From: Streptomyces sp. NBC_01439
GTDB taxonomy: Bacteria > Actinomycetota > Actinomycetes > Streptomycetales > Streptomycetaceae
Assembly (NCBI RefSeq): GCF_036227605.1
Contig: NZ_CP109487.1
Location: 8,729,001 to 8,793,000 of the forward strand
Reading direction: 5' to 3'
DNA: 64,000 nucleotides
Within the stretch, counting starts at the first letter, position 1, and each line of letters opens with the position of its first letter. The translations under genes were made by a program, and so were the position numbers. Shown here piece after piece: positions 1 to 64,000 of this stretch. The notes under the pieces were generated by a model. That model ran no database searches and was not told the origin of the DNA. It worked only from the letters and a program-made list of their open reading frames with translations.

Positions 1-598
1 CGGCGAAGTCGTGCTTGAGGGCGGCGGTCGCTCCGGGAACCTCGGCGCTGTGGGTCAGGGCGCCCTTGGCGTCGGAGACGTAGTAGGTCAGGAACGGCGG
101 GAAGGGCGAGGAGGCGAAGAAGTGGAGCTCCCCGGTCGAGGGGTCTTCCTTGGGGTGCGCGGTCATGGCGGTGCGCAGTTTGCCGTCGAAGTCGTAGGCG
201 CCGACGGTGTCGAGGTCCGGGGTGAGCTCGAAGGGCAGGTTGGCCTCGCACAGGGCCAGGAGGCGTCCGGCGTGCTCGATGACGTGGGTGCCGGCGGTGC
301 TCGCGGTCAGGTCGGGGCCGTGTTCGGTCATGTAGGGGGCGCCTTCGAGGGCGGGGGTGTGGACCCAGCGGTTGCGGTACCACTCGGCGCGCCCGTCACG
401 CAGCCGGATGCCGTGGACCATGCCACTGCCCTTGAACCAGTGGGTGGGGGTGACACCGGGCTTCGGGTTGTGCCCGTTGCGCAGCAGCCGGCCCGTCAGC
501 TCGGGCGGCAGCGTGCCCTCGACGGTGAGCTCGGCGGCGGAGACCTCCTCGGCGACGGGGGTGTAGTGGCCGGTCAGGTACGGCGGGGTGGTCGTCAT
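1..598 (-). CDS. carotenoid cleavage oxygenase (RPE65 family), 3' end beyond window
   Basis: The 199 visible residues are the N-terminal part of a carotenoid oxygenase, a non-heme iron enzyme that cleaves double bonds of carotenoids or related aromatic alkenes with O2. The family opening is clear: GTLPPELTGRLLRNG near residue 28, then HWFKGSGMVHGIRLRDG. AHPKEDPSTGE (about 147-157) carries the usual first iron-ligand His, and KHDFA at the window edge carries the second. The ATG is complementary to 596-598, with an AGGACTGCTGCC stretch upstream. It is the last visible gene of a same-strand series with an SRPBCC protein and an MFS pump, which suggests a shared metabolite. The substrate cannot be told. 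Confidence 0.9.
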   Translation of the reverse strand, partial: MTTTPPYLTGHYTPVAEEVSAAELTVEGTLPPELTGRLLRNGHNPKPGVTPTHWFKGSGMVHGIRLRDGRAEWYRNRWVHTPALEGAPYMTEHGPDLTASTAGTHVIEHAGRLLALCEANLPFELTPDLDTVGAYDFDGKLRTAMTAHPKEDPSTGELHFFASSPFPPFLTYYVSDAKGALTHSAEVPGATAALKHDFA

Positions 599-620
599 GG
601 CAGCAGTCCTTTTCGCGAAT

Positions 621-679
621 GCGTGGGTGCGTGGGTGGGTGGGTGGGTGCGCTGATGTGTGGATCTGTGGATGCGTGGA
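621..679. repeat. GGGT-rich low-complexity tract
   Basis: Tandem GTGGGT/GGGT units followed by GTGGATCTGTGGATG-like steps fill the gap between the carotenoid oxygenase and SRPBCC genes. No gene is seen in it. On the plus strand it could form G-rich structures, and its length may vary by slippage. Confidence 0.6.
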
Positions 680-699
680 ACCGCGGACGCGGTGGTCGG

Positions 700-1140
700 T
701 CAGGCGGCCCGCTCGGCGCGGTTCTTGAGGTGGGAGAGCCAGCCCTGCAGGGAGTCGTGGAGGGCCTTGCCGAGTTCGTCGGTATTGGCGTCGACCGGGG
801 CCCCGCTCCAGGACTCCTCGGTGTGGACGACGACACCGGCTTCGGACTGTTCGAAGGTCCACACGTGGACGCCGACGATGCCCTCGACAGTCCCGCCCCA
901 GACGATCCGCTTCCCGGGGACCAGCTCCCGCACCGTGGAAGTGATGTCCAGGCCGTGGGTCAGCCAACGGAACGACCTGCCGGGCAGCAGCGGTCCGTCG
1001 ACCTCCGTCCGGTCGATGTCCGTGTTCCAGGCGGACCAGGCCGCCACGTCGGTGTGCAGCGCCCACACGGTCGTGAGGGGGGCGTCGATCACGGTGCTCA
1101 GGCGGACGATCACGGGAGCGGTCTCGTCGATGGTGACCAT
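700..1140 (-). CDS. SRPBCC (START-like) family protein
   Basis: A 146-residue protein of the polyketide cyclase/aromatase-like SRPBCC fold, which forms a deep hydrophobic pocket used for ligand binding or cyclisation. The N-terminal strand APVIVRLSTVIDAPLTTVWAL, the WSAWNTDIDRTEVDG segment and the long C-terminal helix (DELGKALHDSLQGWLSHLKN) are typical. The start ATG has AGGAAG a few bases upstream. It lies 52 nt after the MFS pump gene and 101 nt before the carotenoid oxygenase gene, all on one strand, so co-transcription is likely. There are no catalytic residues that would fix the reaction. Confidence 0.85.
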   Translation of the reverse strand: MVTIDETAPVIVRLSTVIDAPLTTVWALHTDVAAWSAWNTDIDRTEVDGPLLPGRSFRWLTHGLDITSTVRELVPGKRIVWGGTVEGIVGVHVWTFEQSEAGVVVHTEESWSGAPVDANTDELGKALHDSLQGWLSHLKNRAERAA

Positions 1141-1192
1141 GGCTGTACTTCCTGTCTGGATGAGATGGGTCGGTGGTGCGGCCGTGGCTGGT

Positions 1193-2731
1193 CTAGCGGT
1201 TCGGCCGGGCGGGGGAGAACGGGGAGGTGCCCGGGTCGGAGGCCGGTCGGGGGGTGCTGGCGGTCGGGGCGGGCGCCCCGGTCCGGCGGGTGAGGAGCGG
1301 TGCGAGGAGTGCGGTGGTGGCGAGGACTGCTGCGGAGGCGGTGAAGGCGGCCTGGTATCCCGTGGTGAGGGCTTCCAACGGGGGCTGGTCGGTGGGGGCG
1401 TGGGCGGTGACGGAGCCGGCCAGGGTGGCCAGGGCGGCGAGTCCGATCGCGCCGCCGACCTGTCGGGTGGTGTTCACCAGTCCGCCGGCGAGGCCCGCGT
1501 CCTGGCGCGGTACGCCGTCCACGGCGAGCGCGGTGAGTTGGACGAAGGCGATGCTCAGGCCCAGTCCGATCAGGACGCTCGGCCCGAAGACATCGACGAG
1601 GTAGCTCCCGTCCGCCCGCATCCACGACAGCCACAGCAGACCCGCGGCCTCGGTCAGCAGGGCGGCGGTGACGGTCGCCGTGGCGCCGATGACCCGGGCG
1701 ATCCGCGGGGCGAGCGCGGAGCCGATCATATGGGCCATGGCGAGGGGGAGCTGTCCCAAGCCGGTGACCAAGGGGCCTGCTCCGAGGACCTGTTGCTGGT
1801 AGAGCGGCAGGAAGAAGAACAGGGCTATCCATACGGACCCCAGCAGCGCCATCAGTAGATTGCCCGCGGCGACCCGGCCGGTCGAGAACAGCCTGGGCGG
1901 GATCAGGGCGTCCGGCCGGCGACGTTCGATCACGCAGAAGGCCGCGAGCAGTACGGCGGCGAGGCCGAGGGAGCCCAGCACCCGGGCGTCCGTCCAGCCG
2001 GCGCCCCGAGCGCCGGTCAGCCCCCACACCAGGCAGGTCAGGGCCAGGGTGACGGTGACGGTGCCCAGCAGGTCGAACCGCCCGCGCTGCCGCGCGCCCC
2101 GCCGCCCGTCCTCTCCGCCGGACTCCGCCGCCGCGTCCCGTGGCACGAGCGCCGCCACGGCGACCAGCACCGCCGCCGCTCCGAGCGCGACCGAGTGGAA
2201 GATCCAGGGCCAGCCCCAGGCCTGGGTGAGTGCGCCGCCCAGCAGCACGCCGCCGGCCGCTCCTGCGCCGGAGACGGCGCCCCACACGCCCAGGGCCCTG
2301 CCGCGCCCGGGGCCGGGCGGGAACCGGTCCATCACCAGGGCGAGCGCGGCCGGGGCGATCGCGGCGGCCCCGACGCCCTGCACCGCGCGGGCCGTGATCA
2401 GCACGCCGGCGGAGGTGGCCAGTCCCGCCGCCACCGAGGCCAGCGCGAACAGGGCGAGCCCGGCGACCAGCACCCGGCGGCGGCCGAGCAGGTCGGCGAC
2501 CCGTCCGCCCGCCAGGAGCAGCGCCCCGAACGCCAGGCCGTAGGCGTTGACCACCCAGGTGGTCCCGCCGTCCGAGAGGCCGGCCCCCGCACGGATCTGC
2601 GGCAGCGCCACATTGACGATCGAGGTGGCGAGCATGACGGTGAACTGGGCCGCGGCGAGCGCGGTGAGCACCGCTCCCGGTCCGGGGGCCCGGCCCGCTG
2701 CCCGGCCCGTCTGCGTGAGTGCAACGTTCAT
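1193..2731 (-). CDS. 14-TM MFS drug/metabolite exporter (DHA2, EmrB/QacA type), copy A
   Basis: A 512-residue membrane exporter expected to use the proton gradient. The N-terminal MFS signature region (TSIVNVALPQIRAGAGL, then WVVNAYGLAFGALLL and GRVADLLGRRRVL) and motif C (AVSGAGAAGGVLLGG) are present, with about 14 hydrophobic segments. The C-terminal tail is Pro/Ala-rich. It is nearly identical over long tracts to the exporter at 26153-27664, including about 300 bp of essentially unchanged DNA in the 3' half, while parts of the 5' half differ more. It lies between the STAND-type regulator and the SRPBCC gene and probably exports the local product. Confidence 0.92.
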   Translation of the reverse strand: MNVALTQTGRAAGRAPGPGAVLTALAAAQFTVMLATSIVNVALPQIRAGAGLSDGGTTWVVNAYGLAFGALLLAGGRVADLLGRRRVLVAGLALFALASVAAGLATSAGVLITARAVQGVGAAAIAPAALALVMDRFPPGPGRGRALGVWGAVSGAGAAGGVLLGGALTQAWGWPWIFHSVALGAAAVLVAVAALVPRDAAAESGGEDGRRGARQRGRFDLLGTVTVTLALTCLVWGLTGARGAGWTDARVLGSLGLAAVLLAAFCVIERRRPDALIPPRLFSTGRVAAGNLLMALLGSVWIALFFFLPLYQQQVLGAGPLVTGLGQLPLAMAHMIGSALAPRIARVIGATATVTAALLTEAAGLLWLSWMRADGSYLVDVFGPSVLIGLGLSIAFVQLTALAVDGVPRQDAGLAGGLVNTTRQVGGAIGLAALATLAGSVTAHAPTDQPPLEALTTGYQAAFTASAAVLATTALLAPLLTRRTGAPAPTASTPRPASDPGTSPFSPARPNR

Positions 2732-2815
2732 GCCGCACAGACTCGACGCGGACGGTGTCCACTATCCAGGCCCGGCAGGAGCGGCCACTGTCCACTCCTG
2801 TCCGCACCTGTCCAC
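2732..2815 (-). promoter_or_regulatory. duplicated MFS promoter/operator block, copy A
   Basis: The 36 nt before the start codon match those before the second MFS gene except for one base. A second conserved block, GTGGACAGG then GCGGACAGGA, has its outer edge exactly 84 nt from the start codon in both copies. GGACA steps recur as direct repeats here, as expected for a regulator site. The intervening 30 nt are not conserved, so the two blocks appear to be retained functional elements. Confidence 0.6.
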
Positions 2816-2900
2816 CCGTTCGAGCCGACGGTGCGCGTCCGTCGCTGCTGGGTCGACGCTCCCGGCTCTCGCCGGCCCGGCAAGAGCCGAGAGGGACGGC

Positions 2901-4904
2901 CTAACGCGGGTCGTGCAACTCCTGCTGCCACAACGCCTCACAGAGCAGGTCCAGCCCTTGGCGCAGGTGGCGGCGGTAGGTGCCGTACGGAAGGCCGAGG
3001 CGCCGGGCGGCGGCCTCCTGGGTGGGCGCACCGGCGAAGTAGCCCGCCGTCAGGGCCTCGCGGGCGCGCACCCCGCGCGGGTCGAGCCCGAGGTCGTCGA
3101 CGGCCCGGCGCAACAGGGCCCGCAACTCCCCGACGGGATCACCGAAGTCGGCCGCGAGCCGGGTGCGCATCAGGGCGCAGGCTGCGAACGCGTCCGCATC
3201 GCGCCAGTGGGCCAGCGCCTCGCGCACGGCCTGGTCGAACGAGGTGCGCGAAACGGGCGACGGGCCGGCCGGGGCGGCGGGCGCCTCGGTGGCCGATATG
3301 AAGTGCATGAGCCAAGACTCCACCGGCAGTTGACGCCAGTCGACGCCGAACACCCCGTACGTGTGCTCACCGACCCGCGGCCGCGCCCCCGTGTCCGCCA
3401 AGGTGCCCTTGACGCGCTCGGCCCAGGTCTCGGCGTCCTGGAAGACGGCGAAGCCGTACGCGCGCCCGCGGGCGCGGGCGGCCTCCGCCTGGGCCCGGGA
3501 ACTGCTCAGGTCGATGACGCGCGAGGGCACCTGGTACTGCTCGGGGTAGATCGAGAAGCGGCTGACGCCGATGTGCTCACCGGGGCTCACCGGCGCGGTG
3601 GCCTCGGTGTACCGCCACGCGGCGGCCACGACGGGATCGGTGGCCAGGTCCTGGGCATCGGGAGGGGACGACAGGACCAGCCGCGCCGTGAACGCCACGA
3701 TCCGGCCCGTGCTCACGAGCCGGTACACGCTGAAGGCCTGCGGCTGGCGCTCGGCCCAGTAGCGGACCAGGTCCGCGGAGGCGGCCCCTTCCGTCTCGGT
3801 GGCCATGCGCAGGATGACATCGATGTCGTCCGGGTGCAGAGGACGGTCGTGCACCTCGTCCTCGCGGGACCAGGAGCGCAGCCGGGCCAGCGTCGCACCC
3901 TCCCGGAACAGGTAGAAGAGATCGTCGGTGACGGTCCACACCCGCTCCTCGGGCGCCTCGCGCAGGATCCGCAGGTACTCGTCCGCCAGGCGCTGGCGCA
4001 TCGCCTCGAAGGCGTTGGGTGCCCGCCAGCGCAGGTCGGCGGCGAGCGTCTCGCGCGCCGCGTCGTGCGGGTACAGCCCCCGCAGGGTGGACTCCATGAA
4101 GGGCAGGTCGCGCAGCCAGGAGAAGAGCGGATGGACGTCCTCTCCGGGGAGGACCGCGGCCAGCAGTTCCTCGGACGTCGAGTGGGCCTGCGCCGCCACC
4201 TCCAGGGCGCGGCGGTGGGCCGCCGTGGGCACCTCCCCGATCAGCCCCGCCAGCAGGGTGCGCAGTACGTCCGCCGTCGGGGCCCAGATCTCCTCCCGGC
4301 CGCAGCCCGCCGATCCGGCCGCGGCCGCCAGCGACAGCGCCAGTGGGTTGCCCCCGGCGAAGCGCAGCACCCGGTCGCGCAGTTCGGGGCGGATCTGCGC
4401 CGCCACCAACAGGCTCCGGGCCTGCTCCGTGGAGAACGGCTCCAGTTCGCTCACGTGCAGCAGCCGGGACCAGGCGGGATCGGCGGCCCACTGCGGCTGC
4501 GGAGCGCGCCGGCCGCCCAGGACGACCAGGGTGTCGTCCGCGGCACGGGGCAGGAAGTGGTGCCACAGCCAGCTCTCCAGCCACTGGCAGTGCTCGAATG
4601 AGTCCACGAACAGGACCGTGCCCGGAACGTCCAGGAACGGTCCGGCGGCGTGCTCGAAATCGACCGGGTCCCGGCTGACGAACCGGCCGTCGAGCTCGAC
4701 GAGCAGCCGCCCGGCCGCCCGGGCGTGGTCCGCCAGTCGCCGCAGCAGCGTCGACTTCCCGATGCCGCCCGGCCCGTACACGTAGAACGCGAACGGCGCC
4801 TGCGGATCACCGGCCAACGCCTCGCCGAAGCGGACGAGTTCCTCGTCCCGGCCGACGAAGGCCCGTACGCGCGCTCTGCTCAATCTTTCCCCCACGGACA
4901 CCAT
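2901..4904 (-). CDS. STAND/AAA-type ATPase regulator with C-terminal HTH
   Basis: A 667-residue protein with a P-loop near the N-terminus (YGPGGIGKST, about residues 43-52), a Walker B-like LFVDSFEH, and AGGNPLALSLA typical of NTPase sensors of the STAND class. The last 50 residues (TQEAAARRLGLPYGTYRRHLR) look like a sigma-region-4/LuxR-like helix-turn-helix. Such proteins act as ATP-dependent switches of transcription. The chosen ATG at 4904 has AGGGAGGG upstream; an upstream extension of 23 residues lacks a site. It lies 98 nt downstream of the SnoaL-like gene and 169 nt upstream of the MFS gene on the same strand, so it may control the exporter. The ligand is unknown. Confidence 0.82.
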   Translation of the reverse strand: MVSVGERLSRARVRAFVGRDEELVRFGEALAGDPQAPFAFYVYGPGGIGKSTLLRRLADHARAAGRLLVELDGRFVSRDPVDFEHAAGPFLDVPGTVLFVDSFEHCQWLESWLWHHFLPRAADDTLVVLGGRRAPQPQWAADPAWSRLLHVSELEPFSTEQARSLLVAAQIRPELRDRVLRFAGGNPLALSLAAAAGSAGCGREEIWAPTADVLRTLLAGLIGEVPTAAHRRALEVAAQAHSTSEELLAAVLPGEDVHPLFSWLRDLPFMESTLRGLYPHDAARETLAADLRWRAPNAFEAMRQRLADEYLRILREAPEERVWTVTDDLFYLFREGATLARLRSWSREDEVHDRPLHPDDIDVILRMATETEGAASADLVRYWAERQPQAFSVYRLVSTGRIVAFTARLVLSSPPDAQDLATDPVVAAAWRYTEATAPVSPGEHIGVSRFSIYPEQYQVPSRVIDLSSSRAQAEAARARGRAYGFAVFQDAETWAERVKGTLADTGARPRVGEHTYGVFGVDWRQLPVESWLMHFISATEAPAAPAGPSPVSRTSFDQAVREALAHWRDADAFAACALMRTRLAADFGDPVGELRALLRRAVDDLGLDPRGVRAREALTAGYFAGAPTQEAAARRLGLPYGTYRRHLRQGLDLLCEALWQQELHDPR

Positions 4905-5002
4905 GGCGGGCTCCCTCCCTTTGTTCCAGCAGCGGACTGCGATCGCGGTGGTCCGGAACCCTTCGCGGACCACCTGGCTCCGATGTGGCGGAGCCTTTCA
5001 TG

Positions 5003-5395
5003 TCACTTGACGAGGCCGAGGTTCTCGTCGTCGGCGTGGCCGGTGACCAGGAGGGTGGTCTCTTCGACGCGCTGGAAGCGGCCGTCGGGAGCCAGTTCGG
5101 CGAAGAGGTAGACCTCGGTGCGGGAGGTGTGGCCGTCGTGGTGGAGGAGGGTGACGGTGTGCCGGTCTGCGTAGCGCGGTCCGTCGCGGAGTTCGTCGTG
5201 GACCTCGATGTGCCCGCTGCGGATCAGGGAGCGCAGGCGCGTCATGTGCTGGACGAAGGAGGTCCGGTCACTCCACACGCCGTTCGTGCGCTGGCGGTAG
5301 TCGGGGCTGAAGTGCCGGTCGACGGCTTCGGCGAGGTCGAGGCCCGGGGTGAACAGCAGATCGTTGATGGCTCGGGTGATGTAGGTCGATGTCAT
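5003..5395 (-). CDS. SnoaL-like / NTF2-fold protein
   Basis: A 130-residue cone-shaped alpha+beta barrel protein of the nuclear transport factor 2 superfamily. The layout is an N-terminal helix (DLAEAVDRHFSPDYRQRTNG), a central helix ending in RSGHIEVHDEL, and beta strands with HTVTLLHHDGHTSRTEVYLFAEL, like SnoaL polyketide cyclases and many stress-associated relatives. ATG 5395 is preferred because AGGTGA lies upstream; a GTG 12 nt earlier lacks a site. It follows the P450 gene on the same strand (168-nt gap). It may act on the same metabolite, but no catalytic residue assignment is safe. Confidence 0.8.
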   Translation of the reverse strand: MTSTYITRAINDLLFTPGLDLAEAVDRHFSPDYRQRTNGVWSDRTSFVQHMTRLRSLIRSGHIEVHDELRDGPRYADRHTVTLLHHDGHTSRTEVYLFAELAPDGRFQRVEETTLLVTGHADDENLGLVK

Positions 5396-5563
5396 GGTCG
5401 TCTTCACCTGGGGAGAGTGGGGGGTGGAGGGGAAACGTCCGGGCTCTCGGAGCCGCGGAGGCAGGGCCCCGGGAAGCCCGGAGGTCCGGAAGCCCGGGAA
5501 GGCGGGGGAGGCCGGGGGGAGGACGGACGTCGGTCATGCACGTCGGTCACGGCCGGTGGTGCG

Positions 5564-6784
5564 TCAGCGGACGGGCGTGAAGTCCAGTGGCAGCGCGAGC
5601 GGGCCCCGCGTGTACAGGCCGGCCTCCCGGTACTGGGAGTCGGGGCTGTGGCGGACCTGGTCGAGCAGGGGCAGGAGGATCGCGGCGACGGTCTCGATCT
5701 CGGCGCGCGCGAAGGCCGTGCCGACGCACTGGTGGAGTCCGGTACCGAAGGACAGGTGCTCGGCGGCCGCGGTGAAGGAGCGGGCGGTGCCCAGGTCCGG
5801 GCGGTGGATGTCGAAGGTGTCCGGGGCGGTGAAGGCGCCCGGGTCGCGGTTGGCCGCCCCGATCATGCAGAAGACGGTGGCACCTGCCGGGACGGTGGTG
5901 CCGGCGAACACAGTGTCCCCCTCCACCCGGCGGGGAATGAGCTGGACCGGCGGGGTGTAGCGCAGGGTCTCGGCGATCGCGGCGGCCAGCAGGTCCGGGT
6001 CCCGGCGGACCCGTGCCAGCTGCTCGGGGTGGTCGATCAGATGCTTGAAGAGCAGGGCCAGCGTCTTGTCCGCGGGCTCGGTGGCGGCGGCCAGGACGTT
6101 GATGATCAGCGCGGTGACATCGCGATCGCTCATGGCGATGCCGTCGATCTCGGTGGTGCACAGCTTCGACATCAGGTCTTCGCCGGGGGCGCGGCGCCGC
6201 TGCTCGATCACGGGGAGGAGGTAGGCCTCCAACTGCTCCGCGCAGTCAATGCAGTGGCGACGGCGTTCGGGGGTGTAGGTCAGGCTGGTGATGAATTCGG
6301 CCACCCCGCTGTGCCAGGCGGCCACCTGCTGCCAGTCCCTTCGGTCCAGGCCCAGGACGTCGAGCGTCACGCGGATGGCGAAGGGCTTGCCGAAGTCGTT
6401 GACCAGGTCCATCCGGCCCAGGGGGAGGAAGGGGGCCATGAGTTCGGCGGCGGTGGCGCGGATGACGCGCATCTGGTCCTGGAGGGCCCGGCCGGTGAAG
6501 GCCCGAACCACGATTCTTCGTTTGGCGGTGTGCTCGGCCCCGGTCATCTGGGCCAGGACCGGCCCGCGCATCACCGGCTCGGCGCGTACCTGCAGCGTTC
6601 CGGTGCTGAACGCCTCGTGGTCGGTCAGCACCCGCTTCACGTCCTCGTAGCGGGAGAGGAAGTAGCTGTCGATCGCCGGTTCGTAGTGCACCGGGGCCCG
6701 TTCCCGCAGCCGTGCGAAGTAGCGGTAGGGGGCGGCGGCGAAGTCCTCGGACAGGACGCTGAAACCGGTATCGACCACGGGCAT
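5564..6784 (-). CDS. cytochrome P450, CypX/CYP134-like
   Basis: A 406-residue soluble P450 with the heme loop FGTGLHQCVG near residue 355, ETLR (ExxR of helix K) and an I-helix reading AATEPADKT. From memory of Bacillus CypX (CYP134A1), which makes pulcherriminic acid from cyclo-dileucine, many stretches agree: EPVMRGPVLAQM, AKRRIVVRAF, WHSGVAEFIT, TVFCMIGAANRDP and GLYTRGP. That supports a cyclodipeptide-oxidising type, but no cyclodipeptide synthase gene is visible in the window. The start ATG has GAGAGGTC upstream. It is the first gene of the minus-strand series running to the left edge. Confidence 0.9.
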   Translation of the reverse strand: MPVVDTGFSVLSEDFAAAPYRYFARLRERAPVHYEPAIDSYFLSRYEDVKRVLTDHEAFSTGTLQVRAEPVMRGPVLAQMTGAEHTAKRRIVVRAFTGRALQDQMRVIRATAAELMAPFLPLGRMDLVNDFGKPFAIRVTLDVLGLDRRDWQQVAAWHSGVAEFITSLTYTPERRRHCIDCAEQLEAYLLPVIEQRRRAPGEDLMSKLCTTEIDGIAMSDRDVTALIINVLAAATEPADKTLALLFKHLIDHPEQLARVRRDPDLLAAAIAETLRYTPPVQLIPRRVEGDTVFAGTTVPAGATVFCMIGAANRDPGAFTAPDTFDIHRPDLGTARSFTAAAEHLSFGTGLHQCVGTAFARAEIETVAAILLPLLDQVRHSPDSQYREAGLYTRGPLALPLDFTPVR

Positions 6785-7200
6785 GGTGAAGACCTCTCGA
6801 ACTGCGCAACACGGGGAAGGAACAAGAAACGGGTCGGCGAATCCCGCGCCCTGGTCCTGGCCGGAGGGGATTCCGGCCGGGACGCCGCCCACGCCCCTCG
6901 CGTGAGCGAGAGAGCGATCAGGCAGGCCGTCCGGCCTGAAAGACGAGGGAACGGCGGTATGGGTTGCGCCAGTTGGGGCGCCTTCACATCCGGCCATCGG
7001 GCGGGAAACGATGCAAGACGCGCAGCTCTCGGCGCCAGGTCGGCCCTGCCGTCGTCATGGCGGGGCTCGCCGGCACCAACCCGATCGGGGCTGATCGACC
7101 GACGGTTAAGGTGAACTCTGTTCGAACGGAGGGGCGTGCGGCAGCCGCGGTCGCAGCATCCCCCGTGGCACTGGCTCCAACGAACCCGAGAGGACCCGCC
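6785..7200. other. divergent intergenic region, no gene seen
   Basis: This holds the promoter regions of the P450 (minus) and the small membrane protein (plus). A TCAGGC...GCCTGA inverted repeat with an inner AGGCC-GTCC-GGCCT hairpin lies at 6918-6939 and could be an operator of the P450 operon. A relatively AT-rich GGTTAAGGTGAACTCTGTTC stretch near 7104 suits a promoter for the rightward gene. No convincing ORF is present. Confidence 0.5.
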
Positions 7201-7500
7201 TTGAACGTTTCGTCAGGATTGCCGTCGGCCGTCAAGGAGGAGGAGAAGCCGGGATGGGGCCTGGCCGTGACCTTGTTCGCGGTGTTGTCCCTCGTGCTCC
7301 GCCTGACCGACGTCTGGTCCTGGTGGGCCGTCCTCTGGGCGCCGTTGTTCGTGTTCGCCGTCGGCTCCGTGGCGTACGAATGGCGACTGACGGCCCGCGG
7401 CCGGTGGCGCATGCGCCCCGTGGAGTGGGTGTTCCTCGGCGTCACCCACCTCAGTCTCGTCGCCGCACTGGCGAGGATCTTCGGCCTCCTGCCCCGGTGA
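7201..7500 (+). CDS. small membrane protein, unknown function
   Basis: A 99-residue protein with about three hydrophobic segments: GWGLAVTLFAVLSLVLRL, SWWAVLWAPLFVFAVGSVAY, and EWVFLGVTHLSLVAAL near the C-terminus, with Arg-rich loops between (RLTARGRWRMRP). The start is probably TTG at 7201, with GAGAGGA six bases upstream; no ATG or GTG gives a better site. It is transcribed away from the P450 operon and is followed by a convergent gene. No family is recognised. Confidence 0.65.
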   Translation: MNVSSGLPSAVKEEEKPGWGLAVTLFAVLSLVLRLTDVWSWWAVLWAPLFVFAVGSVAYEWRLTARGRWRMRPVEWVFLGVTHLSLVAALARIFGLLPR

Positions 7501-7576
7501 GGGTGACGCCGGGGCGACGCCGGAAGGGGAACCTTCCCCCCGGCCGGCGGCTTCGAAGCCCCGCCGAGTCCGGCCG

Positions 7577-8836
7577 TCAGGTGTGGCGCCGGACCGGTTC
7601 CCCGAGCAGCTCGGTCAGTTCCGTTTCGACGGCGGCCAGGAGGGCTGGCCCCCAGACGGTCAGCGTCTGTTCCCAGGGGTGGCCGAAGGTGCCCAGGCGC
7701 AGGTCGTCGGTGAGGTGGAGGTAGTAGTCGCCGTCGGGGTAGGTGCCGAGCCCGGGGCGGGGTGGCCGTCCCGGGGCGTCGGTGCGCCGGGGGTCGTAGC
7801 GGTAGCCGTCGTGCTGCCAGTCGAGCCAGTACACGAATTCCCCGGGCTCGGTGGCGGCGAGCAGCCCGCACCGGACGATCGCGTCGACGCGCCCGGGGAC
7901 GTCCTGGACCGGCCGGTGGTGTGCGTGCAGGTGCCAGACGGCGGAGGGAACGGGTTCGGCGATCGCGGGCCCGTAGGTGGTGCTCGGCTTGAAGTCGAAG
8001 TCCGCGTAGAAGCGGTCCCACAGCGGACCGTCGTCGTGGAGCCAGTCGAGGAACTGAGCAGGGCGGGTGTGCTCGGGGGTGCCCGGTGGGCGCCAGTGGT
8101 AGGAGCGAACGGTGGTGACTTCCGTGAAGCCGGCCTCCAGCAGGCTTTCGCGCAGGCGGCCCCGGGCCTCGGCGAGGAGGGGTTGCCCGAGCAGGTTCTG
8201 CACGCGCCAACGGTCGGTACAGGCCTTGACGAAGTCCGCATCGTCGTCGGTCAGCCCGCCGACGAGGGCGAAGGGACCCTCGTCCTCGTAGGCCCAGGCG
8301 ACTGCGACGACCACGCCGTCCTCCAGCAGGACCTCGATGACGACGTCGCCCTCGTCCGAGGAGCCGTCGGCGATCATCTCGGCGTAGGGCGTCGCGTGGG
8401 GGCCGGGGGAGGCCACGGCGATCGCCCGGGCCCGTTCGGCCTGGTCCCTCACCCGGTACAGGTCGTGCACCCCCACCCGGGGCTCCGCCGTGGCGGCGGG
8501 CCGTTCGCCGGGCAGCGGCGCGGCGAGCAGTACGGAGCGCTCCCAGCCCGGGGTGAACCCCGCTGCCGTCAGCGCGGGGCCGAGTTCCGGCGAGTCGTGC
8601 GCGTACACCTTCCACTCCACCGGCTCACCGCGCCCCGCGAAGGCCTCTTGCTGACGGCGCACCAGTGCGGCGGTGTCCGTCCCCGCCGCGAGCGGGGTGT
8701 GTTCGGCCGTGCCGTGCGTCCCGTAGTGGCGGCGCACGACCGGTCCGTCGGCCTCGACGACCACCCCGACCGGATGCCATCGCGGGACCCGCCCCCGCAG
8801 CCCGTCGTACATTGCCCAGCGCTCACCCATGTCCAT
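7577..8836 (-). CDS. DUF2716 domain protein with N-terminal GNAT-like region
   Basis: A 419-residue cytoplasmic protein. The C-terminal half carries the DUF2716 pattern: WDRFYADFDFKPST, AIAEPVPSAVWHLHAHH, FVYWLDWQHDGYRYDPRR and the end YPDGDYYLHLTDDLRLGTFGHPWEQTL. The N-terminal half contains a possible acyltransferase-like region (YAHDSPELGPALTAAGFTPGWERSVLL; later AVAWAYEDEGPFALVGGLT). DUF2716 has no assigned reaction. The upstream of two close ATG codons (8836 and 8830) was chosen; neither has a strong ribosome site. It is a single gene between convergent and divergent neighbours. Confidence 0.75.
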   Translation of the reverse strand: MDMGERWAMYDGLRGRVPRWHPVGVVVEADGPVVRRHYGTHGTAEHTPLAAGTDTAALVRRQQEAFAGRGEPVEWKVYAHDSPELGPALTAAGFTPGWERSVLLAAPLPGERPAATAEPRVGVHDLYRVRDQAERARAIAVASPGPHATPYAEMIADGSSDEGDVVIEVLLEDGVVVAVAWAYEDEGPFALVGGLTDDDADFVKACTDRWRVQNLLGQPLLAEARGRLRESLLEAGFTEVTTVRSYHWRPPGTPEHTRPAQFLDWLHDDGPLWDRFYADFDFKPSTTYGPAIAEPVPSAVWHLHAHHRPVQDVPGRVDAIVRCGLLAATEPGEFVYWLDWQHDGYRYDPRRTDAPGRPPRPGLGTYPDGDYYLHLTDDLRLGTFGHPWEQTLTVWGPALLAAVETELTELLGEPVRRHT

Positions 8837-8993
8837 GATCGGGAGCCTAGGCGCTGACCCGACCGTCCCCAACGTCCCCGCGGTCCCCACGACCCGCACC
8901 GAACCGGCGGGGCGTCGTGCGGCGCCCGGCCGCCGCTTGCCCTTGGATGGGGTCGTACGCGAACGGACCGACCATCAGCCCCCGGAGACCGGC

Positions 8994-9629
8994 ATGAGGA
9001 AGATCAAGGCGCAGCTGTTCATCTCGCTCGACGGTGTCGTCGAGGCGCCCGATCGGTGGCACTTCCCCTACTTCAACGAGGAGATGGGCGCGGCCGTCGA
9101 CGCGACCCTCGGCCGGGCCGACACCCTGCTGCTCGGCCGCCGGACCTACGACAGCTTCGCGGGCGCCTGGCCGGACCGGGAAGCAGCCGGCGGGCAGGAC
9201 GCGCCGTTCGCCAAGGTGCTCGGTGACGCCCGCAAGATCGTGGTGTCCAACGGCCCGTACGATTTCACCTGGCGGAACTCCGAACCGCTCGTCGGCGACC
9301 TCGCGACAGCGGTTGCGACGCTGAAGGACGAGCCGGGCGCGGACACACCCGTCTGGATCAGCGGCTCCGTGTCCGTCGTACGTCAGCTGCTGGCCGCCGG
9401 GCTCCTGGACGAACTCAACCTCCTGCTGCACCCGATCGCCGTGCGCAACGGCATGCGCCTGTTCGAGGAGGACGCGCCGCCGATCCCGCTGGAGCTGGTG
9501 TCCGCCGAGACCTTCCGCACCGGTGTGCTGAACCTCTTCTACGCCGTGGCCACCGCACCCGGCGAGGGGACGTACGAGGATGCCAAGACCCACCTGCCCC
9601 AGCACCGGGCCGGTCGGCGCCGACCGTAG
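8994..9629 (+). CDS. dihydrofolate reductase-like (RibD C-terminal domain) oxidoreductase
   Basis: A 211-residue protein of the RibD-C/DHFR-like fold found in many actinobacterial reductases of unknown substrate. It shows LFISLDGVVEAPDRWHFPYF at the start, LGRADTLLLGRRTYDSFA, a KIVVSN strand and the glycine-containing WISGSVSVVRQLL loop that binds NADPH in relatives, followed by ELNLLLHPIAVRNG. ATG 8994 has a GGAGA six bases upstream. CutA follows after 30 nt on the same strand, so the two may be co-transcribed. The physiological substrate is unknown. Confidence 0.85.
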   Translation: MRKIKAQLFISLDGVVEAPDRWHFPYFNEEMGAAVDATLGRADTLLLGRRTYDSFAGAWPDREAAGGQDAPFAKVLGDARKIVVSNGPYDFTWRNSEPLVGDLATAVATLKDEPGADTPVWISGSVSVVRQLLAAGLLDELNLLLHPIAVRNGMRLFEEDAPPIPLELVSAETFRTGVLNLFYAVATAPGEGTYEDAKTHLPQHRAGRRRP

Positions 9630-9659
9630 GGTGGCCGAACCCGACCCAGGAGGACCGAC

Positions 9660-9983
9660 GTGGCGAGCATCGTGATCGCGCAGACGACCGTGGACGACGA
9701 GACGAAGGCGCACGAGATCGCGCGGGGCGCGGTGGAGGCCCGGCTGGCGGCCGGGGTGCACGTCGACGCGCGGATGACCTCCTTCTACTGGTGGAAGGAG
9801 GCCGTGCAGCACGAGCGGGAGTACCGGATCTCCTTCAAGACGACCGCGGAAAAGGTGGACGCGTTGCGGGCGTGGGTGCACGAGCAGCACCCGTACGAGG
9901 TGCCGCAGTGGATCGTGCTCCCGACCGGCGGACCTTCGGAGGAGTACCTGGCGTGGGTGGTGAAGGAAACCACGACCGAGTAG
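9660..9983 (+). CDS. cutA: CutA-like divalent-cation tolerance protein
   Basis: A 107-residue trimeric-type CutA1 protein. The ferredoxin-like fold marks are present: IVIAQTTVDDETKAHEIARGAVEARLAAGVHV, the FYWWKEAVQHEREYRISFKTT strand pair and HPYEVPQWIVLP. CutA is linked to copper tolerance in E. coli, but its biochemical role is unsettled. The start is GTG at 9660 with AGGAGG eight bases upstream. It sits 30 nt after the RibD-like gene and just before the leader of the AlaRS-like gene. Confidence 0.88.
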   Translation: MASIVIAQTTVDDETKAHEIARGAVEARLAAGVHVDARMTSFYWWKEAVQHEREYRISFKTTAEKVDALRAWVHEQHPYEVPQWIVLPTGGPSEEYLAWVVKETTTE

Positions 9984-10079
9984 CTCGCGGCGAAGGAACG
10001 GCGGGCGGTAGCCTCCACCCCTGGCGCCGGCGCGGAAATACCCGAGCACCGGCGGCAGGCCCGCACTAGGATGGGTCGC

Positions 10080-10148
10080 ATGAACGTCACCGGCCCCAGC
10101 ACCACCGCGACCGCGCGAGCGACCAGCTCGCCGGTTGCCGCCGCCTGA
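10080..10148 (+). CDS. Ala/Thr-rich leader peptide (putative attenuator uORF)
   Basis: A 22-codon ORF that starts MNVTGPSTTA and ends SSPVAAA-stop: six Ala codons (the last three codons are Ala) and five Thr codons. A TAGGAT box at 10067-10072 leaves seven bases before the ATG, so transcription probably starts at the A of the start codon, giving a leaderless peptide. It is followed by two hairpins and then the AlaRS-like gene. This arrangement fits ribosome-mediated attenuation responding to charged tRNA-Ala, and perhaps tRNA-Thr. The sequence and layout are seen; the regulation is inferred. Confidence 0.6.
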   Translation: MNVTGPSTTATARATSSPVAAA

Positions 10149-10278
10149 CCTTCCCCTCCCTCTCCCCGGCGACCGGACAACGGTCCGTCGGTCGTGCCGT
10201 GGCGCCCTTGCTCCCGGTCGGAGACTGAACGGTTCCGTTCTCCGGTGCCTCTCCCGCTCGATGCGAAGGAGTCACCCC
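10149..10278 (+). promoter_or_regulatory. leader RNA with two hairpins upstream of AlaRS-like gene
   Basis: Hairpin 1 (10170-10194) pairs CGACC/GGTCG and GGAC/GTCC. Hairpin 2 (10219-10244) pairs CGGAGA with TCTCCG and ACGG with CCGT. The segment TCGCCGG inside the leader ORF (10128-10134) is complementary to CCGGCGA at 10166-10172, which overlaps the foot of hairpin 1, so mutually exclusive folds are possible. The SD AAGGAG at 10266-10271 closes the region. Hairpin 2 has no clear U-run, which is common in high-GC actinobacteria. Confidence 0.5.
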
Positions 10279-11445
10279 ATGAAGACCGAGCAGCTGACCA
10301 GAACGTTCGTCGAGTACTTCGAAGAGCGTGAGCACCGCCGCATCGTCGGCTCGACGCTGCTGCCACCGCCCGGCGACCCCGTGCTCTTCACCACCTCCGG
10401 CATGCACCCGCTCACTCCGTACCTGGAGGGACGACCCCACCCGTTGGGCAGGCGGCTGGTCAACGTCCAGCGCTGTCTGCGCACCACGGACCTGGAGGAG
10501 GTCGGCGACGCCACCCACCTGACGGTCTTCGAGATGCTCGGCACCTGGTCGTTGGGCGACTACCCCGGCCCGCTCAGTCTCGACTGGGGATACGGGCTCC
10601 TCACCGAGGGGCTGGGCGTGGACCGCGGCCGCTTGTACGCCACCGTCCACGCCGGCGACGACCGGACCGGGCCGGACACCGCTTCCCTGGAGCTGTGGCA
10701 GGGGCTCGGAGTCCCCGTCGAACCCACCGTGGAGGACAACTGGTGGTCCAACGGGCCCGTCGGACCGTGCGGTCCCGACTCGGAGATCTTCCTGTGGAGC
10801 GGCGACGGCCCGCCCGAGTCCACGCCCACCCGCGACGACCGCTGGGTGGAGGTGTGGAACCACGTGACGATGACTCACCGCCGACTCGACGACGGTTCCC
10901 TGGTGCCCCTTCCCCAGCGCAACGTGGACACCGGCCTCGGCCTGGAACGGCTCGCCTCCCTGCTCCAAGGCAAGTCGTCCGTGTTCGAGTGCGACGTCTT
11001 CGACCCTTGGCGCAGCCTCGTACCGGCCCTGTGGCCCCTGGACGAACGGTCGCTGCGCGTGGTCTGCGACCACCTGCGCTCGGCCGTCGTGGTACTCGGC
11101 GACGGCGTGCGCCCGGCCAACACGGGGCAGGGCTACGTGCTGCGACGCCTGGTGCGACGGATGCTCACCCTGCTGTGGCGGGAGGACGCCTCGCGGAGCA
11201 TCGAGGACCTGCCGGACGAACTGGTCCGGCACACCCTGGACCACTTCCGACAGGACATGGGCCCGGGCGACGTACGGCGGGTCCTGAGCGAGGAGGAGCA
11301 CCGGTTCCGCCGGCTCCTGGAACGCGGGCGGCAGGTGCTCGCCCGCCCCCGGTTCCGGGGTCCGCTGACCCGGGAGGACTTCCACTACCTCCACGACACC
11401 CATGGGTTGCCGCGCGAGCTGGTCACGAGCCTGCTGCACGAGTGA
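10279..11445 (+). CDS. alanyl-tRNA synthetase-like protein lacking editing domain
   Basis: A 389-residue class II synthetase core. Recognisable AlaRS stretches are LFTTSGMHPLTPYLEG, VNVQRCLRTTDLEEVGDATHLTVFEM with LGTWSLGDY (motif 2 region), NGPVGPCGPDSEIF, and the motif 3-like DTGLGLERLASLLQG. The C-terminal part covers the helical tRNA-acceptor region (NTGQGYVLRRLVRRM). The editing (SerX-like) and C-Ala domains of about 450 residues in full AlaS are absent, so this is presumably an auxiliary paralogue. It could charge tRNA-Ala, protect against an AlaRS inhibitor, or make activated alanine for another pathway. AAGGAG lies seven bases before ATG 10279. See the leader peptide upstream. Confidence 0.82.
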   Translation: MKTEQLTRTFVEYFEEREHRRIVGSTLLPPPGDPVLFTTSGMHPLTPYLEGRPHPLGRRLVNVQRCLRTTDLEEVGDATHLTVFEMLGTWSLGDYPGPLSLDWGYGLLTEGLGVDRGRLYATVHAGDDRTGPDTASLELWQGLGVPVEPTVEDNWWSNGPVGPCGPDSEIFLWSGDGPPESTPTRDDRWVEVWNHVTMTHRRLDDGSLVPLPQRNVDTGLGLERLASLLQGKSSVFECDVFDPWRSLVPALWPLDERSLRVVCDHLRSAVVVLGDGVRPANTGQGYVLRRLVRRMLTLLWREDASRSIEDLPDELVRHTLDHFRQDMGPGDVRRVLSEEEHRFRRLLERGRQVLARPRFRGPLTREDFHYLHDTHGLPRELVTSLLHE

Positions 11446-11457
11446 CGACGGGTCAGT

Positions 11458-11474
11458 CCTGCTGCGGGAGCAGG
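11458..11474. terminator. short hairpin between convergent genes
   Basis: CCTGCT-GCGGG-AGCAGG forms a 6-bp GC-rich stem between the stop of the AlaRS-like gene and the stop of the convergent SDR gene. The location suits a bidirectional terminator; there is no T-run. Confidence 0.4.
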
Positions 11475-11502
11475 TGTCCCGCCCCGGAACGGCCGCGTGC
11501 GA

Positions 11503-12294
11503 CTATCGGCGCGAGCGCTGGGCCTCGACGATCTGTCGCACGGACCCGTCGAGGTCCATCCGGGCCTGGACGCGCTCGGCGAACCCGGGGAACTGTCCGG
11601 CGACGGCGCTCAGCAGCCGCAGCTCCAGCGGCGCCACGTTGACCTCGCAGCGGTCGCGGCGGACGGCTCGTACGACGCCGTCGGCGACCTGGCCGGGTGT
11701 GACGGTCCTGATGCCGTTCGGCGCGGTGGCACCGGTGGCCGCGAACATTCCGGCGTCGCGGACGAAGCCGGGCTGGACCAGGGACACCCCCACCCCCGTA
11801 CCCCTGAGCTCCTGGCGCAGAGCGAGTGCGAATCCGCGCAGCCCGAACTTCGTCGCGTTGTACAGGGAGGTCGACTTGGTGGCAGCCTTGCCGGAAATGG
11901 AGCCGACCAGCACGATGTGGCCGCGGCCGCGGCCCACCATGTGCTCCGCGAGCAACCGGGAGAGCACCACGGGCGCGCGGAGGTTGACGTCGAGGGCGCG
12001 GTCGAGCTGGTCCTCCGTGTAGTCCAGGAGGTCGCCGCTCGCGGGCAGCGCGGCGTTCGCGACGAGGATGTCCGCCTCCGCGCAACTCTCGGCTAGGTGT
12101 TCGACATCGGACCGTACGGCCAGATCGGCCACCACGGTACGGGCGCCGCAGGCGCCGGCGGTGGTCTTGAGGGCCTCCTCCCGCCGCCCGGTGATCGTGA
12201 GGCGGGCCCCCTGCGCGGTCAGGCGCGCGGCGAGGGCAGCGCCGATGCCCCCGGTGGCGCCGGTGAGTAGAACGTTCGATCCGGATATGTCCAC
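11503..12294 (-). CDS. short-chain dehydrogenase/reductase
   Basis: A 263-residue classical SDR using NAD(P)(H). It has TGATGGIG at residues 11-18, the NAA strand motif (LVANAALPASG), a catalytic Ser in VGSISGKA, YNATK (Tyr-x3-Lys) and LVQPGFV after it. GTG 12294 is chosen because GGGAG lies just upstream and the fold starts there. It is divergent from a TetR gene, with a 22-bp palindrome in the shared intergenic region. Regulation of the SDR by this TetR is likely. The substrate is unknown. Confidence 0.88.
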   Translation of the reverse strand: MDISGSNVLLTGATGGIGAALAARLTAQGARLTITGRREEALKTTAGACGARTVVADLAVRSDVEHLAESCAEADILVANAALPASGDLLDYTEDQLDRALDVNLRAPVVLSRLLAEHMVGRGRGHIVLVGSISGKAATKSTSLYNATKFGLRGFALALRQELRGTGVGVSLVQPGFVRDAGMFAATGATAPNGIRTVTPGQVADGVVRAVRRDRCEVNVAPLELRLLSAVAGQFPGFAERVQARMDLDGSVRQIVEAQRSRR

Positions 12295-12326
12295 GACCAC
12301 TCCCGTGCGGCTGGCGAGATCCCTCA

Positions 12327-12348
12327 ACTGTTCGTTCGAACGAACAGT
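12327..12348. promoter_or_regulatory. 22-bp perfect palindromic operator (TetR site)
   Basis: The half site ACTGTTCGTTC is followed immediately by its exact reverse complement GAACGAACAGT. The site lies 33 nt before the SDR start codon and 94 nt before the TetR start, overlapping a possible minus-strand TACTGT -10 box. Position and symmetry match a TetR-family autoregulatory operator. Confidence 0.75.
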
Positions 12349-12441
12349 ATGGACGGTGTCGCTCCCTGTCCACACCTCGTCGTCCCCAACTCCCCGATCC
12401 TGCACGGGCGGTCATGTCGACCGATGGGGCAGAATTACGCC

Positions 12442-13014
12442 ATGCCCCATGCTTCCGACACCCGCCAGAGCATCATCGACGCCGTACTGCGGATCATCGG
12501 GCAGGACGGCATCGCCGCCGTCACCAACCGGCGGATCGCGAAGGAGGCCGGAGTCTCCCTCGGCTCCGTCACCTACCACTTCGCAACCCAGCACGAGCTG
12601 CTGCGCGAGAGCCTGCTCCACTTCGTGGCCGAGGAGACCCGGCACTTCACGGCGCTCGCGGACGAATGCACCGACGAGCAGTTCGACATCGGGCAGGCGG
12701 CCGAGGTGGTGGCGCAGGTGGCGGGCGGAAACGCCTTCGACAGCCGCCACATCGCGCCGTTCGAGCTGTACGTCCAGGCGGGCCGGGACGAACGGCTGCG
12801 CGCCGCCGCAGCCGAGTGCTTCGCCGCCTACGACCTGCTGGCCACCCGGATCCTGACCCACCTCGGAGTCCCGGACCCCGAACGCATGGCCGGCGTGGCC
12901 GTGGCCCTGGTCTTCGGACAGCAGCTGCGCCGCCTGGCGACCGGCGCCCCCGCCGAGGATCTCGTCGACACCCTGCTGGTCCTCACGAAGTTCACCCCGG
13001 CGCAGACCCCGTAG
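12442..13014 (+). CDS. TetR family transcriptional regulator
   Basis: A 190-residue repressor. The N-terminal HTH reads IIGQDGIAAVTNRRIAKEAGVSLGSVTYHF (residues about 17-46), followed by the linker helix HELLRESLLHFV and an all-helical ligand domain. ATG 12442 is preferred; an in-frame ATG 18 nt earlier is possible. CAGAAT six bases before 12442 allows leaderless initiation. It is divergent from the SDR gene and probably binds the palindrome at 12327-12348, de-repressing the SDR when it binds a small ligand. Confidence 0.9.
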   Translation: MPHASDTRQSIIDAVLRIIGQDGIAAVTNRRIAKEAGVSLGSVTYHFATQHELLRESLLHFVAEETRHFTALADECTDEQFDIGQAAEVVAQVAGGNAFDSRHIAPFELYVQAGRDERLRAAAAECFAAYDLLATRILTHLGVPDPERMAGVAVALVFGQQLRRLATGAPAEDLVDTLLVLTKFTPAQTP

Positions 13015-13158
13015 CAGGGTGAGGCCCGCCGGGACCGGACCGGGGGCGTGCGGGACGGGGACCGTTCGTCTCCCCGAGCCCGGTCCGGCCGCTGTCGCTA
13101 ACGGTTCGGACAGCGGCCGGAGTCGGGGGTGGAACGTCGCGCGGTGTGCGCGGCGACT

Positions 13159-13695
13159 TCAGTACGTGTACCCCACGTGCGCGAGCGCCTGCTTCAGCAG
13201 CGCCGCGTGCCCGCCCGGCATCTCGCCCTGCACGGCTGCCGAAAGGGCTTCCTGCGGACTGAACCAGACCAGGTCCAGGGCGTCCTGGCGGGGACGGCAG
13301 TCACCCGTGACCGGTACGACGTAGGCGAGCGACACCGCGTGCTGGCGAGGGTCGTGGTAGGGGGTGACGCCCGCCGTGGGGAAGTACTCGGCGACCGTGA
13401 AGGGCTGGAGGGAAGCGGGGATGCGGGGCAGGGCCACGGGGCCCAGGTCCTTCTCCAGGTGGCGCAGGAGCGCGTCACGGATCCGCTCGTGGTGCATGAC
13501 ACGGCCGGACACCAGGGTCCGACTGATCGCCCCGTCCGTGCCGATCCGCAGGAGCAGTCCGATGGTGGTGACTTCGCCGGTGTCGTCCACGCGTACGGGG
13601 ACGGCCTCGACGTAGAGGATCGGCATCTGGGCCCGGGCCATTTCCAGCTCGTCGCTGCTCAGCCAGCCGGGCGTAGTTTCGGTCGTGTCAGACAT
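13159..13695 (-). CDS. NUDIX hydrolase-like family protein (DUF4916 type)
   Basis: A 178-residue protein conserved in Streptomyces and related to the NUDIX fold. It has the WLSSDELEMARAQMPILYVEAVPVRVDD opening, RTLVSGRVMHHERIRDALLRHLEKDLGP in place of the classic Nudix box, and AVSLAYVVPVTGDCRPRQDALDLVWFSPQEA. The canonical GX5EX7REUXEEXGU motif is not intact, so pyrophosphatase activity is uncertain. It is a single minus-strand gene between TetR and a divergent membrane protein. Confidence 0.75.
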   Translation of the reverse strand: MSDTTETTPGWLSSDELEMARAQMPILYVEAVPVRVDDTGEVTTIGLLLRIGTDGAISRTLVSGRVMHHERIRDALLRHLEKDLGPVALPRIPASLQPFTVAEYFPTAGVTPYHDPRQHAVSLAYVVPVTGDCRPRQDALDLVWFSPQEALSAAVQGEMPGGHAALLKQALAHVGYTY

Positions 13696-13836
13696 TCCTT
13701 GATCCTACTTTCCAGGGCGGGTTCCGGCCCAGATCACGGCTCCAACAGGCGCGGAGAGGATGGACCCCGGGGGCCGTCCCCGCGACCACCGACGGCCGGA
13801 ACTCTACGGTGCGCGGGGCTGACGTAACGTTTGAGC

Positions 13837-14673
13837 ATGAGCACGCCGCCGCCCCAGCAACACCCCGGCCCGTACGGGCCCCCGCAGCACCCGAGTCCCT
13901 ACGGGGGACAGCCGTACGCCGCCCAGCCCCCCGCGCACCAGCAGCCGTACCCGGGTCAGTCGTACCCGGGGCAGCCCGGTCCGCCGCAGCCGTACCCCGG
14001 CCAAGGGGCCTGGGGGCAGCTCCCGACGGGCGGCGCGCCGCGGCGCAGGAACCGGATCGGCATGGTGATCGGGATGATCGCGGGAGCAGTGCTGTTGCTC
14101 GGTGCGCTCGGCGCGATCGGAATCAGGCTGAGCGGATCCGGCTTCCCCGAGGCCCGCTACCGGCTCACCGTTCCCAAGACCCTCGTGGACGGCAAGTACG
14201 CGCTGGTCCAGGACCATTCGGCCACCGTGGGCAAGGAAGCCCTCGACGGCGCCCACGACCCGAAGATCCGCGATCCGAAGCCGGCCGCCGGTCAGTACGC
14301 CTCCGAGTCCGCGAAGGAGTCGGGCGCCCTGGTCGTCTCGGGGATGTACGGACAGTTCAAGGATCCCGCGGGAGCCCGCAAGAAGATGCTGCGCGGCGCC
14401 GCGGAATCCGAGACCGCGTCCCTGGCGGTCCCCGCGCGGGACATCACGCCCACCGGCTCCGACGTCACCCTGTCCTGCCAGGTGCTGACGGTGCGGCAGA
14501 ACGGGATCGAGAGCTCCCTGCCGATGTGCGCCTGGGGCGACGAGAACACCGGCGCCACGGTCGGCATCCTCAGCGAGGAGACCGCGCTGCAGAAGCCCGG
14601 GTCCGTCGACCTCGCCAAGACCGCCGAGACGACCCTCAAGGTGCGTGCCGAGATGCGCCGGCCGATCGGCTGA
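13837..14673 (+). CDS. membrane-anchored protein with Pro/Tyr/Gln-rich cytoplasmic tail
   Basis: A 278-residue single-pass protein. About 70 N-terminal residues are low complexity (repeats of PYPGQ, PYGG and PPQ), followed by RRRNRIG, one membrane segment (MVIGMIAGAVLLLGALGAIGI) and an extracytoplasmic domain of about 180 residues with two Cys (LSCQVL and PMCAWG) that could form a disulfide. TAACGT at 13825-13830 leaves six bases to ATG 13837, so leaderless translation is likely. The family is common in Streptomyces and its function is unknown. Confidence 0.8.
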   Translation: MSTPPPQQHPGPYGPPQHPSPYGGQPYAAQPPAHQQPYPGQSYPGQPGPPQPYPGQGAWGQLPTGGAPRRRNRIGMVIGMIAGAVLLLGALGAIGIRLSGSGFPEARYRLTVPKTLVDGKYALVQDHSATVGKEALDGAHDPKIRDPKPAAGQYASESAKESGALVVSGMYGQFKDPAGARKKMLRGAAESETASLAVPARDITPTGSDVTLSCQVLTVRQNGIESSLPMCAWGDENTGATVGILSEETALQKPGSVDLAKTAETTLKVRAEMRRPIG

Positions 14674-14871
14674 CCGCGGCTTCGGAGCGGGCACCGCGGG
14701 GCGCGTGCGCATCGCGTCGTGCGACCGCAGCAGCGGCTCTAAACCATCGCAGAGTTATGCCCAAAAGGTGACTTTCTGGAGCCTGAACCGGTCGGATAGC
14801 AATGACGCGGCGCCTGCTAACGCCTGCCGACGGTCGGTAGCGGTCCCAGCGCGCCCAGGAAGGAACGTCCC

Positions 14872-15237
14872 GTGATCCGCATCCGTCACGCCGCCGCTCT
14901 GGCGACCATGGCCGTCACCGCCCTCGCCCTCGCCGCGAGCCCCGCTTCGGCGGCGCCCGGCGACACGCTCACCATGTGCTCCAGCACGCTCACCCCGGAC
15001 GGCTGGGTGGACGCCCAGTGGTGGAACAGCGGCGGGTGCGGCTCCGGCTTCACGCCCAACACCAAGCAGATCAAGGACCTGAGAGGCTACCCGGTCGGCA
15101 CCCAGGTCAACGCCTGCGCGTCCACGTGGCCGCCCGCCGGCTGGACCATCACCAACACCTACTACTCGAGCGGCTGTCGCTACTCCGCCGTCCCCAGCTT
15201 CAACCCCAACACCTGGACCCTGAAGCGCACCTCCTGA
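14872..15237 (+). CDS. small secreted protein with two internal Cys repeats
   Basis: A 121-residue exported protein. The signal peptide is clear (MIRIRHAAALATMAVTALAL...SPASA, cleavage about residue 28). The mature part has two related units, CSSTLTPDGWVDAQWWNSGGC and CASTWPPAGWTITNTYYSSGC, each bounded by Cys, which suggests two disulfide-closed loops and an internal duplication. The start is GTG with AGGAAGG upstream. No enzyme motif is recognised. It could be an extracellular binding or inhibitor-like protein. Confidence 0.75.
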   Translation: MIRIRHAAALATMAVTALALAASPASAAPGDTLTMCSSTLTPDGWVDAQWWNSGGCGSGFTPNTKQIKDLRGYPVGTQVNACASTWPPAGWTITNTYYSSGCRYSAVPSFNPNTWTLKRTS

Positions 15238-15365
15238 CCTCGGGGCGCGGGCGCCGTGGTCGGCCGGTGACGCCGGCTCGCGCCGGTCGCGTCGGGCAGG
15301 TGCCCGTACGGCGTGTCCCTCGCCGCCGGGCCGGGCCTGCCCGCCCGGCTGCCTACGGTGGCCCC

Positions 15366-16070
15366 ATGAGCACACGACCAGCAGCGCAGTTGGCCGGGTA
15401 CGGGATCCGGTTCGCCCGGCCCGCCGAGTCCGGGGCGGTCGCCGCGCTCCTGGCCCGCGCCTTCGCCGACGACCCGGTCATGGCATGGATGATCCCCGCC
15501 GCCGACCGGGAACGCAGGCTCGCCCGCTACTTCCGGCTGGCCCAGCGATAGCAACGGCCCCGCGCAGGCGCCGTCCGGGTCGCCGCGACCGGCGAGGGGC
15601 GGCTGCTGGCGGCCGCGCTGTGGTCCGGGCCCGGCCGCTGGAAGCCTTCCGAGGGGCAGGAGTTGGCGGCCGTCCCCCGGTACGCGAGCATCTTCGGCCT
15701 TCGCGGGATGCCGCGGGCCGGAGAGGTCCAGCACGCCATGCACGAGGCCCATCCGCAGACACCGCACTGGTACCTGCCGTCCGTGGGGACGGAACGGGGA
15801 CTCCAGGGGATGGGAGTCGGGTCGGCGCTGCTCGGCCAGCAGCTGGCCGACTGCGACCGGCTCGGGCAACCCGCCTACCTGGAATCCAGCAACGTCACCA
15901 ACCTCCCCTTCTACGAGAAGCTGGGCTTCCGCATCACCGCGGAGATCCGCCTCCCGGAAGGCGGGCCCACCCTCTGGCCGATGTGGCGGGACCCCGATCC
16001 CACTGCCGGACGTACGACCCGCAAGGGCGCTTCCCGCGGGTCGTCCGAGCGGCGCGGGCCGACGCGTTGA
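15366..16070 (+). pseudogene. GNAT acetyltransferase interrupted by an in-frame TAG
   Basis: One open frame of 235 codons is broken only by an amber codon at 15549-15551 (codon 62). Both sides read as a Streptomyces GNAT protein: YGIRFARPAESGAVAALLARAFADDPVMAWMIP before it, and after it RLLAAALWSGPGRW, the acetyl-CoA loop ERGLQGMGVGSALLGQQL, and SSNVTNLPFYEKLGF near the end. Nonsense mutation, sequencing error or readthrough are possible. No frameshift is needed to join the parts. The downstream half would not start well on its own, so the gene is probably dead if the base is correct. Confidence 0.75.
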
Positions 16071-16072
16071 AC

Positions 16073-16708
16073 TCAGATGCGCTGCGCGGTCAGCCTCTTT
16101 CCGTCCGCCCCGAGGACCAGCACGTTCCTGGCGGTACCGGTTCGGCCGTGATCGCCGTCCCACCACTCAAGGAAGCTCCGGGCCAGCGATTCGGCTTCAG
16201 GCATTCCGGAACCTGCCGAGTAGTCCGTGCTCAACTCGACGTCATAGTCGTATGTGGTCAGTTGGGCTACGGCCAGTACGCGGGCGTGGTCGACCTGCGG
16301 CGCTCCACCCTTGGTGCGGGCCCAGGCGTGGAACCGCTCCAGCATCTCCGTATCAGGGGCCCGCTTGATCACGGGGCCGGTGGGCAACCGCTCGGGGGCG
16401 TCGGCAACGCCGGCGAGGCAGCCTTGCACCCAGGAGCCGCGATCCAGTTCGGCTTCGCCGCCCGCCTGCAGGGCCCGGCGCGTACAGCCACCCCATACGG
16501 TCTCGCGCACCGCCGCGCCCTTGCCTGAGGTGTCGTAGACGGCCTTGCCCGCGGTGTGTCCGGCACGGTACGCGACCACGTACGCGGGTTCGGCGGACGA
16601 ACGGGACCCGGGCGCGGGTCCGCCGGAGGGCGCACTGCTGCTGCAACCGACCAGGCCGGCCAACGCGGCGACAGCCATCACTAACACACGACCTGAGCTC
16701 TGGTTCAA
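16073..16708 (-). CDS. lipoprotein with a Leu-TTA codon in its signal peptide
   Basis: A 211-residue predicted lipoprotein. The signal peptide MNQSSGRVLVMAVAALAG ends in the lipobox LVGC, followed by a Ser/Pro/Gly linker and a soluble domain with further Cys (GGCTRRAL, VQGCLAGV). The start is most likely TTG at 16708 after GAGGGGGAG; a start at the later Met would leave too short a signal. Leu-9 is encoded by TTA, so translation should depend on the bldA tRNA in Streptomyces and be tied to development. Its 3' end lies 3 nt from the convergent GNAT pseudogene. The function is unknown. Confidence 0.75.
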   Translation of the reverse strand: MNQSSGRVLVMAVAALAGLVGCSSSAPSGGPAPGSRSSAEPAYVVAYRAGHTAGKAVYDTSGKGAAVRETVWGGCTRRALQAGGEAELDRGSWVQGCLAGVADAPERLPTGPVIKRAPDTEMLERFHAWARTKGGAPQVDHARVLAVAQLTTYDYDVELSTDYSAGSGMPEAESLARSFLEWWDGDHGRTGTARNVLVLGADGKRLTAQRI

Positions 16709-16836
16709 AACTCCCCCTCGGTGTGGACCGTCACCCCATGAGACGGCGGCCCGGGCCCGTTGGTCACACCGATGGCCACGGTTTCGCTCACCGCGCACAC
16801 ACCGTCTGTCACTCGACCGTGGCCAGTGACGGGCCG

Positions 16837-17525
16837 TCAGTGGTCCTGGGCCGTTGTTGCGACTTCTTCGGCGCGCACGCTCAGCAGATGGTGGATGTCG
16901 GAGAGTTCGCCCCGGCCAGGGCTGTTGAAGTTCTTGATGCCGGAGCGGATCCTGTCGAGGGCCGCCGCGCCACGTTCGTCGTCGCGCAGGGCGAGTCCGG
17001 CGGCGGCTTTGAGCCTGGCGTCGAAGTCCGGGTCCGCCAGGTGTGCGGCGAAGACGGCGCGTAGTTCCGGGGTGTCGAGGGCGGATGTGGCGAGTTTGCT
17101 GAGCGCGTTCGTTCGGGTCGTCGGCTCGGGGTCGTCGGCCAGGCGAGTCAGGGCTGCGAGGACTTCTTCATGCTGGTCCGTGTTGGTGTGGAGCACCGCG
17201 GAGACGGTCCTCCGGACGCGCGGGTCGGCGTGATCGGCGTGGGCCAGGATCGCCGGGATCACGTCGACGGAGGAGTAGGAGCAGAGGGCGACGATGACGA
17301 TGGCGAGGGTGCGGGGGTCCTGCTCGCTGTCCAGTAGTGGGTCACATCCACGTCCCAGTGGACCAGATGGTCGACGACCCTCTCGCGTCCGGCCCTCACG
17401 GCAGCGGCCAGCAGGGCCACGGCATCATCACCGGCCCAGTCGTCCGCGGTGGCGTCCCACCGGAGTTCGAGTACAGCGTCGTCGTTTTCGCGCTCGACGG
17501 CAGCCAGCAGCAAGGTCAGATCCAC
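16837..17525 (-). pseudogene. HEAT-repeat protein gene split by a frameshift
   Basis: Two overlapping frames together give one HEAT-like repeat protein of about 230 residues. The first part (from 17525) starts MDLTLLLAAVERENDDAVLEL and runs to HWDVDVTHYW. The second frame then continues LDSEQDPRTLAIVIVALCSYSS and HEAT units such as HADPRVRRTVSAVLH, DDPEPTTRTNALSKLA and ADPDFDARLKAAAGLAL. The join needs one extra base near 17333-17336. HEAT repeats mediate protein contacts. A real frameshift and a sequencing error look the same here. Confidence 0.7.
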
Positions 17526-17699
17526 CGGTCGATCGTGCCTCCATGTGGGACGGTGACACGAACGAATTTTCGACCGACCCGAGCGCTGTTCACGGCTTCC
17601 GCGGGGGCGGGTCGCCGGTGAACCGCATCGCGCCGCCGCCCGCGCCGTCTCACGTACGGCATCTGGTCAGTCACCCGGCGTCAGATCTATGGTGAGGCA

Positions 17700-18440
17700 A
17701 TGACGGCACACAGTTCGGGGGCGCCCGGCGACGTGGAGCGGGGCGAGTCGGGGACGACGGACGTGGTGCTGCGGGCGGGCGGCGCCTTCTGGCTCACCGT
17801 GCCGCGCTCGATGGGGAGCGCCGCGCTGACCGCGCTCGGTACGGGCCTTCTCGGGCTCGCCCTCGTCCTGCCGGTGGCGGCGATCATGCTCTTCTCCGGC
17901 GCCGGCTGGGCCGCGGTGGGGGTGGTGGCCCTCTGGATGGTGTCCGCAGCCGTCGCGGCGGGCTTCGCAGGGGCACTGGCCGTGGACTGCTTCCAGGTGT
18001 ACCGGATCAGGTTCTTCGTCGTCGGCGATCCCTCCGCGGTGTGCCTGGTGCGCGGCCTGGGGAGCGGTCCGTGGCGGCCGGTGGAGGAGCCGGACCGGCT
18101 GCGCCTGGAGCAGGAGATCGAGGAGCCGTACGCCGGGGACCCCCGCCCCGCCACCCGCGTGCTCACGCTGCGCCTGATCCGGGACGACTCCGACGTCTGC
18201 AGGGCCGTCCTCCCGCCGGACACCGACGCCCGACGGCTCCTCGCGGCTTTGGAACAGGCCCTGGGTCCGGCCGTCCTGCTCGAACTCCACGTCAAGCGCA
18301 CCACCCGACCCGCACCCCGGCGGCACCCCGGTACCCGCAACCGCGGCCGGGGCGGGCCCTCCGGCTTCGGCATCAGTGGTGCCGGGGGCTACAGCTGCGG
18401 CGGCGGCAGCGGATGCGGGGGAGGCGGGGGCGGCGGCTAG
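17700..18440 (+). CDS. membrane protein with Gly/Cys-rich C-terminal tail
   Basis: A 246-residue protein with two adjacent membrane segments (ALTALGTGLLGLALVLPVAAI and AAVGVVALWMVSAAVAAGFAGAL), a cytoplasmic domain beginning VYRIRFFVVGDPSAVCLVRG, and a terminal tail GYSCGGGSGCGGGGGGG. Such Cys/Gly tails occur in several actinobacterial membrane families (TIGR04222-like) and may bind metal or be processed. TATGGT at 17688-17693 lies six bases before ATG 17700, pointing to leaderless initiation. It is followed by a strong bidirectional hairpin before convergent xdhC. Confidence 0.75.
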   Translation: MTAHSSGAPGDVERGESGTTDVVLRAGGAFWLTVPRSMGSAALTALGTGLLGLALVLPVAAIMLFSGAGWAAVGVVALWMVSAAVAAGFAGALAVDCFQVYRIRFFVVGDPSAVCLVRGLGSGPWRPVEEPDRLRLEQEIEEPYAGDPRPATRVLTLRLIRDDSDVCRAVLPPDTDARRLLAALEQALGPAVLLELHVKRTTRPAPRRHPGTRNRGRGGPSGFGISGAGGYSCGGGSGCGGGGGGG

Positions 18441-18447
18441 GCCGTCT

Positions 18448-18483
18448 CTTCCGGATCAGGCCGGCCCAGGCCTGATCCGGAAG
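18448..18483. terminator. bidirectional terminator hairpin
   Basis: Perfect 15-bp arms (CTTCCGGATCAGGCC and its complement GGCCTGATCCGGAAG) flank a 6-nt loop, exactly between the convergent membrane-protein gene and xdhC. It should stop transcription from both sides. Confidence 0.8.
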
Positions 18484-18490
18484 CAGCGCC

Positions 18491-19451
18491 CTAGCGGATA
18501 CCGGACCGTACGCGGACCCCGGGGACCTCGCGGACCGCGGGGGCCTTGCGGACCTCACGGCTCCTGGGGACCTCACGGATCTCGGGGGCCTCGGGGGCCT
18601 CGGGGGCCTCGGGGGCCTCTGCCACCGTGTTCGGCAGCGCCCCCGGGCGGTCCTGCTCGAAGGTTCGGAGCAGGTCCGCCGCCACGCTCACCGCGATCGT
18701 GGCAGGTTCCTTGCCGGTGATCTCGGTGATGCCGATCGGGGTCTTGATCCGGTCGATCGTGGCGGCGTCGTGGCCGCCCTCGGTGGCCAGGCGCTTGCGG
18801 AACCGCACCCACTTGGCGGCCGAGCCGATCAACCCGATCGAGCCGAGACCGGTGGTGCGCAGGGCGGCGTCGCACAGCGCGGCGTCCTCGGCGTGATCGT
18901 GGGTCATGATCAGGACGTGGGCGCCGGGCGGCAGCTCCGCGAGCACCTCCTCCGGAAGCAGCGGTGCGTGGTGCACGTGGATCTGCGCCACCGCATCCGC
19001 GAGCACACCGAGTCGTTCCTCGGTGAGCATGTCGGAGCGGGTGTCGATCAGGTGCAGATCGAGGTTGTGGCGGGCCAGGATGCGGGCCAGCTCCAGTCCG
19101 ACGTGCCCGACGCCGAAGACGGCCACCGCCTGGACCACCGGCAGCGGTTCGAGGAGCAGACTGACGGCGCCGCCGCAGCACTGCACGCCGTGGGGTCCGA
19201 TGACCTTGTCGTTGAGGGCGAACTCCATCAGTTCCGGCTCGGGGTCGGGCTCGACGTTCAGCTGGCGGGCCCGGTCGATGGCGACGGCCTCGATGTTGCC
19301 GCCGCCGATCGACCCCCAGGTCTCGGTCTGCCCCACGACGAGTTTGGCACCGGCCCCACGGGGCGCGTGGCCGCGCACGGTCGCGACGGTCACGAGCACG
19401 CCGGGCTCCCGGCGTGCTCGCAACCGCGTGACCGCGGCGATCCAGGTCATG

Positions 19452-19459
<8 letters not shown>
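18491..19459 (-). CDS. xdhC: xanthine dehydrogenase accessory protein XdhC
   Basis: A 322-residue XdhC/CoxI family chaperone that binds and sulfurates molybdenum cofactor and inserts it into xanthine dehydrogenase. The N-terminal XdhC domain (VLVTVATVRGHAPRGAGAKLVV, GSIGGGNIE, QCCGGAVSLL) and the Rossmann domain (VAVFGVGHVGLELARIL, IGLIGSAAKWVRFRKRL) are intact, ending in GKEPATIAVSVAADLL. The last 45 residues are an unusual repeat tail (EAPEAPEAPEAPE then REV/VREVP units). Its start overlaps the xdhB stop by 8 nt, indicating translational coupling. Confidence 0.95.
18581..18619. repeat. 9-bp tandem repeat inside xdhC
   Basis: Four copies of CTCGGGGGC plus a partial copy encode the EAP repeats of the XdhC tail. 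The copy number may vary by replication slippage without changing frame. Confidence 0.85.
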
Positions 19460-21862
<2,403 letters not shown>

Positions 21863-21866
<4 letters not shown>

Positions 21867-23326
21867 GAAGACACCGCCTCGGTGGTGTGCGCGTGCAGCT
21901 TCAGCAGGCTCTGGCCGAGCATGGCTGAACGGTAGACGGAACTGGCGCGGTGGTCGCTCATCGGCGTGCCCTCGCCCCGCAGCACCCGGGCCGCGGCTTC
22001 GACGGTCTCCGCCGTCCATGCCCTGCCTTCCAGGGCGGACTCGGTGCTCAGGGCGCGGATCGGCGTGGCGGCCACGCCGCCCAGCCCGATGCGTGCCTTG
22101 CGGACGATCCCGCCCTCGATGTCGAGCGCGAAGGCGATCGCCACGCTGGAGATGTCGTCGAAGCGCCGCTTGGCGATCTTGTGGAAGGCCGTGACCGGCG
22201 ACAGCGGCAGCGGGATGCGCACCGCCCGGATCAGCTCGCCGGGACGGCGCACGCTCTGCCGGTAGCCGGTGAAGTAGTCGGCCAGCGGGACCTCGCGCTC
22301 ACCATCGGCATCGGTGAGCAGCAGAGATGCCTCGAGGGCGAGGAGCACCGGCGGGCTGTCACCGATGGGGGAGCCCGTACCCAGATTGCCGCCGAGCGTC
22401 GCACTGTTGCGGATGAGCCGGGAAGCGAACTGCGGGAACAGCTCTGCCAGCAGCGGGACGCTACCGTCGAGGCGGCGTTCGATCTCGGTGAGCGTCTGCG
22501 CCGCCCCGATCTCGACGTAGTCGGATTCGACGCTCAGCGACCGCAGTTCGGGCAGTCGGTCGACGGCGACCACGCAACGCGCCCGGCGGGAGCGGATGTT
22601 GACCTCCACGCCCCAGTCGGTGCTGCCGGCGACCACCACGGCTTCGGGCCGTTCGCGCAGCAGCTCGAGCGCTTCGGTGAGGGTGCTCGGCCGGAGGAAC
22701 GTGCTGTCGTCCCGGGTGTAGACCGTGGCGGCGGGTTCGGGCGGGGACTGCTCGCGACGCTGCGCCAGGGGGTCGTCCTCGGTGGGCGCACCGACGGCGA
22801 AGGCGGCATCGCGAATCGGTCGGTAGCCGGTGCAGCGGCACAGGTTTCCGCTCAGCGAGTGCAGGTCGAAGCCGTTCGGACCGTGCTCGGTGTCGCTGGC
22901 GTCGGCCGGCTCCGCGTGCGCGCAGCGGTCGGGCCGGTAGTACTCGGAGGCCATGCTGCAGATGAACCCCGGTGTGCAGTAACCGCATTGGGAACCGCCA
23001 CGGACCGCCATCTCCTCCTGCACCGGGTGCAGCGTGGGCGGCTTACCGGGTTCGCCGACCGTGGCGAGACCTTCGGAGGTGATGATCTCCTGGCCGTCGA
23101 GTGCCGCGGCCGGCACCAGACAGGCGTTGACCGCCACCCAGTCGGTGGGCTTGTTCACGCCGGGCCGGGCCACCAGGACCGAACAGGCGCCGCACTCACC
23201 CTCGGCACAGCCCTCCTTGGTACCGGTGAGGCCGCGCTCGCGCAGGAGATCCAGCACCGTGGTGTGCGGTGCAGCCGGTGAAAGCGGTGTTTCTTTCCCG
23301 TTGACCGTGATCCGCGCCGCTACCAT
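21863..23326 (-). CDS. xdhA: xanthine dehydrogenase, 2Fe-2S/FAD small subunit
   Basis: A 487-residue fused iron-sulfur/FAD subunit. The plant-type 2Fe-2S domain has CAEGECGACSVL, the second cluster has SQCGYCTPGF and CRCTGYRPI, and the FAD domain starts near residue 205 (TFLRPSTLTEALELL, VVAGSTDWGV, ATLGGNLGTGSPIGDSPP). It passes electrons from the Mo centre in XdhB to NAD+. ATG 23326 has GAGGATG upstream. It is the first gene of the operon, preceded by a long non-coding region with an AT-rich stretch (TAGCATAAT near 23362-23370) that probably holds the promoter. Confidence 0.95.
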
Positions 23327-24190
23327 GGCACATCCTCATTTCGGTGCATGGTCGAGCTGATTATGCTAGTAGCCATTTCAGGGGCTTTCTATTTCGCTGG
23401 CGCAACTCGGGAGAACCCCGGGGCGCGACTCGGCACGCGACGACGTGCCGCAGGCGGTGTGAGAAATCGAAAGATGCCGGGGCCACAGAAGGGCGCGCCG
23501 GAGAAGAGGGCTGTTCAGCAGCCGTGTGCTACGAGACCCGGAGTCCAGGCGACCTGATGGGCGGGGCGGTGCAGTTCGGAGATGATCGACATCCGACTCC
23601 GCCTCCTTCCATCAGCTCACGGTCCGGTCCGCTCGAACTTACGTTGCCGCAGGTCCATCGGTCAAGCCGCCGTGCGGAGACCATTTCGGGCCCGCGGAAA
23701 GTCGGGTCGAGAGCGGGTGGCGGCGCGAGGCCGGATCCGGCAGATCGAGCAGCTGATCGGAACCCGGCGCGCCGTCCGGTCGGCGGCGCCGGAGCCCCGT
23801 GCCGTTCATCTCGATCTCGAACGAGTGTCCAGGCGCGCGGAGCTCGGCGCGCGGCGATGAGCGGCGAATACCTCCTCGGCCCCCGGTGACCGCCCGGATC
23901 CGGGCGGTCACCGCAGTCGCCGCCATCATCGGCGCCCCCGGGGGTACGGCCCGTGACGATCCGGGCCCAGCCGGGCAGGCAGGGCCGGGATCGCAGCGGA
24001 GGCCGTGCCCGGGATCGCCGTCTGTTGAGCGAGCCCGTGGCTCCTGCGCGATCGTTTGCTTCAAGGGCAGAAACGATCATGCATGCCACGGGCCCGCCGG
24101 TCGCTCCTTCCCGCACGGAACGCCACGGGACGCGGCCCGGCGGAACGTACCGCTCGAGCTTCACGGTTCCTCAGGACCGTGCTCGGCGGA
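23327..24190. other. 864-bp region without convincing gene
   Basis: It contains the xdh promoter at its left end (AT-rich 23350-23400), a 30-bp perfect palindrome (23884-23913) and an 8-bp inverted repeat GATCGTTT...AAACGATC (24050-24078). ORFs here are Arg/Pro-rich without family features and are taken as chance reading frames. Confidence 0.5.
23884..23913. other. 30-bp perfect palindrome
   Basis: The half CGGTGACCGCCCGGA is followed by its exact complement with no spacer. As RNA it would give a very stable stem with a minimal loop; as DNA it could be a dimeric regulator site. No gene ends beside it, so a terminator role would imply an unrecognised transcript. Confidence 0.7.
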
Positions 24191-24817
24191 TCAGGCCTGC
24201 GGCAGTTCGCCGACGGTCGACCGACGGCCCCCGTAGGAGGCGACCAACGCATCCGCCACGACGGCCGCGTCCGCGTCGGCCACGTCCGCCGGGTACTCCG
24301 GCAGCAAGTCGTCCCACACGACCATCCACGAACCGTACAGTTGGGCTTGCCCCTCGGGGCGGGCGAAGAACCAGACGTGCAGATGGGCGCCACCGTCTCC
24401 GAGGCGATGGACGTGGGCCCGCGCGATGTGCGGCAGGGCCTGCACGTGGCGGGCGATGTGGGTGGTGAGCACCCCGAGTTCGGCCGCCAGTTCGTCGGGC
24501 AGGTCCGCGAGGTCGAAGTGATCGCGTGGCAGCAGCATCAGCACCAGAGGGACGCCGACTCCCGTGATCCGGGTGAGCCGCCAGCGGTCGTTGAGCCAGA
24601 TCCCTTCGTCCCGGCTGCGGCACGCGTTGCAGTCCGACGGGTCCTCGCCGTGCCGCGCCGGTTCCGGCAGGACCGGCGGGTGTAGCGGCGCGACGCGTAG
24701 CCCGTCCGGCTCGAACGGGCTGATCTCCCACCCCGTCATACGGGCTAGTGGCAGCCGTCGTTCACCGTCGGCAGCGGTACGTGCGCGCGCGTAGAACTCG
24801 TCAGGTCGCAGGGCCAT
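24191..24817 (-). CDS. HIT-like fold protein
   Basis: A 208-residue protein with histidine-triad-like features: SDCNACRSRDEGIWLNDRWRL near the middle and HIARAHVHRLGDGGAHLHVWFFARPEGQ in the C-terminal half, where HLHVWFF takes the place of HxHxHxx. HIT proteins bind nucleotides, and enzymes of the family hydrolyse nucleotidyl bonds; the triad here is altered, so activity is uncertain. TAGTCT (24824-24829) lies six bases before ATG 24817, suggesting a leaderless mRNA. It is a single gene. Confidence 0.6.
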   Translation of the reverse strand: MALRPDEFYARARTAADGERRLPLARMTGWEISPFEPDGLRVAPLHPPVLPEPARHGEDPSDCNACRSRDEGIWLNDRWRLTRITGVGVPLVLMLLPRDHFDLADLPDELAAELGVLTTHIARHVQALPHIARAHVHRLGDGGAHLHVWFFARPEGQAQLYGSWMVVWDDLLPEYPADVADADAAVVADALVASYGGRRSTVGELPQA

Positions 24818-25267
24818 GATCAAAGACTACTGTTGTTCGACGGAAACCAGTACCCGCATATACGCAGCGTCACCATCCGTCGGACCCGCGGGCACCTTCG
24901 CACCACTCGCTTCGAAGGCCTTGTTCGGTACGCGCCGTGAACTCGGCCGTGAACTCGGCTGCTTTCTATGAGGGTTAAGGGCAGATCAACTAAACCTTAA
25001 AGGTGCCTTGGGTCTCCTCGCCACGCGTCGAGCAAGACCGGCGGTAGGAGTGCCGTACACCTTTCGCCCTCCATTGGCCTCGGGGTCGTGACCTGCTTCT
25101 TTGCTCGTATCCCCCCGAGTCACGCGCCCTGTTGTGAGGGGCGGTGCAGCGCCCCAAACCTCCTCGCGGCCCGATTAGTAAAAAGGCAACAGGTCTGAAC
25201 TCGCCCGGGAATTCGGCCGTATGCAGGACGTCAGGGGGGCAACGTCCATCGGATCGAGGAGTGTCGA
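24818..25267. other. 450-bp intergenic region, promoter of repeat secreted protein
   Basis: No gene is seen. An inverted repeat TTAAGG-N14-CCTTAA lies near 24974-24999 in an unusually AT-rich stretch. A TTAGTAAAAAGG segment (about 25175-25186) could be a -10 region. The strong SD GAGGAG at 25256-25261 ends the region. Confidence 0.4.
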
Positions 25268-25954
25268 GTGTCCAGGAAACGGACCATGAGTCTCAAGAAG
25301 AAGTTCGTGCTCTCTGCCGTCGCCGGAGCCCTGGTGATCGGCGGGGTCGCCGCCACGGTGGCGATCGGCAATGCCGCCGTCCCCGACGTCGTGTGTCAGG
25401 GGTCGACGGTGACGTTGTCGGGTGAGGCGGGTGCGCCGGCGGCGTCTAGTGGGACGTTTCCGGTGGGGACGAAGTTGAAGGTGACGAATCTCGATAACGG
25501 TCAGTCGACGACGGTGGCGGTGAACGGTCCGTCGGGTAGTTGTGTGCTGCTGAACAATGCGGCGTTCGAGAAGGTGCGGGAGCCGGGGAAGAACTTGATT
25601 CGGCGGGCGCGCATCGAGCGGGTGGGTGGTGGTGATGCGGCGGCTCCGGCTGCGCCGGCCGCGGGTGCGGCGGGTGCGGCGGGTGTGCAGGTGCCGCCGG
25701 CGACCGGTGAAGTGGTGTGTCAGGGGTCGACGGTGACGTTGTCGGGTGAGGCGGGTGCGCCGGCGGCGTCCAGTGGGACGTTCCCGGTGGGGACGAAGTT
25801 GAAGGTGACGAACCTCGACAACGGTCAGTCGACGACGGTGACGGTGAACGGTCCGTCGGGCAGCTGTGCGCTGCTGAACAACGCGGCGTTCGAGAAGGTG
25901 CGGGAGCCGGGCAAGAACCTGATCCGGCGGGCGCGCATCGAACGCGTGGGCTGA
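25268..25954 (+). CDS. secreted protein with two near-identical 79-residue units
   Basis: A 228-residue exported protein. The signal peptide (SLKKKFVLSAVAGALVIGG...GNAA) is followed by two tandem units of 79 residues (DNA 25391-25627 and 25715-25951) joined by an Ala/Pro/Gly linker. The units differ by only a couple of residues (VAVNG/VTVNG, SCVLL/SCALL). Each has two Cys (VVCQGS and GPSGSC), probably a disulfide, and KVTNLDNGQSTTV...NGPSG, which resembles the double-psi beta-barrel of RlpA/expansin-like proteins, though the catalytic Asp/His pattern is not evident. GTG 25268 is favoured by GAGGAG six bases upstream; ATG 25286 is possible. A wall- or surface-binding role is a guess. Confidence 0.8.
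   Translation: MSRKRTMSLKKKFVLSAVAGALVIGGVAATVAIGNAAVPDVVCQGSTVTLSGEAGAPAASSGTFPVGTKLKVTNLDNGQSTTVAVNGPSGSCVLLNNAAFEKVREPGKNLIRRARIERVGGGDAAAPAAPAAGAAGAAGVQVPPATGEVVCQGSTVTLSGEAGAPAASSGTFPVGTKLKVTNLDNGQSTTVTVNGPSGSCALLNNAAFEKVREPGKNLIRRARIERVG
25391..25951 (+). repeat. two direct 237-bp coding repeats (324-bp period)
   Basis: Units 25391-25627 and 25715-25951 are nearly identical in DNA. Differences are mostly third-position T/G versus C (unit 1 AATCTCGATAAC, unit 2 AACCTCGACAAC), so unit 1 is less codon-adapted. This implies recent duplication or ongoing conversion. Confidence 0.9.
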
Positions 25955-26068
25955 GCGACCGGAGCCCGTTCGGATCACCGAACTACGGCGAGGCACGGCG
26001 CACGCCGTCCCCGCCGTAGCGTCGAGCCGTCGACGACCGCCCTGGCGCCGCAAGCTCCTGCACGGCGA

Positions 26069-26152
26069 GTGGACAGGGGCGGACAGGACTGAGCGGTCAT
26101 CGTCCCCGCCCGGCATGGATAGTGGACACCGTCCGCGTCGAGTCTGTGCGTC
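26069..26152 (+). promoter_or_regulatory. duplicated MFS promoter/operator block, copy B
   Basis: GTGGACAGG at 26069-26077 and GCGGACAGGA at 26079-26088 lie at the same distance from the start codon (84 nt) as in copy A. The proximal 36 nt (26117-26152) match copy A but for one base. The spacer between the blocks has diverged. Confidence 0.6.
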
Positions 26153-27664
26153 ATGAACCTTGGACGCACGAAGGGCGGGACCGCCGCCCCACCCCGCCAG
26201 GGGGCCGCGCTCGCGGCCCTGGCCGCAGCGCAGTTCACCGTGATGCTGGCCACCTCGATCGTGAACGTGGCGCTCCCGCAGATCCGGTCCGGAGCGGGCC
26301 TGTCGGACGGCGGGACCACCTGGGTGGTCAACGCCTACGGCCTGGCGTTCGGCGCGCTGCTGTTGGCCGGGGGCCGGGCAGGTGACCTGCTCGGCCGCCG
26401 CCGGGTGCTGCTGGCCGGCCTCGCGGTGTTCGCGGGGGCCTCGCTGGCTGCGGGGCTGGCCCAGTCTGCGGGCCTGCTGATCGCCGCCCGAGCCGTGCAG
26501 GGCGTCGGCGCCGCAGCCGTCGCCCCCGCCGCGCTCGCCCTCGCGATGAACCTGTTCCCTCCCGGCCCCGGCCGCGGACGCGCCCTGGGCGTGTGGGGCG
26601 CCGTCTCCGGTGCCGGGGGAGCGGGTGGCGTGTTGCTGGGCGGTGTGCTCACCCAGGCGTGGGGCTGGCCCTGGATCTTCCACTCGGTGGCACTCGGAGC
26701 GGCGGCCGTGCTGGTCGCCGTGGCGACGCTCGTGCCCCGGGCCGCCGATCGTGGATCCGGGCGGTTCGATCTGTTGGGTACTGCGACCGTCACCCTCGCC
26801 CTCACCTGTCTGGTCTGGGCATTGACCACCGCACGCGCCGCCGGCTGGACGGACGCCGGGGTGCTGGCCGCCCTCTTGGGGGCCTTCGTGCTGCTCGTCC
26901 TCTTCGCCCTGGTCGAACGTCGCCGGCCGGACGCCCTGATCCCGCCCAGGCTGTTCTCGACCGGCCGGGTCGCCGCGGGCAATCTACTGATGGCGCTGCT
27001 GGGGTCCGTGTGGATAGCCCTGTTCTTCTTCCTGCCGCTCTACCAGCAACAGGTCCTCGGAATGAGCCCGCTGGCCACCGGTGCGGGCCAACTCCCGCTC
27101 ACCGTGGCGAACATGCTCGGCGCGGTCCTGGCACCCCGCATCTCGGGCCGCATCGGCGCCACGGCGACCGTCACCGCCGCCCTGCTGACCGAGGCCGCGG
27201 GTCTGCTGTGGCTGTCGTGGATGCGGGCGGACGGGAGCTACCTCGTCGATGTCTTCGGGCCGAGCGTCCTGATCGGACTGGGCCTGAGCATCGCCTTCGT
27301 CCAACTCACCGCGCTCGCCGTGGACGGCGTACCGCGCCAGGACGCGGGCCTCGCCGGCGGACTGGTGAACACCACCCGACAGGTCGGCGGCGCGATCGGA
27401 CTCGCCGCCCTGGCCACCCTGGCCGGCTCCGTCACCACCCACGCCCCCACCGACCAGCCCCCGCTGGAAGCCCTCACCACGGGATACCAAGCCGCCTTCA
27501 CCGCCTCCGCAGCAGTCCTCACCGCCACCGCACTCCTCGCACCGCTCCTCACCCGCTCGTCCCGGCGCGCCCGCCGCCCCCGCTGCCCCGTCCCGCCCCG
27601 TACGTCCGCATCCCCTGCACCGCCCCAACAGGGCCGAGCGGCCGACCGGGCACCCGCCTCCTGA
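26153..27664 (+). CDS. 14-TM MFS exporter (DHA2 type), copy B
   Basis: A 503-residue paralogue of the exporter at 1193-2731, transcribed in the opposite direction. Core regions match (TSIVNVALPQIRSGAGL, NAYGLAFGALLLAGGR, AVSGAGGAGGVLLGG). From about PDALIPPRLFSTGRV onwards the proteins are almost identical except in short tracts, and long DNA stretches (such as 27165-27465) are unchanged. Regions of the N-terminal half (VFAGASLAAGLAQSAGLL versus LFALASVAAGLATSAGVL) differ, a mosaic typical of gene conversion. The C-terminal tail is distinct. It presumably exports a related compound under similar control. A membrane protein gene follows at 27831. Confidence 0.92.
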   Translation: MNLGRTKGGTAAPPRQGAALAALAAAQFTVMLATSIVNVALPQIRSGAGLSDGGTTWVVNAYGLAFGALLLAGGRAGDLLGRRRVLLAGLAVFAGASLAAGLAQSAGLLIAARAVQGVGAAAVAPAALALAMNLFPPGPGRGRALGVWGAVSGAGGAGGVLLGGVLTQAWGWPWIFHSVALGAAAVLVAVATLVPRAADRGSGRFDLLGTATVTLALTCLVWALTTARAAGWTDAGVLAALLGAFVLLVLFALVERRRPDALIPPRLFSTGRVAAGNLLMALLGSVWIALFFFLPLYQQQVLGMSPLATGAGQLPLTVANMLGAVLAPRISGRIGATATVTAALLTEAAGLLWLSWMRADGSYLVDVFGPSVLIGLGLSIAFVQLTALAVDGVPRQDAGLAGGLVNTTRQVGGAIGLAALATLAGSVTTHAPTDQPPLEALTTGYQAAFTASAAVLTATALLAPLLTRSSRRARRPRCPVPPRTSASPAPPQQGRAADRAPAS

Positions 27665-27830
27665 TCCGCGCCAAGACCCGATAAGGGCTCATAAGAGCCG
27701 ATGAAGGCCGATAGGGCCCGATGGGAACCGGCGGCGACGTCCGTGCACGCCCTCGACCAGAGGTCCAGTGGCCACGACCAGTTGCTCGCCGCCCCGCCAC
27801 CGCCACCCACCCCTGATGGAGGTCTCCACC

Positions 27831-28454
27831 ATGTCCGGCCCCGCAACCGTTCTGCCGCCCGCCGCCCATGCCCGCCCCGCCGGTCGCCCGCGCGAGGTCG
27901 ACAACCGCGCGGCCTACCTCAGCTTCGGACTCGCCTACCTACTCGGCCACGGCGCCGCCGCAGCTTCCGAGGGCGCTGCCCCCTTGCTCGACCTGCCCGG
28001 CTGGCTCCCCGTGACGCTGCTCGGAGGCGGACTCGCGGCCGGCATCGCCTTGACCACAGCCGCCGCCCTGCGGGCGCAGCGAGGAGCCACCCCACCGGAG
28101 ATCCTCTCCGGCAAGCTGCTCGGCGCCGCCTGGATCACCGCCTTCACCGCCCTGTTCCTCGCCATCACCGGCCTCACCTCCGTGCTCGACCAGCCCGAAC
28201 TCCAGTCCGTCCTCTGGCCCGCCGGATCCGGTCTGATCGTCGGGCTGCTCTACCTCGCCGAGGGCGCCGTACGCCGCAACCTGCTGCACTACGGCCTCGG
28301 CACCTGGCTCGCCCTGACCTCCACCGCGGCCCTCTGGCTCACCGCGCCCACCTTCTACGGGGTCCTGGCCGTCGCGGGCGGCGGCGCCTACGCCCTCGCC
28401 GCAGCCCTCGAACACCGCCGCCTCCGCTTCCTCGGGGCACACCACCGCGCCTGA
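27831..28454 (+). CDS. polytopic membrane protein, unknown function
   Basis: A 207-residue protein with about six hydrophobic segments (AYLSFGLAYLLGHGAAA, LPVTLLGGGLAAGIALTTAAAL, AAWITAFTALFLAITGL, GSGLIVGLLYLAEGA, GTWLALTSTAALWL, YGVLAVAGGGAYALAAAL). A canonical GGAGGT lies seven bases before ATG 27831. It is 166 nt downstream of MFS copy B on the same strand, separated by a weak GGCTC-ATAA-GAGCC hairpin (27686-27699), so co-expression is possible. No family is recognised. Confidence 0.75.
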   Translation: MSGPATVLPPAAHARPAGRPREVDNRAAYLSFGLAYLLGHGAAAASEGAAPLLDLPGWLPVTLLGGGLAAGIALTTAAALRAQRGATPPEILSGKLLGAAWITAFTALFLAITGLTSVLDQPELQSVLWPAGSGLIVGLLYLAEGAVRRNLLHYGLGTWLALTSTAALWLTAPTFYGVLAVAGGGAYALAAALEHRRLRFLGAHHRA

Positions 28455-28473
28455 TGCTCGGCCCCTTCGCCCG

Positions 28474-29079
28474 TCAGGGTCGCAAGCCGGCCCGCCTGAG
28501 GGCGATCTCGGAGAGGTCGGCGATGACTTGCTGGTCCCCGCGCCGCCAAGCGTCAGCGAGACCGCCCGGAGGCGCGGGGAGCGCCGCGAGGTCGCCCAGC
28601 CGGCCGGTGAGGGCGCGCAGAGCCAGCAGGTCGGCGCCTCCGGGTGCGTCGAGGAGGCGCCGCATGGTGCTGCTGCGCCGGATCCAGCGCAGGCGAGCGG
28701 GGAACCAGAGCAGCAGGACGACGGCCACCGGCACCACGATCAAGGCCAGTGTGGTCAAGGTGGCGACCTGGCTGACGGCGTCCTGCAGCGACTGTCCGGC
28801 GTCGGCGATCCCGGTACTGGCATCGGCCGCGGACTGGAGGGGCTTCTTCAGGAGGTCGCCGACGAACGGCACGTTCGAGGCCGCGTCACCGGCGTTGTCG
28901 AGTTCGGTGGCGAGGCTGTCGCCCGAGCTTTCGACCCTCCGCCCCGGCTCGGCCAGCAGCATGATGGCTCCGTGCACGGCCAGGGCGAACCTCACGGCGG
29001 CGGCCACCAGGACCACGGTGATCAGGTCCGCGAGGATCTGACGGTTCCGACGTGCTGGAGTCTGTGCGTAGAGGCGCAT
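28474..29079 (-). CDS. two-TM membrane protein, unknown function
   Basis: A 201-residue protein: a first membrane helix (DLITVVLVAAAVRFALAVHGAIMLL), an extracytoplasmic stretch rich in small polar residues (SSGDSLATELDNAGDAASNVPFVG and LLKKPLQSAADASTGIADAGQSLQDAVSQ), a second helix (LTTLALIVVPVAVVLLLWFP) and a basic cytoplasmic tail with DAPGGADLLALRALTGRLG. This architecture recurs in Streptomyces as a conserved hypothetical. It is convergent with the preceding membrane gene. Confidence 0.75.
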   Translation of the reverse strand: MRLYAQTPARRNRQILADLITVVLVAAAVRFALAVHGAIMLLAEPGRRVESSGDSLATELDNAGDAASNVPFVGDLLKKPLQSAADASTGIADAGQSLQDAVSQVATLTTLALIVVPVAVVLLLWFPARLRWIRRSSTMRRLLDAPGGADLLALRALTGRLGDLAALPAPPGGLADAWRRGDQQVIADLSEIALRRAGLRP

Positions 29080-29508
29080 CGGCGGGCTCCCGTTCGGGTC
29101 AGACGACGAGGAGGACCGGCCCCGCCCGGTGGGGCTCGGCCGGTCGATCGACCGTACGCCGGACTCGACCTCCGCACCGGTCTCTGTGGACGGACGTCCA
29201 CCACGCGACGCCTGGTCGGCGCACCGGGACCGGCAAACGGCTTCCCGCGTCCGCGTCGCCGTCGCCGTCGCCGTCGCCGTCCCCGTCGCCGTCGTCGTCG
29301 GACGGGACGCGCACCGCAGCGGCGTCAGCGGACACGTTCACCTGCCCGGAGGCCGCACCCGGGGAACGACGCGTTGGCCCCGTACGGCGTCCCGCGCCCG
29401 TACCTCAAGAAGAGGGGCCGGTGACCGGAAGGGCCCCGATGCCGCCCTCGTGGTCGACCGCGAGGGCACCGGCAGGGCAGACTCTGAGGAGAAGGAAAGG
29501 GGCAGGCG
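29080..29508. other. 429-bp region without convincing gene
   Basis: No gene is seen. It contains a GTCGCC hexanucleotide tract near 29255-29300. On the minus strand the tract would encode an Asp-Gly run in a short ORF without other support. Confidence 0.5.
29255..29300. repeat. GTCGCC hexanucleotide tandem repeat
   Basis: About seven GTCGCC-type units in a row, with a few substitutions near the right end. A slippage-prone microsatellite in a non-coding stretch. Confidence 0.75.
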
Positions 29509-29799
29509 ATGACCGCACAGCCGATTCACCGGCACGAGCCGGAGCGGGTTCCGCGCAATGCGAGGGGCATCGCCGACGCGCTGACACAGGAGGCCGCGAA
29601 GGAGTTCTACGCCGAACTCCTGGCCGCCCGGCCCGAAGAGGCGAAGGGCGTACTGCTGCGCTGGTGGGGCCGCGCGATGCTCGAATCCGATCCGGGCCGG
29701 CAGCGCCGGGTCGAAGCCGCACTCGCGGGAACGGTTCCCACGATCGCCGTGCAGGACATGCTCGACCGGCGGCGGGCGGCGGGACTGCCCGTTGAATGA
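29509..29799 (+). CDS. small DUF6247-like protein (possible antitoxin)
   Basis: A 96-residue soluble, helix-rich protein with ADALTQEAAKEFYAELLAARPEEAKGVLLRWWGRAML and a C-terminal DMLDRRRAAGLPVE. The pattern fits the small actinobacterial DUF6247 family, whose members often precede a second small gene. GAGGAGAAGGAAAGGGG precedes the ATG. It overlaps the next gene by a few nucleotides, an arrangement typical of toxin-antitoxin pairs. No DNA-binding motif is certain, so the antitoxin idea is an inference. Confidence 0.65.
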   Translation: MTAQPIHRHEPERVPRNARGIADALTQEAAKEFYAELLAARPEEAKGVLLRWWGRAMLESDPGRQRRVEAALAGTVPTIAVQDMLDRRRAAGLPVE

Positions 29800-30088
29800 G
29801 GCCGTGGACGACGGCCCGGAGGGCTTGCCGTGCGTGCTGTCCGAGGACGTCACCGCCTTCATGACCGACCCGACGCTGCCGATCTGGGCGATGGGCCCGA
29901 TCGTGGCCGCGATGGTGGAGATCGGCGAGACCAGGGGACTCGTCGCCGCGAGCACGGCGGCGGAAGACTGGCCGGAGTGCCGGCTCCTGCCGCTCGGTGA
30001 AGACGGGGCGCTCGGCATCATCGAGTACGTGATCGCCAAGGACGCCGTCCCACCGCAGGTGATCGTCACCCGCATCCTGCTGTACTGA
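29792..30088 (+). CDS. small protein overlapping upstream gene (possible toxin partner)
   Basis: A 98-residue protein starting at TTG 29792 (or GTG 29804), overlapping the preceding gene by 8 nt. It has an N-terminal helix-rich part and a C-terminal strand pair EDGALGIIEYVIAKDAVPPQVIVTRILLY, which resembles the last strands of RelE/ParE-like ribonucleases in layout only. There are no catalytic residues I can assign. Translational coupling with the upstream gene suggests a fixed stoichiometry. Confidence 0.6.
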   Translation: MNEAVDDGPEGLPCVLSEDVTAFMTDPTLPIWAMGPIVAAMVEIGETRGLVAASTAAEDWPECRLLPLGEDGALGIIEYVIAKDAVPPQVIVTRILLY

Positions 30089-30313
30089 ACGACCTCGTAG
30101 CGCCGGCCGACGATGCGCCACACCCGCCCGTGGAGCCCCCGGAGCATACCCCCTCCGGGGCCCGGACATCCCGTGCGCCGCGACCCTCGTGGCCCCGGCG
30201 GCGGCTGCGCCGTACGGATGGACTCGGGCCGTACGGCAGCCGGTACGGGGTCTCGCTGCGCGGGGCGGCCTACCTTCGCACTGCTCGACCACCCTCCACG
30301 AAAGGCAGTACTC

Positions 30314-30637
30314 GTGCGATCGATCCGCTCCGCCCTGACCGCTCTCGCCGCCGGTGGCATCCTCTTGGCGGGCGCGTCCGCCGCCTCTGCCGACGACGCC
30401 TTCACCGTCTACGCACCGGTCAGCAACACGTACTCGATCGTCTTCGGTGACCTGAGCCAGGTGGCCGGTGACGACGTCTTCAACGCCGGCCACGACAACA
30501 CCGTCGGCTCCCACAACGGTGCGGCGCCGGCCGGTGACATCGGCATGGCTGACGTCCCCGGGACCCAGATCCTGAGCAACGAGGCCCTGATGCAGCGGGC
30601 CGCCGGTCAGTGGACCGGAAGCATCATCGGCAAGTAG
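30314..30637 (+). CDS. small secreted protein
   Basis: A 107-residue exported protein. The signal peptide (MRSIRSALTALAAGGILLAG...SAASA, cleavage near residue 27) precedes an 80-residue mature domain without Cys, rich in Asn, Gly and Asp (VFNAGHDNTVGSHNGAA), ending TGSIIGK. The start is GTG with GAAAGG upstream. The composition recalls surface-active or fibre proteins of Streptomyces, but chaplin or rodlin motifs are not evident. A terminator hairpin follows. Confidence 0.7.
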   Translation: MRSIRSALTALAAGGILLAGASAASADDAFTVYAPVSNTYSIVFGDLSQVAGDDVFNAGHDNTVGSHNGAAPAGDIGMADVPGTQILSNEALMQRAAGQWTGSIIGK

Positions 30638-30660
30638 CCACCGGCAGTTCCCGGGGCGCG

Positions 30661-30690
30661 GGCCGTCACCTCCCAGCAGGGGTGGCGGCC
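30661..30690 (+). terminator. terminator hairpin after small secreted protein
   Basis: A GGCCGTCACC arm pairs with GGTGGCGGCC (one T-G wobble) across a 10-nt loop, 24 nt after the stop codon, followed by GTTCCCGTTCTCC. A likely factor-independent terminator. Confidence 0.65.
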
Positions 30691-30745
30691 GTTCCCGTTC
30701 TCCGCGGCGGATCCGGCATCGACGACTGCGGCCGATCGGTCATTC

Positions 30746-30774
30746 CCAAAAAACTTCTGCAAAAATACTTTTGG
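30746..30774 (+). promoter_or_regulatory. AT-rich promoter/operator of ArsR-type operon
   Basis: CCAAAA and TTTTGG form an inverted repeat with a 17-nt spacer inside an island far richer in A/T than its surroundings, 31 nt before the regulator start. CTTCTG occurs twice nearby (30754 and 30779). This suits autoregulation by the winged-helix protein downstream. Confidence 0.5.
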
Positions 30775-30804
30775 AGATCTTCTGAGGGGCTCTAACCTCC
30801 CTAC

Positions 30805-31479
30805 ATGGTCAGCGAAGAGCACAGACGCGTACTCGACCCCGAGCGGGACGCCGCAGCCCTGAAGGCCCTCACGCACCCGTTGCGCATCCGGCTGCTCGGG
30901 TTGTTGAGGCAGGACGGCCCGGCCACTGCGACTGAACTCGGGGTCAAGGCCGGGGAGTCGTCCGCTTCCACCAGCTATCACCTGCGGGTCCTGGCGAAGC
31001 ACGCGTTCGTCGCCGAGGCCGATCACCGAGACGGCCGGGAGCGACGCTGGCGGGCGGTGCACTCCGCGACCGCCTGGAGCAACGAGTCGATGGAATCCTC
31101 CCCGGGCAGCCGTGCCTTGCTCAGCCTGTCCCGCAGGGCCCAGATCGAGCACCTGGAGGCTTCCCTCGTCCGGCACGAGGCCGACATCGCCGACGGACGG
31201 CTGCCGCAGGAGTGGGTGGAGCCCTCCGGGATCAGCGACCTGATGCCCCGTCTGACAGCCGGATCGCTCGCCGAACTCCGGGAGGCGTTCTACCTCAAGC
31301 TCGAAGAACTGGCCGCCCGCGACGCAGGGGATGCCCGCGCGGCGCAGGTCGTGCTCCTCATGGCAGGGCTGGCCCTCGCGCCACGCGACCCCGCCACCGA
31401 TCCGCACGTCTCGGGCCCCACGCCCACGCCCACGCCAACGGCGACGGCGACAGAGACCGAGACCGAGGACGCGTCGTGA
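30805..31479 (+). CDS. ArsR-type winged-helix transcriptional regulator
   Basis: A 224-residue regulator. The wHTH occupies residues 15-90: LKALTHPLRIRLLGLLRQDGPATATELG, ESSASTSYHLRVLAKHAFV and the wing DHRDGRERRWRA. The C-terminal helical part (EHLEASLVRHEADI, LAELREAFYLKLEEL) may bind a ligand; no Cys/His metal site is seen. It ends in a low-complexity PTPTPTATATETETED tail. Its stop overlaps the MFS start (GTGA), so regulator and pump are translationally coupled and the regulator probably controls the pump. Confidence 0.88.
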   Translation: MVSEEHRRVLDPERDAAALKALTHPLRIRLLGLLRQDGPATATELGVKAGESSASTSYHLRVLAKHAFVAEADHRDGRERRWRAVHSATAWSNESMESSPGSRALLSLSRRAQIEHLEASLVRHEADIADGRLPQEWVEPSGISDLMPRLTAGSLAELREAFYLKLEELAARDAGDARAAQVVLLMAGLALAPRDPATDPHVSGPTPTPTPTATATETETEDAS

Positions 31480-32861
31480 CCGGGTCGTTGGACATACCCA
31501 CCGCACGCCGCCGCTACGTCACGGTCTGCGCGCTCTTCTGGCTGCCACTGGGCCTGAGCCTCGCCCCCCTGATCCTGCTGCTCACCGAGCGCGGCATGAC
31601 CACGGCGACGATCGCGGGCCTGTTCGCCGCGCACTCGCTGACGGCCGCAGCACTGGAACTGCCCACCGGAGGGCTGGCCGACGTCCTCGGACGCCGCGTC
31701 GTCCTGGTGGCCGCCGGCCTGCTGAACCTGACCGCCCTGGTCCTCGTAGGACTCGGCTCTGCTCCCTGGCTGCTCGCGCTGGGCATGGTGCTGATGGGCG
31801 CCGGCCGTGCCCTGTCCAGCGGCCCGGCCGAAGCCTGGTACGTCGACACCGTCCACGCGGACTCCGGGCCCGATGCCGATCTGCGCCCCGGCCTGGCCGG
31901 CGGATCCTCCGCGACCTCCGCCGCACTCGCCGTGGGAACCCTGCTCGGCGGCGCCCTTCCCTGGCTGCTCGGAGTCGGCCCCGACCTCGGCGCCCGGCTG
32001 GGCGAAGCCTCCTCCGGGCTGGTAGTGCCCCTTTCCGTGCCGCTGTTGCTGGGCGCGGCGGTCGAGATCGCCTTTGTGCTGTACGTCTTGACCGCCCTGT
32101 CCGAGCCGCCCCGACCACCGGCCGCCCTGCGGGGCGTGCTCCGAGGCATCCCGGCCACCGTCGTGGGCGGACTGCGTCTGGGCGGTCGGGACGTGCTGGT
32201 CCGCCGGGTGTTCCTCAGCGCCGGTGCGGCCGGCAGCGCACTGGTCGCGCTCGAGCTGCTCGTACCGGGACGTGCTGCGACGGTCACGGGCGCCTCGGAG
32301 TCGGGGGCGGTGCTCTTCGCCGCACTGGCCTGCGCCGGATTCATCTGCTCCGCGTTCGGCAGCCGTCTCGCACCGCTGACCGCCCGATTGGCGGGCAGTG
32401 GTGAGCGTGCGGTCATGGTGGGCCTGGGCGCCGGCGCGAGCGGGCTGCTCCTGCTCGGCGCCACAGCGGAGGCCACCGGAGCGGGCGCCCTGGTGCTCTC
32501 GGCCACCGGCTACGGCCTGGTCTACCTCGGGCTCGGCGCGGCGGGACCGAATCAGAACGACGTCCTGCACCGCCGTGTCACCAGTGCCGGCCGGGCCACC
32601 GCGCTGTCCGTCCAGTCCCTCGCCCTGCAACTGGTGGGAGCCCTCGCCGGCCTGGTCATCGGGGCCCTCCGGCCGGGACCGGCGCCCTGGCTACTCGGTG
32701 GCACCGCACTGCTAGCGGGATCCCTCCTGTGGCTGCGCCGCAGCGTTCCCACACCGCCCACTCCGGAGCCTTCTTCGTTCCCGCGTCGCCCGGACGGAGT
32801 GTGGTCCGGGCGCCCGCCCGGCGGCACACTGGAACTCCACGCCCCGCAGCGCCAGGAGTGA
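31476..32861 (+). CDS. MFS transporter
   Basis: A 461-residue, about 12-TM major facilitator. It shows YVTVCALFWLPLGLSLAPLILLLTERGMTTA, the motif A-like PTGGLADVLGRRVVLVAAG, ALSSGPAEAWYVDTV, and a second-half NQNDVLHRRVTSAGRATALSVQSL. The AEAWYVD segment is typical of the actinobacterial MFS group controlled by linked small regulators. GTG 31476 overlaps the ArsR-type gene stop by 4 nt, and the nucleoside hydrolase start follows one base after its stop. The cargo is unknown; purine nucleosides are conceivable from context. Confidence 0.88.
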   Translation: MTGSLDIPTARRRYVTVCALFWLPLGLSLAPLILLLTERGMTTATIAGLFAAHSLTAAALELPTGGLADVLGRRVVLVAAGLLNLTALVLVGLGSAPWLLALGMVLMGAGRALSSGPAEAWYVDTVHADSGPDADLRPGLAGGSSATSAALAVGTLLGGALPWLLGVGPDLGARLGEASSGLVVPLSVPLLLGAAVEIAFVLYVLTALSEPPRPPAALRGVLRGIPATVVGGLRLGGRDVLVRRVFLSAGAAGSALVALELLVPGRAATVTGASESGAVLFAALACAGFICSAFGSRLAPLTARLAGSGERAVMVGLGAGASGLLLLGATAEATGAGALVLSATGYGLVYLGLGAAGPNQNDVLHRRVTSAGRATALSVQSLALQLVGALAGLVIGALRPGPAPWLLGGTALLAGSLLWLRRSVPTPPTPEPSSFPRRPDGVWSGRPPGGTLELHAPQRQE

Positions 32862-32862
32862 C

Positions 32863-33822
32863 GTGCCCGTCCCGATCATCATCGACTGTGACCCCGGACA
32901 TGACGACGCCCTCGCGATCATGCTGGCCGCCGGGGACCCGGCGGTGGACCTGCTGGCCGTCACCACGGTCGCGGGCAACCAGACCCTCGACAAGACCACG
33001 CTCAACGCCCGCCGGGTCTGCACGGTCGCCGGGATCACGGACGTCCCCGTCGCGGCCGGTTGCGACCGGCCGCTCGTCCAGCCGCTCGGCGTGGCCGCTG
33101 ACGTGCACGGGGTCACCGGACTGGACGGGCCGATGTTCCCGGCTCCCACGGTGGACGTGGTCCCGGAGCACGCCGTGGACCTCATCCACCGACTGCTGGC
33201 CGAGCACCCCGAGCCCGTCACCCTCGTCCCGACGGCGCCGCTGACCAACATCGCCCTGCTGTTGCTGCGGTACCCCGAGGACGCCTCCCGCATCCGCGAG
33301 ATCGTCCTGATGGGCGGTTCGACGGAACGGGGCAACCGGACCCCGGTCGCCGAGTTCAACGTCCTCACCGACCCGGAAGCCGCCGACATCGTCTTCCGCT
33401 CGGGGGTGCCGGTCACCATGTGCGGGCTCAACGTCACGCACCAGGCGCTGGCCACCCCCGAAGTGGTGGCCCGCTTCGTGGCCCTCGGTACGCCCCTCGG
33501 GCAGACCTGCGCGGACCTGCTGACCTACTTCGGTTCCACGTACCGAGAGTTGTGGGGCTTCGCCAGCCCACCGCTGCACGACCCGGTGGCAGTGGCCCGG
33601 GTCATCGATCCCGGGCTGGTGCACTGCGTGGACGCCCGCGTCGACGTTGAGTTGCACGGCCGCTACACGCGCGGTGCCACCGTGGTGGACCTGCACCGTT
33701 CCACGGGCCGCCCGGACAACGCGCGCGTGGCCGTGACCCTGGAGGCCGGGCCGTTCTGGGACCGGATGGTGGCCGCCGTCGAGGTCCTCGGCGCGCGTGC
33801 CCACGGGCCGACGCCTCCCTGA
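32863..33822 (+). CDS. nucleoside hydrolase (IunH family)
   Basis: A 319-residue enzyme that splits N-glycosidic bonds of ribonucleosides to base and ribose. The Ca2+/ribose site IIDCDPGHDDALAIM is at residues 6-20, with LVPTAPLTNIAL, IVLMGGSTERGNRTPVAEFNVLTDPEAA and the late His in PPLHDPVAVA. The start is GTG 32863, with AGGAG about eight bases upstream inside the MFS gene end. The tight three-gene operon with regulator and pump suggests nucleoside salvage or detoxification. Base preference cannot be deduced. Confidence 0.93.
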   Translation: MPVPIIIDCDPGHDDALAIMLAAGDPAVDLLAVTTVAGNQTLDKTTLNARRVCTVAGITDVPVAAGCDRPLVQPLGVAADVHGVTGLDGPMFPAPTVDVVPEHAVDLIHRLLAEHPEPVTLVPTAPLTNIALLLLRYPEDASRIREIVLMGGSTERGNRTPVAEFNVLTDPEAADIVFRSGVPVTMCGLNVTHQALATPEVVARFVALGTPLGQTCADLLTYFGSTYRELWGFASPPLHDPVAVARVIDPGLVHCVDARVDVELHGRYTRGATVVDLHRSTGRPDNARVAVTLEAGPFWDRMVAAVEVLGARAHGPTPP

Positions 33823-33872
33823 CGGCCGGCCCCTCCCCGGCCCCGACCGGGCCCCGACCACCCTCGTGGCGG

Positions 33873-35369
33873 TCAGCGCGGCAGGCGGGCGGAATCCAGC
33901 AGGGCGTGCAGCCGTACGCCCGGCAGCCCCGGGTTCGCCGCTGCGCCTTCGGCCGTCGCCGGGTCCTGGAGCAGCCTCTCCAGGGTGTCCCGGGAGAAGA
34001 GCGGGTTGGCCGCGGCCGCCCGGCGGACCTGCTCGTCTGGATCCCCGAGCAGCTCTACGGGGGCCCGTCCGGTCGGGTCGGCGGCAGCCAACGCCCGTAC
34101 CTCCGGGTCCTCGTGCCCGAGCAGGTGGGCCAGACCGGTCCGCGGCAACCGGGACTGCAGCAGCAGGTGGGGGCGTTGGCCGGGGCGGGCGACGAAAGCC
34201 GCGAGGACGATCGCGGGCGGCGCCAGGGGGTGCCAGGAGGCCAGCCGGTGCCGCACCTCCTCGTCCGGGTCACGCGCCAGCCGTCGTACCAGGTCGGCGG
34301 GGAGCGCGGGGCAGCGGGCGGCTGCCAGGCGCAGCACCACCTCCTCGGACATCGCGCACGCCCGGTACCAGTCCGGGTCCGGAGTCGCGTACGGTTCCAG
34401 GATCGGACAGCAACACTCGAGCGGGCCCTCGCCCATCTCGTGGTCGACGGCCTCGCACTGGGCCCGGGTGCGAGGGAGCGGCTGTACCCGCGCACGGGTG
34501 CGCACCCGTGCGTCGGGGTCCTCGGCGAGTTCCGCCCACAGCGCCCGATCGAGGTCGGCCCGGGCGGCGACGCGTACGCGGACCGCGGGGTCCACGTCAC
34601 GGGCGAGCCGGACGAGGGCGTCGCGGGGCGTGTACGGGTTGCCGGCGAGGGACCACCGGCACTCCGGATCGGGCAGGCACGCCGCGACGACGGCGTCCGA
34701 CAGCGCGTAGTTGTTGAGGATCGACCACCGATGGTGGCAGGCCCTTTCCGGAAGCTCCGCTTCCATGGCTGTGGGGTCAGCCGTCCGCACGTGGTGCTCG
34801 GCGCGCGCCCGGACGTCCGGGTGGGGGTCGGCCAGCAGGGCGTCCTGCTGCTCGCTGGTGAGCCCTGACCACAGGTCCGTCGCGAGGGCCCGCAGTGCGG
34901 GGTGTTCGTGCCCCAGCATCCTGTAGCGGAAGGAAGGGGGCATCTGGTACGAGGACACGAGCTCCCCCGCGATCTCGTTGGCCGTGAGGTGCCCGGAGTC
35001 GCCGCCGTCCTCGGCCGTCAGCAGGAACACGAGCGCGTCGTCGGGCAGCGGCCGGGGCTGGCGCGGGCGCGGGAGGGGGCCTGAAGCGACCTGCGCGCGG
35101 ACGAGGGAGTGGGGGTCCATGACCAGACGGGCCCGCTGGGCCGGCGGGACGTGGGGGTTGCGGGCGAAGGACCGGCGTACCCCGGCATCCGGGTGCGCGA
35201 TCACCGCGTCCATGACCCCCTGGGGAAGGGAGCGCTTCTCGCACAGGATCCGCCGGGCCTCCCCGCCGGCCGGGTCCAGCAGTCGCAGCAGGACGTCGGC
35301 CGGGGCTCCCGTGTTGGCCGCGACCCCGCGCAGCCACAGGTCTTCAAGGGCAGGGGTGGAGTCGGACAT
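33873..35369 (-). CDS. LRV/HEAT-like repeat protein
   Basis: A 498-residue alpha-solenoid. Repeats of about 24 residues recur through the length, for example HPDAGVRRSFARNPHVPPAQ, DPECRWSLAGNPYTPRDALVRLA, DVDPAVRVRVAARADL and DPDEQVRRAAAANPLFSRDTLERLL, as in leucine-rich-repeat-variant proteins. Between them lies a Cys cluster (ECCCPILEPYATPDPDWYRAC) that could bind an Fe-S cluster or metal, as known for the N-terminus of Azotobacter LRV. No signal peptide is present. It is convergent with the nucleoside hydrolase gene and its partner is unknown. Confidence 0.82.
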   Translation of the reverse strand: MSDSTPALEDLWLRGVAANTGAPADVLLRLLDPAGGEARRILCEKRSLPQGVMDAVIAHPDAGVRRSFARNPHVPPAQRARLVMDPHSLVRAQVASGPLPRPRQPRPLPDDALVFLLTAEDGGDSGHLTANEIAGELVSSYQMPPSFRYRMLGHEHPALRALATDLWSGLTSEQQDALLADPHPDVRARAEHHVRTADPTAMEAELPERACHHRWSILNNYALSDAVVAACLPDPECRWSLAGNPYTPRDALVRLARDVDPAVRVRVAARADLDRALWAELAEDPDARVRTRARVQPLPRTRAQCEAVDHEMGEGPLECCCPILEPYATPDPDWYRACAMSEEVVLRLAAARCPALPADLVRRLARDPDEEVRHRLASWHPLAPPAIVLAAFVARPGQRPHLLLQSRLPRTGLAHLLGHEDPEVRALAAADPTGRAPVELLGDPDEQVRRAAAANPLFSRDTLERLLQDPATAEGAAANPGLPGVRLHALLDSARLPR

Positions 35370-35574
35370 CCGATCATCATGTCAGCTGCCGTGGGAACTT
35401 GGGTGACCTGCAGTCGGTCACGGCCGGGTGGCCCTTCACCGGTCACGGTCCCACAGGGCCGGTGAGGTGAACCCGTACGTCGGATGGCGGCGGGTCGGGT
35501 GGCAGCAGTGGCAGACCGCCGGCGCGGCCCCGAGGCTCTCTTGCGGAGACGACGACGAGGAAGGGCAGCAGTCC

Positions 35575-35832
35575 ATGCCGCATGCCGAAGAGGAGGGCGT
35601 CGCCGTGCGCCCGGTCGATACGGTGGACCAGCAACGGAGTCGAGCCGGACACCTGCGAACTGCGATCAGGAGGACCCATCTGATCCCGGCGTTCCTGGTG
35701 CTCACGGTCATGATGGTGGCCCTGTGGTTGATGGGCATGCCGTTCCTCCAGGCCCTGACCATCTCCACCGCAGTGAAGATCGCGGTGGCTCTGCTCGAAC
35801 TCCGCCGGCTGCCCGGCCCCGTCGACGACTGA
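35575..35832 (+). CDS. small membrane protein
   Basis: An 85-residue protein: a charged N-terminal half (EEEGVAVRPVDTVDQQRSR) and two hydrophobic stretches (LIPAFLVLTVMMVALWLMGM and FLQALTISTAVKIAVALLEL) with nearly all codons ending in G/C, which supports coding. ATG 35575 has a GAGGAAGGG element further upstream than usual (about 13 nt). No family is recognised. Confidence 0.55.
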   Translation: MPHAEEEGVAVRPVDTVDQQRSRAGHLRTAIRRTHLIPAFLVLTVMMVALWLMGMPFLQALTISTAVKIAVALLELRRLPGPVDD

Positions 35833-35885
35833 CGCGAGGCGGGTAGCGCCCCCGCGCGGACGCGCGTCGCGTGCAGGGGCCGTTC

Positions 35886-36251
35886 CTAGGCGGACCTGCG
35901 GCGCAGGGCCCGGCGGACCACGTACAGGACGACGAGCAGCACGATGACGACGACCACGACGATCAAGAGTTTCTTGAACAGCCCGCTCTTCTTCTTGCTC
36001 TTCTTTCCCTTCTTGCTCCCGGTGGTGGCCCGGACCTGGGACGACATCGGTGCCCGGAGGCCGGTTGCCACGCCGGAGCCGGCGAGGAGACCGCTCTGCG
36101 GGAGCGCTGCGGCGGCAGGAGCCTGCCGGACCGCCGGAGCGGCCGCTGAGACGGTCGCCGACGGGCCCAGTAGCAGCCCGGCGACCACGAAGAGCGGGAT
36201 GAATGCCGCCGCGGCGATCGGACGCTTCTTCGGAATGCTGTTCGTTGTCAC
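35886..36251 (-). CDS. small protein with signal-like N-terminus and C-terminal TM anchor
   Basis: A 121-residue protein: a signal-like segment (KKRPIAAAAFIPLFVVAGLLLGPSATVSAAA), an Ala/Pro/Gln linker, a Lys-rich block (GSKKGKKSKKKSG) and a C-terminal helix (LLIVVVVVIVLLVVLYVV) ending in RRALRRRSA. The basic block just before the helix and the Arg tail after it leave the topology ambiguous. It faces away from the AraC-type gene, sharing a 137-bp intergenic region. The function is unknown. Confidence 0.7.
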   Translation of the reverse strand: MTTNSIPKKRPIAAAAFIPLFVVAGLLLGPSATVSAAAPAVRQAPAAAALPQSGLLAGSGVATGLRAPMSSQVRATTGSKKGKKSKKKSGLFKKLLIVVVVVIVLLVVLYVVRRALRRRSA

Positions 36252-36388
36252 TGTTTCCCCTGTTCTCCCCTGCCCCGGCCGGGTTCGGTGGGATCCGGAA
36301 GGCCGTGGCTTGGAAGCATCGTCAACGAGTTCGACCGCCCCGGCAAGGACTTGGCGGCCGTTGGCACAGGCTCTGGCACCCTGGGCGC

Positions 36389-37186
36389 ATGACGACGGGG
36401 GACGGTCGGGTGCAGGGTGTGGGGCGGGAGTTGGGGCGGGGGTTGGGGCAGGGATTCGGGGTGGGGGAGGGGTACGCGTGGTACCGGGGGGTGTCGCCCG
36501 GAGGGTCCGTCCATCGGCACGCCGCCTTCCAGCTCGTCCTGGCCCCCCGGGACGAGGCGGCCCTCGTCGGGGCGGACGGCAGGGTCGTGCGGGGAGCGGC
36601 GTTGCTCGTCCCGCCCATGACCGCGCACCGGATGCTGTCGGCGCGGGATCTGCTCACCGTCTTCGTCGAGCCGCACTCGGCCCTGGCCGACCGGTTGCGC
36701 GGGCGATGTGGTTCCGGTTCGGGGATCGTGGCGGTGCCCGAGCTGCGCCGGCTCGACGAGGCCGAGCTCGGTCGGGCGGCGGCGCTGCCCTCGACCGGAC
36801 TGGATCCGCGGTTGTTCGCCGCGGCGGCCCTGCTGGAGGGGCGAGCGGGGCAGGAGGAGCCGGTCCCGATGAACCTGGTCGCTGCCCGGGCGGGTCTGTC
36901 GCCGCAGCGGCTTCGGGCCCTGGCCCGAAAGCAGCTCGGCATGACGCTGGCGCGGCGGCGCATCTGGCTGAAGCTGCGCCGGAGCGCGGAAGCTCTGGCA
37001 GAGGGGTGCAGCCCGGCCGATGCCGCAGCCGCCGGAGGCTTCGCCGATCAGGCCCACCTCACCCGCCGGATGCGGGAGATGATCGGGATGACTCCGGCGG
37101 CCGTGCTGCGGGTGATGCAGGTGCTGCCGGCGTCAGCCGCCGGCGCGCCGGGCGACGTACACCGAAATGGACCCGGTGACGGTTGA
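36389..37186 (+). CDS. AraC family transcriptional regulator
   Basis: A 265-residue regulator. The N-terminal half is cupin-like (SPGGSVHRHAAFQLVLAPRDEAALV). The C-terminal AraC domain carries two HTHs: NLVAARAGLSPQRLRALARKQLGMTLARRR and CSPADAAAAGGFADQAHLTRRMREMIGMTPAAV. Its last 54 nt overlap, in antisense, the 3' end of the methyltransferase gene, so transcriptional interference is possible. The ligand and targets are unknown. Confidence 0.9.
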   Translation: MTTGDGRVQGVGRELGRGLGQGFGVGEGYAWYRGVSPGGSVHRHAAFQLVLAPRDEAALVGADGRVVRGAALLVPPMTAHRMLSARDLLTVFVEPHSALADRLRGRCGSGSGIVAVPELRRLDEAELGRAAALPSTGLDPRLFAAAALLEGRAGQEEPVPMNLVAARAGLSPQRLRALARKQLGMTLARRRIWLKLRRSAEALAEGCSPADAAAAGGFADQAHLTRRMREMIGMTPAAVLRVMQVLPASAAGAPGDVHRNGPGDG

Positions 37187-37879
37187 GACGACCTCGGCCT
37201 CGCGGACCCGGTCGAATCCGGCCCCGGTGATGAGGGAGGGCAGGATGCCGTCGGAGTTGGGCTGGGTGTCGGCCCGGCCGTCGGCGAGTTGGACGACGCG
37301 GAACGCGGTGCGCATCAGACGGGTGCGCTGGAGTCCGTAGTCGGCCAGGACCAGCCGGCCGCCGGGCCGCAGCACGGTGTGCAGTGCGTCCAGGATCGCC
37401 CGCTTCATCGGGAGCGGGCACTGGTGGAGGACGAGGCTGGAGACCGCGGTGTCCACGCTGTCCGCGCCGAGTCGGTCCACCAGTTCGTCGCCCATGCCCT
37501 GGAGCCAGTCGACGAGTGCGCCCGCGGCCCGGGCCTTGCGGCGGGCGACGGTCAGGATGCGGGGGTCCGGGTCGATGCCGATGATGTGGGCGGCGGGTTC
37601 GATGCGGTGCAGGAGCAGGGCCTGGGAGCCGGTGCCGCAGCCGACGTCGACGATCACCTCTTCCGGCCGCGGAGCCACGTGCATGGCCAGCAGGCCGCGC
37701 CAGAGCCGCTCGCGCACCAGGGCGGCCACGGGGTCGTAGAGGCTGGTGGGGGCGAAGCGGCCCGCGGCGGGTGTGAACGCTCGGGCGGCGTGCGGGGTGT
37801 CGCGGGGCCGGGGCCCGGAGGGTCCGGGAGGTGCGGAGGGCTGACGGCTACGGCCGGGGGATTCGCTGGACCGGGCCAT
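37133..37879 (-). CDS. class I SAM-dependent methyltransferase
   Basis: A 248-residue methyltransferase. SAM motif I is EEVIVDVGCGTGSQALLL with the acidic end of strand 2 in IIGIDPDPR, and the post-motif regions DSVDTAVSSLVLHQCP and LHTVLRPGGRLVLADYG. The N-terminal 40 residues are a disordered Ser/Pro/Arg stretch. Convergent overlap with the AraC gene removes room for a terminator. The substrate is unknown; the layout resembles UbiE/COQ5-like small-molecule methyltransferases. Confidence 0.88.
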   Translation of the reverse strand: MARSSESPGRSRQPSAPPGPSGPRPRDTPHAARAFTPAAGRFAPTSLYDPVAALVRERLWRGLLAMHVAPRPEEVIVDVGCGTGSQALLLHRIEPAAHIIGIDPDPRILTVARRKARAAGALVDWLQGMGDELVDRLGADSVDTAVSSLVLHQCPLPMKRAILDALHTVLRPGGRLVLADYGLQRTRLMRTAFRVVQLADGRADTQPNSDGILPSLITGAGFDRVREAEVVSTVTGSISVYVARRAGG

Positions 37880-38035
37880 GACGGCAGTGTCCGGCGCCCC
37901 GGCGGTACCGGTCTTGTACGAACCGCTCGCCCCGGGACGCCTCCCGGGGCCGTTACGGCGCGGAGGCTGCCGTCGGACGATGACGCGTACGCCCGTACGC
38001 CCCGTCCGTCCCCCCGGTCCGTCCGCCCCCGGCCC

Positions 38036-38090
38036 GTCCGTCCGCCCGCCTGCCCGTCCGCCCGCCCGCCTGCCCGTCCGCCCGCCCGCG
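38036..38090. repeat. CGCCCGCC-type tandem repeat
   Basis: Imperfect 16-20-bp units (CGCCCGCCTGCCCGTC and CGCCCGCCCGCCTGCCCGTC) occur between the methyltransferase start and the kinase end. The 296-bp gap is otherwise empty. Confidence 0.7.
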
Positions 38091-38175
38091 GTCCGGGAGG
38101 TGCGCGGTGGACCGGGGCGACCTCGATCGAGTACGAGCTCCGTTCGACGGCGGACCGCGAACGGAGCCCTCGAGC

Positions 38176-38838
38176 TCAGCGCCGGTGTGCGACCGCCGCC
38201 AGGGTGTCCTTGACTTCCTGCACCACGCGGGCCGCGTCCTCCGGGTTGTGCACCACATCCGTGTGGTTCATGTCGATGACGAGGACCTCGCTGGCCGAGT
38301 AGTGCTTGTGCACCCAGTCGTCGTAGCCGGACCACAGCGTCCGGTAGTACTCGACGAGGCTCTCGTCCTGTTCGAAGCCGCGGCCCCGCAGCCCGATGCG
38401 GTGCAGCACCGTCTCGAAGTCCGCCTTCAGGTAGACCATGAGATCGGGTGCCTTGCGGTACGGCAGACCGTCGATCTCGCGCATCATCTCGTTCAGCAGC
38501 CCCTCGTACACCTGCATTTCGAGGGAGCTGATCCGGCCCAGGTCGTGATTGACCTTGGCGAAGTACCAGTCCTCGTAGATGGACCGGTCGAGGACGTTGT
38601 CCCCCTGCTTGTACGCCTCCTTGATCGAGGCGAACCGCGTCTGCAGGAAGTAGAGCTGCAGCAGGAAGGGGTAGCGCTTCGCCTGGATCTCTTCGGGGCT
38701 CGCCGTGTAGAAGAGCGGCAGGATCGGATTGTCTTCCACGCTCTCGTAGAAGACGTCGCTGCCCAGCTCCTTGGCGAGCAGCTCGGCCACACTCGTCTTG
38801 CCGATTCCGATCATGCCTCCGACGCAGATCACTGGCAT
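38176..38838 (-). CDS. deoxynucleoside kinase
   Basis: A 220-residue dNK family enzyme (deoxyadenosine/deoxyguanosine/deoxycytidine kinase type) that phosphorylates deoxynucleosides for salvage. The P-loop GGMIGIGKTSVAE is at residues 7-19, FYESVEDNPILPLFY follows, DRSIYEDWYFAK contains the catalytic DR[ST] motif, and LMVYLKADFETVLHRIGLRGRGFE is the lid region. It is well conserved and complete. It is a single gene. The exact base preference is not readable from sequence alone. Confidence 0.9.
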   Translation of the reverse strand: MPVICVGGMIGIGKTSVAELLAKELGSDVFYESVEDNPILPLFYTASPEEIQAKRYPFLLQLYFLQTRFASIKEAYKQGDNVLDRSIYEDWYFAKVNHDLGRISSLEMQVYEGLLNEMMREIDGLPYRKAPDLMVYLKADFETVLHRIGLRGRGFEQDESLVEYYRTLWSGYDDWVHKHYSASEVLVIDMNHTDVVHNPEDAARVVQEVKDTLAAVAHRR

Positions 38839-39075
38839 ACCTCACTTCTCCCTGGGGGTCTTCTGTTCGTGGGCGGGTGGGCCGTGCGCCCCACTCCACT
38901 GAGACGCACGCCGGCGGTCACGCGATTCCCCGGGATCTTCATGATCAGCGTCATGTGGTCGCCGGCCGGACCAGGGCCCTCGTGCGGGCTGGTCTCCTCG
39001 ACCGGTCGGCCCGGCCGTTCCGCAGCCGCCGCGCAGAGCGACGAGCCGCAGCCCAACGGCCGCCTTGAATCCTAA

Positions 39076-39363
39076 ATGATGATCAGCCTCTCGCTGGCCA
39101 GGGAGCCGGCACCCTCCGTCGCCCGCTGCGGCCCGGGCCGGTACGCCACGGAGGACCCGGACCGCTACGCGGTGCTGGAGCCCGGCCGCCCGTACGCCAT
39201 CGCGGTCCAGTCCGGATCGACTGCGGGTGCCACAGGCGCCGCGGGCACCGGGGCGTGGACCTGGTACGCCGAGCCGGTCCGACGGGGCGTCGCCGGAGAA
39301 CGGGAGCACTGGCGGGAGGCCGCCCAGGGGCGAAGTGCGGGGTCCCCTCCGGAGCTCTTCTAG
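39076..39363 (+). CDS. hypothetical protein (weak)
   Basis: A 95-residue ORF with nearly all G/C third positions (RYATEDPDRYAVLEPGRPYAIAVQSG), which supports coding. No ribosome site precedes the ATG, a TAA abuts it, and no family is recognised. It may be a remnant of a longer gene. It ends 12 nt before the -10/iron-box region of the acetyltransferase. Confidence 0.35.
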   Translation: MMISLSLAREPAPSVARCGPGRYATEDPDRYAVLEPGRPYAIAVQSGSTAGATGAAGTGAWTWYAEPVRRGVAGEREHWREAAQGRSAGSPPELF

Positions 39364-39370
39364 GGGCATC

Positions 39371-39389
39371 TATATTTAGGGCACCCTAA
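39371..39389 (+). promoter_or_regulatory. TATATT -10 box with iron-box-like palindrome
   Basis: TTAGGG-CA-CCCTAA (39376-39389) is a 14-bp near-perfect dyad of the TTAGG...CCTAA type bound by DtxR/IdeR/DmdR1 iron repressors. It overlaps the TATATT hexamer at 39371-39376. The following gene belongs to a siderophore-acetyltransferase family, so iron repression is a reasonable inference. Confidence 0.6.
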
Positions 39390-39454
39390 CCTCCAGGTCG
39401 TGCGAGTGCTGCCCGCTTGCCGGTCCTGGCCGACCGAGCAGAAACGGAACCTGT

Positions 39455-40095
39455 ATGAGACCCGAATCCACGGCCCTCGTCTCCCCGCGAGCGGACGTCC
39501 TGACCGAGACCGTCGAGGGCTTCGGCACGGTCCGCTTCACTCCGGTCGACCCCGTTGTGGACTCCGCCGTGTTGCACTCCTGGGTCGTCGAGGAGCGCGC
39601 GCAGTTCTGGGCATGAACGGCGCCAGCCGGGAACTGGTCCAGGAGATCTACGAGGACGTGGACCGCCGCGACACGCACCACGCGTACATGGTCCGGCTGG
39701 ACGATGAGCCCGTGGCGCTCTTCCAGACGTACGAGCCCTCCGAGGACCGGGTCAGCTACTGCTACGAGGCGCGGGAGGGAGACATCGGCGTCCATCTGAT
39801 GCTGGCCCCGGCGACGGACCGGCCCCGGCCCGGATTCAGCAGGACCCTGATCGGATCGCTCATCCGGTTCACCTTCCGCGACCCGGCCGTCCTGCGCGCG
39901 GTGGCCGAACCCGACGCCTCCAACGCCAAGGCGGTCGCTCTGCTGAACCGGCTCGGCTTCGTCCGGCAGGGCGAGATCACCCTCCCGGAGATCGACTTGC
40001 CCGAGGTGTACCTCCCGGAGAAGCGGGCCGTGTTCGCGTTCCTCGACCGCCCCGCCGTACTCCCGGCCGCCGTTGCGGCCGTCCTCCCGGCCTAG
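39455..40095 (+). pseudogene. siderophore-type GNAT acetyltransferase with a -1 frameshift
   Basis: The first 53 codons (MRPESTALVSPRADVL ... VDSAVLHSWVVEERAQFWA) end at a TGA at 39614. The +1-shifted frame continues from the overlapping ATG with NGASRELVQEIYEDVDRRDTHHAYMV and on through EPDASNAKAVALLNRLGFV. One extra G in the TGGG run at 39609-39612 would join them as the expected FWGMNG. The whole matches the AlcB/IucB/DesC group that acylates hydroxylamines in hydroxamate siderophores. Either a true null mutation, a homopolymer sequencing error, or an ATGA-coupled split gene. Confidence 0.7.
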
Positions 40096-40131
40096 TCGTC
40101 GACCGGCTGCGGCGCCCCTGCCTGGTCGTCC

Positions 40132-40990
40132 CTACCGGCCCGGGGCGCGCAGCAGGCCCGCCGGCAGGTAGCCGGAGCGCACGTTCAGCGCCCAGCCGTG
40201 TGCCTGTACGGCGAGCGCGGCCAGTGCGATGGCCGTGACCGGTAGCAGCGTCCTCGGCGCGGCATCCGGACCGGTGCTGTCGCGGTGTTTGAGGAGACGG
40301 CTGGTCAGGGCCTGCTCGAACGCGGGCTGGTCGTCGTCGAGAAGTACGCGCAGCAGCCGCTGGTCGGCGGTCAGCGCGCCCGCCCCGTCGAGCCGGGCGG
40401 CGGCCGCGGCGCGCTCCTCCGCGTCGGGTGTGCGCAGGGGCGGCACCCCGGAAGCGACCCAGGGTGAGCGGGGCGTCTCCACCAGGTGGAGGTAGGCGCA
40501 GAGCGCGTCCATCTCCGCGAGTTCGGCCGGGTCGGAGACCGAGCTCAGGGACGAGTGGGGCAGTCCGGCGTGGAACATCGGCGCGTAGTCCGTCTTCAGC
40601 AGGGGACCGATCACCCGGGCCCGTTCCCAGACGAGTCCGGTGATCACGTTCAGGGTGAAGGCGTCCACCCAGACCCGGGCCGTGGGCGCCTGGTCGACCG
40701 CGTCGCCGAAGTCGAAGTCCTCGCTGCTGAGCTCCTCGCCGATGAGGGGGAAGAGACCTCGTAGTCCCCGCCGGGGCACGTTCCGAGCGTCAGCGCGCCG
40801 AGCGCGCACTCCGCCGCCGTACGCAGTGCCAGTCGGCCCGGCTCGCCCACCAGCTGCGGATTCTGGAGGGTGAAAGCGCCGACGTGGTCCAGGAGCTCGT
40901 CGCCCATCTCCTGAATTCCCTTGATGGACAGGCTGTTGTAACGCAGTCCGTGCCAGCGGCCGAAGGTCCGCCCGTCAATGTCCTCCAGGG
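40132..40990 (-). pseudogene. immunity-49-like protein gene, frameshifted and possibly 5'-truncated
   Basis: Two frames join to one protein of about 285 residues. The upstream frame reads RTFGRWHGLRYNSLSIKGIQ, DELLDHVGAFTLQNPQLVGE and LRTAAECALGALTLGTCPGGDYEVS. The next frame continues FPLIGEELSSEDFDFGDAVDQAPTA ... LLDDDQPAFEQALTSRL ... LNVRSGYLPAGLL. The join falls in a G-run near 40745-40758. The composition and ends fit the Imm49 family of polymorphic-toxin immunity proteins, from memory of Streptomyces members. No intact start with an SD was found upstream. No partner toxin is visible. Confidence 0.6.
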
Positions 40991-41060
40991 CCCGGCTCGT
41001 CCGCTCCGGAGCCCTCTTCGCACGCGGCCGCCTTGTCGAACGGCCCGAGGCAGTTGCGGC

Positions 41061-41831
41061 CTAACCAATCGAGAAGACGGCACCAGGTGCGGCGTAGTCG
41101 ACGGGACCGTCGAACCGGGCCGAGGCGCGTGCGACCGCCTGTCGCGGGGTAAGGAACCGGCCGACGTGGGTAACGATCAACCGGCCTGCCCGGGCCGCGC
41201 CGGCCGTGTCGCCGGTGTCTTCCGGTGTGTGGTGCACCTTTTCGCCTACGGTCGGCGCCTGGGCGCTGTCGGCCTCGCAGAGCAGCACGTTGCATCCCTC
41301 GGCCAGCCGCGTGAGGTTCGCGCACGGTGCTGTGTCCCCGGAGTAGACCAGCGATCGGCCCTCGGCCTCGATGCGTACGGCGAAGGCCGGGACGCCGTGC
41401 GCCACTGCCCGGCTGGTCATGGTGAGCGCGCCGACGCGCGTCTGGTGCCCGTCATCCAGTTCATGGACGGAGAAGGCGGACTCGACCGGGCTACGCGTCG
41501 AGGTGTTGGTGAGGAAGTGGGCGAGCCGGTTGGCGATGCCCGGCGGCCCGTACAGGGGGATGGGCGCGGCGAGCCGAATATCCGAAAAGAGCGCCGCGTA
41601 GTAGGCGGTGAGCAGGTCCGCGCTGTGATCGGCATGCAGATGCGAGATCCAGATTGCATCCACCTCATCGAGCCGGACATGCCGCTGCAGCTGCGCCAGC
41701 GTCCCGCTGCCCGCGTCCATCCACACCCGAGTGTCTCCGCTGGACACCAAATAGCCAGAGCAAGGGTTGTCCACGCTCGCATAGGGCGTCGCGGATCCCA
41801 GGACGGTGAGACGGAGAAGACGGCTGGTCAT
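41061..41831 (-). CDS. MBL-fold metallo-hydrolase (RNase Z-like)
   Basis: A 256-residue metallo-beta-lactamase-fold hydrolase. It has LTVLGSATPYASVDNPCSGYLV, WMDAGSGTLAQLQRH and the metal motif ISHLHADHSADL (HxHxDH). The later ligands are SRAVAHGVPAFAVRIE, LVYSGDTAPC and a terminal RLIVTHVGR. This order is that of the RNase Z/phosphodiesterase branch, but no exosite arm is seen, so a small-molecule hydrolase is as likely. It is a single gene beside the damaged Imm49-like gene. Confidence 0.88.
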   Translation of the reverse strand: MTSRLLRLTVLGSATPYASVDNPCSGYLVSSGDTRVWMDAGSGTLAQLQRHVRLDEVDAIWISHLHADHSADLLTAYYAALFSDIRLAAPIPLYGPPGIANRLAHFLTNTSTRSPVESAFSVHELDDGHQTRVGALTMTSRAVAHGVPAFAVRIEAEGRSLVYSGDTAPCANLTRLAEGCNVLLCEADSAQAPTVGEKVHHTPEDTGDTAGAARAGRLIVTHVGRFLTPRQAVARASARFDGPVDYAAPGAVFSIG

Positions 41832-42026
41832 CCGGAGAGTCTATGGAACGCTTGAGCCACAGGTGTTGGCGATTTCTCCCTCATCAACCCTGGGTTCGGC
41901 AGTGTCCGCCTCGGCATTGCGCCAGACCGTCAGGCCGACGGTGATGAACCCGATTGCCTCGGCGACGCCGACGGTCGGCAGCGGCTCGGTGCGCACCGGC
42001 AGGGCGGCGACTCCGCCGTTCCGCCG

Positions 42027-42278
42027 TTACCAGCCGAAGCGTCGGTTGACCACGGCCGCGAATTCCTCGAACGTCAGCACGCGGTCGCCGTTCTGGTCGG
42101 CCGCGTCGAACAGTGCCGAGGAGTCGTGGGTGTCCCCGACGCCCCAGAAGGGGATGGCTCCCTGCGCCGCGAGGGTCGGCCCCTTGGAGCGCAGGGCGCC
42201 GATGACCTCGGCGCGGGTCAGGGTCCCGTCCTGGTCGAGGTCGAGGGCGTCGAACAGGCGCCGGGCCTTCTCACTCAT
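42027..42278 (-). CDS. EF-hand calcium-binding protein
   Basis: An 83-residue calerythrin/calmodulin-like protein with two EF-hands: DLDQDGTLTRAE (loop about residues 13-24) and DAADQNGDRVLTFEEF (loop about 61-72), both with intact D-x-[DN]-x-[DG]-x...E ligands, separated by a linker containing GAIPFWGVGDTHD. ATG 42278 has GAGAGGA eight bases upstream. It probably binds Ca2+ in the cytoplasm as a buffer or sensor. The target is unknown. Confidence 0.88.
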   Translation of the reverse strand: MSEKARRLFDALDLDQDGTLTRAEVIGALRSKGPTLAAQGAIPFWGVGDTHDSSALFDAADQNGDRVLTFEEFAAVVNRRFGW

Positions 42279-42430
42279 CACGTGGTCCTCTCAGCGGTAC
42301 ACGCACCGTCTCTCGGGCGGCGCGTCCTGTAGGTGAGGACGTCGTGAGCCCCTGTCGGGTTGCCCCGCCGGTCTCGGTCTCGGTGTCGGTTTCGGCGCGG
42401 CGCGGCGCAGCGCGGCGCGGCGGGGCGTGC

Positions 42431-42982
42431 TCATGGGTGGCTCCCGGCCCCGCGGCGGTTGAAGGGCAGCCTGCCGAGGACGACCGCCATGCCGCAGGTG
42501 TCGGTGAGCGCGGAGAAGACCAGGCCGCCCCCGATCGCCGCGGACAGCAGCGCGAGGGCGGGGTGGAGGAGCAGCCCGAGGGCCAGGCCGAGTAGCACGC
42601 CGACGCCCGCGGTGAAGCGGACCTGGCGTTCCATCGCCCAGACGGCCCGCGTCCGGGACCCGTCGGGATGCTGCAGGACGTGGCCCTCGGCGGTCCAGGC
42701 CTGGGTGCCGCCCCTGAGGCTCGACGCGGGGATGCCACGGGAGACCAGGGGCCCGGCGGCGTTCTCCGCACGGGCACCGGAGGCGCACACCACGAGCAGG
42801 GGCCTGTGTTCGGCGGCACTCCGCAGCTCGGGCAGGCTCCGTGTGAGTCGGTCGAGGGGGACGTTGACGGCGTCGGGCAGGTGGCCGGACGCGAACTCGG
42901 CCGGAGTCCGGACGTCGACGACGGTCAGCTCGGACAGCCGTGGGTGCGCCTGGCTGACGTCGAGGCGGGCGGGAACGCTCAT
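42431..42982 (-). CDS. rhodanese-like protein with membrane tail (YgaP-like)
   Basis: A 183-residue protein. The rhodanese domain has VVDVRTPAEFASGHLPDAVNVPLD and the active-site loop VVCASGARAENA, with Cys as sulfur acceptor. The C-terminal part (MERQVRFTAGVGVLLGLALGLLL and LALLSAAIGGGLVFSALTDTC) is a DUF2892-type pair of membrane helices, as in YgaP. It likely moves sulfane sulfur at the inner membrane face. It is 152 nt upstream of the EF-hand gene on the same strand; the gap holds a GC-rich repetitive tract (about 42371-42424). Confidence 0.9.
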   Translation of the reverse strand: MSVPARLDVSQAHPRLSELTVVDVRTPAEFASGHLPDAVNVPLDRLTRSLPELRSAAEHRPLLVVCASGARAENAAGPLVSRGIPASSLRGGTQAWTAEGHVLQHPDGSRTRAVWAMERQVRFTAGVGVLLGLALGLLLHPALALLSAAIGGGLVFSALTDTCGMAVVLGRLPFNRRGAGSHP

Positions 42983-43238
42983 GGCGGACCTGGTCCTTGG
43001 CAGAGGGGGCGGGAGAAGGGGCTCCGCGGTACGCGGTACGCGGTCACGGGGCTCGGTGCGGCGGGCGACACCGTTGCCGTGTCGGGGATGCTAGGTACCC
43101 CGGGACGACCAGACCAGGGGCCGGCGAACCCCGCCACGGAACCGCCACACGCCGGCAACAACCCGCAACGAGCGGCCGAGCCCGCCCTCATCCCCCACCC
43201 GCGCGCGGCGCCGCTCGACGGGGTGGACGGCCGCCGCG

Positions 43239-44465
43239 CTACCAGGTGACGTACAGGGCCTGCGGTGAGCGGTGGATCAGCGTGGGGCGCATCTGCGGCC
43301 GCGGGCGGTCCCGGTCCAGCCGCAGCTCCGGCATGCGACGGACGAACAGCTCGAGGGTCAGGCGGAGCTGATCGCGGGCCAGTTGGGATCCCGGGCAGCC
43401 GTGGGTCCCGTACCCGAAGGCGAGGTGCTGCCGGTTCCCCGGCCGGGTGATGTCGAACTCCCCGGCCCGCTCGTACCGTCGTTCGTCGCGGTTGGCCGAG
43501 CCGAACGCCACCAGCACGGTGGACGCCGCGGGCAGCTTCGTCCCGGCGAGCGTCACCGGCCGGGTCGTGGTCCGCCGGAAGGCCTGGATGGCCGTGTCGT
43601 GGCGGACGGCCTCCTCCACCGCCGCCGGGACCAGGGACGGATCGGCGCGGAGCGCCCGCCACTGCCGCCGGTCGCCGAGCAGGTGCAGCAGCATCGTGCC
43701 GATGAGGGCGCTCGTCGTGAGGAATCCGGCGATCAGCAGGTTCTGCAGGCTCGTCACCAGCTCGTGGCGCTGTTCGAGGGTGAGCTCGGCGTCACCGGGG
43801 GCCAGGGCGGCCACCATGGTCGAGCACATGTCGCCCCGGGGGCGCTCGCGCCGCTCGCGGACGTACCCGTCGAGCAGGTGCTGGAGCGCGACCACGTCCT
43901 CGGCCGCGGCCACCTGCCCCTCCGGCGACAGCGGGCGGAACAGCAGCTCCTCGGCCCGGTAGCCGCCGTGCACGGCCGCGGGCACGTCGGCGGGGTCCAG
44001 TCCGATCAGCCGTCCGACCACCATCCCGGGCAACCGGCTGGCGTACGCCTCCACCAACTCCGCGGACCCGTCCGCCGCGAAGCCGTCGACCAGTTCCTCC
44101 GCGCACGTGCGGGCGTACGGCAGCAGCGCTGCCACCCGGGCGGCGGACAGCCCCCGGTTCAGCGGGGCGCGGTGCCGCCGGTGGGCCGCGTCGTCACTGG
44201 ACACGACGGTGGGCCGGGGCCCGAACCCCCGCGGCAGGACGCCGAGCGCCGCCTCCGAGAGCGGCATGTCCGGCAGCAGGGCGTTGGCCGAGGAGAAGTC
44301 CTCCGTGCGCAGCAGCACCTCCCGTACGTCCTGGTCGCGCGCCACCAACCACGCGTCGAACTCGGGGACGTACATCAGCCCCTCGGCCCGGCGCGCACGG
44401 TCGTAGAGCGGATAGGGGTCGCGGTACAGCTCGTCACGCCGCGCCTGGTCGTCGAGCCGAGCCAC
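43239..44465 (-). CDS. cytochrome P450 with atypical I-helix
   Basis: A 408-residue actinobacterial P450. The heme loop FGYGTHGCPGSQLAR lies in the last 70 residues, EEAVR supplies ExxR, and RPTVVSSDDAAHRRHRAPLNRGLS is the C-helix region. The I-helix reads IAGFLTTSALIG where most members have AGHETT, so the conserved acid is Leu while Thr is kept. Proton delivery may therefore differ, or the enzyme may use peroxide or a substrate group. GTG 44465 has a perfect GGAGGT upstream. It is divergent from the molybdopterin gene, with no ferredoxin partner adjacent. Confidence 0.9.
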   Translation of the reverse strand: MARLDDQARRDELYRDPYPLYDRARRAEGLMYVPEFDAWLVARDQDVREVLLRTEDFSSANALLPDMPLSEAALGVLPRGFGPRPTVVSSDDAAHRRHRAPLNRGLSAARVAALLPYARTCAEELVDGFAADGSAELVEAYASRLPGMVVGRLIGLDPADVPAAVHGGYRAEELLFRPLSPEGQVAAAEDVVALQHLLDGYVRERRERPRGDMCSTMVAALAPGDAELTLEQRHELVTSLQNLLIAGFLTTSALIGTMLLHLLGDRRQWRALRADPSLVPAAVEEAVRHDTAIQAFRRTTTRPVTLAGTKLPAASTVLVAFGSANRDERRYERAGEFDITRPGNRQHLAFGYGTHGCPGSQLARDQLRLTLELFVRRMPELRLDRDRPRPQMRPTLIHRSPQALYVTW

Positions 44466-44577
44466 TGGGACCTCCGGATCACGGTCGGGACCGGGCGGTG
44501 GCCACCGCCGCGGGTGTCCTCCGGTGCGCCGGGTCATCCTGCCCGAAACCCGCCCGGCCCGGTAGGGCGCCTGCCAG

Positions 44578-44634
44578 GAGCGGTGCGGGCCGGGAGCGGT
44601 GCGGGCCGACCGGTGCGGGCCGACCGGTGCCGGG
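44578..44634. repeat. direct repeats of CGGTGCGGGCCG
   Basis: Three exact copies (44581, 44597 and 44611) plus a partial copy lie at 14-16-bp spacing between the divergent P450 and molybdopterin oxidoreductase genes. They could be tandem regulator sites or slippage products. Confidence 0.75.
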
Positions 44635-44730
44635 GGCGGGCGATGCGCGACCGGGACGATCTGTGACGGAAGTCTGACGTTCCGCCGGTCCGCCTGGATT
44701 CCACCACCCCCGGGGTGCTGGAATCGAAGG

Positions 44731-45456
44731 GTGACGACAGACCACTCCGACTTCGAGGGAACCCCCGTCGGTCGCCGTCTGGTGCTCGGCATGCTCGGGC
44801 TCGGCGCCGGGGGCCTCGTGGCCGCACCGTACGTACAGCGCGGGATCGAGGCCTTCCTCGGGGCCGCCTCGGACAAGGACCCGACCGGGCTCACCGGGCT
44901 GCTCCCCAACGGAGGTGGCTTCCGCTACTACTCGGTCGCCGCCTCCGTACCGCGGAAGAACGAGCAGGACTACCGGCTCACCGTGGACGGTCTGGTCGAG
45001 CGCCCCGCGACGTACACCCTCGACGCCCTGCGCGCCCTGCCGCAGCACCGGGTGGTGCGGGACGTGCAGTGCGTCACCGGCTGGCGGGTCCCCGAGACCC
45101 CCTTCGCCGGCGTCAGGCTGTCCCTGTTGCTGGACGCCGCCGGAGTCGGTCCCGAGGCCAAGGCGGTCCGCTTCACCTGCTTCGACGGTGCGTACAGCGA
45201 GAGCCTCACGCTCCCGCAGGCCCGGCGCGACGACGTGCTGGTCTGTCTGCAGATGCAGGACGAGCCGGTCAGCCACGCGCACGGCGGCCCGGTCCGGCTC
45301 TACGTCGCGCCGATGTACTTCTACAAGTCGGCGAAATGGCTGTCCGGGATCACCGTCACGTCCGAGGTGCGGCCCGGTTACTGGGAGGAGCGGGGCTATG
45401 ACGTCGACGCCTGGGTCGGAGGGTCCAACGGGCGCAGTGACACCCCCACCGTCTGA
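44731..45456 (+). CDS. molybdopterin-dependent oxidoreductase (sulfite oxidase fold)
   Basis: A 241-residue exported Mo enzyme of the SUOX/MsrP type. A Tat-like signal (GRRLVLGMLGLGAGGLVAAP) precedes the Mo domain with YRLTVDGLVERP, LRALPQHRVVRDVQCVTGW (Cys ligand to Mo), FAGVRLSLLLDAAG and HAHGGPVRLYVAPMYFYKSAKWLSG. No dimerisation domain follows, as in MsrP. GTG 44731 is the likely start. It overlaps the cytochrome b gene by 20 nt, giving a two-component system that exchanges electrons with the quinone pool. The substrate (sulfite, S-oxide or other) is open. Confidence 0.9.
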   Translation: MTTDHSDFEGTPVGRRLVLGMLGLGAGGLVAAPYVQRGIEAFLGAASDKDPTGLTGLLPNGGGFRYYSVAASVPRKNEQDYRLTVDGLVERPATYTLDALRALPQHRVVRDVQCVTGWRVPETPFAGVRLSLLLDAAGVGPEAKAVRFTCFDGAYSESLTLPQARRDDVLVCLQMQDEPVSHAHGGPVRLYVAPMYFYKSAKWLSGITVTSEVRPGYWEERGYDVDAWVGGSNGRSDTPTV

Positions 45457-46087
45457 ACCGGCCCGACGGGTCGTCCGGTTCACCCGTGCCGAGCGCTGGG
45501 TCCACCGCACGACCGCCGCACTGACCCTGCTGTGCGTGGCGACCGCCGCCGCTCTGTACGTACCGCAGTTCGCCGAACTGGTCGGCCGCAGGGCTCTCGT
45601 GGTGACGGTCCACGAATGGGCCGGCATCCTGCTGCCCGTGCCGTTCCTGATCGGTCTCGCCTCTCCCGCCTTCCGGGCCGATCTGCGCAGGTTGAACCGC
45701 TTCGGACCGCACGACAGGAGGTGGCTGCGCGCGGTGCGCGGACGCGACCGCCGGCGCGCGTCCCGGCCCGCGGGGAAGTTCAACGCCGGTCAGAAGCTCT
45801 ACGCGTCGTGGACCGCAGGTGCTGTCCTGGTGATGCTGGCGACCGGTCTGCTGATGTGGTTCACCCATCTGACACCGCTGATCTGGCGCACCAGTGCCAC
45901 CTTCGTGCACGACTGGCTGGCCCTGGCCGTAGGGGTGGTACTGGCCGGGCACATCAGGATGGCGCTCGCCGACCCGGAGGCACGCAGGGGCATGCGCACC
46001 GGGTCCGTCGAGCGCCCCTGGGCGGAGCGGGAGCACCCGCTGTGGCTGAAGGACGAGCCGAGGAACGAGCGCGCCGAACGGCCGTGA
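45437..46087 (+). CDS. cytochrome b561/FdnI-like membrane subunit
   Basis: A 216-residue, four-helix diheme cytochrome b. Candidate heme ligands are RWVHRTTA, VVTVHEWAG, ATFVHDWLAL and VLAGHIRMALADP, one near each helix. The loop GKFNAGQKLYASW is characteristic of formate-dehydrogenase gamma-like subunits. GTG 45437 lies inside the upstream gene (20-nt overlap), implying coupled translation with the molybdopterin enzyme, for which it would be the quinone-linked electron partner. Confidence 0.88.
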   Translation: MTPPPSEPARRVVRFTRAERWVHRTTAALTLLCVATAAALYVPQFAELVGRRALVVTVHEWAGILLPVPFLIGLASPAFRADLRRLNRFGPHDRRWLRAVRGRDRRRASRPAGKFNAGQKLYASWTAGAVLVMLATGLLMWFTHLTPLIWRTSATFVHDWLALAVGVVLAGHIRMALADPEARRGMRTGSVERPWAEREHPLWLKDEPRNERAERP

Positions 46088-46219
46088 GAAGGGGCTGAGG
46101 TCGAGGTCGAGGCGGATGCCGGATGCCGGACGGGCGTTCCGGCGGAACGAGGACGGCCGGGTGTTGCAACACGCTGCAACCAGCGCCGATCCAAGTTGAG
46201 TTGACACCGACCCCATCCC

Positions 46220-46261
46220 TGCACCACCCTTTCACTACTTACCTAGTGAAAGGGTGGTGCA
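46220..46261. promoter_or_regulatory. 42-bp inverted repeat operator of GntR/ABC operon
   Basis: Perfect 18-bp arms (TGCACCACCCTTTCACTA and complement) with the 6-nt loop CTTACC. The right arm contains the AAAGGGTGG ribosome-site region and one candidate GTG of the GntR gene, so the repeat could act both as repressor operator and as an mRNA hairpin masking translation start. A TTGACA lies just upstream at 46201-46206. Confidence 0.8.
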
Positions 46262-46265
46262 AGGC

Positions 46266-46655
46266 GTGCTGGAATACCGCATCGACCGGCGCAGCGGCAT
46301 CGCCACGTACGTGCAGATCGTCCAGCAGACCAAGCAGGCCCTGCGTCTGGGCCTGCTGGAGCCGGGCGACAAGCTGCCGACGGCGCGAGAGGTCGTGGAA
46401 GCCACCGCGATCAACCCGAACACCGTCCTCAAGGCCTATCGCGAACTGGAACGCGAAGGCCTCGTCGAGGCGAAGCGGGGGATGGGCACCTTCATCCGCA
46501 AGTCCTTGGGCAGCGCCCCGGCCGAGTCCCCGTTGCACGCCGAACTCACCGACTGGGCCCGGCGGGCCCGGGACGCCGGTTTGGAGCGCGACGACGTGGC
46601 CGCACTCTTCACATCCGTACTGGAACGACACTTCAAGGGGGACGGCGAAGCATGA
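46266..46655 (+). CDS. GntR family regulator (YtrA subfamily)
   Basis: A 129-residue short GntR protein: MLEYRIDRRSGIATYVQIVQQTKQALRLG, then the winged helix EPGDKLPTAREVVEATAINPNTVLKAYRELEREGLVEAKRGMGTFI, and a short dimerisation tail. YtrA-type members regulate neighbouring ABC exporters. GTG 46266 is chosen (AAAGGGTGG eight bases upstream); GTG 46254 lies inside the inverted repeat. The stop overlaps the ABC ATPase start (ATGA), so this is the first gene of a three-gene operon under its own control. Confidence 0.9.
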   Translation: MLEYRIDRRSGIATYVQIVQQTKQALRLGLLEPGDKLPTAREVVEATAINPNTVLKAYRELEREGLVEAKRGMGTFIRKSLGSAPAESPLHAELTDWARRARDAGLERDDVAALFTSVLERHFKGDGEA

Positions 46656-47539
46656 CGGAAACCGTGATCGAGGCCGAAGGCCTCGGACTGCGCCACGGAC
46701 GCCGGGGAGGTTGGGCGCTGCGCGACTGCTCCTTCCGCCTCCCCGCAGGCCGCGTGTGCGCGCTCGTCGGGCCCAACGGCGCCGGGAAATCGACCCTCTT
46801 GGGCCTCGCCGCCGGCCTCGCGCTCCCCACGGAGGGCACCCTGCGCACCGTGCCGCGCGAGAAGCTCGCGTACGTCGGACAGAACAAGCCCCTCTATCCG
46901 CAGTTCACCGTCGCCGAGACCCTGCGGATGGGCCGCGAGCTCAACCCGGGGCGCTGGGACGCGGCGACGGCGCAGCGGATCGTCGAGGCCGGGGAACTCG
47001 ACCCGCGTACCAAGGTCCGCAGCCTCTCCGGCGGGCAGCGCACCCGCGTCGCGCTGGCCCTGGCCCTCGGCAAGCGCCCCGACCTGCTGCTGCTCGACGA
47101 GCCGATGGCCGACCTCGACCCGCTCGCCCGGCGCGAGCTCATGGGCACCCTGATGGCCGACGCCGCAGACAACGGCACCTCCCTGGTGATGTCCTCGCAC
47201 ATCCTGACCGAGCTGGAGGGCGCCTGCGACCACCTCCTGCTCGTCGACCGCGGCCGGATCCGCCTGAGCGGCCCCATCGACGAGGTCGTCGCGGTCCACC
47301 GACTGCTCACCGGCCCCGCCGCCGCCTCCGCTCGACTCTCCGCCCACACCGTCGTCGAGTCCCGTACGACCGGCCGCCAGCTCACCGCCCTCGTGCGGCT
47401 GCAAGAGCCCGTCGACAACGGGGTCTGGCAGACGGAGCACCCGACCCTGGAGGAAATCCTGCTCGCCCATCTGCGTTCCCCCGATGCCCCGTCCTTCACC
47501 GGCCAGGACTCCCTCACCACCTCGGGGGCGCGGGCATGA
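46652..47539 (+). CDS. ABC transporter ATP-binding protein
   Basis: A 295-residue ATPase. Walker A is VGPNGAGKST (about residues 38-47), the signature is RSLSGGQRTRVALALALGK, Walker B is LLLLDEPMADLDP and the switch His is in MSSHILTELE. The C-terminal 80 residues are an accessory domain (LTALVRLQEPVDNGV). Overlaps with the GntR gene and the permease gene give a strict operon. It probably exports a lipid-like or antibiotic-like compound and may respond to envelope stress, as other YtrA-linked systems do. Confidence 0.95.
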   Translation: MTETVIEAEGLGLRHGRRGGWALRDCSFRLPAGRVCALVGPNGAGKSTLLGLAAGLALPTEGTLRTVPREKLAYVGQNKPLYPQFTVAETLRMGRELNPGRWDAATAQRIVEAGELDPRTKVRSLSGGQRTRVALALALGKRPDLLLLDEPMADLDPLARRELMGTLMADAADNGTSLVMSSHILTELEGACDHLLLVDRGRIRLSGPIDEVVAVHRLLTGPAAASARLSAHTVVESRTTGRQLTALVRLQEPVDNGVWQTEHPTLEEILLAHLRSPDAPSFTGQDSLTTSGARA

Positions 47540-48468
47540 GCGGCACGACACTGAGGGGCCCGTACTGGGTCGCCGTCCGCCAGCACCGGCACGTGCTGTG
47601 GGCGTTGCCCGTCGTCGTGGCCGTCTGCCTCGCCGCCATGGTCGCCCTGCGTTCCTGGGCCGGGGATTCGTCCTCGGACCAGGTGGGCGCGGCGTGGACG
47701 AACGACGGCTACCTGCTGCTGCGGCTCTGTGTGCAGTACGCCGGTACGGGCCTGCTGTTCCTGCCGTCACTGGTGGGGGCCTTCGTGGCCGGCCCCATGA
47801 CGGCCCGCGAGTTGGAGAGCGGCACCTGGCGGCTCGCCCTCACCCAGTCGACCACCCCGAAGGCCTGGCTCGGCTCGAAGGTCGTGGTGGCGGCAGCCGC
47901 GTCGGTGCTCGGCGCGGTCGCCCTCGTCGGGGTCTACCGCATCGGCTGGGCGCGGATGGCCGGCACCTACCAACTCCATTGGGCGGACCGGGGAACGTAC
48001 GAAGCCACCGGCCCGGTACTCGCCGCCTACTGCCTGCTCGGCGTGGCCCTCGGCGTGCTCGTGGGCCAGCTGGTCCGGCGGACGCTGGTGGCCATGGCGC
48101 TCACCGGATTGCTCACCGGCCTGGTGCTGCTGGGCGTCGGCGCGCTGCGGTGGTCGATCCTCCCCGTGGAGACGGGCACGATGCCGCTCCAGGGGAACCT
48201 CGCGAAGCTGATCCCCGGCGACTCCTTGATGATGGACACGGGGCTGCTCACCTCCACGGGGGAGCGCCTTCCCGAGTACGCGTGCTTCGAGCGGACCCAC
48301 CACCTGAGCACCTGCCCGGCGGACCTGGACGTCACCGGCTGGTACGCGGAGTTCCACCCGGTCTCGCACTACTGGCCGACGCAGCTCATCGAGAGCTCGC
48401 TGGTCCTGGCCGTGGCCGGCGTCGCCCTGTTCGCCGCCTTCCGGCTGGTGGGCGCCCGGCGCGCCTGA
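47536..48468 (+). CDS. ABC transporter permease
   Basis: A 310-residue permease with about six membrane helices: VLWALPVVVAVCLAAMVAL, LLFLPSLVGAFVAGPMTA, VVVAAAASVLGAVALVGVY, VLAAYCLLGVALGVLVGQL, LVAMALTGLLTGLVLLGVGAL and SLVLAVAGVALFAAFRLV. A large extracytoplasmic loop between helices 5 and 6 carries two Cys (YACFERTHHLSTCP). ARELESGTWRLALTQSTTPKAWLGSK is the coupling region typical of ABC-2 permeases. ATG 47536 overlaps the ATPase stop by 4 nt. Confidence 0.92.
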   Translation: MSGTTLRGPYWVAVRQHRHVLWALPVVVAVCLAAMVALRSWAGDSSSDQVGAAWTNDGYLLLRLCVQYAGTGLLFLPSLVGAFVAGPMTARELESGTWRLALTQSTTPKAWLGSKVVVAAAASVLGAVALVGVYRIGWARMAGTYQLHWADRGTYEATGPVLAAYCLLGVALGVLVGQLVRRTLVAMALTGLLTGLVLLGVGALRWSILPVETGTMPLQGNLAKLIPGDSLMMDTGLLTSTGERLPEYACFERTHHLSTCPADLDVTGWYAEFHPVSHYWPTQLIESSLVLAVAGVALFAAFRLVGARRA

Positions 48469-48564
48469 GTCCGGGACGGGGCGGTGGGCGGTGTGCGGTG
48501 TGGGGAGTACGGCAGATGGCGGACGGCACTTGTGGAGCCGCCCCGCGGTCAGCACGCTTGATCC

Positions 48565-49950
48565 ATGACCACACCCGTCCCCGGTCCGGTGCGGCCCCCT
48601 GCGGCGGTCCGGCCGGACGGCGCGCGCCGGGCGCTGGTGGCGGGATCCGTCGGCAACTTCATCGAGTGGTACGAGTTCGGGATCTACGGCTACTTCGCCA
48701 GCGTCATCGCGGCGCAGTTCTTCACTCCCGAGGGCGGCAGCGAGGTGGAGGGGCTCGTCAAGGCGTACGCGTCGTTCGCCCTGGCGTTCTTCTTCCGGCC
48801 GGTCGGGGCAGCAGTGTTCGGGCGGTTCGGCGACCGGGTGGGCCGGCGGCCCGCGCTCGTCGTGGTCGTCTGTCTGATGACCGGAGCCACGGCAATGATC
48901 GGTCTGTTGCCGACGTACGCCTCGATCGGCGCGGCCGCGCCATGGCTCCTGACGCTGCTGCGGATCCTGCAAGGGCTCTCGGCCGGCGGGGAGTTCGGCG
49001 GGGCGGTCTCGGTCATGACGGAATGCGCACCACCGGGCCGCCGGGGCCGGTACGGGGCCTGGCAGTCGTTCACGGTCGCGCTCGGCCTGCTCGCGGGCGC
49101 CGCCGTGGCGGTGGTCCTGGCGAGCGCACTGACCGCGTCGCAGCTGCACGGGTGGGGCTGGCGGGTGCCGTTCCTGCTGACCGTGCCGCTGGGGCTCGTC
49201 GCACTGCGGCTGCGGTTGCGGCTGCCCCCGGACGAGCCCCGCACCGTGGGACCGCCCCCGGACGAGCCCCACGCCCTCGGACCCGAACACCGACCCGAAC
49301 GCCGACCCGAACACCGGACCGGGCCCCGCTCCCGGCCGCGCCCCGTGCCGCGCCCAGGGGAGACGGTCCGGGCCGTGGTCCTGGGCATCGGGCGGATGAT
49401 GGGCTGGTCGGCCGCCGGATACACCTTCCTGGTGGTCATGCCCTCCTACTTGCAGAGCACACTCGGTACCACCTTCCAGCAGGCACTGCTCGGCACCGTC
49501 CTGGCCAACCTGGGGTTCGCCGCGTCGGTCCTGCCCGCCGGCCGGCTGAGCGACCGGATCGGGCGGCGGACGGTGATGGTGGCGGGTGCCCTGCTGGTGG
49601 CCGTGTTCGCCCTCCCGCTGCTGCACCTGGTGCAGGACCCCGCCGGGTCGGCGCACACGAAGGGAGCGGCGCTGTTCGCCGCGGGCGCCGGCGTCGGCCT
49701 GATGGCGGGTCCGGGGCCCGCGATGCTGGCCGAGATGTTCCCGGCCAGGGTGCGCTGCACCGGGCTCGGACTGGCGTACGCGCTGTCCAACGCTGTGTTC
49801 TCGGGCTGTGCGGGACTGATCATCACCGAGGTGATCGAGCGGACCGGGAACGTCGACGTCCCCGGCTACTACGCCGCGGCGACCTGCGCGGTCAGCGTCG
49901 CCGCGCTGCTGACGCTGCGCGGCGACGACCACCATTGGGCGCTGCGATGA
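48565..49950 (+). CDS. MFS transporter, metabolite:H+ symporter (MHS) family
   Basis: A 461-residue symporter. MHS marks are GNFIEWYEFGIYGYFASVIAAQFF at helix 1, FRPVGAAVFGRFGDRVGRRPAL and LLRILQGLSAGGEFGGAVSVM. The central cytoplasmic loop is an expanded Pro/Arg repeat (PPDEP twice, then PERRPEHR). Its stop overlaps the anmK start (ATGA), so it may import a substrate connected to peptidoglycan sugars or another osmolyte/organic acid typical of the family. Confidence 0.9.
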   Translation: MTTPVPGPVRPPAAVRPDGARRALVAGSVGNFIEWYEFGIYGYFASVIAAQFFTPEGGSEVEGLVKAYASFALAFFFRPVGAAVFGRFGDRVGRRPALVVVVCLMTGATAMIGLLPTYASIGAAAPWLLTLLRILQGLSAGGEFGGAVSVMTECAPPGRRGRYGAWQSFTVALGLLAGAAVAVVLASALTASQLHGWGWRVPFLLTVPLGLVALRLRLRLPPDEPRTVGPPPDEPHALGPEHRPERRPEHRTGPRSRPRPVPRPGETVRAVVLGIGRMMGWSAAGYTFLVVMPSYLQSTLGTTFQQALLGTVLANLGFAASVLPAGRLSDRIGRRTVMVAGALLVAVFALPLLHLVQDPAGSAHTKGAALFAAGAGVGLMAGPGPAMLAEMFPARVRCTGLGLAYALSNAVFSGCAGLIITEVIERTGNVDVPGYYAAATCAVSVAALLTLRGDDHHWALR

Positions 49951-51251
49951 GCACCCTGCGCGTGGTCGGGCTGATGTCCGGCACGTCGTACGACGCGATC
50001 GACGCGGCCGCCGCCGACCTCTCCCTCCACGACGACACACTGGTGTTCACGCCCCTGGGGATGATCAGCACGGCCTACGACGACGCCCTGCGGGCGGACC
50101 TGGCCGGGGCCCTGCCGCCCGCCGGGGCGGACCTGGCCACGGTGTGCCGGCTCGACACCCGCATCGGACGGGCCTTCGCGGCGGCGGCGGTGCGGGCGGA
50201 CGAGGAACTGTGCGGCGGACGGGCCGACCTGGTGGCGTCGCACGGGCAGACGGTTTTCCACTGGGCCGAGGACGGCAGGGTGCACGGCACGCTCCAGATC
50301 GGCGAGGCGGCCTGGATCGCCGAGGCGACCGGCCGGCCCGTCGTCTCCGGCTTCCGCACCCGTGATGTGGCGGCCGGGGGACAGGGGGCGCCGCTGGTCA
50401 GCATCGTCGACGTGATGTGGCTGCGGGGACGCCCCGGGGTGCCGGTCGCACTCAACCTGGGCGGGATCGGGAACGTCACGGTCGTACCGGGCGTGGCGGA
50501 CGGGAGCGGAGGAGAACCGCTGGCCTTCGACACCGGACCCGCCAACGCGCTGATCGACGCGGCAGTGCGGGCCCTGGCCGGGCGGGACGCCTCGGGCGGG
50601 GCGTACACGATGGACGCGGGCGGGGCGCTCGCGGCGCGGGGCGCGGTCCACCCGCCGCTGCTGCGCAGGTTGCTGGACGACCCGTACTACGCCCGTCCCG
50701 CGCCGAAGACGACGGGCAAGGAACACTTCCACCTGCCGTATCTGCGCACGGCGCTGGACTCGTGCGCGCCGCTGCCCGTCGAGGACGTCGTCGCCACGCT
50801 GACCCGGCTCACGGCCCGGACCGTCGCCGACGCGATCCGGCCCTTCGGCGCCACCGAGGTGATCGCGTCGGGCGGGGGAACGCGCAACCCGGTGCTGATG
50901 GACTGGCTGCGGGAAGAGCTGGGTGGGATCGGCGGGGCCGGCAGGGTCGGTGGGGCAGGCGGGGTCGGTCGGTGCGTGGTGCGGTCCTCGGACGAACTCG
51001 GCCTGCCCGCGGGGGCGAAGGAGGCGTACGCCTTCGCCGTTCTGGGCTGGCTCACCGTGCACGGTCTGCCGGGCACCGTCCCCGCGTGCACGGGCGCCCG
51101 GCACGCGAGCGTCCTCGGCTCGATCACGCCCGGCGCCACGGGCCTGCGACTGCCGCGACCACCGGCGACGGCGCCGGTCCGGCTGACCGTCGGCGGAGGT
51201 ACCGACGGCGGTGGGTCTCGCCTTTCTATTTCCAATCTGCATTGTTCCTAG
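49947..51251 (+). CDS. anmK: anhydro-N-acetylmuramic acid kinase
   Basis: A 434-residue kinase that opens and phosphorylates 1,6-anhydroMurNAc to MurNAc-6-P in wall recycling. It has GLMSGTSYDAIDAAAADL (family GLMSGTS-x-D), SHGQTVFHW, LQIGEAAWIAEATGRPVVSGFRTRD, NLGGIGNVTVV, FDTGPANALID and SGGGTRNPVLMDWL. A Gly/Val insert (GGIGGAGRVGGAGGVG) and a 30-residue C-terminal tail extend it beyond the usual 370-390 residues. It is translationally coupled to the MHS transporter. The promoter of the next gene lies inside its 3' end. Confidence 0.92.
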   Translation: MSTLRVVGLMSGTSYDAIDAAAADLSLHDDTLVFTPLGMISTAYDDALRADLAGALPPAGADLATVCRLDTRIGRAFAAAAVRADEELCGGRADLVASHGQTVFHWAEDGRVHGTLQIGEAAWIAEATGRPVVSGFRTRDVAAGGQGAPLVSIVDVMWLRGRPGVPVALNLGGIGNVTVVPGVADGSGGEPLAFDTGPANALIDAAVRALAGRDASGGAYTMDAGGALAARGAVHPPLLRRLLDDPYYARPAPKTTGKEHFHLPYLRTALDSCAPLPVEDVVATLTRLTARTVADAIRPFGATEVIASGGGTRNPVLMDWLREELGGIGGAGRVGGAGGVGRCVVRSSDELGLPAGAKEAYAFAVLGWLTVHGLPGTVPACTGARHASVLGSITPGATGLRLPRPPATAPVRLTVGGGTDGGGSRLSISNLHCS

Positions 51252-51254
51252 AAT
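51233..51254 (+). promoter_or_regulatory. operator CAAT-N4-ATTG plus -10 box of SufR-like gene
   Basis: CAATCTGCATTG (51233-51244) lies just upstream of TAGAAT (51249-51254), which is six bases before the GTG start. The same 12-bp dyad type occurs before the downstream gene (51965-51976). Confidence 0.6.
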
Positions 51255-51260
51255 GGTCGC

Positions 51261-51977
51261 GTGAACGATATCGATGCGATCGCGATGTTGCAGGATCCGG
51301 TGCGGCGCCGCCTGTACGAGTACGTGGCGGCACAGGGTCGGGAGGTCGGTCGCAACGAGGCCGCCGAGGCGGCCGGGGTGGCGCGCACGCTCGCTGCGCA
51401 CCACCTGGACAGGCTGACCGAGGCTGGACTGTTGGAGAGCGGCAGCCGCCGCCTGACGGGCCGCTCGGGTCCGGGGGCCGGCCGGCCGGCCAAGGTGTAC
51501 ACGCGGGCGCGGGCCGAGCGGTCGGTGTCCTTGCCCGCCCGCGACTACCTCACCGCCGCCGAGTTGCTCGCCGAGGCCGCCGAGCAGGCGGGGCTGGACG
51601 CGGTGCTGCGCGCGGCCGCGGGCCGCAGGGGCGAGGCCCTGCGGGGTTCGGCGGCGCCCTGTGCCGGACTGGAAGAGGTCGTGGCGATGCTGGCCGACCG
51701 CGGCTACGAACCGTACCTGGAAGGCGGCGAGGGCGCGGAGGGTGCCCGGGACGACGCAGGCGCGGGGGCGATGACCGGGGCGGCCGCGCGCGTCGTCCGC
51801 ATGCGCAACTGCCCCTTCCACGCCGTCGCCGAACACTTCCCGCCGCTCGTCTGCGGCATGAACCTCGCGTTGCTGGAAGGACTGTTCGGTACGGATGGTC
51901 CCGTGCGCCCCCGCATGGACGCCCGGCCCGGGGAATGCTGCGTGGTGATCGAGAGTTCTAAAAACAATGATCATTGA
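51261..51977 (+). CDS. SufR-like winged-helix regulator with C-terminal Cys cluster
   Basis: A 238-residue regulator. The N-terminal wHTH reads MLQDPVRRRLYEYVAAQ, EAAEAAGVARTLAAHHLDRLTEAGLLESGSRR. The C-terminal domain has RNCPFHAVAEHFPPLVCGMNLALLEGLFG and PGECCVVIE, a C-X13-C-X27-CC pattern close to that of the Fe-S sensor SufR. An Fe-S cluster or thiol sensor of iron or redox state is likely. TAGAAT-N6-GTG implies leaderless translation. Matching CAAT-N4-ATTG sites flank the gene. The stop codon lies at the second site. Confidence 0.82.
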   Translation: MNDIDAIAMLQDPVRRRLYEYVAAQGREVGRNEAAEAAGVARTLAAHHLDRLTEAGLLESGSRRLTGRSGPGAGRPAKVYTRARAERSVSLPARDYLTAAELLAEAAEQAGLDAVLRAAAGRRGEALRGSAAPCAGLEEVVAMLADRGYEPYLEGGEGAEGARDDAGAGAMTGAAARVVRMRNCPFHAVAEHFPPLVCGMNLALLEGLFGTDGPVRPRMDARPGECCVVIESSKNNDH

Positions 51978-52002
51978 CATAGAAAGGGGGTCGTGCTGGG
52001 AT
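51965..52002 (+). promoter_or_regulatory. operator CAAT-N4-ATTG overlapping TTGACA...TGGGAT promoter
   Basis: CAATGATCATTG (51965-51976) is a perfect 12-bp palindrome. It overlaps a perfect -35 TTGACA (51974-51979); 17 nt later comes TGGGAT (51997-52002), and six bases after that the ATG of the DUF3291 gene. Binding there would block the -35 box. Confidence 0.65.
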
Positions 52003-52008
52003 GAGGGC

Positions 52009-52503
52009 ATGACCGCACCCGCGCATGCCAGCCACCTCGCCCAACTCAACGTCGCGACGCTCCTCCACCCCTTCGACGACCCGCGCATGGCGCCGTTCGT
52101 CGAGATGCTCGACCCGGTCAACGCCGCCGCCGACGGCGCGCCCGGCTTCGTGTGGCGCCTCGTCGAGGAGGGTGCGGCCGACGCCACGGGCCTGCGCCCG
52201 GCGGGGGAGGACGTCGTCGTCAACCTGTCGGTGTGGCAGACCCAGGAGGCCCTGTGGGACTTCTCCTACCGCAGCGGGCACCTGGAAGTGATGCGCCGGC
52301 GCCGCGAATGGTTCGAGCGGCACGTCCAGGCGCACCTGGTGCTCTGGTGGGTCCCCGCCGGGCACCGGCCGACCGTCGCCGAGGCCCTGGAGCGGCTGGC
52401 CGACCTGCGGGTGCACGGGCCTTCCCCGAGCGCGTTCACGTTCGCCTCCGCCTACACCGCCGCCCAGGCCGCCCAGCACCTCCGGGCCGTGCCACCGGCG
52501 TAG
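52009..52503 (+). CDS. DUF3291 family protein
   Basis: A 164-residue dimeric ferredoxin-like-fold protein related to antibiotic-biosynthesis monooxygenases. It has AQLNVATLLHPFDDPRMAPFVEMLDPVNAAADGAPGFVWRL, then VVVNLSVWQTQEALWDFSYRSGHLEVMRRRREWFE and LVLWWVPAGHRPTVAEALERL. The reaction is unknown; a heme- or flavin-related role is sometimes considered for the fold. It probably starts leaderless at ATG 52009 from a promoter carrying a SufR-like operator, so it is likely controlled by the preceding regulator. Confidence 0.88.
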   Translation: MTAPAHASHLAQLNVATLLHPFDDPRMAPFVEMLDPVNAAADGAPGFVWRLVEEGAADATGLRPAGEDVVVNLSVWQTQEALWDFSYRSGHLEVMRRRREWFERHVQAHLVLWWVPAGHRPTVAEALERLADLRVHGPSPSAFTFASAYTAAQAAQHLRAVPPA

Positions 52504-52739
52504 CCCGAGCACGTCGGCCGGACCGCGAGGCCGATGCCGTCCGGGGGTCCGCAGCCCCCTTTCACGTGCGCCGGCGACGTGCTGGTGAGCACGGTTGATC
52601 GGTAACAAGGGCTCCATCCACTCCCGCGCCGCCTCCGTCAACTCGCCTCGACCTGCCCCAAGATCAATTTTGAGACAGATGGCCTTAGCATGGGCATGCC
52701 ACCCCCCCCCGTGCCGTGACCAGCCGACGGAAGACCCCC

Positions 52740-53945
52740 ATGCGCCTCCAGCGGATATCCGCCGCGACCGCGGCCCTCGCCGCGCTCACCACCCTCGCCA
52801 CCGCCTGCGAGGACTCCCCCAAGCCTGGCCCGCCCGCCGCGAGCCCCTCCGCGAGCGCTCGAGGCGCCGCCCCCGCCTCCCCCACGCCCGCCGGCGCCGC
52901 GCCCGCCACGCTGGCCGGGGCGCAGGCCCACGTACAGCAGTACACGTCCTGCGAGAACCTCAGCACCGACCCGAACGACAGTCGGGTGCCGCTGAGCGGG
53001 TTCATCGGCGCCGGGGACTGGGGCATCACGGAGCGCGGCGTCTGCACGGACAAGAAGGCGCGGGGCGAGATCGTCCTCTTCCTGACCCCGGACATGAAGG
53101 CCTTCCAGCAGGCCGCCAAGGACCACGCCGCGAAGCTGCTCGCCGAGGGCCGGGGCGACACCGACCTCGCCAGCCGCACGGTCGTGGGCAAGACCTTCGC
53201 CCTGACCGCGCTCAAGACCGCCACCGCCGTGTCCCTGGTCGACCCGCCCAACTCCGACCTGCGCATCCTGAGCTGCAACCCCCACGTGTTCGTCCCGGAG
53301 GGGTTCAAGAAGGAGCAGGCCCTGGTAGAGGGCTGCTTCCTCACCGACTACGTCAACAGCCCCGACGGCCAGGGCAGCCCCCACCGCGGGGCGGTCCGCG
53401 ACCCCTCCACCGAGGGAGCCGCGAAGCCGGGCCAGCCGTCCACCGGCAGCCCGGGCCTGCCGAGCGCCGGCAGCATCGACGAGCTGAAGAAGCTCGTCAG
53501 CCCGCACACGGTCGACTGCACGAGCATGGAGGTCACCGACGAGCAGGTACGGTCGATCGACTACATGCCGGTCGTCGACGGCCCCGCGAGCGCTTGGGGC
53601 GTCAAGCAGCGAGCGGTCTGCGGCCAGCTCGGCGGGGAGCAGCGCGCGCACAACCTGAACTGGCTGGACACCGTCTCCGACATGAAGACCCTCCAGACCA
53701 AGGCCAAGGCGGCGCAACTGGCCGACCTGAAGGACGACGGGCGCCTCAAGGCCACTGCGAGCAAGCTGCTGGTCGGCACGAACATCGCCGTGGAGACCAA
53801 CAACGCGAACGTCCGCCGAGGGCTGTACCAGCTCCAGTTCCTGTACCTGAACTGCGAGACCGGCTTCACCGCGCCGGCCGGCTACCGGCTGGAGAAGTCC
53901 CAGGTCGAGGGCTGCGTCCTGACCAACTACGAGCGCCCGAGCTGA
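52740..53945 (+). CDS. lipoprotein-like secreted protein with two homologous halves
   Basis: A 401-residue exported protein. The signal ends at TTLATAC (a lipobox-like site with Ala at -3), then a Pro/Ser/Ala linker. Two related domains follow. The first has YTSCENLST ... GVCTDKKARG ... LRILSCNPHVFV ... QALVEGCFLTDY; the second has VDCTSMEV ... AVCGQLGGEQ ... LYLNCETGFTA ... SQVEGCVLTNY. Each has four Cys in matching order, presumably two disulfides. A Gly/Pro/Ser spacer separates them. ATG 52740 has GGAAGA upstream. The function is unknown. Confidence 0.75.
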   Translation: MRLQRISAATAALAALTTLATACEDSPKPGPPAASPSASARGAAPASPTPAGAAPATLAGAQAHVQQYTSCENLSTDPNDSRVPLSGFIGAGDWGITERGVCTDKKARGEIVLFLTPDMKAFQQAAKDHAAKLLAEGRGDTDLASRTVVGKTFALTALKTATAVSLVDPPNSDLRILSCNPHVFVPEGFKKEQALVEGCFLTDYVNSPDGQGSPHRGAVRDPSTEGAAKPGQPSTGSPGLPSAGSIDELKKLVSPHTVDCTSMEVTDEQVRSIDYMPVVDGPASAWGVKQRAVCGQLGGEQRAHNLNWLDTVSDMKTLQTKAKAAQLADLKDDGRLKATASKLLVGTNIAVETNNANVRRGLYQLQFLYLNCETGFTAPAGYRLEKSQVEGCVLTNYERPS

Positions 53946-54178
53946 CACACGGCTGTCCGGGGCGTGCGCGGCGCGCCCCGGGGGGTATCGACTGCGGTGT
54001 TCCGCCATCCGCGCGCCAGGGGTGCCAGGAGCACCAGGAGCCGCCCTGTCACTCTTGATCCCGGATTTCGACGACTCCGTGGTAGTCCGCGGCGGCGTGC
54101 GACCAGACGGTCTGCCACGGCCCGTACCGCTCGGGCAGGTCACGCCACGGGCGTCCATGCCCATCCACCTGCGGCAGC

Positions 54179-54715
54179 TCAGTAGCAGTCCATGCGCGAA
54201 CCGTTGGAGTCCGCCTCGGTGGACCACGTGTACCAGGTCCTGGCGTCCACTCCGAGCAGCTCCGCCGGATGCGGTTCCGCCCCGTAGGACTCGCGGAGCG
54301 TCTCGGGTGAGGTGAAGGCGAGGGTCATGCTCGGCCGATCGGCGGATTCGAAGCAGAAGACGACGAACCCGCGGTCGGACCCCATGTCCAGGTCGTTCAC
54401 CGGACGCCATCCCGCCGCCGACGCCTCCCGGCCGTAGTACTTCAACACTTCGTCCCTGGTCCCGTGGTACGCGTAGAACCGCTCCGCGGTGAGCCAGGCG
54501 CCCGCGGTGTCGTCGACGCAGTGGGCCCCGGACCATGGGGCGCCGTCCACGGCCACCGCCCCCTTCGGACGCAGCTCCAGCGTGGGCAGCTGGTCGAGCT
54601 CGGTCACGGCCGCCGCTGTTCCCTCACACGTCTCGGGGTGGAGGAAGGAACACCCGCTCAGACCGGTTCCCACGAGCAGGGCTGCCAAGCACGCCCGCAC
54701 GACAAGCATGTTCAT
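54179..54715 (-). CDS. small lipoprotein
   Basis: A 178-residue lipoprotein with signal MNMLVVRACLAALLVGTG and lipobox LSGC, then a soluble domain with FLHPETCEG, WSGAHCVDD, VLKYYGREASAAGWRPVND and VVFCFESADRP. The YxxREASAAGW segment resembles a common extracytoplasmic helix in Streptomyces lipoproteins of unknown role. Paired Cys may form a disulfide. It is convergent with the two-domain lipoprotein gene. Confidence 0.8.
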   Translation of the reverse strand: MNMLVVRACLAALLVGTGLSGCSFLHPETCEGTAAAVTELDQLPTLELRPKGAVAVDGAPWSGAHCVDDTAGAWLTAERFYAYHGTRDEVLKYYGREASAAGWRPVNDLDMGSDRGFVVFCFESADRPSMTLAFTSPETLRESYGAEPHPAELLGVDARTWYTWSTEADSNGSRMDCY

Positions 54716-55145
54716 GGCGAGATTATGACCTTGCCCGGAAGTCGTCCGTCCGACGGGGGCGGTTCACGCAGGGACCACCCCTGCGGGGGCGGGAAGCGGT
54801 TGCCTCGTGCACCTCGCACCGAACAGGCTCCACCGGTCCGTTTCACCGGTCCGTTTCACCGGTCTGGGGCAGGACCTGCCGGGCCACGCTCCACCACGCG
54901 CCATCGCCACCGTGGACCACCGACTGCCGGCCCGCTTCGTGGTCCCAACCGGAAACAGAACCCGGGGGCGTTCGGTGCGGAGACCCGGGTCCGGTACGTC
55001 GGCTGAGTCCGACGGCGACTTGCACGGCCAACCGGGGGGTCGTGGCGCGCGCCTCGGGCGCGGCGGGCCGCTCGTGCTGCTACTGCTGGGCCGGGCCGGG
55101 CGCCGCCCGTCCCGGCCGTCCCCGCGCAGATGAGGAGCCACGCAC
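54716..55145. other. 430-bp intergenic region with 13-bp tandem repeat
   Basis: No gene is supported. CACCGGTCCGTTT occurs twice in tandem and a third time in part (54831-54864). The SD GAGGAG of the next gene closes the right end. Confidence 0.5.
54831..54864. repeat. 13-bp direct repeat CACCGGTCCGTTT
   Basis: Two exact copies and a partial third (CACCGGTC) in the non-coding region between the lipoprotein and serine hydrolase genes. ACCGGT is itself palindromic. Confidence 0.85.
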
Positions 55146-56378
55146 ATGCCGACCCGTGTCCGCGACCGCGACCGCGACCGCGACCGTGCCCGCGCCCGCC
55201 GGAGCCGTCTCCGCACCGGGCTGTCCGCCGCCGTCCTGACCGCCACCGCGGTCGGAGGGCTGCTGCAGCCCGCACAGGCGGCCGGCGACCCGCAACCGGG
55301 CGACGGCCGCCAACGCCACGACAAGGGCCTCCAGCGGCAGCTCGACCGGCTGGTCGCCCAGGAGGACGGCCCACCCGGGGCGATCGCCATGCTCACCCGG
55401 GGCGACCGTACGGAGGTGTACACGGCGGGGGTCGGCGACATCCAGACCGGCCGCCCACCGCACCCCGACGACCACATGCGCATCGCCAGCATCGCCAAGG
55501 CGTTCAGCGGGGCCGTTGCCCTCCGGCTCGTCGACCAGGGCCTGCTCTCCCTCGACGACACCATCGGCGAGCGCCTCCCCGACCAGCCCGCGGCCTGGCA
55601 CGCGGTGACACTGCGCCAGCTCCTCCAGCACACGAGCGGCCTGCCGGACTACTCGGCCGACCCCGGATTCCTGGAGATCCTCACCGCCGACCCGCGCCAC
55701 GTGTTCGACCCGCGCACCCTCCTCGACTTCGTGGCCGACGAGCCGCTGCGCTTCGTCCCCGGCTCCCTGTACGAGTACTCCAACTCGGACAACATCGCCG
55801 TCGCGCTGATGGCCGAGGCCGTCACCCACCGCAGCTACGAAGACCTCCTCAGGGAGCTCGTGTACCGACCGCTGGGGCTGCGCCGCACCAGCCTGCCCCT
55901 GGGCTACCGGCTCCCGCGTCCCTACCTGCACGGCTACGACGTCCAGCCGCCGGCCGAACCGGAGGACATCAGCGAGGCCGTGGGCGCCTCCGGTGTCTGG
56001 GCCTCCGGCGGGATCGTCTCCACCCCCAGGGAACTGGGCACCTTCATCCGCGCCTACGGCGGTCCCGCCCTGCTGTCGCCGCAGACCCGCAAGGAGCAGC
56101 TGACCTTCCGGCCCGGCGACTCCTCGGAACCGGCCGGCCCCGGCACCAACGCCGCCGGGCTGGCGATCTTCCAGTACACCACCCGCTGCGGAGTGCTCTA
56201 CGGCCACACCGGGAACTTCCCCGGGTACACCCAACTCGCCGCCACCACGCCCGACGGCACCCGATCGCTGACCTTCTCGATCAACACCCAGACCAGCAAG
56301 GGGAACAAGCCCGCGCTGCTGGCCCGACTGCGCACCGTGCAGGAGAACTTCGTCTGCGCCCTGCTCAAGGGGCACTGA
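55146..56378 (+). CDS. secreted serine hydrolase (beta-lactamase/DD-peptidase family)
   Basis: A 410-residue exported serine hydrolase of the class C beta-lactamase/D-Ala-D-Ala carboxypeptidase fold. SIAKAF gives SxxK, YEYSNSDN gives the YxN motif and YGHTGNFPGYT gives HxG. The N-terminus is an odd hexanucleotide-encoded RDRDRDRDRARARR tract before a signal-like helix (TGLSAAVLTATAVGGLL). GAGGAG precedes ATG 55146. It may trim wall peptides or hydrolyse esters or lactams. A pair of Cys (TTRCGVL and NFVCALL) may form a disulfide. Confidence 0.92.
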   Translation: MPTRVRDRDRDRDRARARRSRLRTGLSAAVLTATAVGGLLQPAQAAGDPQPGDGRQRHDKGLQRQLDRLVAQEDGPPGAIAMLTRGDRTEVYTAGVGDIQTGRPPHPDDHMRIASIAKAFSGAVALRLVDQGLLSLDDTIGERLPDQPAAWHAVTLRQLLQHTSGLPDYSADPGFLEILTADPRHVFDPRTLLDFVADEPLRFVPGSLYEYSNSDNIAVALMAEAVTHRSYEDLLRELVYRPLGLRRTSLPLGYRLPRPYLHGYDVQPPAEPEDISEAVGASGVWASGGIVSTPRELGTFIRAYGGPALLSPQTRKEQLTFRPGDSSEPAGPGTNAAGLAIFQYTTRCGVLYGHTGNFPGYTQLAATTPDGTRSLTFSINTQTSKGNKPALLARLRTVQENFVCALLKGH

Positions 56379-56504
56379 ACCGCAGTAACGGGTCCGGTTG
56401 CGGCGACTCCGGTTGTAGCGACTCCGGTTGTGGCGGCGCGGCGGCGTGGCGCGAAAACGATCACGCTTGCCCGTGTCGCCACCCGTGCTCCCTATGCTGA
56501 CGTC

Positions 56505-57491
56505 ATGCTCGACATACCCCTTTCAGCGCTGGAAGTCGCGATGGTGCAAACCGGCACCCGAGCCGCGGACACCCTGCGGGACACCACGGCCTTCGCCCAA
56601 GGACTGGAGGACCTCGGCTACCACCGCATCTGGTACGCGGAGCACCACCACTCTCCCGCGATCGGCGCGTTCCCGCCGGTCGTCCTGACGGCGCACGCGG
56701 CCGCGTCGACCTCGGCCATCCGTCTCGGTTCGGGCGGGGTACTGGCCCCCAACCACGCCCCCATCACGCTGGCGGAGCAGTTCGGCACGCTGGCCGCCCT
56801 GCACGAGGACCGCATCGACCTGGGCATCGGCCGCGGTCCCGGCACGTTCGACGACGCCACCGCGCGGGCACTGCGCCGCGGTGCCGACCCGGCGACGGAC
56901 GCCGAGTACCGGACCGACGTGGCCGCGATCCTTTCGTTCCTGGTGGACGAGGTGGCACTGGGTCCGCTGCCGGAGCCGTGGCTACTGGTCTCCAGTACCG
57001 CGGGGGCCGCGCTCGCCGCGGAACTCGGCCTGCCGGTCGCGGTCGCGCACCACATCAGGCCGGACAACACCCTTGCGGTTCTCGAGCACTACCGGTCGGC
57101 GTTCTCCCCGTCCCGCTGGTGCGAGCGGCCCCGGGTGCTGCTGTGCGTGGAGACGGTGTGCGCGGAGACGGAGGAGGAAGCGGTCCGGCGTGCGGGGCCG
57201 ATGAACGTCGTCAAGGCCGGGCTGCTGAAGGGGGAGAGCCAGACGCCCTTCCCCACCCCCGTGCAGGCGGCCGCCCACGCCTTCACGGAGCCCGAGCGGC
57301 AGGCGCTGGCGGGCTTCCGCGCCCAGCAGGCCGTCGGCACGCCCGAGACCGTCGTGCAGCGGCTCGCACGCCTGGTCGCCGAGACCGGGGCGGACGAGCT
57401 GATGCTGGCCACGCCCGTTTACGACCTCGCTGACCGCATCGCCTCGTACGCGCTCGTCAGGAAGTACTGGGGAGCCGCGACGGCGCCGTAG
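56505..57491 (+). CDS. luciferase-like (LLM) flavin monooxygenase, MsnO8-like
   Basis: A 328-residue TIM-barrel protein using reduced FMN/F420-type flavin. It has IPLSALEVAMVQTG, LGYHRIWYAEHHHSPAIGAFPPVVL, IRLGSGGVLAPNHAPITLAEQFGTL and RIDLGIGRGPGT, typical of the MsnO8/luciferase group 1 branch. ATG 56505 follows TATGCT (56493-56498) after six bases, so the mRNA is probably leaderless. It is a single gene and its substrate is unknown. Confidence 0.92.
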   Translation: MLDIPLSALEVAMVQTGTRAADTLRDTTAFAQGLEDLGYHRIWYAEHHHSPAIGAFPPVVLTAHAAASTSAIRLGSGGVLAPNHAPITLAEQFGTLAALHEDRIDLGIGRGPGTFDDATARALRRGADPATDAEYRTDVAAILSFLVDEVALGPLPEPWLLVSSTAGAALAAELGLPVAVAHHIRPDNTLAVLEHYRSAFSPSRWCERPRVLLCVETVCAETEEEAVRRAGPMNVVKAGLLKGESQTPFPTPVQAAAHAFTEPERQALAGFRAQQAVGTPETVVQRLARLVAETGADELMLATPVYDLADRIASYALVRKYWGAATAP

Positions 57492-57771
57492 GCCGGGGGC
57501 CGCCGCTGCGGGCCGCCGCGCTGCGGGAGCGGGCGGCGGTCCGCGCGCCGCCGCAGCGTCGGCGGGTCGTGACACTGCTCACACGCGGCGCGGCACCACG
57601 GGAGCCGCCACGGCCGTTGGCGCTGCGAGGTCGTCGGTCCCTCGCCGGGGGATCCGTGTGCGCTGAAGCACACAAAACGGGCCATTTGGTCGAGGAGGGG
57701 CTCCGAACGGATGACCTAGCCTGGACCGACCAGCGAGATCCGGGGGCTGAGGGCAAAGGAAGAGCACGTCC

Positions 57772-58593
57772 ATGCGCATCACCACCAGTTCCGCACGTCG
57801 TCGACGGGCGGGGTACGTCGCTGCGGCCGCCCTCCTCGGCCTCCTGGCGGCTGCCGGTACCCCGGCGTACGCCGCCACCGACGGGTCGGCGGTCCGCACC
57901 CCGGACGCACCCCCCGTCGGCCACTCCGCACCGGCCGGATCCGCAGGCGCCGCCCAGCACGCCGCCCAGGGAGCCTCCGGGGTCCCCGTGGGGATATCCC
58001 GGCTGGCGCAGGGCACGGGCCGCCAGGTCGCGATCACCATCGACGACGGCCCGGACCCCCGCTGGACGCCCCAGGTCCTGGAGACGCTGCGGAAGAACCA
58101 CGTCAAGGCCACCTTCTGCATGATCGGTACCAAGGCGCAGAAGTACCCGGAGCTGGTGCGTGCGGTCGCCGCCGACGGCCACCAGCTGTGCGACCACTCC
58201 GTCGACCACGACGTCACGATGGACCACAAGCCCGTCGCCTACCAGCGGCAGCAGATCCTCGACGGCAAGGCGATGATCGAGAAGGCCGTTCCGGGCGTCG
58301 CCGTCAGCTACTACCGCGCGCCGGGCGGAGCCTTCACCCCCGACAGCCGCGCGATCGCCGCCGCGAGCGGGATGCGGCCGCTGGGCTGGAGCGTCGACCC
58401 CCAGGACTGGAGCAGGCCGGGCCTGAAGGCCATCCTCGCCACCGTGGAGGGCAAGCTCCCCCAGCAGCCGACGGTCCTCTTCCACGACGGCGGCGGCGAC
58501 CGCAGCGAGACCGTCGCCGCGCTGAAGAAGTACCTGCCCTGGCTCACCGAGCAGGGCTACGGCTTCTCCTTCCCGGCCCGCACCGCCCCTTGA
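57772..58593 (+). CDS. secreted polysaccharide deacetylase (NodB homology)
   Basis: A 273-residue exported carbohydrate esterase 4 enzyme. The signal (RRRRAGYVAAAALLGLLAAAGTPAYA) precedes a linker and the NodB domain with ITIDDGPDP (catalytic Asp and metal Asp), HSVDHD (the two metal His), YRAPGGAFT (motif 3), WSVDPQDW and VLFHDGGGDR (final His). All metal ligands are present, so deacetylation of peptidoglycan or chitin-like polymers is likely. AGGAAGAG precedes the ATG. Confidence 0.93.
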   Translation: MRITTSSARRRRAGYVAAAALLGLLAAAGTPAYAATDGSAVRTPDAPPVGHSAPAGSAGAAQHAAQGASGVPVGISRLAQGTGRQVAITIDDGPDPRWTPQVLETLRKNHVKATFCMIGTKAQKYPELVRAVAADGHQLCDHSVDHDVTMDHKPVAYQRQQILDGKAMIEKAVPGVAVSYYRAPGGAFTPDSRAIAAASGMRPLGWSVDPQDWSRPGLKAILATVEGKLPQQPTVLFHDGGGDRSETVAALKKYLPWLTEQGYGFSFPARTAP

Positions 58594-58617
58594 GCGCCCT
58601 ACCGGCCCGCCCCTGCG

Positions 58618-59811
58618 CTACGCGGGGAGGCGGAACCCGTTGAAGAGGTCGTCCATGCCGCGCAGGGTCAGCCGGGCCGGGGTGACGCGGAGCGCGAGAT
58701 CACGGACGGCCACCACCACCGGGTTGCGCAGTACGCCCAGACGCCCGACGCGGCGGGCACGAAGGCGCACGGCGTCGGTGCGGGCGCGGCGAGCGGCGGT
58801 GTACGCGGCGAGGGCGGCCGCAACGGCGCCGTCCCCGCCGTCCCCGCCGGCGCCGCGCTCTGCCGCGGGCAACAGATGGGCGAGCACCACCGCGTCCTCG
58901 ATGGCCTGGCAGCCGCCCTGGCCGAGGTTGGGGGCCATGGCGTGGGCCGCGTCGCCCAGCCAGGCGATCCGGCCGTGGTGCAGGTGCGGGAGCGGGGCGG
59001 CCAGATCGTAGAGGTCGTTCCGCAGGACATCGGCAGCGTCGAGGCGCCCGACGCGGTCCAGCAGGGCCGGAATGGGCTCGTGCCACGAGCCGAAGCGCTG
59101 CCGCAGCTCGGTGCGCGGGTCGGCGAAGCGGGTGCCCGGGGGGACGACCGCGGTGGCGTAGAGGTAGTAGCGGCCGTCCACGAGCGGGGTCACCCCGAAC
59201 CGCGCCCCCCGCCCCCACGTCTCGCTCATGGCCGGTATCCGCAGGTCCAGGGCGTCCACGATGGTCCGCCAGGCCGTCTCGCCGATGTAGTGCAGTCCGG
59301 GGTGCGCGGGGAAGTGCGCGCGCCGCAGCGGACTGTGGATGCCGTCGGCGGCGACGACCAGATCGGCGTAAAGGCCCGGGCCCGCCGCCGTACGGACGGT
59401 CGGACGGCCCTCGGCATCGTCGACGCCGGTCACCTCGGTGCCGTAACGAAGGGCCGATGGCGGCAGGGCGGCGGCGAGGGTGGCGGTGAGGGCCCGGCGC
59501 GGGACGGCGAGGGGTGCCGTGCCGTAGCGGGCCGCCATGTCCGCGGTGCCGGCCCGGGTGAGCCACCGGCCGTCGGGGCGGCGCACGCCCATCGTCGCGG
59601 GTACGTCACCGCCGATCGCACGGGGGACGTCGACGCCGATGGAGTCGAGCGCGTGCAGGGCGTTGGGGGCGAGGCCGATGCCGGCGCCCGTGACGGGGGG
59701 TTCGGGGGCGCGCTCGCAGACGGTGACGTGCCAGCCCCGGCGGTGCAGTGCGACGGCGGCTGTGAGGCCGCCGATTCCGGCTCCGACCACCACTGCGTGA
59801 CGGTTCGTCAT
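58618..59811 (-). CDS. FAD-dependent monooxygenase (aromatic hydroxylase type)
   Basis: A 397-residue flavoprotein. The FAD dinucleotide fold is VVVGAGIGGLTAAVALHRRGW, with DLVVAADGIHSPLRR (DG motif) and WLGDAAHAMAPNLGQGGCQAIEDAVVLA (GD motif). It resembles salicylate or kynurenine-type hydroxylases. ATG 59811 has GGAGAGGG upstream. Only 36 nt separate its start from an IS element whose target duplication contains TAGAGT, so its native promoter is probably split and expression may be lost or driven by the IS. Confidence 0.9.
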   Translation of the reverse strand: MTNRHAVVVGAGIGGLTAAVALHRRGWHVTVCERAPEPPVTGAGIGLAPNALHALDSIGVDVPRAIGGDVPATMGVRRPDGRWLTRAGTADMAARYGTAPLAVPRRALTATLAAALPPSALRYGTEVTGVDDAEGRPTVRTAAGPGLYADLVVAADGIHSPLRRAHFPAHPGLHYIGETAWRTIVDALDLRIPAMSETWGRGARFGVTPLVDGRYYLYATAVVPPGTRFADPRTELRQRFGSWHEPIPALLDRVGRLDAADVLRNDLYDLAAPLPHLHHGRIAWLGDAAHAMAPNLGQGGCQAIEDAVVLAHLLPAAERGAGGDGGDGAVAAALAAYTAARRARTDAVRLRARRVGRLGVLRNPVVVAVRDLALRVTPARLTLRGMDDLFNGFRLPA

Positions 59812-59837
59812 GGCCACCCTCTCCGCTCGGTCCCCCC

Positions 59838-61358
59838 ACTCTAGATCCAACGCCGTTCAGTTAGGGCAGGGCTGGGTGGCGTCAAGGGTCCGTGGTGAGC
59901 ATGTTGATGCTGATGGTGGCCTTGTAGGTGGCCCGGTCGATGGCGGGTCCGCGGGCGTTGTATTTGGAGATCGCTCGTTTGACGATGCGGTCTTTGGTGC
60001 GGACCCGCCGTGGGGGCAGGAGCTGGGCCAGCACGTGGCGGCCGATGGCTCCGACCAGGTCGATGACGGTGTCGGCGATGATGCCCGCGGCCAGGACGAG
60101 CTGGTCACGGGCGGCGGACAGTGCGACGGTGAAGCCGGCCCGGTCCGGGTCGGTGCCCGGGATGCTGTCGGTAGCATCCGTCATCGCGGTCCGCAGAGCC
60201 TGGTAGGCGACCAGGAGAGCCCAGACCTCCTGGTCGATCCCGGCCGGGGTGCGGGCACGCAGGACCCGTCCGCCCAGGATCGTGGATTTCAGCTCCGCGT
60301 AGGCAGTCTCGATTTCCCAGCGTTCGTGGTAGAGCCGGATGAGCTCGGCGGCCGGGTGCGTTGACGGGTCGGTGAGGGTGGTCAGCAGCCGGTAGTGGCC
60401 GGTGCGGACCTCTCGGGAAGTGGCGATGCTGATCTCGGCGTCGATGACCCGCACGGTCAGTGCGCCCAGCCGGGCCAGGAATGAGCCGTCGCCGCAGTGG
60501 GCCACCGGTGGCAGTCTCCGGCCGGACTTGCAGCGCACCAGCAGGTCGGCGCCGGTGGCGGCGAAGCGGTTCAGCAGTGCGGTGGCAGCGAAGTTCCGGT
60601 CGCCCAGCAGCAGCATGCCGGCACGCAGATCGCCCGCCAGTCGGCCCGCGTACTCCAGCTCGCCGGTGCCGGCAGGGCCGAACGCCGCCCCGATCACCGC
60701 CCGGGTCCCGCAGGCCACCAGCGCCACCAGCCGGATCTGCGGATAGCCCCCGGCCCCGTTATTGCACCGCTGTTTGGAGAACACAGCGAGGTTCGCCGGG
60801 GCGTCCGGCACCGGCAGCAGCGTGCCGTCGACCGCCACCACCAGCAGCCCGCGCCACCGCATGGCGGCCGCCGTCGTGGCCACCGGGCCACGCACCAGGT
60901 CGAACAGCGCCTTCAACGGCGCCGCGCCCACACGCTGACGGGCCTGTCGTAACGCGCTGCCGCTCGGTCTGGTGGGCGCCAGGCCCGCCAGACCCGCGCA
61001 CAATCGGTCGAAGACCTGCCGATAGCCCAGCTCGGCGAACAACGCCCCGGCCAGCAGTAGGTACACCGTGACTCGCGCCGGTACCAGCCGGACCCGCCGC
61101 TGAACGGCCCCGCTCGCCGCCAACACTTCATCGACCATCTCGAACGGCACGATCCGGGTCAGCTCGCCGATATGGCCAGGCGCGAACACCCCGGCCGCTA
61201 CCTTGACCGTCCTTGTTATGGCAGCCTGTTCCAACAGCGGAGCTCCTGTGGTGAGGATGTCTTGGAGGACAAACCTCTTCTACAGCAGCTCCGCTGCCTC
61301 GTTCATCGGTCTTGACGAACAGCCCCCGCCCCTAACTGAACGGCGTTGACTCTAGATC
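59838..61358. mobile_element. IS4-family insertion sequence with 10-bp target duplication
   Basis: The element spans 59848-61348 (1501 bp). Its ends are perfect 19-bp inverted repeats starting CAACGCCGTTCAGTTAGGG. The flanks 59838-59847 and 61349-61358 are both ACTCTAGATC, the target-site duplication. One intact transposase is inside. Perfect ends and duplication suggest a recent insertion. Confidence 0.95.
59882..61234 (-). CDS. IS4 family transposase
   Basis: A 450-residue DDE transposase. Catalytic marks are VAVDGTLLPVPD (first Asp), LLGDRNFAATALL (second Asp) and YHERWEIETAYAELK, which is the IS4 Y-x2-R-x3-E-x6-K signature. The N-terminal IS4 domain (VDEVLAASGAVQRRVRLVPAR) is present. 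It is full length with no frame break and contains one Leu-TTA codon (in SGSALRQ), so transposition could be limited by bldA in Streptomyces. The start ATG faces the right end of the element. Confidence 0.95.
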   Translation of the reverse strand: MEQAAITRTVKVAAGVFAPGHIGELTRIVPFEMVDEVLAASGAVQRRVRLVPARVTVYLLLAGALFAELGYRQVFDRLCAGLAGLAPTRPSGSALRQARQRVGAAPLKALFDLVRGPVATTAAAMRWRGLLVVAVDGTLLPVPDAPANLAVFSKQRCNNGAGGYPQIRLVALVACGTRAVIGAAFGPAGTGELEYAGRLAGDLRAGMLLLGDRNFAATALLNRFAATGADLLVRCKSGRRLPPVAHCGDGSFLARLGALTVRVIDAEISIATSREVRTGHYRLLTTLTDPSTHPAAELIRLYHERWEIETAYAELKSTILGGRVLRARTPAGIDQEVWALLVAYQALRTAMTDATDSIPGTDPDRAGFTVALSAARDQLVLAAGIIADTVIDLVGAIGRHVLAQLLPPRRVRTKDRIVKRAISKYNARGPAIDRATYKATISINMLTTDP

Positions 61359-61424
61359 GGTGGGCGGACGGTGCGTGCGCCCGTACCGGACCTCGACTCC
61401 CGCGCCCGCCCGCCCCGATCGAAC

Positions 61425-61928
61425 TCAGCCCTTGGTACCGGCCTCCACCTCGGCGAAGAACGCGTCGGCGACGGCACGGGCACGGTCGACGTCGGTGAGC
61501 GGTTCGCCGACGATCCGCCCGGCCAGCTCGGTGGCCAGCCCGAGGACGTGCTCGTGGAGCTCCGCCCCGGCGATCACTCGGTCGGCCTCCAACTGCACGG
61601 TGGCGGCGGCGACCATCTCCTCGCGCGCCCTTTGCCCCTCCGAACGAACGGCGGCGAGGAGGGCGAGGCCCTCCTCGTGTGCGGCCTGGCGGATCTGCGA
61701 GGCCTCGTGACGGGCGGCGCTCAGCTCCGCCTGGTACTCGGCGCGAACGAGCTGTGCCTCCCGCTGGACCGTTTCGGCCCGCTCGAGCGTGCCCGTGGTG
61801 ATCTCTTCACGCTCGGCCAGGGTCTGGTTGATCCTCGGAAGGAGGACTTTGGCCAGAGCGATGAAGACGAGGGAGAAGGTGATGAGGCCGACTATGAGTT
61901 CAATGAGATTCGGTTTCAGGGGTCCCAT
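61425..61928 (-). CDS. F0 ATP synthase b-subunit-like protein (orphan)
   Basis: A 167-residue protein: MGPLKPNLIELIVGLITFSLVFIALAKVLLPRINQTLAEREE is a b-subunit membrane anchor, followed by a long Ala/Glu/Arg-rich coiled coil (RAEYQAELSAARHEASQIRQAAHEE) and VLGLATELAGRIVGEPLTD at the delta-binding end. No other atp genes are nearby, so it is an extra copy. TACGAT lies six bases before ATG 61928, giving a leaderless promoter. It could replace AtpF under some condition or serve another coiled-coil role. Confidence 0.85.
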   Translation of the reverse strand: MGPLKPNLIELIVGLITFSLVFIALAKVLLPRINQTLAEREEITTGTLERAETVQREAQLVRAEYQAELSAARHEASQIRQAAHEEGLALLAAVRSEGQRAREEMVAAATVQLEADRVIAGAELHEHVLGLATELAGRIVGEPLTDVDRARAVADAFFAEVEAGTKG

Positions 61929-62349
61929 GATCGAATCGTAGCGGCGCACTATTGATTCCGGTTTGAAATATGGTGCCACGATGGCCGGAAAACGCCCGTC
62001 AGGCAGTCGATATGAAGGGATGTCGGTCGTCACCGCGCCGAGCTCGACGAACTCGCCTCGCCACTCGCCTTGTCGCACGCCTCGACCGTGAGCTTTCTGC
62101 CCCGGGCTCCGCAGACGAGGAGGAGAAGGAGCGGCTTGCTACGGAATTCACCGCCGGGCGCGCCGAACCGTTCAAAGATCACGGCAACGCGAAAATCTAC
62201 GATCCCGCGATCGAAACGATGGTCAAGGCCACCCGGTGAACGCGTCCGCGTACGCGGATACGGAATCGGCACCCTCCTGGCGCCTGAACCTCGACGCCGC
62301 GAAGGACGGGGCCGGCGCGGAGCGGCGGGCTCGGGCGGCCGGCGTACGG
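61929..62349. other. 421-bp intergenic region, possible remnant ORF
   Basis: Mostly promoter of the b-subunit-like gene. A plus-strand frame ending at 62239 reads EEEKERLATEFTAGRAEPFKD and PAIETMVKATR; the composition is protein-like but no start or family is evident, so it may be a gene remnant. Otherwise nothing is seen. Confidence 0.35.
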
Positions 62350-63300
62350 TCAGCAGGGTGACCGCTTGCGGGCGGCCCGGGTCACGCGGATCCTGCGGAG
62401 CGTCCGGCCGGAAGCCGCCCGGTCGCGGCGGCTCGTCCGTCCGCCCTTGCCCGGGGGTCGGCCCAGCGCGACTCCACCCAGTACGAGTGCCAGCCCACAC
62501 AGCTGTCGGCCCGTCAGCACCTCCCCGGCGGCCACCGTCCCGAGCAGTACACCGGTGACCGGGTTGAGCAGCCCGATCAGACCGACCGTTCCGGCGGGCA
62601 GGCGGCGAAGCCCGGCGAACCAGGCGACGAAGGCCAGCGCGGTGGCGACCGGGCCGACGTAGCAGAACGCGAGGAGGGTCGACGGGGACACCGGTGGCGG
62701 GGCGCCCTCCACGGCTACGGCCACCGGCAACAGGAGCAGGCCCCCGGCGGTGAGTTGCCACGCGGTCGAGGCGAGCACTCCGGCGTCGGCGGGGCGGGTG
62801 TTCCACCGCTTGGTCAGGACGTGGCCGACGGACGACACCAACACCGCGGCAGCCGAGGCCAGGACGCCCGGCACGCTGATCCCGCCCGCGCTCCCGAGCA
62901 GCATGAGGCACACCCCGCCCAGCCCGATCACGGCGCCCGCCAGGTGGGCGCCGCTGGGCCGCTCGGCGACCAGGGGCCAGGCGGCGAGCATCATGATCAA
63001 GGGGGAGACCGCCATGACGGTCGAGGCCACGCTCGTCGGCAGTAGCTGGGAGGCGGTGAAGACGAGGAAGAAGAACACGCTCACGTTGAGCAGCCCGAGC
63101 ACGGCGGACCGCCCCCACCATGCGCCGCGCGGCCGTTGGCGGCACAGCGCCAGCAGGACCAGGCCGGCCGGCAGCGCGCGTAGGGCGGCCCCGTACAGCG
63201 GGTGGTCCGCCGGTCGGAATGCATGGGTGACGAAGTAGGTGGCCCCCCAGGCCACCGGCGCCACTGCCGTCAGCGCCACCCAGCGCAGATTACCTTCCAT
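62350..63300 (-). CDS. EamA/DMT superfamily transporter
   Basis: A 316-residue, ten-helix exporter of two EamA halves: VALTAVAPVAWGATYFVTHAFRPADHPLYGAALRALPAGLVLL in the first, GVLASAAAVLVSSVGHVLTKRW and GTVGLIGLLNPVTGVLLGTVAAGEVLTGRQLCGLALVLGGV in the second, ending in a basic tail. ATG 63300 is preferred: TATATT seven bases upstream would start transcription at the codon. A further ATG at 63321 exists in the second palindrome. It is divergent from a MarR gene that probably represses it. Confidence 0.9.
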   Translation of the reverse strand: MEGNLRWVALTAVAPVAWGATYFVTHAFRPADHPLYGAALRALPAGLVLLALCRQRPRGAWWGRSAVLGLLNVSVFFFLVFTASQLLPTSVASTVMAVSPLIMMLAAWPLVAERPSGAHLAGAVIGLGGVCLMLLGSAGGISVPGVLASAAAVLVSSVGHVLTKRWNTRPADAGVLASTAWQLTAGGLLLLPVAVAVEGAPPPVSPSTLLAFCYVGPVATALAFVAWFAGLRRLPAGTVGLIGLLNPVTGVLLGTVAAGEVLTGRQLCGLALVLGGVALGRPPGKGGRTSRRDRAASGRTLRRIRVTRAARKRSPC

Positions 63301-63327
63301 GGAAGGTAATATAGCTTCCATGGAAGC
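63289..63327. promoter_or_regulatory. two palindromic MarR operators over divergent leaderless starts
   Basis: A 22-bp perfect palindrome (63289-63310, half site ATTACCTTCCA) and a 14-bp palindrome GCTTCCATGGAAGC (63314-63327) have centres 21 bp apart, on one helix face. Each contains CCATGG, giving an ATG on both strands. TAATAT (63307-63312, plus) and TATATT (63313-63308, minus) are interleaved -10 boxes, seven bases from the plus ATG 63320 and the minus ATG 63300. Confidence 0.8.
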
Positions 63328-63844
63328 AAACGTGTCGTCCGCGGACCACGGCCCACCCCCGGACCGGGTGGCCCGGATCCAGGCAGAGTGGCGCCGTGAA
63401 AGGCCTGACCTCGATGTCGGCCCCCAGGGGGTGATCGGCAGATTGCACCGCCTCGCCGACCGGCTCGGCGCAGAACTCGGCCTCGTCTACGACCGTTACG
63501 GCCTCGGTGAGGGGGAGTTCGACGTCCTGTGCGCCCTGCGCCGGGCGGGTGAGCCCTTCGAGCGGGCGCCGGGTGAGCTCGCCGGACACACCATGGTCAC
63601 CACCGGTGCGATGACGAAGCGGATCGACCGTCTGGAACGGTCCGGGCTCGTCACCCGGCGGCGCTCCGACGACGATCAGCGCGGCCGGATCGTCGCCCTC
63701 ACCCCGGCCGGACGCGACCTCGTGGACCGGGCGTTCACCGACCACATGCGCAACGAACGCCGCCTGCTGGACCTCGTGACGCCCGAGGAAGCAGCGGTAC
63801 TCGAAACGCTGCTCGCCACCTGGCTGTCCCGCCTGGAGGACTGA
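63320..63844 (+). CDS. MarR family transcriptional regulator
   Basis: A 174-residue repressor. The wHTH is GEGEFDVLCALRRAG, APGELAGHTMVTTGAMTKRIDRLERSGLVTRRRSDDDQRGRIVALTPAG (DxRGR wing), with N- and C-terminal dimer helices (GPQGVIGRLHRLADRLGAEL; LLDLVTPEEAAVLETLLATWL). ATG 63320 lies seven bases after TAATAT and inside an operator; an in-frame ATG at 63299 is possible. It probably autoregulates and controls the divergent DMT exporter in response to a phenolic or drug-like ligand. Confidence 0.92.
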   Translation: MEANVSSADHGPPPDRVARIQAEWRRERPDLDVGPQGVIGRLHRLADRLGAELGLVYDRYGLGEGEFDVLCALRRAGEPFERAPGELAGHTMVTTGAMTKRIDRLERSGLVTRRRSDDDQRGRIVALTPAGRDLVDRAFTDHMRNERRLLDLVTPEEAAVLETLLATWLSRLED

Positions 63845-63956
63845 GGTGCGGAGGGTTAGCCCGGCGGCACGGGTCGGTGGTGCGACGCCCCGGTCGCCAT
63901 GGCTGGTGGCACCCGCCGCTCCCCGCCTCCAACTCGCCCTGGAGAATGCCGCGGTA

Positions 63957-64000
63957 TGAACTCTCAGTCACCGTCGGGTCCTCTGGGCGGACTGCTCCGC
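63957..64000 (+). CDS. possible start of next gene, cut by window edge
   Basis: An ATG at 63957 (MNSQSPSGPLGG) has TGGAGA about 11 bases upstream. Another frame from ATG 63947 is also open to the edge. Too short to identify. Confidence 0.25.

Follow-up and report, generated by a model that had tools for sequence, protein, structure and literature searches.

We have analyzed a short gene for an alanyl-tRNA synthetase (AlaRS)-like protein together with the leader open reading frame (ORF) that precedes it, and conclude that the two probably form a self-contained mobile module in which an emergency alanyl-tRNA synthetase is governed by a ribosome-mediated attenuator. The joint occurrence of the leader ORF and the short gene is real and lies above chance. 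The leader RNA carries three conserved, mutually exclusive helices, and the protein itself is strikingly poor in alanine.

The short gene and its linked leader

The host genome comprises 9.58 Mb in one contig, and the window (the whole stretch of 64,000 nucleotides that was analyzed) begins at 8.73 Mb. Features of the locus are given below in window coordinates, with leader codons numbered back from the stop codon, which is -1.

10067..10072, + strand: TAGGAT, -10 promoter element, 7 nt upstream of the leader ATG, from the sequence
10080..10148, + strand: leader ORF alaL, 22 codons, MNVTGPSTTATARATSSPVAAA followed by the stop codon (10146-10148), by ORF reading
10107..10120, + strand: segment 1 (codons -14 to -10), forming helix 1:2 with 10126-10138 (13 pairs, bulged C at 10114)
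10107..10121, + strand: proposed sensing codons -14 to -10, GCG ACC GCG CGA GCG (Ala Thr Ala Arg Ala), from geometry and conservation
10131..10140, + strand: segment 2, CCGGTTGCCG, pairing with segment 3, from column pairing
10167..10176, + strand: segment 3, CGGCGACCGG, from pairing columns
10181..10191, + strand: segment 4, CGGTCCGTCGG, forming hairpin 3:4, from column pairing and shuffle z-score
10235..10251, + strand: segment 5, CCGTTCTCCGGTGCCTC, conserved in the first alignment; the MFE fold of the window pairs it with segment 3
10265..10271, + strand: GAAGGAG, Shine-Dalgarno sequence of the AlaRS-like gene, from the sequence
10279..11445, + strand: short AlaRS-like gene, 388 amino acids plus stop, 10 alanines, from ORF, Pfam match and alignment

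The AlaRS-like ORF, which starts 130 nt after the leader stop codon, matches PF01411 (class II tRNA synthetase (A)) with 280.5 bits against a cut-off of 30.3, over profile positions 3-406 of 552. The canonical AlaRS model TIGR00344 gives 295.2 bits, below 457, and covers positions 3-404 of 847 only. The protein corresponds to the catalytic core only, and its C-terminal end lies ahead of the editing and C-Ala domains, just past the D400 motif at about E. coli residue 406-410. An earlier note on this DNA had correctly described a truncated AlaRS paralogue without editing or C-Ala domains, although the 389 residues that it gave include the stop codon. A full-length AlaRS (open frame of 892 amino acids, 39% identical to the short protein) is also encoded in the same genome. 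The closest named relative of the short protein was found in Streptomyces sp. NBC_01214 (97% identity), in a search that may omit the host genome itself.

The predicted leader peptide MNVTGPSTTATARATSSPVAAA contains six Ala and five Thr, and its transcript is predicted from the promoter sequence to begin at or beside the leader ATG, i.e. to be leaderless. A TAnnnT motif was located 6-8 nt 5' of the script-picked leader start in 148 of 159 loci, one of which (L199) was measured at a wrong start. In these counts, the leaders of L178 and L183, two codons shorter at the end, were padded with N, and L190, in which an extra codon puts the leader out of register, was excluded, the leader being present there as well.

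The short gene was detected in 75 of 392 congeneric genomes at a threshold of E 1e-90, and all 75 loci were read, along with a further 80 named loci from a species collection that represent the best 80 of 114. Leader and AlaRS-like gene occur together in 154 of the resulting 155 loci (129 distinct, after 25 that were identical to others over the leader and the next 100 nt were dropped). The contig of the 155th, L094, ends 180 nt upstream, and this locus was left out of leader counts. In a second family the gene was present in 41 of 200 genomes, and 30 of the 41 loci were read; these and one genome of family f81 all have the leader (31/31). By the grouping of the search tool, the joint occurrence spans three actinomycete families (f1, f6 and f81), with protein identity down to 61.5%, and the leaderless-type ORF of the earlier note is conserved throughout. 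No homologous locus without the leader ORF, the observation that the same note had named as counting against it, occurred among the loci where its presence could be tested.

Linkage was also examined from the side of the leader. A covariance model of the leader and hairpin 3:4 (R1) was built from 50 loci, some of them within the 199 congeneric genomes searched, and gave 41 strong matches (at least 70.9 bits) in those genomes. These comprise all 40 gene-bearing genomes, in each of which the match lies just upstream of the gene, and genome G012, in which the leader stands ahead of a decayed gene copy. No strong match was found away from the gene in the 199 genomes under stricter filters, which lose weak matches; the next-best matches were six weak ones (at most 32 bits, E 0.02-0.08). 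R1 also recovers loci outside its training set (L165, L178, L183, L185, L187, L188, L190 and L199) with 49.5-92 bits. When a 24-base pattern was searched in the 392 genomes with at most one mismatch, an exact match away from an intact gene was found only in G012, and matches with one mismatch occurred at 23 further places, one variant being present in 10 genomes. None of the 16 of these 23 places that were scored is the element (best 20.5 bits, for the hairpin part only, vs 87-101 for true elements), and at all 16 at least one frame is open for 150 or more codons across the site. Because of the low element score and the long open frame, they were taken to be coding sequence. Four loci with one mismatch in other genera likewise scored at most 24.6 bits with R1.

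No neighboring gene is shared among the loci: the commonest neighbor ORF family, with ORFs chosen mechanically in flanks of 4-5 kb, was present in 8 of 99. The gene was also found on eight Streptomyces or Streptantibioticus plasmid records. Since the leader is fixed to the gene, neighbors are not shared and plasmid copies exist, leader and gene seem to travel as one cassette.

Alternative helices and the proposed sensing codons

Alignment of the whole 5' region with MAFFT and RNAalifold produced a mixed structure because spacers differ between loci, and anchored columns were used instead. Helices 1:2, 2:3 and 3:4 are mutually exclusive, in the layout of a trp-type attenuator; segment 2 consists of codons -8 to -4, and the portion that meets segment 3 of codons -6 to -3. 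Among 50 representatives, 95.5% of cells are paired in helix 1:2 (slid controls 20-54%), with 12 cells changed on both sides; 97.4% in helix 2:3 (12-53%), with a U-A to C-G double change in 6/50; and 97.6% in helix 3:4 (22-51%), with a C-G to U-A double change in 4/50. The numbers of paired and of doubly changed cells were matched by none of 500 shuffles for any of the three helices. The pairs that carry double changes are few, namely two, one and one for 1:2, 2:3 and 3:4, and these numbers were reached by 211, 409 and 203 of the 500 shuffles. By covariation score, one slid version of 3:4 lies above the native helix (0.080 vs 0.070), and two slid versions of 2:3 show two doubly changing pairs where the native helix has one. 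Covariation across homologous loci, which the earlier note had proposed as a check, is thin: the mutually exclusive helices show some compensatory changes, in few pairs.

That note also anticipated a leader segment able to pair with the base of the first hairpin. This is helix 2:3, in which each of the 10 positions of 10131-10140 is paired with 10167-10176 in at least 143 of 156 loci (L104, L176 and L187 were left out, as the anchor was not found). Codon -13 (ACC/GCC), codon -5 (GTT/GCT) and segment 3 (GACC/GGCC) tend to change jointly, so that helices 1:2 and 2:3 both remain paired at that position; 1:2 is paired there in 151/159 loci and 2:3 in 143/156, with breaks in 8 and 13. The pair between codons -12 and -6 is G-C, G-U, A-U or U-A in 43 of 50. 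Against dinucleotide shuffles, hairpin 3:4 and leader hairpin 1:2 each reach a mean z of -3.4 (72 of 73 representatives, L176 being unscored). Of the two hairpins described earlier behind the leader, the first is 3:4, and the second, located close to the ribosome site, is weak, with a mean z of -1.0 and 44% of values under -1. No Rfam family, T-box included, reached its gathering score in the window.

Stalled ribosomes were modeled with a leading edge lying 16 nt from where the P-site codon begins. The mean probability of helix 2:3, P(2:3), was 0.10-0.30 with the A site at codons -15 to -11 and 0.05-0.06 with it at -16 or -10; at codon -9 and all later positions it was 0.00. Because formation of 2:3 is thus confined to A sites between -16 and -10, Ala codons -14 and -12 are in this model likely the best placed to sense, with -10 marginal and -13 and -15 contributing in some lineages. 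Ala is encoded at -14 in 152, at -12 in 156 and at -10 in all of the 159 leaders, and 152 have at least three Ala among codons -15 to -10, the other seven having two. By parsimony on the gene tree, codon -14 underwent 6 amino acid changes vs 27 third-base changes; amino acid changes number three at codon -12 and none at -11 and -10, vs 18 and 15 at loop codons -9 and -8, 30 at codon -15, and 30 to 65 over codons -15 to -17. Most segment 1 Ala codons sit within the 1:2 stem, and their conservation is not a clean proof of alanine sensing because most of their bases also pair. The features least explained by pairing are the unpaired bulge base of codon -12, which is C in 156/159, and the free third base of codon -14.

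The earlier note had placed the sensor at the last three Ala codons and looked to the conservation of Ala at the end of the leader. These codons turn over: codon -2 (mostly Ala, often Val) shows 27 parsimony changes and codon -3 shows 7, with Asp in 21/159. A ribosome there masks segment 2, so this placement was rejected on both codon turnover and a P(2:3) of 0.00 from -9 on. Threonine as a co-signal was rejected as well, since Thr changes at -9, -13, -15 and -16. The stop codon is placed so that a terminating ribosome covers segment 2.

We regard it as very unlikely that the rare Arg codon CGA at -11 is the timing residue and that the Ala codons merely build the stem. CGA occupies this position in 159/159 leaders, yet among the 7094 Arg codons of the genes it is used only 268 times, and segment 2 stays free when the A site is at -11 (P(2:3) 0.21). 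However, the 1:2 stem includes all three CGA bases and could by itself conserve them, and the protein is reduced in alanine but not in arginine (11.4%). Least probable of the readings considered is that no attenuation takes place and the leader is kept as a constitutive RNA, an mRNA-stability element or a functional peptide. In the manner of a structural RNA, the third bases of codons -13 to -4 changed 0-16 times, vs 23.4 on average in the gene, but both exclusive pairings of segment 2 show doubly changed cells, and the amino acid turnover of loop codons -9 and -8 indicates that the peptide is not the target.

The output step was examined by equilibrium folding, in which 3:4 is favored over 2:3 wherever the ribosome stalls (P(2:3) reaches at best 0.30, vs a P(3:4) of 0.56); a switch between them would thus need co-transcriptional timing. 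No U-tract stands directly behind hairpin 3:4 in the window. Of 158 scored loci, 8 have a T-run close to 3:4, which in L173, L179 and L183 lies at the 3:4 end or one base behind. The leuL1 and trpL2 leaders of S. lividans are, in the available text of PMC8079986, likewise without a U-tract. Segment 5, which lies ahead of the Shine-Dalgarno sequence, could bind segment 3 or mask the ribosome site. As a proven helix 3:5 was rejected: single loci are convincing by eye, but over all windows swapping the partners gave pairs as good as the native ones. Unmasking of the ribosome site upon stalling is not supported either, as its exposure in equilibrium folding does not rise (0.28 against 0.30; up in 13 and down in 30 of 159). 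Lineages may, at a guess, differ in the output that they use.

Alanine content and active site of the protein

Alanine makes up a mean of 1.96% (range 0-5.6%) of 158 short proteins and 10 of 388 residues of the protein in the window. This composition set omits L152 (293 amino acids); comparison with control ORFs and tree mapping used all 159, and some gene starts were fixed by alignment instead of by start codon. In 86 control ORFs, which were chosen by codon GC pattern rather than by annotation (27 from the window and the rest from 18 loci), alanine averages 13.8% (SD 3.1, minimum 6.8%), and every one of the 158 short proteins lies below every one of them. Housekeeping AlaRS cores contain 5.1-7.8% (29 congeneric) or 6.2-10.3% alanine (30 of other families), with averages of 6.6-8.4%. 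Alanine is absent from 13/158 short proteins, and 27/158 have at most one; those without any are dispersed across the tree (11 changes). The leader peptide, by comparison, is 28% alanine.

Alanine is the sole residue that departs from the control ORFs by more than 2 SD (z -3.9). Lysine, isoleucine, methionine, tyrosine and asparagine lie near the control ORFs (z -1.2 to -0.1), and serine (4.9%) and threonine (7.6%), like arginine, are not reduced. Relative to housekeeping AlaRS, the ratios are 0.26 for Ala, 0.05 for Lys, 0.25 for Ile, 0.49 for Met, 0.56 for Tyr and 0.57 for Asn. By this measure Lys and Ile are as reduced as Ala, and both have AT-rich codons. The scarcity of alanine is unexpected because its codons are GC-rich and it should be abundant, whereas the codons of these other five residues are AT-richer. 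The best reason that we know for the loss of alanine is a need to be made without charged tRNA-Ala. From the leader, the earlier note had proposed alanine as the probable signal; this proposal thereby gains independent support that the note did not hold.

The AlaRS catalytic residues that were examined, W171, N213, D236 and R243 (numbered as in E. coli, Met included), are kept in 185/185 sequences, duplicates included. The equivalent of D400, presumably the reader of G3-U70, is D or E in 184/185, and that of N303 is N in 128/185. Substitutions of C182 to D, I214 to H and F170 to W, near conserved motifs, are each fixed in 185/185. As the short protein stops just past the D400 motif, its charging of tRNA is plausible, but not assured.

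Proposed mechanism and relation to known systems

The alanine-attenuator reading of the earlier note stands in its conserved leader, exclusive helices, auxiliary truncated AlaRS and likely alanine signal, and falls in its placement of the sensor and in its belief that no description existed. We propose that, when charged tRNA-Ala is plentiful, the ribosome would reach the stop codon and cover segment 2, hairpin 3:4 would form and expression would be low. When charged tRNA-Ala is exhausted, the ribosome would pause within segment 1 at its Ala codons, mainly -14 and -12, and segment 2 would pair with segment 3; 3:4 would then be hindered and the gene expressed. The near-absence of alanine would let the enzyme be made when charged tRNA-Ala is gone. 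Since a second AlaRS is no help if alanine itself is missing, the trigger is likely to be inhibition of the housekeeping AlaRS, e.g. by an alanyl-adenylate mimic. Ascamycin is an alanyl sulfamate of a nucleoside, so alanyl sulfamate compounds do occur in Streptomyces. More tentatively, and without leaning firmly either way, we suggest a bootstrapping rescue synthetase that is selected to be alanine-free, induced by ribosomes starving on Ala codons and spread horizontally as a module for resistance to AlaRS inhibitors. To our knowledge, it would be without precedent as an enzyme whose sequence itself permits synthesis without the charged tRNA that the enzyme supplies.

It is unlikely, in our judgment, that the same attenuator and alanine signal serve an enzyme that works outside translation, activating alanine or using alanyl-tRNA for another product in the manner of AcmF or the amino acid:carrier-protein ligases, and merely made when alanyl-tRNA is short. 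The early end of the protein and its three fixed substitutions would suit such a role, AcmF is a known truncated AlaRS-like transferase (PMC12945691, as excerpted), and Ala:carrier-protein ligases are listed as an AlaRS paralogue function in the accessible part of PMC9437257. However, the lack of a conserved neighbor (at most 8/99 loci) leaves no shared pathway within reach, the active-site N and D lost in AcmF are kept here in 185/185, and alanine depletion suits an enzyme working when alanyl-tRNA is missing. Some peptidyl-transferase drugs stall ribosomes after Ala, and drug-bound or slowed ribosomes might stall in the leader as a general sensor of translation stress, as for WblC or ABCF genes, with alanine not the specific signal. 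Antibiotic-driven ribosome-mediated attenuation is described for Streptomyces genes in the available text of PMC12421871. Nevertheless, we consider a stress sensor quite improbable, as it predicts neither an AlaRS as the target gene nor a selective loss of alanine, and serine and threonine are not reduced.

An emergency synthetase under an alanine-sensing attenuator would unite the detection of a shortage and its cure within a single small mobile cassette. Emergency enzymes might then be recognized at the sequence level, by their loss of the cognate residue. Alanine-free proteins of about 390 residues are striking where sampled ORFs average 13.8% alanine. If the module responds to AlaRS inhibitors, its patchy spread (75/392 genomes, 8 plasmid records) would suggest a frequent occurrence of natural AlaRS inhibitors in soil.

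The auxiliary TrpRS1 of Streptomyces coelicolor is reportedly an inhibitor-resistant copy controlled by a Trp leader. It shares with the present system a spare synthetase behind an amino acid-specific leader peptide, and differs in being a class I enzyme for another amino acid; we know of no comparable residue depletion for TrpRS1. A candidate attenuator ahead of trpS2 of S. avermitilis appears in the accessible part of PMC1262725, and indolmycin resistance through an induced second TrpRS is cited within the available portion of PMC9437257. Enzymes needed during starvation for an amino acid hold less of that amino acid (cognate bias; PMC4209129, as excerpted), and the short AlaRS-like protein, poor in its own amino acid, shows this bias in an extreme form. 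The difference is that the excerpt concerns final biosynthetic enzymes, whereas here a synthetase-like protein can reach zero alanines vs about 50 on average for its length.

AcmF, the truncated AlaRS-like transferase of ascamycin biosynthesis, carries N219Q and D232E and is without most residues for ATP and alanine activation, according to the available text of PMC12945691. We infer that its N219 and D232 correspond to N213 and D236. Like the short protein, AcmF is an AlaRS reduced to the aminoacylation and tRNA-recognition region in Streptomyces. As far as that text goes, it differs in having lost the catalytic N and D, which the short AlaRS family retains in 185/185, and in belonging to a biosynthetic cluster, whereas the short AlaRS-like gene has no fixed neighbors.

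The leader is already in print. Table 4 of PMC8079986, as excerpted, lists alaL / alaS (SLIV_01313 / SLIV_01315) of Streptomyces lividans TK24 as an alanine-dependent attenuator from RNA-seq, contrary to the earlier note, which knew of no description. It is the same leader: the listed alaL peptide is MNVIGRNIFATARATSSPVAAA, and L116 and L117 encode exactly this peptide. The accessible portion of PMC8079986 does not call alaS a short auxiliary paralogue and is without comparative RNA structure, sensing codons or alanine depletion. In actinobacteria, the available part of PMC1262725 gives candidate structures at genes for Trp, Cys and Leu, places T-boxes upstream of ileS, and has no candidates in the remaining amino acid pathways. 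Within the literature surveyed, from which subscription titles were mostly absent, only PMC8079986 and the AcmF review, each seen as excerpts, bear directly on the leader or the AlaRS paralogue. Beyond the published alaL/alaS pair, what is new within the reach of these searches is the recognition of the gene as an auxiliary AlaRS that is mobile, its conserved switch of three helices, the codons likely to do the sensing, and the depletion of alanine.

Leaders at related loci

At one locus of a congeneric genome (L165; G012:C1, near 3255969), the AlaRS-like gene has decayed into pieces that lie in different frames, with some parts absent; the leader upstream is still intact and outlives the gene there. 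The leaders of two other loci, L178 and L183, stop two codons earlier than elsewhere, after ...SSAA.

Other matches and another gene of the window

Some genomes contain a second AlaRS match with 56-67% identity to the window genome's housekeeping core (the catalytic part of full-length AlaRS). Most of these matches lie in long open frames, and they are perhaps other resistant copies.

Second AlaRS matches (genome:contig:position)
G012:C1:1304658
G018:C1:108766
also in G1023, G1027, G1037, G1041, G1050

A one-mismatch variant of the leader pattern, a near-match to the leader hairpin, recurs in 10 genomes. This variant sits within long open frames, apart from the AlaRS-like gene, and is taken as coding sequence.

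Examples of the one-mismatch variant
G252:C10:208566
G181:C18:130508
G368:C1:5080488

One further gene within the window is not linked to the leader and AlaRS-like module:
13159-13695, - strand, DUF4916 / NUDIX-like protein

T-rich runs at hairpin 3:4

T-rich runs were observed at L173, L179 and L183, either at the end of hairpin 3:4, which lies between leader and gene, or one base behind it. In this they resemble an intrinsic terminator and are unlike the window; lineages may vary in their mode of output.
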